Shown here piece after piece: positions 1-33,047 of a DNA stretch of 33,047 bases (within the stretch, counting starts at the first letter, position 1; each line of letters begins with the position of its first letter). The notes below the pieces were generated by a model, which did no database searches, was not told the DNA's origin, and was given only the letters and a program-made list of their open reading frames with translations. The stretch spans positions 1 through 33,047 of the forward strand of contig JAACJQ010000283.1 in NCBI GenBank assembly GCA_016879935.1, written 5' to 3'. The DNA comes from Archangiaceae bacterium (GTDB lineage Bacteria > Myxococcota > Myxococcia > Myxococcales > Myxococcaceae). Both the position numbers and the translations under genes were made by a program.

Positions 1-111
1 CGCCGACAGGCCCGACGCGATGGTCATGAAGCGCGCGACGGACGCCTCGCGTTGGGGCGCGTCGCGTTGCAGGTGCTCGGTGAGAGCTCGTTGTCCGGCC
101 GAGGCGTCCAC
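1..111 (-). CDS. partial hypothetical protein, 3' end beyond window
   Basis: A minus-strand frame is open from a GTG at 111 to the window edge, giving 37 residues that begin VDASAGQRALTEH and contain QREASVARFM. Codon third positions are mostly G or C from the GTG onward, and less so upstream of it, which supports both the frame and the start. The ribosome binding site is weak (an AGG about ten bases upstream). The gene lies downstream of the 48-aa small gene on the same strand and may be co-transcribed with it. The family is not recognised. The alternative is that this is not coding, because the visible part is short. Confidence 0.35.
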   Translation of the reverse strand, partial: MDASAGQRALTEHLQRDAPQREASVARFMTIASGLSA

Positions 112-163
112 GGTGGGACAGCCTACGAGACCAGCGCCGCGGGGGATTGATGAAGCGAGAGGA

Positions 164-310
164 TCAGCCGCGACCCTCGGATTCGCGACGGGGCATCGGC
201 GGCACCTCGATGGCCACCAGCAACGAGGCGTACGACGCTCCGTTGACCGCCACCCGCTTCACCTGCGCCAGCGCTCCGTTGTCGAGCTTCACCAGCTGTC
301 CGTCGTTCAT
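164..310 (-). CDS. 48-aa small hypothetical protein
   Basis: A short ATG-to-TGA frame on the minus strand encodes 48 residues starting MNDGQLVKLDNGALAQVK and ending RRESEGRG. Codon third positions are almost all G or C and the residue composition is that of a normal protein, unlike the two other minus frames here. The middle is beta-like and hydrophobic (SYASLLVAIEVPP); there is no signal peptide or membrane segment. An AT-rich, likely promoter-bearing stretch lies directly upstream. No family is recognised. It could be a small accessory protein for the partial gene that follows it. Confidence 0.5.
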   Translation of the reverse strand: MNDGQLVKLDNGALAQVKRVAVNGASYASLLVAIEVPPMPRRESEGRG

Positions 311-349
311 GGGCGGGTGAATACTGCCCCGATTCTCGGGACCTCAACC

Positions 350-431
350 CCACCTGTGAAAATCGGTAAATCAACGCGATTGTGAATCTGTTTACAGGTC
401 GAGCAAGATGATTATTCCGTTAAATCAACGC
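350..431. promoter_or_regulatory. AT-rich intergenic island with a 14-base direct repeat
   Basis: This stretch is far less GC-rich than everything around it. It carries a direct repeat, CGGTAAATCAACGC at 364-377 and CGTTAAATCAACGC at 418-431, with 13 of 14 bases identical and a spacing of 54 (close to five helical turns). It lies upstream of the small minus-strand gene at 164-310 and downstream of the gene ending at 484. A promoter or regulator-binding role is inferred from base composition and position. No convincing -35/-10 pair was found on either strand. Confidence 0.4.
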
Positions 432-458
432 CTTGCGGAAGTCTGCCTGTTCGAGAGT

Positions 459-479
459 CAATGGAGCGAGGCTCCGTTG
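459..479 (-). terminator. hairpin just after the TPR-like gene
   Basis: CAATGGAGC and GCTCCGTTG can pair as a nine-base-pair stem (one G-T pair) with a three-base loop. The hairpin starts five bases after the stop codon of the minus-strand gene ending at 484. There is no T tract, so it may act as an RNA 3'-end stabiliser or a terminator that does not need a T run. Confidence 0.4.
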
Positions 480-483
480 TGAA

Positions 484-1065
484 TCACTCACGCTCCTGAA
501 TGGCGGGGGCGACGATGCCATCGGGGCGCACCCGAAGGTCGCGGGCATTGGAGTCGAGGGTGGGGGTGCCGAGCGTCTCGACCTTGAGGCCGGTGGTGGG
601 CATGCCGCCGTCGGAGTCGATGCGCTCCCAGGCCGCCGCCACCCCACGTTTGCAGAGGTGGTTCTTCGGGTTCTGGTCGAGGCACCGCTGGAAGACCTCG
701 ACCGCCTTCTTCCACTCGTTGGGCCCGGTGTTCTCGCCGATGACCAGCTTCGTCGCGTACTGCAGCTCGGCCGAGTCGCTCGTCTCGAACGGCGATGGCG
801 CGAGCTCGACCTGAGGGGCGCCGGCTGGCGTGCCACCACCGGAGGGTGCAGCTGGTGTCGTGGGCGCGGCCGCGACGGGAGCCGCGGGCGACGGCGTTGC
901 TTCTGGCGTGGCCGTCGGGGTCGTCGGCGCGGCCAGCACAGGGGGCGCCTTCGCTGGAGCGCTCGTCGGCTGTGGCTCCTCGTTCTTTCCCAGCACCAGA
1001 AACACGCCGAGCCCCATCAGGCCCAGCGCCACGACTGCCACTCCCACTCGCTGCATCGTCGACAT
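484..1065 (-). CDS. membrane-anchored Ala/Pro-linker protein with TPR-like C-terminus
   Basis: The product has 193 residues. Residues 6-26 form one hydrophobic segment (VGVAVVALGLMGLGVFLVL) that should act as an uncleaved anchor. A long linker rich in Ala, Pro and Thr follows to about residue 90. The C-terminal domain holds one TPR-like helix pair (WKKAVEVFQRCLDQNPKN, with two Cys) and a hydrophilic tail. The expected topology is an inside N-terminus and a periplasmic C-terminus. The gene starts 18 bases after the reductase gene ends, so the two are probably one transcript. A second ATG nine bases downstream is an alternative start. The function is unknown; a scaffold or envelope-assembly role is only a guess. 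Confidence 0.75.
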   Translation of the reverse strand: MSTMQRVGVAVVALGLMGLGVFLVLGKNEEPQPTSAPAKAPPVLAAPTTPTATPEATPSPAAPVAAAPTTPAAPSGGGTPAGAPQVELAPSPFETSDSAELQYATKLVIGENTGPNEWKKAVEVFQRCLDQNPKNHLCKRGVAAAWERIDSDGGMPTTGLKVETLGTPTLDSNARDLRVRPDGIVAPAIQERE

Positions 1066-1083
1066 CGAACGGCGCTCCCGGGT

Positions 1084-1980
1084 TCAGCCCTGCTTGAGTT
1101 GGTGCTTCACGACATCTTCATAGGCGGTGATGACGGCGCCGATGTCGGCCTCGCCTTTTCCAGCGGCGCGCGCGAAGGCGTACGTCTCCTTCATCGCGGC
1201 GGCTGACGGCGTCGGCACGCGGTGCACGGCGGCGTTCTCGACCAGCAGCGTGAGGTCTTTGTGCATGAGGTCGATGGAGAAGTGCGTCGAGAAATCACGC
1301 TCGAGCAGCGCCTTGCCCTTGAAGTCGAAGTACGGCGAGCGGAAGCCCGAGGCCTGCACCACCTCGATGAACTTCCTGGGGTCGACGCCCGCCTTCGAGG
1401 TGAGCAGCAGCCCTTCGGAGAACGCCTGCAGCATCGCTGCGATGAGCCCGTTGCCCGCGAGCTTCACCTGCGTACCGGCTCCCAGCGCGCCGCAGTGAAC
1501 GACCTTCTCACCGACCGCCTGGAAGACGGGCTGCGCGCGCGCCATCGCCGCCTCGGAGCCGCCCGCCATGATGACGAGCGTGCCCTTCTCGGCGCCGTTC
1601 TTCGAGCCGGTGACGGGCGCGTCGATGACGTCGATGCCCTTCGCCGAGAACGCGGCGCCCAGCTCCTGCACGAGCGCGACCGACACGGTGGAGAAGTCGA
1701 TGAAGAGCTGGCCCGACTTCGCGGTCGAGAGGAGCCCGTCGTTTCCCAGCGCCACCTCACGCAGCGCGGCCACGTCGGCGACGCAGGTACAGAACGCATC
1801 GGCCACCTGTGCCACCTGGGCCGGCGTCTTCGCCACGTGAATGCCGTGTGACTTCAGCGCCTCGGCGCGCGCGGCCGAGCGATTCCACACCGTCACCTCG
1901 AAGCCCTTCTTCTTCAGGTTGAGCGCCATGCGGCTGCCCATGAGGCCGAGGCCGAGAAAGCCCACGTGTCGGATGGTCAT
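1084..1980 (-). CDS. NAD(P)-dependent 3-hydroxyisobutyrate dehydrogenase-family reductase
   Basis: This 298-residue protein belongs to the beta-hydroxyacid dehydrogenase family (3-hydroxyisobutyrate, tartronate semialdehyde and glyoxylate/succinic semialdehyde reductases). The Rossmann motif GLGLMG is at residues 10-15. The substrate-binding segment DAPVTGSKNGAEKGTL is at 120-135. The catalytic lysine is in KLAGN (173-177), and a conserved HKDL segment lies in the C-terminal helical domain. The ATG at 1980 was chosen because CGGAG sits upstream at suitable spacing and the Rossmann strand starts straight after it. The frame stays open further upstream, but that part overlaps the divergent gene. 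Length is typical. The exact substrate cannot be told from sequence. Confidence 0.9.
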   Translation of the reverse strand: MTIRHVGFLGLGLMGSRMALNLKKKGFEVTVWNRSAARAEALKSHGIHVAKTPAQVAQVADAFCTCVADVAALREVALGNDGLLSTAKSGQLFIDFSTVSVALVQELGAAFSAKGIDVIDAPVTGSKNGAEKGTLVIMAGGSEAAMARAQPVFQAVGEKVVHCGALGAGTQVKLAGNGLIAAMLQAFSEGLLLTSKAGVDPRKFIEVVQASGFRSPYFDFKGKALLERDFSTHFSIDLMHKDLTLLVENAAVHRVPTPSAAAMKETYAFARAAGKGEADIGAVITAYEDVVKHQLKQG

Positions 1981-2020
1981 GAATTGCTCCGGGCGGGGGC
2001 GTAGAGTGCCCACGCGACGC

Positions 2021-2230
2021 ATGCGCCTACCACTGCTCTTTCGCCGGGAGAACTCCACCGCCGCAAAGGCCGAGCGACAGGAGCGCCTCGAGCGCGCCGT
2101 CACCGATGGCCTGCGCAAGCTCGCGGGCGTGTTGAAAGAGGCCGCCGACCTCATCGAGAAGCAGCGGCTCGCGCGGCAGGGCTACGAGACGAAGAAGGAC
2201 TTCCTCCAGCGCACCGACCCCAAGCGCTGA
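2021..2230 (+). CDS. small charged helical protein
   Basis: ATG to TGA gives 69 residues, starting MRLPLLFRREN, with a long amphipathic charged helix (RQERLERAVTDGLRKLAGV) and a basic tail. There is no signal peptide. It stops one base before the GTG start of the acyltransferase gene, so the two should be translationally coupled. The start lies only 40 bases from the divergent reductase start, so both promoters must fit in or overlap that gap; a TAGAGT at 2002-2007 could be a -10 element. No family is recognised. Confidence 0.6.
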   Translation: MRLPLLFRRENSTAAKAERQERLERAVTDGLRKLAGVLKEAADLIEKQRLARQGYETKKDFLQRTDPKR

Positions 2231-2231
2231 C

Positions 2232-3554
2232 GTGTTCTATCGGGCCTTCCGCTTCGTGATGTCGCTGCTCTTGCGGAACTTCTTCCGCATCGAGGCCGTC
2301 ATCGACCCGACGCAGGCGCTCTCGGCGAAAGGCCCCGTCATCTTCGTCGGCAACCACCCCAACGGCCTCGTCGACCCGGGGCTGCTCTTCGTGCTCGTCG
2401 ACCGCCACGTCACCTTCCTCGCGAAGGCGCCGCTGTTTCGCATGCCGGTGCTGGGGTGGATTCTCAAAGGCCTCGACGCGCTGCCGGTGTTCCGCAAGCA
2501 GGACGGAGCGGGCGACACCACGAAGAACGACTCCACGCTGACGGCCAGTGTCGACGCGCTGGTGAAGTCGCGCGCCATCACGATTTTTCCCGAGGGCAAG
2601 AGCCACTCCGAGCCGCAGCTGGCCGAGCTGAAGACGGGCTGCGCGCGCATCGCGCTCGACGCGTTCGCCAAAGGCGCGCCCGTCCGCATCGTGCCCGTCG
2701 GCATCACGTACGCCGACAAGAACCGCTTCAAGAGCCTCGTGCACGTCGAGGTCGGCGCGGCGCTCGAGGTGTCATCGTTCGCCACCGCCGAGGGCTCGAA
2801 AGACGCCGAGGCCGTGCGCACGCTCACCGACGCCATCGCAGGCGCGCTGCAGGCCATCACGCTCAACCTCGAGCAGTGGGAAGACCTGCCGCTCGTCGAG
2901 ACGGCCGAGGCGCTGTACGCGTTGAAGCAGGGCGACCAGGCGGGCGATGTCGAGCGGCAGAAGGCGTTCGCGCGTGGGCTCTCGCTCCTGCGCGCCGAGC
3001 AGCCCGACCGCTTCGACGCGCTCAAACACGAGGTGGTGGCCTTTCGCCGCCGGCTCGACCTGGTGCAGGTGCGGCCCGCTGAGCTCACGTTTCAGTACCG
3101 GCCCGCGACCGTCGCGCGCTTCGTGCTGCGCAACCTCGTCTGGCTGCTGGGGCTGCCGGTGTTCCTCGTCGGCATGGTCGTCTTCTTCGTGCCCTACTGG
3201 ATTCCCATCGGCCTCGTGGTGGCGACGAAGCCAGAGAAGGACACGGAGTCGACGGTGAAGGTGCTGACGCTGCTGCTGCTGGCGCCCTTCTGGTGGGCGC
3301 TGGTGGTGGTGCTGTCGTGGCTCCAGTGGGGGCCGGTGGGGCTCGCGAGCCTCGCCGTGGTGCCGGCGTTGGCGCTGTTCACGCGCTGGTACCTCGAGCG
3401 CCGCGCGGCCGCGTTCCGTGACGCGCGGGTGTTCTTCCTCTTCTTCTCGCGGCAGCGGCTCAAGGCCCGGCTGCTGGCAGAAGGCGCCAGTCTCGCGCAG
3501 GCCATCGACGCGGTGGCCGAAGAGCTTCGGCCCCGGGTCACGTCTCAGGCGTGA
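2232..3554 (+). CDS. PlsC-like phospholipid acyltransferase with C-terminal membrane domain
   Basis: The 440-residue protein has the glycerolipid acyltransferase signature: NHPNGLVDPG at 41-50 (catalytic His and Asp, here HX5D instead of the usual HX4D) and FPEGKSHSEP at 119-128, with a third hydrophobic block PVRIVPVGITY. About 200 hydrophilic helical residues follow. Three or four membrane segments then span roughly residues 295-400, which is unusual for a plain PlsC (about 240 residues). It probably acylates lysophosphatidate or a related lipid at the inner membrane. The start is GTG with no clear ribosome binding site, so translation likely depends on coupling to the small gene before it. 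The substrate is inferred from family only. Confidence 0.8.
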   Translation: MFYRAFRFVMSLLLRNFFRIEAVIDPTQALSAKGPVIFVGNHPNGLVDPGLLFVLVDRHVTFLAKAPLFRMPVLGWILKGLDALPVFRKQDGAGDTTKNDSTLTASVDALVKSRAITIFPEGKSHSEPQLAELKTGCARIALDAFAKGAPVRIVPVGITYADKNRFKSLVHVEVGAALEVSSFATAEGSKDAEAVRTLTDAIAGALQAITLNLEQWEDLPLVETAEALYALKQGDQAGDVERQKAFARGLSLLRAEQPDRFDALKHEVVAFRRRLDLVQVRPAELTFQYRPATVARFVLRNLVWLLGLPVFLVGMVVFFVPYWIPIGLVVATKPEKDTESTVKVLTLLLLAPFWWALVVVLSWLQWGPVGLASLAVVPALALFTRWYLERRAAAFRDARVFFLFFSRQRLKARLLAEGASLAQAIDAVAEELRPRVTSQA

Positions 3555-3566
3555 CCGCCCGGCCCG

Positions 3567-5369
3567 TCAGAGCCCGCGGAGGCCGGTGCACGTGGCGGCG
3601 GTGAGGGCCGACGTCGAAGCGACGCAGCACTGCCCGTACGTCGTGTTGCACTGAGTCACCGTCGTCGAGGCCGCACAATCGGTGTTCGACGTGCAGCGCT
3701 CTGGCCAGACGACGCCGCCCTTGAGGCCTGCGTCGGGGAAGTAGACGGGCGTGCAGCGATAGCCCGTTCGCGGCGAGCTCCCGAGCGCGAAGCAGCTCTG
3801 CCCACACCAGAAGTCGTAGCCGCCGTCGGCGCGCGTCGGAATGATGAACTCGAGCCCGTTGGCCTGCACGCAATACGACTCGGGCGCGAAGCCCGTGTAC
3901 GTGAGGCAGAGCCCGTCGGTGAAGCCCGTCGGGTTGAACTCGGCGCCTCCGAAGCACACGGCCAGCGAAGGGTCGGGCGGGTTCGCACACGCGGCGTTGT
4001 TGGCGCAGGTGCTGCCGAGGCGGGTGGGAAGGCCGCCACCGCTGAAGGTGGTGCTGGGGTTGGCGAGGTCGAGCCAGCAGCCTCCCGCTGAGGCGGTGGC
4101 CGTGCCGTCGGTCACGTCGACGCAGCGCAACGAGCTGGGGCACTGCCCCTGCATCGTGCAGCCATTGACGCAGAACCGGTCAGTCTCGTTCCACAGCGCC
4201 ATGTTCGAGCTGAGGCCGCCAGCGCAGACGTTGCCAGTGCCGCACGTCGACTGGCCGTTGCTGCTGCAGGGCAGGGTGCAGAAGCCGTACGGGTACTGCG
4301 TGGCCGTGAAGCCCGACGTCGGCGTCGTCTGCAGCTTGCAGTACGCCGACGAGCCGAGCGAGGCCTGACACGTGCTCGAGCTGGTGCACAACGAGCCGAC
4401 GCCCGTCGAGGGAGCACCGCCGCCCGTTCCACCGCCACCCGTCGCCCCGCCGCCACCGGTCGCGCTGCCGCCACCCGTGGAGCCGCCGACGCACTGGCCA
4501 TTCACGCAGCCGGTGAACCCGTTGCGCTGACAGTTCTCACAGAAGCCGCCGTTCCTGCCGCAGGTGGTGATGCTGTTGCCGTCGGGCACGCAGGCCAGCT
4601 GGCCGACCGTCTGCGCGAGGCAGGTGTTGCAGGGCGAGCCACCGCCCGCGCCGCCGCCCGTGCCGCTCATGCACGTGCCGAAGGAGCAGGTGTTGCCCGT
4701 CGCGCAGGTGTTGCACTGAAGGCCACCACGGCCGCACGCGGCGTTCATGTTGCCGCCTTCGCACACGCCGTTGTTGCAGCAGCCGAGGCAGTTCGAGGGT
4801 GAGCACGTCGCTGAGCCTCCGCCCGTCGCCGAGCCGCCGCCCGTGCCGCCCTGACACACGCCCTGCGCGGTGCAGATGCCCGGCGTGCAGACGGCGCAGC
4901 TCGCGCCGTTGCGACCGCACGCCGTGGGGCTGGCGCCGCCCTGGCACGAGCCGTTCTGGCAGCAGCCGGTGCAGTTCGCCGAGGAGCAGGTTCCCGTGCC
5001 GCCGCCGGTGGCGAGGCCGCCGCCCGTCGCGAGACCGCCGCCAGTCGCGAGGCCGCCGCCAGTCGCGAAGCCGCCGCCCGTCGTGGTGAAGCCACCGCCC
5101 GTCGAGCCGCTGCCGCCACCAGTGCCGGTGTTGCTCGAGCAGGTGCCGCCGAACATGCACGTCTGGCCGAGGCCGCACGAGGTGCAGGCCTGCGCACGCG
5201 CTCCGCAGGCCGTGTTGCTGTTGCCGAGCTGGCACTTGCCGCTCGCGTCACAGCAGCCTGTGCAGGTCGTCGCGTTGCACGGCGGCTGACCGCCACACGA
5301 CGAGCCCGCAGACGCGAGCATTCCCACGGCGAACCCGGTCATCACCCAACGCATCATCGTCATCGACAT
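3567..5369 (-). CDS. secreted Cys-rich modular protein with TGGG linkers
   Basis: About 600 residues. The N-terminus is a signal peptide (MRWVMTGFAVGMLASAG) ending in SSC; Cys25 may be lipidated although the lipobox is poor. Four related Cys modules follow, each built around C-x2-CC (the fourth diverged), a Gly-rich stretch, an xACGR element and a C-x2-C pair. They are separated by linkers of Thr-Gly-Gly-Gly with Ser, Ala or Leu. The last 250 residues form a different Cys-rich domain (for example CQASLGSSAYC and CGTGNVCAGG). The start at 5369 was chosen over an upstream one because a GGGAG lies ten bases before it and it begins the signal peptide. It is convergent with the acyltransferase gene. 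A surface or extracellular binding role is likely; function unknown. Confidence 0.8.
   Translation of the reverse strand: MSMTMMRWVMTGFAVGMLASAGSSCGGQPPCNATTCTGCCDASGKCQLGNSNTACGARAQACTSCGLGQTCMFGGTCSSNTGTGGGSGSTGGGFTTTGGGFATGGGLATGGGLATGGGLATGGGTGTCSSANCTGCCQNGSCQGGASPTACGRNGASCAVCTPGICTAQGVCQGGTGGGSATGGGSATCSPSNCLGCCNNGVCEGGNMNAACGRGGLQCNTCATGNTCSFGTCMSGTGGGAGGGSPCNTCLAQTVGQLACVPDGNSITTCGRNGGFCENCQRNGFTGCVNGQCVGGSTGGGSATGGGGATGGGGTGGGAPSTGVGSLCTSSSTCQASLGSSAYCKLQTTPTSGFTATQYPYGFCTLPCSSNGQSTCGTGNVCAGGLSSNMALWNETDRFCVNGCTMQGQCPSSLRCVDVTDGTATASAGGCWLDLANPSTTFSGGGLPTRLGSTCANNAACANPPDPSLAVCFGGAEFNPTGFTDGLCLTYTGFAPESYCVQANGLEFIIPTRADGGYDFWCGQSCFALGSSPRTGYRCTPVYFPDAGLKGGVVWPERCTSNTDCAASTTVTQCNTTYGQCCVASTSALTAATCTGLRGL
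4999..5109 (-). repeat. tandem 18-base repeat encoding the GGG(L/F)ATGGG linker
   Basis: Six head-to-tail units of the form CCGCCGCC(C/A/G)GTCGCGAG(G/A) occur on the plus strand. Units run 4999-5016, 5017-5034, 5035-5052, 5053-5070, 5071-5091 (21 bases) and 5092-5109. Every unit is a multiple of three, so unit gain or loss keeps the frame and changes linker length. Confidence 0.8.
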
Positions 5370-5530
5370 GGTGGAACGGCTCCCAGGGGCGCCTTCGTCG
5401 GCCAACGAAGCGGCAGCCCGTCGAACCCGTGTACCCGAAACAAGGCCGTTCCTTCAAATGATCAGCCGCTTTGCCCACCGTCGGACGTCTGCCGGATGGT
5501 GGGGAGGGACGCCTCGGGTAGAACCACGGG

Positions 5531-6310
5531 GTGACGACGGCGGCGGTGGAAGCGAGGGGCCTGACGAAGCGGTTCGGTGACTTCACCGCCGTCAACGCGC
5601 TCGACATGACGATTCCGAGGGGCAGCTTCTACGCCTTCCTCGGGCCCAACGGCGCCGGCAAGTCGACGACCATCTCGTTGCTGACGGGCATCTACGCGCC
5701 CGACGGCGGCACGCTCTCGTTGCTGGGGCTCGACGCGGTGAAAGACCCGCTCGCCATCAAGTCTCGCATCGGCGTGGTGCCCGAAGAGCTGTCGCTGTTC
5801 GAGCGGCTCACGGGCCGGCAATACCTGACGTTCTGCGGCCGCATGCACGGGCTGCCAGGCGAAGAATCGGAGCGTCGCGCCGAAGAGCTGCTGACGCTCA
5901 CCGAGCTCTCGTACAAAGGCGGCGCGCTCGTGGCGGAGTACTCGAAGGGCATGCGCCGACGCCTCGCCATCGCCGCGGCGCTGGTGCACGCGCCCGACCT
6001 CGTGTTCCTCGACGAGCCGTTCGAGGGCATCGACGTCATCGCGGCCGGCGTGATTCGCGAGCTCCTGGCCGAGCTCTCCCGGCGCGGGGTGACGCTGCTG
6101 CTCACCACGCACGTGCTCGAGATTGCCGAGCGGCTCGCCACGCACGCCGGCATCATTCGCGCGGGCAAGCTCGTCGACGAAGGCACGGTGGCCGAGCTCA
6201 TCGCGCGCAACGAGGTGAAGTCGCTCGAGGCGGTGTTCGAGAAGCTCATCGGCGTGCCGGTGGCGAGAGACGCGTCGCTCTCGTTCTACGGAGCCGCGCG
6301 TGCAGGCTGA
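5531..6310 (+). CDS. ABC-2 type exporter, ATP-binding subunit
   Basis: 259 residues, the usual length for an ABC-2 ATPase. Walker A is GPNGAGKST at 38-46, the signature segment is EYSKGMRRRL at 136-145, Walker B is LVFLDEPF at 157-164 and the switch His is in TTHVLE near 194. The Q-loop position reads VVPEE rather than VPQ, which is common in this subfamily. The gene overlaps the following permease gene by 11 bases and the two should form one transporter. The start is GTG at 5531. The substrate cannot be predicted. Confidence 0.92.
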   Translation: MTTAAVEARGLTKRFGDFTAVNALDMTIPRGSFYAFLGPNGAGKSTTISLLTGIYAPDGGTLSLLGLDAVKDPLAIKSRIGVVPEELSLFERLTGRQYLTFCGRMHGLPGEESERRAEELLTLTELSYKGGALVAEYSKGMRRRLAIAAALVHAPDLVFLDEPFEGIDVIAAGVIRELLAELSRRGVTLLLTTHVLEIAERLATHAGIIRAGKLVDEGTVAELIARNEVKSLEAVFEKLIGVPVARDASLSFYGAARAG

Positions 6311-7958
6311 GCTGAAGGCGCCCTCGTTCTTCCAGCACCTCGTGCTGCTGTGGCGGCTGCGGCTCACCATCGGGCTCAACCGCGGAGACGGCAAGCACCG
6401 GTGGTTCTCGGTGGTGGCGTTCCTGTTCTCGGCGTCTCCGTCGCTCGCGCTCGCCGCGACGTTCTACGGCTTCATGCAGCACCCCGTCGTCACCCAGTCG
6501 GACACGTGGGGCGACTTCCTCGTGCGGCTCTTGCTCTTCGTGACGAGCGCGACGTGGGTGACGTGGCCGGTGCTGTCGGCGGGGGTCGACGACCACTCCG
6601 AACTCTCGCGGTACTCGGCGTTTCCCATCTCGAGCTTCCGGCTGATGCTGGTGTCGACGCTGGCGAGCCTGTTCGAGCCGCGCAGCTTCGTCTTCTACGG
6701 ACCGCTGGTGGGCGCGAGCGTGGGCTACCTGAAGAACCGCCCGCCGGAGTCGTGGCTGCTCGTCGTCATCGGCTTCGGCGCGTACGTGTTGTTCAACGCG
6801 GCGCTCTCGCGCGTGGGCCTGCACGTGATGTTGAACCTGTTGCGCCAGCAGCGCAGCGCCGAGCTCATCGGCGGCGGGTTTCTGGTGAGCCTCGTCGTCG
6901 CCTCGTTCATTCCGGCCGTCGATACCGAGTGGCTCTTGCACATCAACGAGGTCGGCGCGTCTGCAGTGCCCGACACCATCATCGAGAACGCGGCGCTCGC
7001 GCTCGGGCGGTTTCCGTCAGGCTGGTTTGGGCATCTCTTGCGCGCGAACTGGGCGGGGCGGCTCGACCTCGCGATGGCCGATGCGTTCGCGACGGTGGAG
7101 CTGACGCTGGTGGCGCTCGTCGTCGCGTGGGGGCTCTTGCTCCAATTCCATCGGCACGCGGGGCGGGGCGGCTCCATTTCGACGTCGTCGCGGGCGGCGA
7201 ACCCGTTCGTGCGCACCGGGAGCACGTTCTCGACGCTGGTGGTGCGTGAGGCCATCGACCTCTGGAACAACCCGCGCGCCCGGCTGCTCGCGTCGGTGCC
7301 GTTCGTGCTGTCGATTCTCTTGAAGCTGCTCTCGGGGCGGTCGCTGTTCGTGTTTCTGCTCGGCGCCTCGGCCGATGCGTGGGTGATGGGCGGGCTCACC
7401 GTCTACGGCGCCATCGTGTTGTCGTCGACGTTCTCGCAGAACGCGTTCGCGTACGACGGGCATGGGTTCACCGTCTTCCTCGCGTCGCCGGTGCCGGTGG
7501 GAGACGTGCTGCGCGCGAAGAACGTCGTGCACGGCGCCATCGGCTTCGTGATGGGCGGGCTCGTCGTCGCGTTCTACGTGCCGTACTTCCAGGCGGGCTC
7601 GGTCATCGACGTGGTGTGCGCGTTGTTGTCGGTGGCGGCGCTGGTGCCGGTGCTGCTCACTGCGGGGAACTTTCTGTCGCTGTTCTTCCCCGTGAAGTTC
7701 CACGCGAACTTGAAGCGCCGCGACAAGCTGCCGTTCGCGGCGTCGATGCTGGGCCTTGGGGCGGCGTCGATTGGCACCACGCCGTTCGCGATGGCGATGA
7801 AGCTCGTGGGCAGAAGCGGACCGACGTGGGTGACGGCGGGGCTCATCGCCGGCTCGGCGGTCGTCGCGTGGGGCGTCTATCAGTTGACGTTGCCGGTGGC
7901 GTTGAAGCTGCTCGAGCAACGGCGGGAGTTGGTGCTGCGCGCCGTCACGCGGGAGTAG
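6300..7958 (+). CDS. ABC-2 type exporter, polytopic permease
   Basis: The 552-residue product has about twelve hydrophobic segments spread over its whole length (for example FLVRLLLFVTSATWVTWPVL and HGAIGFVMGGLVVAFYVPYF), with short charged loops between them. The GTG start lies inside the ATPase gene, 11 bases before its end, so coupled translation is expected. The size suggests a fused or double-length permease, since a simple ABC-2 permease has six segments. It is the likely membrane partner of the preceding ATPase. Its 3' end is 22 bases from the convergent Hint lipoprotein gene. Substrate unknown. Confidence 0.85.
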   Translation: MQAELKAPSFFQHLVLLWRLRLTIGLNRGDGKHRWFSVVAFLFSASPSLALAATFYGFMQHPVVTQSDTWGDFLVRLLLFVTSATWVTWPVLSAGVDDHSELSRYSAFPISSFRLMLVSTLASLFEPRSFVFYGPLVGASVGYLKNRPPESWLLVVIGFGAYVLFNAALSRVGLHVMLNLLRQQRSAELIGGGFLVSLVVASFIPAVDTEWLLHINEVGASAVPDTIIENAALALGRFPSGWFGHLLRANWAGRLDLAMADAFATVELTLVALVVAWGLLLQFHRHAGRGGSISTSSRAANPFVRTGSTFSTLVVREAIDLWNNPRARLLASVPFVLSILLKLLSGRSLFVFLLGASADAWVMGGLTVYGAIVLSSTFSQNAFAYDGHGFTVFLASPVPVGDVLRAKNVVHGAIGFVMGGLVVAFYVPYFQAGSVIDVVCALLSVAALVPVLLTAGNFLSLFFPVKFHANLKRRDKLPFAASMLGLGAASIGTTPFAMAMKLVGRSGPTWVTAGLIAGSAVVAWGVYQLTLPVALKLLEQRRELVLRAVTRE

Positions 7959-7980
7959 CGCAGGACGGGAGTCTGGCCTG

Positions 7981-9156
7981 TCACCGCTCGCAGCGGCAGA
8001 CGGCGAGTTTTCCCGCATCAGGCAGCTCCTCGCAGGCCCACGTCGATGACACCAGGCCCCCATCTGTCGAGCAGGAGCACGGGCGATCGCGCTGAACGGC
8101 CAGGCCCGCGTCGGTGAAGCAGTCGACGGGACAGGCGCAGGTGGCGATGGTTGGTGCGGTCGGTCTCGGGGCTCCGCAGGAATAGCGGCCCGAGAGTTCT
8201 GGCTGTGCGCAGGCGCAACGTGGGAACTCGGTCGGAACGGCGCCTGCGTCGCCAGTTGGCCTGGTAACGAAGACGAAGCCTCCGTCGTCAACCGCGAAGG
8301 TCAACGTGCGTCCGTCGGGTGTTCGACACTCGGGCGGCCGTGGCGGGCACTCGCACGTTCCTACGAGCCCGCCGTCGAGCGGGAGGCAGGTCGCGTTGCC
8401 GGTGTACCAGGGCGTCGAGGGTTGCCAGCCCTCACAGGGGCAAGTCAGTCCCTCGGAGGTTGCCGAGACGAAATTGCCGTCGACGGTTCGGCAAACCGGC
8501 GGCGTGCACTCGCATTGCGCTTTGACGATGCCCTGACCGGCAGGGCACGTCAGCTCTCCCAGTCGGAGCCCTGATTCGGACGGACAGGCGCACGTTCTCC
8601 CCGTCGCGATGCCGATGAACGTCCCCTCGTCGTCGGTGCAGCCGGAGGTGAAGGACTTGTTGTGCACCACGACCCCGTTCGCGAGGAAAGCGTGAAACGG
8701 GTGGGCGAGCACGAGGTCGAACACCTCGACGACGCCCGCGTCGAGCACCCGCTGCTCGACTTGCACCTGGTGGAGGTTGCCCTCGCGCGCGACGAGGAGC
8801 GAACGCCGCAGGCCCAGGGCCCAGTCTCCGGCGCTCGCCCAGGTCGTCGCCAGCGGGTCCCACAGCGGGTGGTCTGGCGTGCACACCAGCTCGAACGACG
8901 GCCCGCGGAGAACGATGGTCTCCCGCGTCGCACGGCGAACTTCGCAGACGACTGCCGCAGTTTGCTGGCCAGTCGAGGCGTCGACCGCGATGAGTTCGTC
9001 ACCGACCTGCATGTCTTCGATGGGCTTGTCGCCGGTTCGGGTGGTGACCCGCGCTCCTCGCCCGATGCAGCTGGAGCGTGGACAGCCGAGGAGTGTGCCG
9101 ACCAACAGCCCCGCGAGGGTCAGCTTCTGCGTGAGGTCTCGCTGCAGACGTGTCAC
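7981..9156 (-). CDS. lipoprotein with Hint (intein-like) domain and four six-Cys repeats
   Basis: 391 residues from a GTG at 9156 that overlaps the stop of the preceding gene (GTGA). A lipobox TLLGC (Cys25) ends a short signal peptide. Five residues later Cys30 begins a 137-residue Hint domain: block A is CIGRGARVTT plus IEDMQVGDEL, block B is TPDHPLW, and the C-terminal block is VEVFDLVLAHPFHAFLANG, ending VVHN at residue 166. There is no homing endonuclease. The residue after the terminal Asn is Lys, then Ser, so classical splicing (which needs Cys, Ser or Thr there) is doubtful, while cleavage remains possible. Residues 173-391 are four repeats of the pattern C..CxC..C..CxC (24 Cys), starting at residues 173, 222, 277 and 346. 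It is the last gene of a three-gene operon. Confidence 0.85.
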   Translation of the reverse strand: MTRLQRDLTQKLTLAGLLVGTLLGCPRSSCIGRGARVTTRTGDKPIEDMQVGDELIAVDASTGQQTAAVVCEVRRATRETIVLRGPSFELVCTPDHPLWDPLATTWASAGDWALGLRRSLLVAREGNLHQVQVEQRVLDAGVVEVFDLVLAHPFHAFLANGVVVHNKSFTSGCTDDEGTFIGIATGRTCACPSESGLRLGELTCPAGQGIVKAQCECTPPVCRTVDGNFVSATSEGLTCPCEGWQPSTPWYTGNATCLPLDGGLVGTCECPPRPPECRTPDGRTLTFAVDDGGFVFVTRPTGDAGAVPTEFPRCACAQPELSGRYSCGAPRPTAPTIATCACPVDCFTDAGLAVQRDRPCSCSTDGGLVSSTWACEELPDAGKLAVCRCER

Positions 9157-10410
9157 CGGCCGAAGACTGCCCAGACGAGCGTGCCGACGCCAGAGACGAC
9201 GAGGGCGACGCCGACCACCGCCACTGCACGCCACGAGCGCCGCCTTGCCGTGCGCTGCTCGAGCACCTGACTCAGCGAGCGCGACTCTTCGACGATGGCC
9301 GAGGCTCGGGTGCGCAGGTCGACGCCGAGCAGGTTCGGCGCGTCGCAGAACACGCAGTTCACCACGAGCTGGTCGGTGGTCGCGCTCAGCGGGCCGCGAC
9401 ACTGGCGGCAGGTGCGCGGCGTGCCCTCCTTCTCGGAGCCCAGCGCCGCGAAGTGCATCGTCAGCACCCGCAGCGCCTGTCGGTCGACGAGCAGGTACCG
9501 GAACAGCGCGAAGCCACCCGTCACGGCACCGAACACGAAGACGGAGCTGAAGCTCAGCGCCTGGCTCAGGCTTCGACCGTTCAGCTCCGCAGCGAGAATG
9601 CCGGCGCCGCCGACGACCCACGCAGCCATCAGCGCGCGGGTGACGTTCTTGAACGTGCGGTCGAGGCTCGGCGCGCTCGGCTGGTCGAGCACTGCCTTCA
9701 CCGCGGCGACGGAGTGTGACGCGACGACCGCCGCCGCGCGCACCTTCTCTCGAAGCGTGTCGGGCACCGAGAGGCGTTGACCGCACCAGGGGGCACGGCA
9801 CCTCTGGCTCGAACGCTGGCGCCACGGGGCCCCGACATGACGGGCATCGCAGCACCTGCTGGGGGAGCGGGGCTTCAGCTTCTGGCTTTGGCTGCAGCAC
9901 GCTCTGAAGCGTCGCGGCCAGCTCTTCGAACGAAGCGAGTTCACCCGGCGCGCGCGTCATCGCGATGGCCTTCAGGTCGAGCGTCTTTCGCTGGAGGAAC
10001 AACACATGAAGGTCTTCGGCCGCGTCGTTCAGCTCGTCACTCCCCTTCGGGAGCAGGTCGAAGAAGCCCGGCAGCCGCCGCGTCGCGCGCCGTACGAAGA
10101 CCCGCTCGAGCTTCGAGAAGGGAACGTCGAAGCCGTCATGAGGGCCGCCGCGAATTCGCAGGCGGTCGGCTTCGACCTCGAGGTCGCTGGGCTGCATCAC
10201 GCGGGCGCGCTTCAGGTTCCGTTGGGCGAAGCCCATGACGAGGAGCCCGGGCAGGATGAGCAGAATGAAGAACAACTCCGCCGAGAGCGACACGTAGTAC
10301 AGCACGACGAACAGCACGAAGCCGGGCAGCCAGAGCAGCGCGCTCCACCAGAGTGCTCGTACGGCCCCTTCACCGGTCTGCAGGGGAAACCGCCACGCCG
10401 GAGCCGCCAC
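9153..10410 (-). CDS. membrane protein with two zinc ribbons; apparent one-base frameshift
   Basis: The frame from a GTG at 10410 breaks at a run of five G (plus strand) at 9789-9793. Removing one base joins it to the downstream frame and gives a sensible 418-residue protein. Two membrane segments lie at about 20-62. A hydrophilic region at about 72-175 resembles a bacterial PH-like domain. A zinc ribbon at 189-209 has the form CPSC..CPWCG, and its second half is restored only by the frame correction. Two more membrane segments lie near 258-306, a second ribbon CRQC..CVFC at 334-355, and a final membrane segment near 395-415. The start abuts the stop of the 4-TM gene upstream, and the stop overlaps the Hint lipoprotein start. 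Either a sequence error or a genuine lesion; function unknown. Confidence 0.7.
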
Positions 10411-10923
10411 TCACTCCACCTTCTGACGGTCGGGGCGGGGAATGCCGAACTCGTCTTCTTCCCACATCGCCGCGCGGAGCTTGCCCCGACGCGTCTCGGC
10501 GAGGTCGGCCGGCGCGAGATTGCCCATCCACTTCTCGCCTTGCCACGCGCCGAGCAGGCCGAGCCCGAAGCCGATGCCGCCTCCGACGATGACCTTCGTG
10601 AGGTCGAAGTGGAAGAACCAGTTCGGCATGAAGAACGACATCAGGAACACGACGACCACCGAGACGAACGCGCCGACTGCGGGCTCGAGCAGCCGCCGGC
10701 CCGGGCTCACCACCCCGACGATGACGCCGCCGAGGTAGAGCGAGAGCAGGTGCATGATCATCTGCAGTTGGTAGTGGAACATCGGCGACACGTACTTGCC
10801 GATGACGAACGGCCCGAGCCACGTGCCGATGAAGAGCTCGATGGCCAGGAAGAGGACGACGCTGAGAATGGTCCACGGCGTCGAAAACGGTCTCTCGTTC
10901 GGATCGTTCATGCCCACCCGCAT
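10411..10923 (-). CDS. four-TM membrane protein of unknown function
   Basis: 170 residues with four hydrophobic segments: ILSVVLFLAIELFIGTWLG, a long one around MIMHLLSLYLGGVIVGVV, AVGAFVSVVVVFLMSFF, and a Gly-rich one GGGIGFGLGLLG. A charged cytoplasmic tail ends PRPDRQKVE. An ATG twelve bases downstream (MNDPNERPF) is an equally plausible start; neither has a clear ribosome binding site. It is the first gene of the operon that continues with the zinc-ribbon protein and the Hint lipoprotein: its TGA is followed at once by the next GTG. It is divergent from the formate dehydrogenase operon. No family recognised. Confidence 0.75.
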   Translation of the reverse strand: MRVGMNDPNERPFSTPWTILSVVLFLAIELFIGTWLGPFVIGKYVSPMFHYQLQMIMHLLSLYLGGVIVGVVSPGRRLLEPAVGAFVSVVVVFLMSFFMPNWFFHFDLTKVIVGGGIGFGLGLLGAWQGEKWMGNLAPADLAETRRGKLRAAMWEEDEFGIPRPDRQKVE

Positions 10924-11033
10924 GGTCTCACAACGGGCCGGAGCGACACCGATTGCCTGACGCCCCGGTGCGTCACGAACTCGAGCCGACTCGCCTTGCG
11001 GGGGCCATGCACGCGGCCGAGTATTTCGCGCGC

Positions 11034-11543
11034 ATGCACACCACTTCGTGGAACGTCGAGAAGGCTCGCGCGCTGGTCGACGCCGAGCGGTCGCGGGTGC
11101 GCTCGTTCCTCTCGGGCGATGGGGCTGATCAGTCGGCGATGTTGCCGGCGCTCCATGCGCTGCAGAAGACGTTTGGCTTCATTCACGCCGACGCCATCAG
11201 CGTGGTCGCGCACGCGCTTAACGTCTCGAAGGCGGAAGTGAAGGGCGTGGTGTCGTTCTACAAGGACTTCCGCACCCAGCCGCCGGGCGCGCACGTGGTC
11301 GCGTTGTGCAGAGCCGAGGCGTGTCAGGCGAGAGGCTCCGAAGCGCTCGCGGCGCACCTGCAGCAGACACATGGTCTTCAGCCTGGGCAGACGAAGCACG
11401 GCGTGACGCTCGAGAACACGTACTGCCTGGGTAACTGCGCGCTCGGGCCCGCGGCGCTCGTCGATGAGTCACGGCTCGTCGGCAGGCTCGACGTCGCGAA
11501 GGCTGATCAGCTCGTTGGCTCCCTGAAGGAGCGCGAGTCGTGA
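11034..11543 (+). CDS. fdsG: NAD-dependent formate dehydrogenase gamma subunit (NuoE-like)
   Basis: 169 residues in the 24-kDa NuoE family. The thioredoxin-like fold carries one [2Fe-2S] cluster, and its four ligands are visible as CRAEAC (Cys92, Cys97) and CLGNC (Cys131, Cys135). The N-terminal helical part has the family segment LPALHALQKTFGFI and GVVSFYKDFR. The subunit passes electrons within the diaphorase part of the soluble formate dehydrogenase. ATG 11034 was chosen by family length; a TTG at 10953 (with GGAG upstream) and an ATG at 11007 are alternatives in the same frame. It overlaps the next gene by four bases. The neighbourhood separates it from respiratory complex I. Confidence 0.92.
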   Translation: MHTTSWNVEKARALVDAERSRVRSFLSGDGADQSAMLPALHALQKTFGFIHADAISVVAHALNVSKAEVKGVVSFYKDFRTQPPGAHVVALCRAEACQARGSEALAAHLQQTHGLQPGQTKHGVTLENTYCLGNCALGPAALVDESRLVGRLDVAKADQLVGSLKERES

Positions 11544-13051
11544 AGCTCTTCGTTCCTGCAGACGCGGCCGCGCAGTCGGTGGGCGCCGACGAGGTGGCCG
11601 AGGCGCTCCAGTCGGCGTTGAAGGCGCGCGGGCTCGACGTTCCGTTGATCCGCACCGGCTCGCGCGGGCTCACGTGGCTCGAGCCGCTCGTCGAGGTGAA
11701 CACGGCGTCGGGGCGTCAGGGCTTCGCCAACGTGAGCGCGCTCGAGGTGCCCGGACTGCTCGATGCCATCGTTGGTGGTGAGCCGCACCCGAGCGCCATC
11801 GGCCTCGTCGAATCATTGCCTGCCTTGGCCCGCCAACGTCGGCTCACGTTCTCCCGCGTCGGCGTCATCGACCCGCTCTCGCTCGAGGACTTCCGCGCGC
11901 ACGGAGGCCTGCGGGGCTGGGCGCGCGCGATGGAGCTCGCTCCCGAGGCCATCGTTCAGGAAGTGACGACGTCGCTTTTGCGTGGACGCGGCGGCGCAGG
12001 CTTTCCCGCTGGCATCAAGTGGAAGACGGTCGCCGAGGCGAAGGGCGCGCGGAAGTACATCGTCTGCAACGCCGACGAAGGTGACTCGGGCACGTTCGCC
12101 GACCGCATGGTGATGGAGGGCGACCCGTTCATGCTGCTCGAAGGCATGCGCATCGCTGCGCGCGCCGTCGGAGCGAGTCACGGCTTCATCTACGTTCGCT
12201 CCGAGTACCCTCGCGCGGTCTCGGTGCTCGAGCGCGCCATCGCGGTGCTGCGCGAGAGCCGCTTCCTCGGCACGGGCTTCGACGTCGAGGTGCGCGTCGG
12301 CGCGGGCGCGTACGTGTGCGGTGAAGAGACGTCGCTGCTCGAGAGCCTCGAAGGCAAACGCGGTCAGGTGCGCGCGAAGCCACCGCTGCCGGCGCACGAG
12401 GGCCTGTTCGGCAAGCCGACGGTCGTGAACAACGTGCTCACGCTCGCGGCGGTGCCGTGGATTCTGGAGCACGGTGGCGCGGCCTACGCAGCCCTCGGCG
12501 TCGGGCGTTCTCGCGGCACCATGCCGATTCAGCTCGCGGGCAACGTGAAGCACGGTGGTCTCTTCGAGCTGCCACTCGGCGTCACGCTGCGCGAGCTCAT
12601 CTTCGACTTCGGCGGCGGCACGGCCTCGGCTCGTCCCGTTCGCGCGGTGCAGGTCGGCGGTCCCCTCGGTGCGTACTTTCCCGAGAAGCTGCTCGACACG
12701 CCGCTCGACTACGAGGCGATGGCGAAGGCGGGCGGCATTCTCGGGCACGCCGGCGTCGTGGTGTTCGACGACACGGTGAACCTCGCGAAGCAGGCGCGCT
12801 TCGCGTTCGAGTTCTGTGCGCTCGAGTCGTGCGGCAAGTGCACGCCGTGTCGCATCGGCTCCACGCGTGGTGTCGAAGTACTCGACCAGGTCGCCGCCGG
12901 AGTCGAGCCCGAGAAGAACCTCGCGCTGGTGAAAGACCTCTGCACCGTGCTCACCGACGCGTCGCTCTGCGCGCTCGGCGGCCTCACGCCGCTGCCCGTG
13001 TTGTCGGCGCTCGAGCACTTCCACGAAGACTTCACGCGCCGTTCGAGGTGA
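11540..13051 (+). CDS. fdsB: NAD-dependent formate dehydrogenase beta subunit (NuoF-like diaphorase)
   Basis: 503 residues. The N-terminal 100 form a thioredoxin-like domain fused to a 51-kDa NuoF module, the arrangement of FdsB and HoxF. The FMN and NADH site shows GRGGAGFPAG (149-158), NADEGDSGTF and GAYVCGEETSLLESLEGKRG. The C-terminal [4Fe-4S] ligands are in ESCGKCTPCRIGS plus a Cys in DASLCALGG. It reduces NAD+ with electrons delivered by FdsA and FdsG. It starts at GTG 11540, overlapping fdsG by four bases, with AAGGAG eight bases ahead. Confidence 0.94.
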   Translation: MKLFVPADAAAQSVGADEVAEALQSALKARGLDVPLIRTGSRGLTWLEPLVEVNTASGRQGFANVSALEVPGLLDAIVGGEPHPSAIGLVESLPALARQRRLTFSRVGVIDPLSLEDFRAHGGLRGWARAMELAPEAIVQEVTTSLLRGRGGAGFPAGIKWKTVAEAKGARKYIVCNADEGDSGTFADRMVMEGDPFMLLEGMRIAARAVGASHGFIYVRSEYPRAVSVLERAIAVLRESRFLGTGFDVEVRVGAGAYVCGEETSLLESLEGKRGQVRAKPPLPAHEGLFGKPTVVNNVLTLAAVPWILEHGGAAYAALGVGRSRGTMPIQLAGNVKHGGLFELPLGVTLRELIFDFGGGTASARPVRAVQVGGPLGAYFPEKLLDTPLDYEAMAKAGGILGHAGVVVFDDTVNLAKQARFAFEFCALESCGKCTPCRIGSTRGVEVLDQVAAGVEPEKNLALVKDLCTVLTDASLCALGGLTPLPVLSALEHFHEDFTRRSR

Positions 13052-13054
13052 CTC

Positions 13055-15895
13055 ATGTCGTTCAGCAAGGACTTCGACCAGGGCACGCCCGTCGTCTCGA
13101 ACCCCGAGCGCGTCACCGTCACCATCGACGGCCGCTCCATCTCGGTTCCGAAGGGCACGTCGGTGATGGCCGCCGCCGCGCAGCTGGGCACGTCGATTCC
13201 GAAGCTGTGCGCCACCGACATGGTGAAGGCGTTCGGCTCGTGCCGGCTGTGTCTGGTGGAGATTGACGGCCGGCGTGGAACACCCGCCTCGTGCACCACG
13301 CCTGCTGAAGAAGGCATGGTCGTGCACACGCAGACCGACCGATTGCAGAAGCTCCGCCGCGGCGTGATGGAGCTCTACATCTCGGACCACCCGCTCGACT
13401 GCCTCACCTGCTCGGCGAACGGAGACTGCGAGCTGCAGGACATGGCGGGCGCGGTCGGCCTGCGAGACGTGCGCTACGGCCACGACGGCCAGCAGCACCG
13501 CACCGAACCCAAAGACGAGTCGAACCCGTACTTCACGTTCGATTCGAGCAAGTGCATCGTCTGCAGCCGCTGCGTGCGCGCGTGCGAAGAGGTGCAGGGC
13601 ACCTTCGCGCTCACCATCGAGGGCCGTGGCTTCGGCAGCAAGGTCGCGACGGGCGCGAAAGACTTCCTCTCGAGTGAGTGTGTCTCGTGTGGCGCGTGCG
13701 TGCAGGCGTGCCCGACCGCGACGCTCAACGAGAAGTCCGTCATTCAGCTCGGCACGCCGACCGGCGTGGTCGAGACGACGTGCGCGTATTGCGGTGTCGG
13801 CTGTGGCTTTCGCGCAGAGACGCAGGGCGACCGCGTGGTGCGCATGGTGCCCTCGAAGCGCGGCAAGGCGAACGAAGGCCACTCGTGCGTGAAGGGCCGC
13901 TTCGCGTGGGGCTACGCCAACCACCAGGACCGCGTCACGAAGCCGATGATTCGCGCGCGCATCACCGACCCGTGGCGTGAGGTGACGTGGGCCGAGGCCT
14001 TCACGCACACCGCGAACGAGCTGCAGCGCCTGCAGGCGAAGTACGGGAAGGACTCCATCGGCGGCATCACCTCGTCGCGGTGCACGAACGAAGAAGTGTT
14101 CCTCGTGCAGAAGCTGGTTCGCGGCGGCTTCGGCAACAACAACGTCGATACCTGCGCGCGCGTCTGTCACTCGCCGACGGGCTACGGGCTCAAGCAGACG
14201 TTCGGCACCTCGGCCGGTACGCAGGACTTCAAGTCGGTGGCGAAGGCCGACGTGGTGCTCGTCATCGGCGCGAACCCGACCGACGCGCACCCCGTGTTCG
14301 CGTCTCGGCTCAAGCGGCGGCTGCGTGAAGGCGCGAAGCTCATCGTGGCCGACCCGCGGCGCATCGACCTGGTTCGTTCTCCGCACATCGAAGCGGCGCA
14401 TCACCTCGCGCTGATGCCCGGCACCAACGTCGCGCTCATCAACGCGCTCGCGCACGTCATCGTCACCGAAGGCCTCGTGAAGACCGACGCGGTGAAGGAG
14501 CGCTGTGAGCCTGCCGACTTCGAGAGCTGGGCGCGCTTCATCGCGAACCCCATCAACTCTCCCGAGCAGATGGAGCAGCACACCGGCGTGCCCGCCTCCG
14601 AAGTGCGCGCGGCGGCGAGGCTGTACGCGACGGCGAACAACGCGGCCATCTACTACGGGCTCGGCGTCACCGAGCACAGCCAGGGGTCCACGATGGTGAT
14701 GGGCATGGCGAACCTCGCGATGGCGACGGGCAACCTCGGCCGCGACGGCGTCGGCGTGAATCCACTACGCGGGCAGAACAACGTGCAGGGCTCGTGTGAC
14801 ATGGGCAGCTTCCCGCACGAGCTCGCCGGCTATCGCCACGTCTCGGACGACGCGACGCGCGAGCTCTTCGAAGGGCTCTGGGGTGTCTCGCTCTCGAGCG
14901 AGCCCGGCCTTCGCATTCCCAACATGCTCGACGAAGCCGTCGAAGGCCGGTTCAAGGGCCTCTACGTGCAGGGCGAAGACATCGCCCAGTCGGACCCGAA
15001 CACGCAGCACGTCGTGAAGGGCCTCGAAGCGATGGAGTGCGTCATCGTGCACGACCTCTTCCTCAACGAGACCGCGAAGTACGCGCACGTGTTCTTTCCG
15101 GGCAGCTCGTTCCTCGAGAAGGACGGCACGTTCACCAACGCCGAGCGCCGCATCAGCCGCGTGCGTCAGGTGATGCGCCCACTCACTGGCCTGGCGGACT
15201 GGGAGGTCACGCTCGGGCTCGCGAACGCGCTCGGTATGAACCTGAAGTACTCGCACCCGAGCGAAGTGATGGACGAGATTGCGCGGCTCACGCCGACGTT
15301 CGCGGGTGTCTCGTACGCGAAGCTCGACCAGCTCGGCAGCGTGCAGTGGCCGTGCAACGAGAAGGCGCCGACCGGCACGCCCATCATGCACGTCGACCGC
15401 TTCGTGCGCGGCAAGGGCCGCTTCATGTTGACCGAGTTCATTCCCACCGAGGAGCGCACGGGCCCGAAGTTCCCCCTTCTGCTGACCACGGGGCGAATCT
15501 TGAGTCAGTACAACGTGGGGGCGCAGACGGCGCGAACGGCGAACGTCGCGTGGCACGACGAAGACGTGCTCGAGGTGCACCCGTTCGACGCCGAGAATCG
15601 CGGCGTCAAGACGGGCGACCTCGTCTCGCTCGAGAGCCGCGCGGGTGAGACGACGTTGCGCGCGGTGGTGACCGAGCGGGTGCAGCCTGGCGTCGTCTAC
15701 ACGACGTTCCATCACGCGAAGACGAACGCGAACGTGGTGACGACGGAGTTCTCCGACTGGGCCACCAACTGTCCCGAGTACAAGGTGACGGCGGTGCAGG
15801 TGTCGCGCGCTGCCGGCCCGAGCGCGTTCCAGAAAGAAGACCGGCGGCGTGACGTGGCGTTGCGCCAAGTGGAGGCTCCTCATGCCACGCGTTGA
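13055..15895 (+). CDS. fdsA: NAD-dependent formate dehydrogenase alpha (catalytic, Mo-bis-MGD) subunit
   Basis: 946 residues, close to known FdsA length. Cofactor sites in order: [2Fe-2S] at Cys52, 63, 66, 80; a His112-Cys116-Cys119-Cys125 [4Fe-4S] site as in NuoG; two ferredoxin-type [4Fe-4S] sites at Cys167-177 and Cys209-219; a [4Fe-4S] at Cys243, 246, 250, 278; then the Mo-bis-MGD domain. The Mo ligand is a Cys in CARVCHSPT (Cys371, followed by the conserved His372), so this is a Cys enzyme, not a selenocysteine one. It oxidises formate to CO2 in the cytoplasm and should be reversible. ATG follows fdsB by three bases; its 3' end overlaps fdsC. Confidence 0.95.
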   Translation: MSFSKDFDQGTPVVSNPERVTVTIDGRSISVPKGTSVMAAAAQLGTSIPKLCATDMVKAFGSCRLCLVEIDGRRGTPASCTTPAEEGMVVHTQTDRLQKLRRGVMELYISDHPLDCLTCSANGDCELQDMAGAVGLRDVRYGHDGQQHRTEPKDESNPYFTFDSSKCIVCSRCVRACEEVQGTFALTIEGRGFGSKVATGAKDFLSSECVSCGACVQACPTATLNEKSVIQLGTPTGVVETTCAYCGVGCGFRAETQGDRVVRMVPSKRGKANEGHSCVKGRFAWGYANHQDRVTKPMIRARITDPWREVTWAEAFTHTANELQRLQAKYGKDSIGGITSSRCTNEEVFLVQKLVRGGFGNNNVDTCARVCHSPTGYGLKQTFGTSAGTQDFKSVAKADVVLVIGANPTDAHPVFASRLKRRLREGAKLIVADPRRIDLVRSPHIEAAHHLALMPGTNVALINALAHVIVTEGLVKTDAVKERCEPADFESWARFIANPINSPEQMEQHTGVPASEVRAAARLYATANNAAIYYGLGVTEHSQGSTMVMGMANLAMATGNLGRDGVGVNPLRGQNNVQGSCDMGSFPHELAGYRHVSDDATRELFEGLWGVSLSSEPGLRIPNMLDEAVEGRFKGLYVQGEDIAQSDPNTQHVVKGLEAMECVIVHDLFLNETAKYAHVFFPGSSFLEKDGTFTNAERRISRVRQVMRPLTGLADWEVTLGLANALGMNLKYSHPSEVMDEIARLTPTFAGVSYAKLDQLGSVQWPCNEKAPTGTPIMHVDRFVRGKGRFMLTEFIPTEERTGPKFPLLLTTGRILSQYNVGAQTARTANVAWHDEDVLEVHPFDAENRGVKTGDLVSLESRAGETTLRAVVTERVQPGVVYTTFHHAKTNANVVTTEFSDWATNCPEYKVTAVQVSRAAGPSAFQKEDRRRDVALRQVEAPHATR

Positions 15896-16667
15896 GCTGC
15901 CCGCGGTCTCGTTCTCGTTCGACGGCGCGCAGCTTCCTCAGCCCAGAGACATCGCCATCGAGACGGCGGTGAACGTCGTCTACGGCGATCGCCCGTACGC
16001 GGTGATGATGGCGACGCCGAACGACGTGGAGGACTTCGCGGTCGGCTTCACGGTGACCGAAGGCGTGGTGACCGACGTCGCGCAGATTCTCGGCGTGAAG
16101 GTGAACGAGCTCGAAGCGGGCCTCGAGGCGGTGGTGACGTTGTCGGTCGAGGCGCCAGTGCGCGAGCGCAACGTGACCGGGCGCACCGGCTGTGGGTTGT
16201 GTGGCGTCGCCTCGTTCGACGACATGCCTCGCGCCGAGGTGGTGGAGCGGTCGGCGACGCCCGTGTCTCTCGCTGCCGTGAAGCGTGCGCTCTCGTCACT
16301 CGAAGGCGCGCAGCCACTGAATGGAAGGACGCGCTCCGTGCACGCGGCGGCGTGGTGTTCGGCTGATGGCGCCATCGAGGTGCTGCGTGAAGACGTGGGC
16401 CGGCACTGTGCGCTCGACAAGCTCATCGGCGCGCGGCTGCGGGCCGGGCAGGGCGCAGGTGATGGGTTTCTGCTGCTGACGAGCCGCTGCTCGTACGAGC
16501 TCGTCGACAAGGCGGCCGTGTACGGCGCGCGCACCATCGTCTGCATCTCGGCGCCGACGTCGTACGCCATCGAGCGGGCGCAGGTGCATGACGTGACGTT
16601 GCTCGCCGTCGCGCGGCACGACGGCGTGCTCGCGTTCCACGGCGCCGAGCGCGTGCGGAGGGTGTGA
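15882..16667 (+). CDS. fdhD: formate dehydrogenase sulfurtransferase FdsC/FdhD
   Basis: 261 residues of the FdhD family, which moves sulfur from a cysteine desulfurase to the Mo cofactor and is required for formate dehydrogenase activity. The sulfur-carrying pair is CGLC (Cys104 and Cys107) in GRTGCGLCG, and the downstream family segment EVLREDVGRHCALDKLIG is present. ATG 15882 has GGAG eight bases upstream and begins 14 bases inside fdsA. In Cupriavidus-type operons this position is called fdsC. It stops one base into the next gene. Confidence 0.93.
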   Translation: MPRVELPAVSFSFDGAQLPQPRDIAIETAVNVVYGDRPYAVMMATPNDVEDFAVGFTVTEGVVTDVAQILGVKVNELEAGLEAVVTLSVEAPVRERNVTGRTGCGLCGVASFDDMPRAEVVERSATPVSLAAVKRALSSLEGAQPLNGRTRSVHAAAWCSADGAIEVLREDVGRHCALDKLIGARLRAGQGAGDGFLLLTSRCSYELVDKAAVYGARTIVCISAPTSYAIERAQVHDVTLLAVARHDGVLAFHGAERVRRV

Positions 16668-16876
16668 TGGAGACGACGAAGCTCGTGCACATGGTGAATC
16701 AGATCGCCCTCGCGTTCCGCTTGCAGCCGAAGGACGAAGCGGTGAGTCAGACGGTCGAGCACCTGCGCGCCTTCTGGAGTCCGCAGATGCGCCAGGAACT
16801 GCTCGCCTACGTCGCGTCGGGTGGCGCAGGTCTCGAGCCGCTCGCGAAAGAAGCAGCCGCGAAGTTGTCAGCGTGA
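16667..16876 (+). CDS. fdsD: formate dehydrogenase delta subunit
   Basis: 69 residues, starting METTKLVHMVNQIA, with the segment FWSPQMRQELLAY typical of FdsD, a small soluble subunit of soluble NAD-dependent formate dehydrogenases. The start ATG overlaps the fdhD stop (TGATG) and has GGAGG just upstream. It completes the gene order G-B-A-C-D. It overlaps the convergent membrane-protein gene by nine bases. Its precise role in assembly is known only at family level. Confidence 0.85.
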   Translation: METTKLVHMVNQIALAFRLQPKDEAVSQTVEHLRAFWSPQMRQELLAYVASGGAGLEPLAKEAAAKLSA

Positions 16877-17515
16877 ACGAAACGCCCGGTACATCGTGCC
16901 GAAGTACGCCGCGGTGACGCCGAAGAAGTAGAGCGCGATGGCGACGAGCGGTGGCGGCAGGCGGTCGGCGAGCGCAGGCGCGCGGTCTCCCGCGACGTTC
17001 AACGCGGTGATGTAGAAGAAGTACGGGCCGAACAACGCGAACGCGAAGGCGAAGAACGAGCGCACGTTGCCGAGCCGCGGAGCGCCTTCTCCGAGCGTGC
17101 GAACGAACTCGCCGAACGACGACGCCGAAGGCGGGAACAGCGACGCGCGGTGCGAGAGGTGCCACGCGAAGAGCTGAAAGCTCACCACCGAGAGCAGCAC
17201 CTTGCCCGACAGCCCGTACGCCTTCGCGATGCCGAGGCCGAAGTGGTCGACGATGACGCGCCAGAGCGGGTTCGCCTCCATCGCGAGGTCGGGCGTGATG
17301 TCGAGCGTGACGAAGTAGTCGAGCAGGTGCGCGAGCAGACAGAGCGCTCCGACGATGGCCGCGCGAAGCAGCACCGGCCGCAGCGAGACGCGCCGGAGCA
17401 CGAGCGCCATCGCCACCGTCGAGCTGAACACCGTGACCCACGCGAGCACGGCCAGCGGAACGCCGAAGCGCTGCACCACCTCGAACGACGCGTCGAGCAG
17501 CTCGGTGGGAGTCAT
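16868..17515 (-). CDS. polytopic membrane protein of unknown function
   Basis: 215 residues from ATG 17515 (MTPTELLDASFEVVQRF). About five hydrophobic segments are visible, including LAVLAWVTVFSSTVAMALVL, AAIVGALCLLAHLLDYFVTL and PLVAIALYFFGVTAAYFGTM. The second ends in DYFVTLDITPDLAMEANPLWR, the kind of T-x-x-A-x-E-x-NP motif found in DUF5658-like small membrane proteins, though that match is by memory only. The frame is open further upstream but would overlap the divergent MmcQ-like gene. Only 27 bases separate the two start codons. No function assigned. Confidence 0.75.
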   Translation of the reverse strand: MTPTELLDASFEVVQRFGVPLAVLAWVTVFSSTVAMALVLRRVSLRPVLLRAAIVGALCLLAHLLDYFVTLDITPDLAMEANPLWRVIVDHFGLGIAKAYGLSGKVLLSVVSFQLFAWHLSHRASLFPPSASSFGEFVRTLGEGAPRLGNVRSFFAFAFALFGPYFFYITALNVAGDRAPALADRLPPPLVAIALYFFGVTAAYFGTMYRAFRSR

Positions 17516-17542
17516 CGCCGCCGTGATGCTATCTCTCACCGA

Positions 17543-17938
17543 ATGGCGACGAAGAAGAAGCACCCCCACCACGAGGTTCTGCTCCGCTTGCGCAAGTACG
17601 GGCTCGCGTTGCCCGGCACGCACACCAAGAGCCCATGGCCCGGTCACCTGGACCTCGCCGTCAACGACAAGACGTTCGCCTACCTCAGCATCGAGGGAGA
17701 GCCGCTGAGCATCTCGTGCAAGCTGCCGTCGTCGAGCGGGCTCGCGCTCACCATGCCGTTCACGTCACCCACGCCCTACGGGCTCGGCAAGAGCGGCTGG
17801 GTGTCGGCGAAGTTCAAGGACTCCGACAAGCCGCCGGTGCAGTTGCTCGAGCAGTGGATTGACGAGAGCTACCGCGCGCAGGCGCCGAAGAAGCTGATCA
17901 AGCAGCTCGACGCGCCCGTCACCCGTCGTTCTCGTTGA
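17543..17938 (+). CDS. MmcQ/YjbR family protein
   Basis: 131 residues with the compact MmcQ/YjbR (DUF419) pattern: an N-terminal helix (HHEVLLRLRKYGLALPGT), an aromatic-rich beta region with DKTFAYLS, a GLGKSGWVSAKF segment and a C-terminal helix with EQWIDESYRAQAPKKL. The family is small, DNA-binding-like in fold and without a settled function. ATG 17543 is the natural start; a GCTATCT just before it could be a -10 of a leaderless transcript. The 3' end overlaps that of the photolyase-like gene by 20 bases, convergently. Confidence 0.85.
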   Translation: MATKKKHPHHEVLLRLRKYGLALPGTHTKSPWPGHLDLAVNDKTFAYLSIEGEPLSISCKLPSSSGLALTMPFTSPTPYGLGKSGWVSAKFKDSDKPPVQLLEQWIDESYRAQAPKKLIKQLDAPVTRRSR

Positions 17939-19562
17939 ACGCCCACGCGGGCGAATACGGCTTCAGCGTCTTGCGGTGCGCCGCGGCCGTGCGTCGAATC
18001 TCGGCGACCTGCTCGGGCCCGAACTTGTCGAGCGTCGACAGCAGCTGCCGCATGCGCAGGTTCTTCGAGAGCCGCTCGCGGTGGTGGGCGAGAAAGTCCC
18101 AGTACATCGCGTTGAAGGGGCAGGCGTGTTCACCGACGCGCACGTCGGGGTCGTGCGAGCACCTCGCGCACGGGGCCTCGTTCTTTGCAGCCGCAGGGCC
18201 CCGACCCTTCGCCGACAGGCCTGACTGCCGCTTCACGTACGCTGCCGACGCGACGTACGGCTTGGTGGTGAACGCGTCGGTGCCGTGCAGGCCCATGCCG
18301 ACGACGTTCGGCAGCTCGACCCACTCGTAGGCGTCGACGAAGGCCGCCCAGAACCAGTGCGAGACGGCGCGTGGGTCGATGCCGGCGAGCGTCGCGTAGT
18401 TGCACAACACCATCAGCCGCTCGATGTGGTGCGTGTAGCCGGTGTCGTGCACCGACTGCACCGCCTCCTTCAAGCACTGCATCGACGTGCGCTCGGGGGC
18501 CCAGAAGAAGTCGGGCAACGGCAGCTTCGCGCCCAGCCCATTCGCCGTGCGCAGCCCCGGCATCAGCCACCAGTACACGCCGCGAATGAACTCCCGCCAG
18601 CCGATGACCTGCCGAATGAAACCCTCTGCGCTCGCGAGCGAGACCTGGCCCTGCTCGTATTTCTTCGCCGCCGCGCGCGCGACCTCGTCTGGCCGCAAGA
18701 GCCCGAGGTTCAGCGGCACCGACAGCAGCGAGTGAAAGAGAAACCGCTCGTCGCTGCGAATCGCGTCTTCGTAGGGCCCGAAGTCCGAGAGCCGCTTGTC
18801 GACGAAGTGTTTCAGCCACGAGAGCGCCTGCGTGCGCGTGACCGGCCAGCCGAAGTTCTCGAGCGTGCCCCACGAGCCGACCTCGGGCCGGCCCACCCAG
18901 CGCATCACCTTCTGCGTGAGCTCGTCGGGTGCAAACCAGGGAATCGCCGGCATCGTCACGCCGCGCGCGTGTTCGCGGTTGTCGGCGTCGAAGCTCCACT
19001 TGCCGCCTTCGGGCCGACCCTTCGCGTCGACGAGCAGCCCCAGCTTCTGCCGCATGAGCGGATAGAACTGGTCCATCCGCACCTGCTTGCGGCCTTTCAC
19101 CCATGTGAGGAATTCGTCGCGCGTGGTGACGAAGTGCCCGCCCGGCCCACCGTCTTCGTGGAGCGTGAGCGGCAACGACTTCGTCAGCGCGCGGAAGCGC
19201 CCGTCGATGGCCCACTCCTTCGGTGCCATGGCGTGTAACGACTTCGGCTTCGCCCACTTCGCGAACGCTTCGACGCCGCTCGCGTAGTCATCGGCGACGC
19301 GGTGCTCGACGTGAAAGCCGGCGGCGCGACGCTCTTCGACGAAGTGCCGGAGTGAGGCGACGATGAGCGTCAGCTTCTGCCGGTGCCACGGCATCGCGTG
19401 CACCTTCGCGCGCGTCTCGAGCACGAGCAGCTGGCCGTCGGCGGGCGTCTTCGGAAACGCGGCGAGGGTCGGGTCCTGGTCCCACGGGAGCACGATGGTG
19501 ACGCGTTCGCTCCCGGCGGTTGGGCGCTTCGTCACCTCTTCGACTGGCAGGGGCTTCGTCAC
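17919..19562 (-). CDS. iron-sulfur cryptochrome/(6-4) photolyase-like protein (FeS-BCP)
   Basis: About 547 residues of the deoxyribodipyrimidine-photolyase-related group, FAD enzymes that either repair (6-4) photoproducts with light or act as photoreceptors. Four Cys match the [4Fe-4S] pattern of this class: Cys387 (VLCNYATLAG), Cys465 and Cys468 (PCARC) and Cys481 (HACPFN); the 3- and 13-residue spacings are those of Agrobacterium PhrB. Family segments GRKQVRMDQFYPLMRQKLGLL, GGKWSFDADNR and VIGWREFIRGVYW are present. The usual GDQL near the N-terminus reads WDQD. Start is uncertain between GTG 19562 and GTG 19571. Repair versus signalling cannot be told from sequence. Confidence 0.9.
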   Translation of the reverse strand: MTKPLPVEEVTKRPTAGSERVTIVLPWDQDPTLAAFPKTPADGQLLVLETRAKVHAMPWHRQKLTLIVASLRHFVEERRAAGFHVEHRVADDYASGVEAFAKWAKPKSLHAMAPKEWAIDGRFRALTKSLPLTLHEDGGPGGHFVTTRDEFLTWVKGRKQVRMDQFYPLMRQKLGLLVDAKGRPEGGKWSFDADNREHARGVTMPAIPWFAPDELTQKVMRWVGRPEVGSWGTLENFGWPVTRTQALSWLKHFVDKRLSDFGPYEDAIRSDERFLFHSLLSVPLNLGLLRPDEVARAAAKKYEQGQVSLASAEGFIRQVIGWREFIRGVYWWLMPGLRTANGLGAKLPLPDFFWAPERTSMQCLKEAVQSVHDTGYTHHIERLMVLCNYATLAGIDPRAVSHWFWAAFVDAYEWVELPNVVGMGLHGTDAFTTKPYVASAAYVKRQSGLSAKGRGPAAAKNEAPCARCSHDPDVRVGEHACPFNAMYWDFLAHHRERLSKNLRMRQLLSTLDKFGPEQVAEIRRTAAAHRKTLKPYSPAWAFNENDG

Positions 19563-19665
19563 GGCTCCCACGTAATGGCCGCAGGCCACAGCCGCACCAC
19601 TCTGGAGCGGGCATTCGGAGATTTCACGGAAGCGACTGCTCGCGAGGTGTGAGACCGTCGAGGCG

Positions 19666-21819
19666 ATGAGCTCGCGACGCCTGCCGTGGTTGGTGTTCTG
19701 CCTCGCTGGCTGCGTTTGTGGCCCAGGCCCGGAGGTGGATGGTGGTGTGCCGCCGGTCGATGCAGGTGGGTCGTTCGACGCGGGCGCTTCGCGAGACGCG
19801 GGCGGTGAAGATGCAGGTGCTGCTCGTGACGCCGGTGAGGTCGACGCGGGAATCGACGCGGGCGTGTCACGCGATTCCGGAGTCGAGCTCGACGCTGGGG
19901 TCGATGGCGGGCGCGATGCCGGCTCCGTCGATGGCGGGTCGTTCGATGGCGGAGTCGACGCCGGTCGCCTGCCCGAGTGCGCGCCGATCGTCTGTCCTCC
20001 GTGGCAACACTGCGTCGAGATGACGTCGGGGCCGCGCTGCGTCGGAGCGACGACCATCACCTGGGTCTCTCCAACCGCCGGAGCGTCGGCGCCTGCTGAT
20101 CTGCAATCGATTCCGCTCGCCATCGACACCGATGCCGACAGCACCGTGGACGTGCCGTGGAGCAGCAGTGGCGTGCTGACGAGCGCTGGAACGTTCTCGG
20201 GGCAGATGGGCGTGCGCGGCGCGATGTTGTTGCTCGGCGACACCGATGCCGGCGTCGTGACGCTCATCGCCGGGTGGGATGGCGGACCGAACGCGGCGAT
20301 TCGGCTGACGTTGACTCCGCGCATCGTTCACGTGCCCGCAGCGCCGTCGTACGGAACGAACGGACCCGACTTCGAGCCGAACGATCCAACGGGCAATGCG
20401 TTTCGGCGCGATGACGTCGTGTCGGTTGTGGTCGACGACCTTCCACAGCCGATGGCGTTGTTCGCGAAGCTCGAGGCGGCGAATGCGAAGACGTCGGCGT
20501 TTCCCGTCACGCAGCGCTGCGATGCCGGGAGTTGTTGGGTGGTCGATGTGCCGCTTCGTGAGCTCGACTTTCCGGCGTTCCGCGGGCGGGTGTTGATCTG
20601 GGCGAGCGGCGCCGATGGCGGGTTGCAGACGATGCCGCATGCCGTGCCGGTGACACGCTGGAGGTGGCGACGTCAGGTGTCGGGAGTGCCGAACCCGGTC
20701 AGCGTGACGAGACCGATCGTCGCAACTACTGGAGGACCGAACGACAAGCTCTTCGTCGGCTCGAGCGACACACCGACGACTGGTCAGTTCATGCACCTGC
20801 GGCCCAACGGGCAGATCTACCATGTCGGTCGTGGTCCCCCCGGCGCAGCGAAGTTTGCTGGAGCGTACGTCTCCTCGGTGAACACGCCCGACGGCGGCGT
20901 CATGACGTACATGAACTCGAGCGGAGCCTGGTCCGTTTCACACCCCGGCAGGGTGACGACCTGCTTCGGCACGCTGGGTGGTGTGGGAGGCGCGGTGTGT
21001 GGGTTTGAGGGGAATATCCTCGAGCGCACGCAAGGAGCGATCTTCGACTCGATCGACGCGGGCTGCCCCATACGAGAAGAGTCGGCCCTCGTCGCGACGT
21101 GGTGGGATCGCCGAATCGTCATCGTCACCGATGGAACGCCGATCTGCGCAGTCCAATCGCCAGGCGAGCCTCCGGTAGAACCAGTCTCGACGAGTGGCTC
21201 CTACCGGCGAGCCTTTGCCCTTCATTACAGAGGGGCTTCGTACGAGGTTCTCGCTGCGGGAGTGGACGGAGGTATCTGGCGTGTCGTGGGAGAGCCGAGC
21301 TCGGAGGCACTTACCTGGCCCGGCGACATCGTCGACGGCATTGCGACGAGCAACCGTTCTTCAACGATCTTTGAGCCATGGGTCTACTGGGCCACTGCTG
21401 ACCGACGTGTCCACGTTGCCGCGCCAACTTTCCAGAATGAGGAGGTGGCTTCACAACTCTTGCCTGACCGCCTCTCGACGACACCTGTGTTGGCGTTCGG
21501 AAACGCGGACGACGCGGGCAGCGCGCTCTTCGTGAGCAGAAGCGGCGCGATCTCGGCGTACGACCGCCAGCAGTTCACCCGAACGTGGATTCTCGAGGCG
21601 GGAGACGGCGGCATTCGCGGAGGCCGCGTCGACACCGACCCGATCATGCACCACTACTGCGGACAGTTCGCGAGCCTGCTTGTTCCCTCTTCTGGCGACG
21701 GCAGTCTCTACAGCTTCGTTCTCGACCACGTCCTCCTCAGCACCGGCTTCTGGCCGATGGGCGGGCGGTGGTCAGACAACACCTTCGTTTTCAGTTCTAC
21801 AGGCTGCATCTCCGATTGA
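19666..21819 (+). CDS. lipoprotein with DAG-rich linker and beta-rich C-terminus
   Basis: 717 residues. A short signal peptide ends in the lipobox CLAGC (Cys16). Residues about 24-100 are a repetitive linker of Asp-Ala-Gly and Asp-Gly-Gly units such as DAGASRDAGGEDAG. Two Cys pairs (CAPIVCPPWQHC) follow, then about 590 residues of beta-rich sequence with recurrent WxxxGxxxxW-type strands, possibly a propeller-like fold (inference). Many Gly-Gly and DGG turns lie between strands. Codon third positions look less GC-biased in the second half than in neighbouring genes. The MORN-repeat gene follows after eight bases. Outer-surface location likely; function unknown. Confidence 0.8.
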   Translation: MSSRRLPWLVFCLAGCVCGPGPEVDGGVPPVDAGGSFDAGASRDAGGEDAGAARDAGEVDAGIDAGVSRDSGVELDAGVDGGRDAGSVDGGSFDGGVDAGRLPECAPIVCPPWQHCVEMTSGPRCVGATTITWVSPTAGASAPADLQSIPLAIDTDADSTVDVPWSSSGVLTSAGTFSGQMGVRGAMLLLGDTDAGVVTLIAGWDGGPNAAIRLTLTPRIVHVPAAPSYGTNGPDFEPNDPTGNAFRRDDVVSVVVDDLPQPMALFAKLEAANAKTSAFPVTQRCDAGSCWVVDVPLRELDFPAFRGRVLIWASGADGGLQTMPHAVPVTRWRWRRQVSGVPNPVSVTRPIVATTGGPNDKLFVGSSDTPTTGQFMHLRPNGQIYHVGRGPPGAAKFAGAYVSSVNTPDGGVMTYMNSSGAWSVSHPGRVTTCFGTLGGVGGAVCGFEGNILERTQGAIFDSIDAGCPIREESALVATWWDRRIVIVTDGTPICAVQSPGEPPVEPVSTSGSYRRAFALHYRGASYEVLAAGVDGGIWRVVGEPSSEALTWPGDIVDGIATSNRSSTIFEPWVYWATADRRVHVAAPTFQNEEVASQLLPDRLSTTPVLAFGNADDAGSALFVSRSGAISAYDRQQFTRTWILEAGDGGIRGGRVDTDPIMHHYCGQFASLLVPSSGDGSLYSFVLDHVLLSTGFWPMGGRWSDNTFVFSSTGCISD

Positions 21820-21827
21820 GCGCTCCG

Positions 21828-22652
21828 ATGCGCATCGACGCTGACGAACTCGAACTCGAGGACCCGCTCCTCGAAGACCAGGGCCTTCGTCACCATGGTC
21901 TTCCCTTCACCGGAACGCGTATCGACCGTGAGCCCGGGAGCATCGCCGAAACCCCCATCGTCGACGGCAGCGCGCACGGTCGTCACACCCGTACCTCCAT
22001 CGACGGCGTGCTGCTCGAAGAAGCTGAGTACTCCCGCGGCCGGCTCGTCGGAGAACGCCGCCAATGGTTCCACGACGGCCAACTCCGCTCGCACGTGCAC
22101 TTCGGCCCACCGCGACGCGAGAAGGAATGGAACGAACGTGGCGTGCTCGTCCTCGAGCGTGACGACGAACTGAAGCTGCGCCGCACGTGGACCGACGACG
22201 GCGAGCTCCGCTCCGAGCGCCGCGATGGTCTCACGCGCGAGTTCACCCACGGCCAGCTCGCGTGGACGAGAGGTCAGCGCTCGACGACCGACGCGACCAC
22301 CTTCGCCGCGTACACCTTCGTCGCCGAGGTCATGCACGCGCACCTCGACACGCTCCTCGCCGAGCACGATCGCGAACACGACGTCTTCATCTGGGTGCAC
22401 TCGCTCATCGCCACCGCGCGGCCCGAAGCGCTCGGCGTGATGCGACGGCTCTTCACGAACGACTCGTTGTGGATTCGGTCGACCGCGCTCGCGCTCGCCG
22501 GCAACGCACGCCTCACCGAGCTGCGTGACGACGTCGCCGCGTTCCTCGGAGACGCGAGAGTTCCCCCGCGCGAGTGGCACGGCTCCACCGGGCGCAGCGC
22601 GAGCCGCTCACTCGACGAGGTCGCGCGCGTCGCGTTGCGCCAGCTCGGTTAG
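21828..22652 (+). CDS. MORN/YwqK-like repeat protein
   Basis: 274 residues, cytoplasmic (no signal peptide). The middle holds MORN_2-type repeats (GRLVGERRQWFHDGQLRSHV, then RREKEWNERGVLVLERDDEL and RTWTDDGELRSERRDGL), the pattern of YwqK-like proteins. The last 110 residues are helical with HEAT-like character (ALGVMRRLFTNDSLWIRSTA). It starts eight bases after the lipoprotein gene and should be co-transcribed with it. The stop overlaps the convergent TPR gene stop by four bases. MORN_2 proteins are sometimes toxin antidotes, but no toxin gene is visible here. Confidence 0.75.
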   Translation: MRIDADELELEDPLLEDQGLRHHGLPFTGTRIDREPGSIAETPIVDGSAHGRHTRTSIDGVLLEEAEYSRGRLVGERRQWFHDGQLRSHVHFGPPRREKEWNERGVLVLERDDELKLRRTWTDDGELRSERRDGLTREFTHGQLAWTRGQRSTTDATTFAAYTFVAEVMHAHLDTLLAEHDREHDVFIWVHSLIATARPEALGVMRRLFTNDSLWIRSTALALAGNARLTELRDDVAAFLGDARVPPREWHGSTGRSASRSLDEVARVALRQLG

Positions 22653-24439
22653 TTCTTCCAGTCGAGGTCGCCCGCCGCGTCATCGACGACGCGGTTCACC
22701 ATCGCCGCGACGAGCTTCTCGGGTTTGCCGCCCGACGCCTTCACCGACCAGCTGCCCTTGAGCGCCTGCTCCGGGTAGCTCATCACCAGCAGCTGCACCT
22801 TCATGCTCCCCGGTGCTTCACCGGCCTCGAGCGTGACGCCGAGCTGAAAGCCCTTCAGGTGGTTCGCCTTGATGGCCGCGAGCGCCGCCTTCTTGTCTTC
22901 ACCTTCGGGAGCGAACGCCGCGCCGAGCGCCTCGAGCTTCGTGTGCATCAACTTCTCGACAAGGGGGATCAAGTCGCTGGCAGGAACCGGCTGCAGGCGC
23001 AGATAGAGCCGCCCGGCCGACGGCTCCGGAGTTGCTTCGGGGTCAGGCGCCGACGTCTTCACCAGCTTCGCGAGCGCGGGGTCGAGCTGCATCGCGCGAA
23101 AGCCCGTCTCGAGCGCCTTCGTGTACGCGGCCTTCGCAGGCTCGGCGTGGCCCTGCTTCGCTTCACACACCGCGAGCCCGTACAGCGCACGGCCCTTCGT
23201 TCGCCCCGCACGTGGACCTGCCGCGCGTTCACTCGCCGCCTGGAGCAGCGGAGACGCCGACTTGCAGTCATCGGCGTCGAGCAGCACGAGCGCGACCCGC
23301 AGCAACGGCTCCGCGGGCACGTCGGCCATCGCGGTGAGCGGCTGGAGCGTCGCCTTCGCGTCTTTCACCTTGCCGGCGTCGAGCTGGCGTGAGGCCACGG
23401 CGAGGCGCGCTTCACGGCTCTGCGGCGTCAGCGTGAGGCCCTTCTTCGCTGCGGCGAGCGCGAGGTCGAGCTTGTCCTGCCGCGCGAGCGAGCGGCTCTG
23501 GCGACCCAGCGCGAAGGCGGAGCTCGGCGAGAGCGCGAGGTAGTCGTTCCACGAGGCGATGGCGCGCGCGTGCTCGTTCATCGCGGCGAGCGTGTTCGCG
23601 TGAAACGAGCGGAGGATGAGTGAGCCCGGGTGTTGCTCGAGCACCTTGGTGAGGAAGGTGACGGCCGCTTCGTTCGACTGGTTGCGCGTGGCGAGCCAGT
23701 AGTGCGCGAGCGCCCACGGCATCAGCGCGGGGTCGGTCGCGGTCTGCGGGCCGAGCAGCTTCTCGGCTTCGGCGTCTTCACGGCCAATCGCCAGCAGCAT
23801 CGCTTGCGTCGCGCTCGCGAAGCGCAGTGACGGGTCGGCCTTCAGCGCTGCACGACAGGCCGAGAGGCCCGCGTCGAGGTCGGCCGCAGAGAGCCCGACC
23901 GGGGCGTCGATGCCCATGGGCTGTTTGAGCGCGAGCTCCCAGCAGGTGCCGAGCGAGGTGAGCGCCGCGTCTGACTTCGACTCGGGCTGCGCGCTCCTGG
24001 GCGGGTCCGCGTGAAGCACAGCGCGCGCGATGGCGTCACTGCCCGCAGACAACAGTGCGTGGGCACTCTGCTCCTTCACCTTGAACACCGAGTACGTCGA
24101 CTGCTTGCCGTCACGCACCGAGCCTTCGACACCCTCGGCCGTCAGCACCACCGTCACCACGCGGTCGGCTCCGAGCAGCGAGAGCGCCTTGTCGGCGTTG
24201 ACGTCGTCAGACAGCGTCGCCACGTCGAGCCCTTCCTGCGACGCCATGGCCAGCACCTGCTTCGTGTCGAGCACCGTCTGGCCCGACTGCACCAGCAACG
24301 CGAGGGCCCGCGCCTCCATCAACAGGCCCAGCCGGGTCGCTGCCGCATCGGGCGCTTTCGGTGGCAGCACGGCGATGACGGGCGCGCGTTCGGCGAACGC
24401 GAGGGTCGGGAGCAGGGTGAGCAGGAGCAGTCGGCGCAT
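22649..24439 (-). CDS. secreted TPR-repeat protein
   Basis: 596 residues. A signal peptide (MRRLLLLTLLPTLAFA) with an AFA cleavage site is followed by a globular alpha/beta region of about 130 residues (APVIAVLPPKAPD onward) resembling those that open many myxobacterial TPR proteins. Tetratricopeptide-like helix pairs then run from about residue 170 to 440, for example ALGRQSRSLARQDKLDLALA. The C-terminal 100 residues hold a further alpha/beta unit. There is no lipobox. A periplasmic scaffolding role is likely. It lies 40 bases downstream of the DUF2256-DUF3253 gene on the same strand. Confidence 0.8.
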   Translation of the reverse strand: MRRLLLLTLLPTLAFAERAPVIAVLPPKAPDAAATRLGLLMEARALALLVQSGQTVLDTKQVLAMASQEGLDVATLSDDVNADKALSLLGADRVVTVVLTAEGVEGSVRDGKQSTYSVFKVKEQSAHALLSAGSDAIARAVLHADPPRSAQPESKSDAALTSLGTCWELALKQPMGIDAPVGLSAADLDAGLSACRAALKADPSLRFASATQAMLLAIGREDAEAEKLLGPQTATDPALMPWALAHYWLATRNQSNEAAVTFLTKVLEQHPGSLILRSFHANTLAAMNEHARAIASWNDYLALSPSSAFALGRQSRSLARQDKLDLALAAAKKGLTLTPQSREARLAVASRQLDAGKVKDAKATLQPLTAMADVPAEPLLRVALVLLDADDCKSASPLLQAASERAAGPRAGRTKGRALYGLAVCEAKQGHAEPAKAAYTKALETGFRAMQLDPALAKLVKTSAPDPEATPEPSAGRLYLRLQPVPASDLIPLVEKLMHTKLEALGAAFAPEGEDKKAALAAIKANHLKGFQLGVTLEAGEAPGSMKVQLLVMSYPEQALKGSWSVKASGGKPEKLVAAMVNRVVDDAAGDLDWKN

Positions 24440-24479
24440 GGCGGAGCGCAGCCTGTCACATCGACCGTCGAGTGCACCT

Positions 24480-24887
24480 TCAACGCGTTCGCAGCCGGAG
24501 CCGAATCGGTCCCTTCGCGGTCGACGCGTCGACGACGTGACCGCCCTGCGTGATGTCGAGGACGCCCTTCGCGACCAACCGTCGCGCGGCTTGCCGCACC
24601 GGCTCCATCAGCGCTCGCCATTCGTCTTCGTTGGCGAGCGACCGCGCGACCTCGGAGGGACAGATGGTGGCGCCGCGCGCGCGTTCACCCAGCTTCGAGA
24701 GAATTTCAGCCTCGAGCGTCGCGCCCGTGTTGAGCACCGACTTCTTCGCGCGGCGGCAGGCGTCGGAGCAGAAACGAACGTGCTCCCAGTCCCGCTCCCA
24801 CTTCTTCCGCCAGGTGATGGTGCGGCCGCAGGCGGCGCAGGGCTTCTCGGGAATCACGCACGCGCGACGTAACGACGTCATGCGCAC
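24480..24887 (-). CDS. DUF2256-DUF3253 fusion zinc protein
   Basis: 135 residues. The N-terminal half carries the DUF2256 zinc pattern [18 protein letters not shown] (CxxC then CxxxC). The C-terminal half ([16 protein letters not shown] to GPIRLRLR) matches the DUF3253 winged-helix-like pattern with DITQGG and a GPIRLR ending. GTG at 24887 is supported by a GGAG nine bases upstream; ATG 24881 is the alternative. DUF2256 genes are often found beside cryptochrome/photolyase genes; here the photolyase-like gene is about 5 kb away. A nucleic-acid-linked role is likely but untested. Confidence 0.85.
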
Positions 24888-24952
24888 ATTTCACGGCTCC
24901 AGTTGCGCAGGGTGCGGTGCTGCTCGACCATGCATGCGAGGAGGAGGCACTC

Positions 24953-25693
24953 GTGAAGACGTCGTGGACGGTTGGGCCCAATCGCTTCGAGCGCGCGGTC
25001 ATCACCATCGACCCCTGGCAGGTCGAGCTCGGCCTCGGCTGGCACGACCTCTACGACTTCGACACCCGCAGGGACGTCGCGCTCGGGGAGTGGCCAGTGA
25101 GCGCGCTCCGCACCGAAGCCGCGACGAGGTTCGACGCCGTCACCCTGAAGGAGATCGACGAATCGGTCGTCGCGGCGCGCACGGACGAGGCCTTCGAGGC
25201 ACGACGTGCACACGACACACAGCTCGCCGCTGCGTGGCTCGAGCTGCCGGTGCTCGAGCGTGCGCCCATCGAGCGCGGCGTCATCGTCGAGCACCCGACC
25301 GAGTACACGGCCAGCGCGCTGAAGCTGACGCTGGGCGAGCCGAAGCGGCCCGGGCTCGTGCGCCCGTACGTCGCCCACCTCGCGTCAGGTCCTGAGCAGC
25401 TCGGTGACCTCAGGTGCTTCGTCGAGATCGAAGCCGGGTGGCTTCTGTGCAGTGGAAATCAGGTGCACTTCATCGACCGCACGCTGCAGTCGTGCACCGT
25501 CGACCTGTCTGCGTTCGGCATCGAGCCCGTGCGGCACAGCACGATGTCGGTCGTCGCGGTTGGCCGACGCGGCGTGCTCGCGCTCGCGAACTGTCACGGC
25601 AGCGCCCACCCGCGCAGCACGCTCGCGCAAGTGACGAAGCAGGCCTTCTGGTTGGCGTTCGATGGCCCACGCATCGTCGGTCGAACCTGGTGA
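24953..25693 (+). CDS. conserved-looking hypothetical protein
   Basis: 246 residues from GTG 24953, chosen because GGAGG lies seven bases upstream. The sequence is cytoplasmic, acidic and Trp-rich at the N-terminus (GPNRFERAVITIDPWQVEL), with a helical middle and a beta-rich C-terminus including FVEIEAGWLLCSGNQVHFID. No known motif is recognised. It is divergent from the DUF2256-DUF3253 gene and 186 bases ahead of the radical SAM gene on the same strand. Confidence 0.7.
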   Translation: MKTSWTVGPNRFERAVITIDPWQVELGLGWHDLYDFDTRRDVALGEWPVSALRTEAATRFDAVTLKEIDESVVAARTDEAFEARRAHDTQLAAAWLELPVLERAPIERGVIVEHPTEYTASALKLTLGEPKRPGLVRPYVAHLASGPEQLGDLRCFVEIEAGWLLCSGNQVHFIDRTLQSCTVDLSAFGIEPVRHSTMSVVAVGRRGVLALANCHGSAHPRSTLAQVTKQAFWLAFDGPRIVGRTW

Positions 25694-25879
25694 CAGCGAA
25701 GCGAACGGTGTCGAGCCGCCCCGTCGTTGCAGGTCGAGCACCACCAGCCTGAGGTCGTTCGGTGCCAGCGCGTGACGCATCTCGGTCGTCAGTCACGAAG
25801 ACCCGGAGCCGAAACGCACGGACGAGGCCGGGTAGTTTTCGGGTCAACGCCGACGACGACGAAGGGCCATACTCGCCGC
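25694..25879. other. intergenic stretch with a possible decayed reading frame
   Basis: No promoter or hairpin stands out. On the minus strand two adjacent frames each look protein-like (AFRLRVFVTD near 25810, MRHALAPNDLRLVVLDLQ from 25780) and would join if one base were removed. This may be a gene remnant or chance. Confidence 0.25.
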
Positions 25880-27499
25880 GTGAACGTTCGAGAGGAGCTG
25901 CAGCGCCGGTTGACGAAGCCCCAGCGGCATCGGTTGCTGCAGGGCTTCCCCGCGGTGCCGGCGATGGTTCCGGCGGTGAGCGAGGGCTCGTTGCTTCGCG
26001 CGTTCACCGGCGCGCTTCGTGACGTGGCGTTCGAAGGGGCGGCGGCGACGCTCGCACGGGGAGGTCCAGCTCCGCTGGTCGTGATCCCGAACGTGAGTGC
26101 CGAAGCCCGCGCCCGCGACGAAGCGGCGCATCGCCGGGCCGTCGAGTCGTGGGAGCGGCTGAAGCCTCAGCTCGAGGCGAAGGTGGCCGCAGGGAATCGT
26201 TCGGAGCCTGCGTCGCTCGACGTCGACCGTTCGCGCGCCCTCATCGTCGGTGTCATTCCACACACGCAGTGCGTGCCGCGCCGCGAGGCCTGTGGCTTCT
26301 GCACGTTCCCGCATGACGCCGCGAACAAGCCGAGCCGGCTCAAGATGCTCTCGGCCGTGGAGCGCGACATTCTCGCCGTCACTGCGGCTCCGGAGTTGAA
26401 CGGCCGTCGCGTGCACGCGCTCTATCTCGGTGGTGGCACCGCAAACCTGTCGTCGACCGAAGAAGTCGAACGGTTGCTGACCACGCTGCGAACACACCTC
26501 GTGCTCGATGATGCAGAGCTCACGCTCGAAGGAACGCCCGCGCTCTTCGAGAGCTGGTTCTCGTCACATCTGAAGTCGCTCGCGAAACAGAACGTCGCGC
26601 ACCGCCGCATCAGCATGGGCGTGCAGACGTTCGATGCATCGCTGCTCACCCTCATGGGCCGCGAGAAGTTCGGTGACGCCGCGCTGGTGAAGAAGCTCGC
26701 GAAGAAGAGCAGGGAACTGGGAATCACCACTTCGGCCGACCTGCTCTTCAACCTGCCCGGCCAGACGCTCGAGCAGATGGAGCGCGACGTCGACACCGCC
26801 ATCTCCGCGGAGCTCGATCAAATCTGTCTGTACCACCTCGTGCTCTACGAAGGCCTCGGCACGCCGTGGGCGAAGGAGGAGGCGCTGCTGCGCGCGGTGC
26901 CCGACAACGGACGTGCCGCACAACACTGGCTGAAGCTGCGCGAACGCCTGCTGCGCGCGGGCTACGAACAAACGACGCTGACGAACTTCGAGCGGAAGAA
27001 CATTGGCGCGAAGCGCTTCCGCTACGAGCTCGCGAGCTTTGCTCCCGACCAGACCGACGCGCTCGGCTTCGGCCCGATGAGCCTCACCACGTTCATCGAC
27101 TGGCCTCGGAAGCGCGGGCTCAAATTGCTGCGGCGCAAACACCTCGGGCGCGCCGCGTGGTCGGGCGACGACCTCATGTTCGAGTACGACGAGGCGTCGC
27201 TGCGGCTGCTCTTCGTCACGCGCAGCCTCGCCACCACTCGCGTCGATGCCCGTTCGTACACGGAGCGCTTCGGCACCACGCTGCAACACGACTTCGCCGA
27301 GCCACTCGCCGCGCTCACGGCCGAGCAGTTGGTCACCGTCGACGATGCGGGGCTCATGCTCACGCCCCTGGGCATGTTCTTCGCGGACTCGGTCGTCTCG
27401 ACGCTCGCTGCTGGTGCGCCGAGAGCGGGCGCCGGCGTTCACACCGCGGAGTTGTTGAAGGAGCGCCCCCGCGTGAGCGACTACCTGAGCATGGGCTGA
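25880..27499 (+). CDS. HemW-like radical SAM protein with CX6CX2C cluster motif
   Basis: 539 residues. The protein resembles the coproporphyrinogen III oxidase-like (HemN/HemW) radical SAM family: YLGGGTANLSS (the GGGT SAM-binding motif), RRISMGVQTFD, DLLFNLPGQT and the HemN C-terminal part. The cluster motif is atypical: Cys131-x6-Cys138-x2-Cys141 (CVPRREACGFC) instead of CxxxCxxC. About 120 residues precede the radical SAM core, more than in HemW. The start is GTG 25880; the ribosome binding site is weak. The real substrate is uncertain; it may be heme chaperoning or another porphyrin- or radical-based reaction. Confidence 0.85.
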   Translation: MNVREELQRRLTKPQRHRLLQGFPAVPAMVPAVSEGSLLRAFTGALRDVAFEGAAATLARGGPAPLVVIPNVSAEARARDEAAHRRAVESWERLKPQLEAKVAAGNRSEPASLDVDRSRALIVGVIPHTQCVPRREACGFCTFPHDAANKPSRLKMLSAVERDILAVTAAPELNGRRVHALYLGGGTANLSSTEEVERLLTTLRTHLVLDDAELTLEGTPALFESWFSSHLKSLAKQNVAHRRISMGVQTFDASLLTLMGREKFGDAALVKKLAKKSRELGITTSADLLFNLPGQTLEQMERDVDTAISAELDQICLYHLVLYEGLGTPWAKEEALLRAVPDNGRAAQHWLKLRERLLRAGYEQTTLTNFERKNIGAKRFRYELASFAPDQTDALGFGPMSLTTFIDWPRKRGLKLLRRKHLGRAAWSGDDLMFEYDEASLRLLFVTRSLATTRVDARSYTERFGTTLQHDFAEPLAALTAEQLVTVDDAGLMLTPLGMFFADSVVSTLAAGAPRAGAGVHTAELLKERPRVSDYLSMG

Positions 27500-27510
27500 C
27501 AGCGGCGCCC

Positions 27511-27526
27511 GGGCTTCGGGAGGCCC
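27511..27526. terminator. GC-rich hairpin between convergent genes
   Basis: GGGCTT and AGGCCC pair across a four-base loop (six pairs, one G-T). It lies 12 bases after the radical SAM stop and before the convergent stop at 27615. There is no T tract, so terminator activity is uncertain; a second small GGGG/CCCC hairpin sits at 27557-27567. Confidence 0.35.
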
Positions 27527-27614
27527 AGCCTTCGTCGCACCAGCGCGTCGCCGAACGGGGTCACCCCTCGCAGGAACGCGGAGCCTTCGGTGCACGCCCG
27601 CGATGCCCAGCGAG

Positions 27615-29582
27615 TCAGGTTGCTTCGAGGCTCGCGAGGAACGCCGGGGCCTGGGCCTCGAGCCGACTCTGAATCGCCGCCTCGATCTCCTGCTGATGCG
27701 CCTCGCTGTGCTCGATGAGCTCTGGCACGGACATGTTGGCGCGAGCCGGGAACAGCTCATTGGGTACCGTCGCCCAGAGCTCGTCTTCCAGCCCGCGCAG
27801 CTCGAACAGGTGACCCCCTTCAATCGCCTGTTGGAGCAGCTCGGGTGGAAGGTTCGGGAGCGCGCCGGCGCCGCCATCGGCCCACGTCTGGGTGTTGAAC
27901 AGGCCACCGCGCAGGTAGCCCATCGTCTCTTCGCCGATGCGCTTCTCGGGTGGCAGCCGCTCGTTCGCCGCGCGCCAGATGGCCTCGCGTTCAGCCTGGT
28001 TCTGCCGGTCGTTCGTGACGGCGGTGATGCCGTCGCCGACGATCGAGATGCCGGTGCCGACCGCCGCGATGGTCTCTCCGGGAAGCGCCCCGACGCCGGT
28101 GGCCGTGATGGCCGAGCCCGCCGCCGACACGAGGTCGCCGAGGGCGCCAACCGAGGAGCCCAGCGTGAAGCCATCTTCTGCGAAACGGCCGTACGCGCTG
28201 GCGAGTGACGTCACGGCGCCGAGGCCGGGCAGGAAGCGGCTGGCGTACTTGCCGATGGTCGAGCTGCTCACGCCCAACACCTCGGAGCCCAGCCGGCCAG
28301 CCTGCGCGAGCCCGCCGATGATGGTCGCGGCGTCACCCGAGGCGGCGAGCAGTGCGTCGACGCGCTCCCTGGCCGTGTCGGCCGTCGCGGCGCCGTAGAG
28401 GTCGTACGCGAGCCCAGCAATGGCGAGCCCCTTGCCGAGTGTCGAGCTGCCAGCCCAGTCCTTGCCGAGCTTCTCGAGGTCGTCCGGGTCGGCGGTGCCG
28501 GTCGCCAGCTTCATGAAGCTGTCGAGCGCACCGGTGATGTCCTCGGCCTTGCCCTTGTAGTCCCACGCCGTCGACGCCGCGCCTGCGACCGCCAGCGCCG
28601 GGTCCATGAACGGAGCGAGCTTCTCTTCCAGCTGCTCGCGGAAGGTCTGCGCGGCGACCTGGCCTTTGGCCGCCTCTGCAGCCGCAACGGCCGGGAGTGC
28701 AGCGGCGACGACCCCTTCGAGGGCCTCGCTCGGGCCGTTGGCGCGAGCGCGTTCGGCGGCCCAGTCCAACGCGGCCGGGGCGTGACGAGTGCCCGCGAGC
28801 TTCGTGTAGCCGTCGACCAGCGTCGCCTCGCTCAAGCTGCCTGCGTTGGCCTCGAGGCTCGCCTTGAGTGCGTCCTCGGCGGCGGCGACGTCGGTGTAGA
28901 GGCTGGCGTTCTGCTCGCGGAAGGCGGCGATGGCGGCGGCCTTCTGGTCGTCGGTGGCGAGGCTGGCTCCAACGGCCAGGTGCTCGGCGAACCTGGTCTC
29001 GGCCTCGGTCAGCTTCGTCTTTGCGGCGTCGAGGGCCGCCGTCGCCGCTTCGACCTCGGCGGTGGCGGCAGGGTCGACGCCGGCGAGGGCCTCATCGAGG
29101 CCGCTGCCGCTGCGCACGGCGAGCTTCGAGGCGCGGTCGAGGTCTCGTGGGCTGAGCGTGCCTTGCGCGACGCCGGCCTTCATCGCGTCGACGACGGCAC
29201 CTTTGTCTTCGGGCTTCGCAGCGGCGTACACGCGGTTGAGCTCGACGGGAGACAGGTTGCCCACCACGTCGGCGCCGTACAGCGGGTCATCTTTCTTCGC
29301 GGCAAGCTTCTCGGCGAGGCGCGCGTCGGCCAGGTCTTCCTGGGGCGTGTCGCGGTAGGCGCGGTACTCGGCCACATCTCGCGCCACGGCCTCCTTCGCT
29401 GCCGAGACCGCGGCGCCGCTCAAGGCCACGGGCGCCGCCGCCGACGCCTTGAAGGTCGAGCGCGTCTGGTCGAGCGGCTTGAGAGCCTCGACCTTCGGCG
29501 GCTCGGGCGGCTTCGGCCGTTCGGTGCGGTTCGCCTGGCTCGTGCTGCTGGTGCGGTCAGACGACGTGCGTTCGATGGCCAT
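27615..29582 (-). CDS. large helical protein with hydrophobic Gly/Ala-rich C-terminal half
   Basis: 655 residues from ATG 29582, with AAAGGA just upstream. The first 40 residues are Ser/Thr-rich and disordered (MAIERTSSDRTSSTSQAN), with no signal peptide. The next 300 are helical and Ala/Glu/Lys-rich, including a coiled-coil-like stretch (AATAALDAAKTKLTEAETRF). The C-terminal part has several long Gly/Ala hydrophobic runs (GLGAVTSLASAYGRFAEDG and DLVSAAGSAITATGVGAL) able to enter a membrane, followed by a polar tail. No enzyme motif is seen. The combination of a disordered, unprocessed N-terminus and hydrophobic hairpins recalls pore-forming or secreted effector proteins, which is inference only. 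Confidence 0.7.
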   Translation of the reverse strand: MAIERTSSDRTSSTSQANRTERPKPPEPPKVEALKPLDQTRSTFKASAAAPVALSGAAVSAAKEAVARDVAEYRAYRDTPQEDLADARLAEKLAAKKDDPLYGADVVGNLSPVELNRVYAAAKPEDKGAVVDAMKAGVAQGTLSPRDLDRASKLAVRSGSGLDEALAGVDPAATAEVEAATAALDAAKTKLTEAETRFAEHLAVGASLATDDQKAAAIAAFREQNASLYTDVAAAEDALKASLEANAGSLSEATLVDGYTKLAGTRHAPAALDWAAERARANGPSEALEGVVAAALPAVAAAEAAKGQVAAQTFREQLEEKLAPFMDPALAVAGAASTAWDYKGKAEDITGALDSFMKLATGTADPDDLEKLGKDWAGSSTLGKGLAIAGLAYDLYGAATADTARERVDALLAASGDAATIIGGLAQAGRLGSEVLGVSSSTIGKYASRFLPGLGAVTSLASAYGRFAEDGFTLGSSVGALGDLVSAAGSAITATGVGALPGETIAAVGTGISIVGDGITAVTNDRQNQAEREAIWRAANERLPPEKRIGEETMGYLRGGLFNTQTWADGGAGALPNLPPELLQQAIEGGHLFELRGLEDELWATVPNELFPARANMSVPELIEHSEAHQQEIEAAIQSRLEAQAPAFLASLEAT

Positions 29583-29599
29583 GACAGTCCTTTGAAAGT

Positions 29600-29626
29600 G
29601 GGCTCCTGCGGTGAAGACGCCAGCCC
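29600..29626 (-). terminator. weak hairpin between dtd and the helical-protein gene
   Basis: GGGCT (29600-29604) and AGCCC (29622-29626) can pair, with an inner GCG/CGC pair (29608-29610 with 29618-29620) and a small bulge. It lies in the 71-base gap after dtd. Without a T tract it could equally be a leader structure of the next gene. Confidence 0.25.
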
Positions 29627-29653
29627 GCCCGAACTGTCGCACGGAATGGCCCT

Positions 29654-30100
29654 TCACCGCTCCCGGCTGTCCATCACGATGGTGACGGGCCCGTCGTTGA
29701 CGAGCGCGACCTTCATGTCGGCCGCGAAGATGCCCTCGGCCACCGTCAGCCCGGCCGCGCGGCACTTCTCGCAGAAGAGCGCGTACAGCCGCTTCGCTTC
29801 ATCAGGAGGCATCGCGTCGGTGAAGCTCGGGCGCCGGCCCTTCTTCGTGTCGGCGTAGAGCGTGAACTGACTCACGGCGAGCAGCTGCTTCGACCCGTCG
29901 TGGAGCGAGCGGTTCATCTTGCCCGCGTCGTCTTCGAAGATTCTCAGGCCCGGCACCTTGTCGACCATGAAGTCGACGTCGGCGTCGGTGTCGCCTTTGC
30001 CCACGCCGAGCAGCACCATCAACCCGGGCCCGATGGCGCCGACGACGTTGCCATCGACCGTCACCGACGCCTCCTTCACCCGCTGCAGCACCGCGCGCAT
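29654..30100 (-). CDS. dtd: D-aminoacyl-tRNA deacylase
   Basis: 148 residues, the usual length for Dtd. It hydrolyses D-amino acids (and glycine) mischarged on tRNA, a cytoplasmic proofreading step. Diagnostic segments are [17 protein letters not shown] at the start, SQFTLYAD at 77-84, GRRPSF at 88-93 and the Gly-cis-Pro motif in NDGPVT at 135-140. ATG 30100 was chosen as the family start; it follows the stop of the hydrolase gene by one base, so the two are likely co-transcribed. Confidence 0.96.
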
Positions 30101-30101
30101 G

Positions 30102-33047
30102 TCACGGCCCCGAGACGGGCTGCGCAATCCACGAGCAGCTCGACGTGTGCTGACAGCCATCGAACGAGACGACCGTTCCGTCAGACGCGAGGTACCGCGC
30201 GAGCACGTTCACCAGGTACGTGCCGTCGTCCCACGTCTTCTTCGGGTCGGGCAAATCGAAGCCGTGACGGCCCGTCGGGCTCGGCATCGGGTACAGCACG
30301 CCGACGGTGCCGCCGACGGTCGCGCTGGGGAACACGTGGCGCAGCGGCGGATTGAGGCGAGGCACGTCGAAGCCATCGTTCACGGGAACGGTCGATGACA
30401 GGTTCTCGATGTCCATCAGCACGTGCTGCCCGCGCGAGTTCAGATACGGGCTCGTGCGCGAGACGCCTTCGATGATGTGCGAGTCGACGAGCACCTGATT
30501 CACCGTCTTGTTGTACCGAGCGTCACGAGAGGTGAGGTCGAGGTAGCCCGCCGCGCGCGCGAGCGCCGTGCCCGTGGCGACCGGCACCACCGGGTCTCCC
30601 ACGGTGTTCATGATGAGGGCCCGCGTACGCACGCGCTCTCCGGTGCCGTACTCGAGAATGCGGCGCTGGTAGTTCGGCGCGAAGTTCACCGGGTCAGACG
30701 CGTCGAGCAACGTCTGCGCGAAGCCGATGAAGCGCCGCAGCTCGGGCGTGCCGCGCTTGAGGCCGAAGCCGTCACCGAGCGCGACCAACGGAGCGCCCTT
30801 TGCGATGTCGCGGCCCTGCCACTTCGCGTCGACGCCGAACGTCGTGATGCTCAGGTACGGCTGCTCCTTCGGCAGCGCGCAGCCCTCGGGCCGTTTGGGG
30901 CCGAGCACGCCCGAGTAGAAGTCGAGCTTGAGCGCGTTGCCTTCGTCACTCGACACGGTCGCGCGAATGAGCCCGTCTTTCTGCACGCGCGCGCAGCGCC
31001 ACTCCTTCGAGACGAGGTTCGTGATGACGGCCGTGTCGCCCTCGGTGATGGTGGCCTTCACGGGCCCAATCTTCACCCTGCCGCGGTTGTTGCCGTTCGG
31101 CAGGTACTGCCAGAGCTCGAGGCCGTCAGCCGACTTCTCGGTGATGAGCAGCGGGCCCATCATGCGCAGCGACACCGCCTCCTTCACGCCACCGGGCGCA
31201 GCGCGTTTGCCGATTTCAGCGAAGCCCGCGCCCGCAGAGATCGGCACGACGACGCCGACGTGCGGCTCGGTGCCACCGACGAGCGCGCTCATGATGCCGC
31301 CGAGCGAGCCGCCACCCATCGACAGCTTCGAGGCCGCGCCGACGTCGATGACGCCGTCTCCGTCGAAGTCGCCGGCGAGGTCCTTCACGCCGTCGCGGTT
31401 CACGTCCCAGTCCCAGCGCGTGGAGCCGTCGAACGTCTGCAGCACCTGCACGAGGCGCAGGTAGTCGACCGTCGACTGACGAACCATGTCGCGCGTGTGC
31501 ACCGCGTACGCCGTCCAATAGTCGGCGCCGGAGTCTGGCTTCACGTCACCCGTCTGGTCGAACGCGCGGTCTCGCTTGAGCCCCTTGAAGAGCCCGGTGA
31601 GGCCCTTCGACGCGAAGAGGCCTTCAGCCGCCTGCAGCTCGAGGTCTCCGAAGCCGAGGCCGTGGCTCGGGCAGTCGATGGCGATGGAGGCGATGCCCTG
31701 CCGCGCGAAGAGGCCCGAGTAGAAGAGGCCCTCGAGCTTGTTGCTGCCGTAGCCGTGGCCCGCGATGGCGAGCGGCGCCGGGCCGCGACGGTTCTTCGGC
31801 ACCGCGAGCCAGAACGTCACCTTCTCGGTGCGGGCTTTGCCCTCGGGCAGGTCGATGGCGCCGGTCTCGGGGTTCAGCTTCCACGTCTGCTGGTGAATCG
31901 GCAGCAGGTTGCCCGCCGCGTCTTTGCGCGGGAAGAACTGCGGCGAGTCGAAGGCTCCCGTCGCGAAGAAGTCGATGGCCTTGAAGCCCTCGATGAGCGA
32001 CCGAATCTGCGGCGAGTCGGAGTCAGCGCCGAGCAACCCCGGCAACAGGCTCGCCAGCGCGCCGACGAGCTGGTCGCCCGGCACGATGCGAACGTTCAGC
32101 ATGCGCGAGGGGTCGTCACGAACCGAGTCGAGGTCGGTGAGCTTCGGCGGAAACTCGGTGGCCAGGCGCGAGAGCGGGCCCATGCCGTTGAGCCCGTCGC
32201 GAATCACCTTGAAGTACGACGAGATGCTCTGCGTCGTGAAGCTCCACGTGAAGGCCACGTCGTCGAGCGCCAGCCCATGCTTCGGCAGACAGTCGGGCAG
32301 ACGAGAGAGCGCCGCCGTCTGCGACGCGTGGTTGATGTACTTGAACGGTGAGCGCACCGGCCTGCCGTCTTCGTCGACCAGGCGCTTCGTGATGACGACC
32401 GCGTAGGTGTTGCGCTCGCGCATCGGCATCAGCGGGCGGAAGAGCAGCGACTTCGTCTCGCGCTCGTAGTGCAGCATCGTCTTCGTATCGCCGGGGAAGC
32501 GCGTGTTCGGGTGGTCGAGAATGCCGTCCATGTCGGTGTCTTCACCGGGGTCGAGCACGTTGTTGCGGTTCAGGTCTTCCTCGACCTCTTCGAAGAGCAG
32601 GTTGCCGGTGTCTCCGCGCGGGTCGTTCGGGAAGTAGTCGCGGTCTTCGATGACGGCGGGGAAGTTGTCGTTGCCGACGTCGAGCGGCACGGCCTCGCAG
32701 AACTCGGGCGAGTCGGGGTTCACGTCGATGACGTAGAGCGCGTCGTTCGACTGGTCGTAGTCGTCTCCCACGTGGCGGCGCGCGAGCTCACCGAGGTCGA
32801 GGTGCTTGGTGAACGACACCGACATCGGCGCGTACGTGCCCCAGCCGTCGAGCTTGGCGAGCTCTTCACGAATCGCGCGCTCCCAGTCCGTCGGAGCCGT
32901 CTTGCTCGCGTTGAGGCGCTTCTTCGTCGGGCTCGTCGCGTCGAAGCGCGAGGCGAAGTCGTTCGGCAGGGGCACGTTGGGGAAGGGCCGCTCCTCGATG
33001 TCGAAGACGATGGCGGCGCCAGTGCCCTCGGGAGCCAGCATCAAGCC
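30102..33047 (-). CDS. large alpha/beta hydrolase with EF-hand-like loops (5' end beyond window)
   Basis: At least 980 residues; the frame is still open at the window edge, so the true start and signal peptide are probably outside. The hydrolase core shows [28 protein letters not shown] (an acid/oxyanion region) and [10 protein letters not shown] with a GxSxG-type nucleophile Ser. Calcium-loop-like segments ([18 protein letters not shown] near the N-terminus, and DVNRDGVKD with DFDGDGVID just before the nucleophile) suggest an extracellular, calcium-stabilised enzyme. Downstream regions include [18 protein letters not shown], where the acid and His of the triad may lie. A secreted esterase or lipase is likely; the substrate is unknown. 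Confidence 0.75.

Follow-up and report, generated by a model that had tools for sequence, protein, structure and literature searches.

In the present study, we describe a lipoprotein that carries a Hint domain between its predicted lipid anchor and a Cys-rich tail, encoded in a 33,047-nucleotide stretch of Archangiaceae DNA (hereafter the window). The sequence favours, with somewhat better than even confidence, a self-processing lipoprotein built on a Hint like that of type-A BILs, in which both junctions would be cut and the Hint removed. Such Hint lipoproteins are a new form of the known self-processing Hint/BIL domains, and no description of this architecture was found in open-access papers. 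If active, such lipoproteins would cleave or religate their own chain behind the lipid anchor, so that surface proteins could be released or remodelled without a protease.

The coding sequence (7981..9156, minus strand) specifies 391 amino acids plus a stop and begins with a GTG that overlaps the TGA stop of the upstream gene (GTGA). Residues 1-25 (9082..9156, minus strand) form a signal peptide with the lipobox LLGC, recognized by sequence, which places the protein among the lipoproteins with Cys25 as the predicted lipidation site. Together with the PRSS spacer (residues 26-29; 9070..9081, minus strand), Cys25 makes up the entire stub ahead of the Hint domain. The Hint itself covers residues 30-166 (8659..9069, minus strand), as assigned by a family profile that matches at exactly 8659-9069, by structure and by conservation, and its key residues are Cys30, Thr93 and His96 in block B, Asp147 in block F, and His165-Asn166. 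The cargo, residues 167-391 (7984..8658, minus strand), is a tail with 24 Cys whose first residue, Lys167 (8656..8658, minus strand), occupies the +1 position behind the Hint and does not vary within the lipoprotein group. The translation agrees exactly with the initial annotation, which had read a TLLGC lipobox with Cys25, a 137-residue Hint running from Cys30 to VVHN166, and a Cys-rich tail. As for the surroundings, the upstream gene (9153-10410, minus strand) appears to be split near 9.8 kb by a frameshift, either genuine or due to assembly: the N-terminal part is open in one frame, read down from 10410, and the C-terminal part in a different one (9944-9153). The genome also contains a paralogue, L194, with an open frame of 622 aa. 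Adjacent genes at 11540-15895 (plus strand) encode a NuoF-like protein (Complex1_51K) and a molybdopterin oxidoreductase whose Fe-S domains are of NuoG type, a pair that is perhaps an NAD-linked formate dehydrogenase.

When the window protein alone was compared with Pfam, PT-HINT (20.9 bits, E 4e-4) and Hint_2 (19.8 bits) scored below their gathering scores of 27.7 and 28.4, respectively. The family profile, by contrast, matched the solved type-A BIL 2lwy of Clostridium thermocellum with an E-value of 5e-18, followed by inteins and hedgehog. In the AlphaFold model, the Hint domain has a pLDDT of about 97 and most of the tail lies below 50. The best Foldseek matches include Tetrahymena BIL2 and 2lwy, and VIA-align with the AlphaFold Hint as query gave Z 19-21 against RecA and DnaB mini-inteins, BILs and hedgehog. 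The residues of the HINT superfamily, Cys1 and the block-B Thr-x-x-His, are present as Cys30, Thr93 and His96, and the profile and the model leave little doubt that the window protein adopts the horseshoe fold of that superfamily. A homing endonuclease is ruled out because the Hint is only 137 residues long. A Hint domain free of endonuclease had been proposed before, with Pfam searches and structure prediction as the check, and the family profile and the model bear it out where Pfam alone stays below threshold.

The layout is not a product of chance, since the layout and its residues recur in a paralogue from the same genome and in dozens of relatives. The paralogue, located in the same 9.5 Mb genome, reads TACGPVVS-CVARG...VVHNKQ. 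Matches were found in 17 of 96 genomes of the bacterial family, up to five in one genome, mainly in the genus of the window and a few others; genera g3, g6, g7, g8 and g20 contained only other Hints, mainly of toxin type. When a profile blind to the +1 position was used for the search, all intact Myxococcaceae relatives had the same layout (16/16). Relatives occur in Myxococcaceae, Archangium sp. MAGs, Nannocystis, other Polyangia and Planctomycetota. The stub ahead of the Hint is only 1-7 residues long, the lipobox Cys is preceded by Gly, Ala or Ser, and most relatives have 0-6 residues between the lipobox Cys and the Hint Cys, L062, L064, L070 and L206 having longer linkers. In a weakly resolved tree of 104 Hints (137 columns), the lipoproteins of Myxococcaceae and Nannocystis form one supported group, and the lipoprotein forms L051, L061, L068, L063/L065, L165 and L071 fall outside it. 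The lipoprotein label needs at least 10 changes on this tree, of which the starred branches alone force 2. No widely shared partner gene was found, flank matches being confined to a few pairs of related loci. One Hint lipoprotein of a Myxococcales MAG (L044:1176-2885) has two Hints alternating with Cys-rich segments, each ending in HN-Lys. Hint-like proteins with a VGD end in place of VHN were also observed (L014, L024, L117 and L118), all of which keep Cys1; L014 and L024 have no lipobox, and L117 and L118 lie in proteins of 639-685 aa common to several genomes of the family.

To assess conservation, we used a set of 31 lipoprotein Hints labelled by eye, from which three toxin-type proteins (L099, L107 and L119) caught by a lenient lipobox regex were removed by hand. 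Cys1, the block-B Thr and His, the penultimate His, the Asn and the +1 Lys are each present in 31/31, and the block-F Asp, mostly Asn in other Hints, in 27/31. In characterized type-A BILs, Cys1 forms a thioester and the terminal Asn cyclises, which results in cleavage at both ends and less often in splicing (PMC4031507). The window protein would be exported by Sec and then lipidated at Cys25, and the Hint would fold outside the cytoplasm. Cys30 would form a thioester with the lipidated stub CPRSS, and cyclisation of Asn166 would break the Asn166-Lys167 bond. Once both junctions had opened, the Hint would be removed from between the lipid stub and the Cys-rich cargo; most thioesters would be hydrolysed, as in known type-A BILs, and the cargo would be shed from its anchor once delivered. 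Here we infer the lipidation, both cleavages, their timing, the fate of the cargo and its location in the cell. Among the net outcomes we favour shedding of the cargo, albeit tentatively and with a little less than even confidence, since characterized type-A BILs mostly cleave and since an anchor that delivers and then releases suits such varied cargo.

Self-processing is consistent with the near-complete conservation of the catalytic residues of both half-reactions and with the fact that the closest folds and relatives of the window Hint are self-processing domains. In addition, copies that no longer have HN (L014, L024 and L025) are also without lipobox. Against it, an oxidising periplasm could block Cys30, and, among members in which the Hint Cys adjoins the lipobox Cys, several have a weak lipobox and signal peptidase I might cut instead. 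The initial annotation had proposed that N-terminal cleavage frees the Cys-rich part from its anchor. Such a separation is plausible from the intact catalytic residues, but because the residues of both half-reactions are invariant, a cut at Asn166 seems as likely as a cut at Cys30. It is therefore improbable that hydrolysis at Cys30 alone sheds the Hint and the cargo as one piece: this would explain the intact Cys1, block-B Thr and His and the short stub, but it has no need for the invariant His165-Asn166 and Lys167. The Hint might also be a structural module of the lipoprotein that does not react, as the persistence of the related HN-less copies L014 and L024 could suggest. We regard this as unlikely, since the known catalytic positions are invariant or nearly so in the 31 lipoprotein Hints and structure alone needs none of them.

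Among the conserved peculiarities of this family, the +1 Lys is the most revealing. It is not a search artefact, because the profile stops at HN and yet all 16 intact Myxococcaceae lipoproteins found with it have Lys; in the toxin-type Hints of that family this position is occupied by Asn, Thr, Gln, Glu, Ile, Gly and others. For the distant set, the scan of genome contigs used VHNK among its patterns, so that its Lys counts are partly selected. Two Hints from other Polyangia in which no lipobox was seen (L211 and L225) also have +1 Lys, indicating that Lys is strongly tied to, yet not confined to, the lipoprotein or secreted group. Lys is the sole residue past the C-terminal Hint of L209, which ends in HN-Lys-stop, and a single Lys joins two Hints in L228, where the second Hint directly follows HN-Lys. 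The C-terminal Hint of L208 ends in HN-Tyr-stop, and L058 / L160 (a Nanoarchaeota record) has at least four tandem Hints with KAG, KG and KC as separators. Taking L209, L228, L058 and L208 together, one residue past Asn suffices and is usually Lys in this group, and, as far as sequence can tell, the +1 Lys belongs to the Hint unit. We considered and rejected a +2 Lys as an extracellular-matrix sorting signal, as this is contradicted by data on myxobacterial lipoproteins in which +2 Lys accompanies location in the inner membrane and it is +7 Ala that is linked to the matrix (PMC3222651). Sorting thus fails to explain Lys167, except perhaps where the Hint Cys directly adjoins the lipobox Cys.

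The Lys had initially been taken as an argument against normal splicing. This holds for canonical splicing with Cys, Ser or Thr, but a residue so strictly conserved does not mark a dead junction, and shedding alone leaves it unexplained. The side-chain amine of Lys167, or its alpha-amine after Asn cyclisation, could attack the Cys30 thioester; we judge this route less likely than not, yet it is the main alternative to shedding and a strong rival. The release put forward initially is one of two principal outcomes. With an attack by Lys167, the Hint would be excised and the lipidated stub joined to the cargo, the bond being an isopeptide one when the attack comes from the side chain, and the product would be a shorter lipoprotein rather than a soluble one. 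When type-A BILs splice, they can do so via the C-terminal fragment's free amine (PMC4031507), and for BIL2 of Tetrahymena, a top fold match, splicing that ends in an isopeptide bond to Lys has been reported (PMC8616854). Splicing onto lysine would also fit the +1 Lys in every lipoprotein Hint, its retention as the only post-Hint residue (L209) or between tandem Hints (L228 and L058), and the presence of Cys1 in 61/61 collected Hints with +1 Lys versus 37/43 others. The acceptor Lys of BIL2 sits in the neighbouring domain, however, and the partly selected Lys counts of the distant set weaken the argument. To our knowledge, no known intein uses a +1 Lys in cis, which also counts against splicing onto Lys167.

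Returning to self-processing as the preferred reading, the cargo and the selection on the Hint offer further support. In most Myxococcaceae members the cargo is one module containing five or six Cys (C...C.C.DGG.G...C...C..C), and the tails of the window protein and of L004, its closest relative, contain 24 Cys each. The cargo of L043 (4950-6632) is an alpha/beta-hydrolase (Chlorophyllase / PAF-AH like; Chlorophyllase 7e-8), which would be a handy enzyme reporter for release, and that of L071 is Ig-like by a sub-threshold match. Although the cargo is unrelated among members, the Hint occupies the same site behind the lipobox. The Cys-rich tail of the window protein had no Pfam match, and no toxin family was detected anywhere in the 391 aa; L003, a candidate homologue of the tail in the same genome, was discarded as a multihaem-cytochrome-like protein matched via its cysteines. 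The Hint is under purifying selection, with dN/dS of 0.11-0.28 in nine close pairs and 0.47 for the distant pair of the window protein and L004, and the tail generally evolves faster. A search for empty sites with the full, fast-evolving tail as query returned only a Hint-bearing homologue, and a profile of the cargo module, run against 92 genomes, matched only Hint lipoproteins and not a single homologue without a Hint. A decayed or selfish mini-intein of no use to its host could leave broken copies such as L015, L026/L029 and L028 and a +1 residue other than Cys, Ser or Thr. Such an origin is very improbable in view of the purifying selection, the absence of an endonuclease, the constant site with unrelated cargo and the lack of Hint-less module homologues in those genomes.

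These observations suggest a bacterial use of the chemistry of protein splicing, by which surface proteins would be shed or attached again. The invariant +1 Lys poses the question of whether lysine can be the cis acceptor for an intein-like domain; if so, this would be an added splicing chemistry as well as a tool for ATP-free isopeptide ligation. A wider proposal, which we put forward as an unlikely extension, is a widespread extracytoplasmic class of Hints in which the invariant +1 Lys, rather than Cys, Ser or Thr, is the splicing nucleophile and joins the lipidated stub, or the entire upstream protein where the Hint is C-terminal, to lysine by an isopeptide bond, remodelling lipid-anchored surface proteins.

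Compared with known systems, the window Hint shares with polymorphic-toxin PT-HINTs the superfamily, the His-Asn end and the presence in the same bacterial family. PT-HINTs, however, vary at +1 and are buried deep in proteins that are mostly long, with a further C-terminal stretch of some 100-130 aa behind them, whereas the window Hint begins at residue 30 of a lipoprotein of 391 aa in which no toxin domain was found. Hedgehog Hog-Hint has the same fold (Z 19), the thioester chemistry of Cys1 and a link between Hint and lipid, but it adds cholesterol to the upstream signal, whereas the lipid here would be on the stub before the Hint; Hog also has a sterol-recognition region and no terminal His-Asn, in contrast with the His-Asn-Lys and Cys-rich tail seen here. 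The class 1 mini-inteins Mtu RecA and Ssp DnaB resemble the window Hint in fold (Z about 20), Cys1, TxxH, block-F Asp and His-Asn, and differ in their +1 Cys/Ser/Thr nucleophile, replaced here by Lys in 31/31; the host here is a variable secreted lipoprotein, with no endonuclease and, in searches with its fast-evolving tail and the cargo module, no empty sites found. BIL2 of Tetrahymena thermophila (BUBL1 polyubiquitin-like locus; PDB 6y75 and 6tmm) gave top Foldseek matches and is a self-processing Hint for which isopeptide ligation of the N-terminal flank to a lysine has been reported (PMC8616854), but it is eukaryotic, flanked by ubiquitin-like domains, not part of a lipoprotein, and has its acceptor Lys in the next domain instead of at +1. 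The type-A BIL 2lwy is alike in fold (VIA Z 19.6), is the best sequence match among solved structures (5e-18), and likewise has Cys1, a C-terminal His-Asn and no Cys/Ser/Thr at +1 (here His165-Asn166-Lys167). Type-A BILs also reside in variable rather than conserved housekeeping proteins, as do the present Hints with their varied cargo and fast-evolving tail. In contrast with 2lwy, the Hints described here mostly follow a lipobox at a distance of 0-6 residues, and those of the lipoprotein group always have Lys at +1 and mostly keep the block-F Asp.
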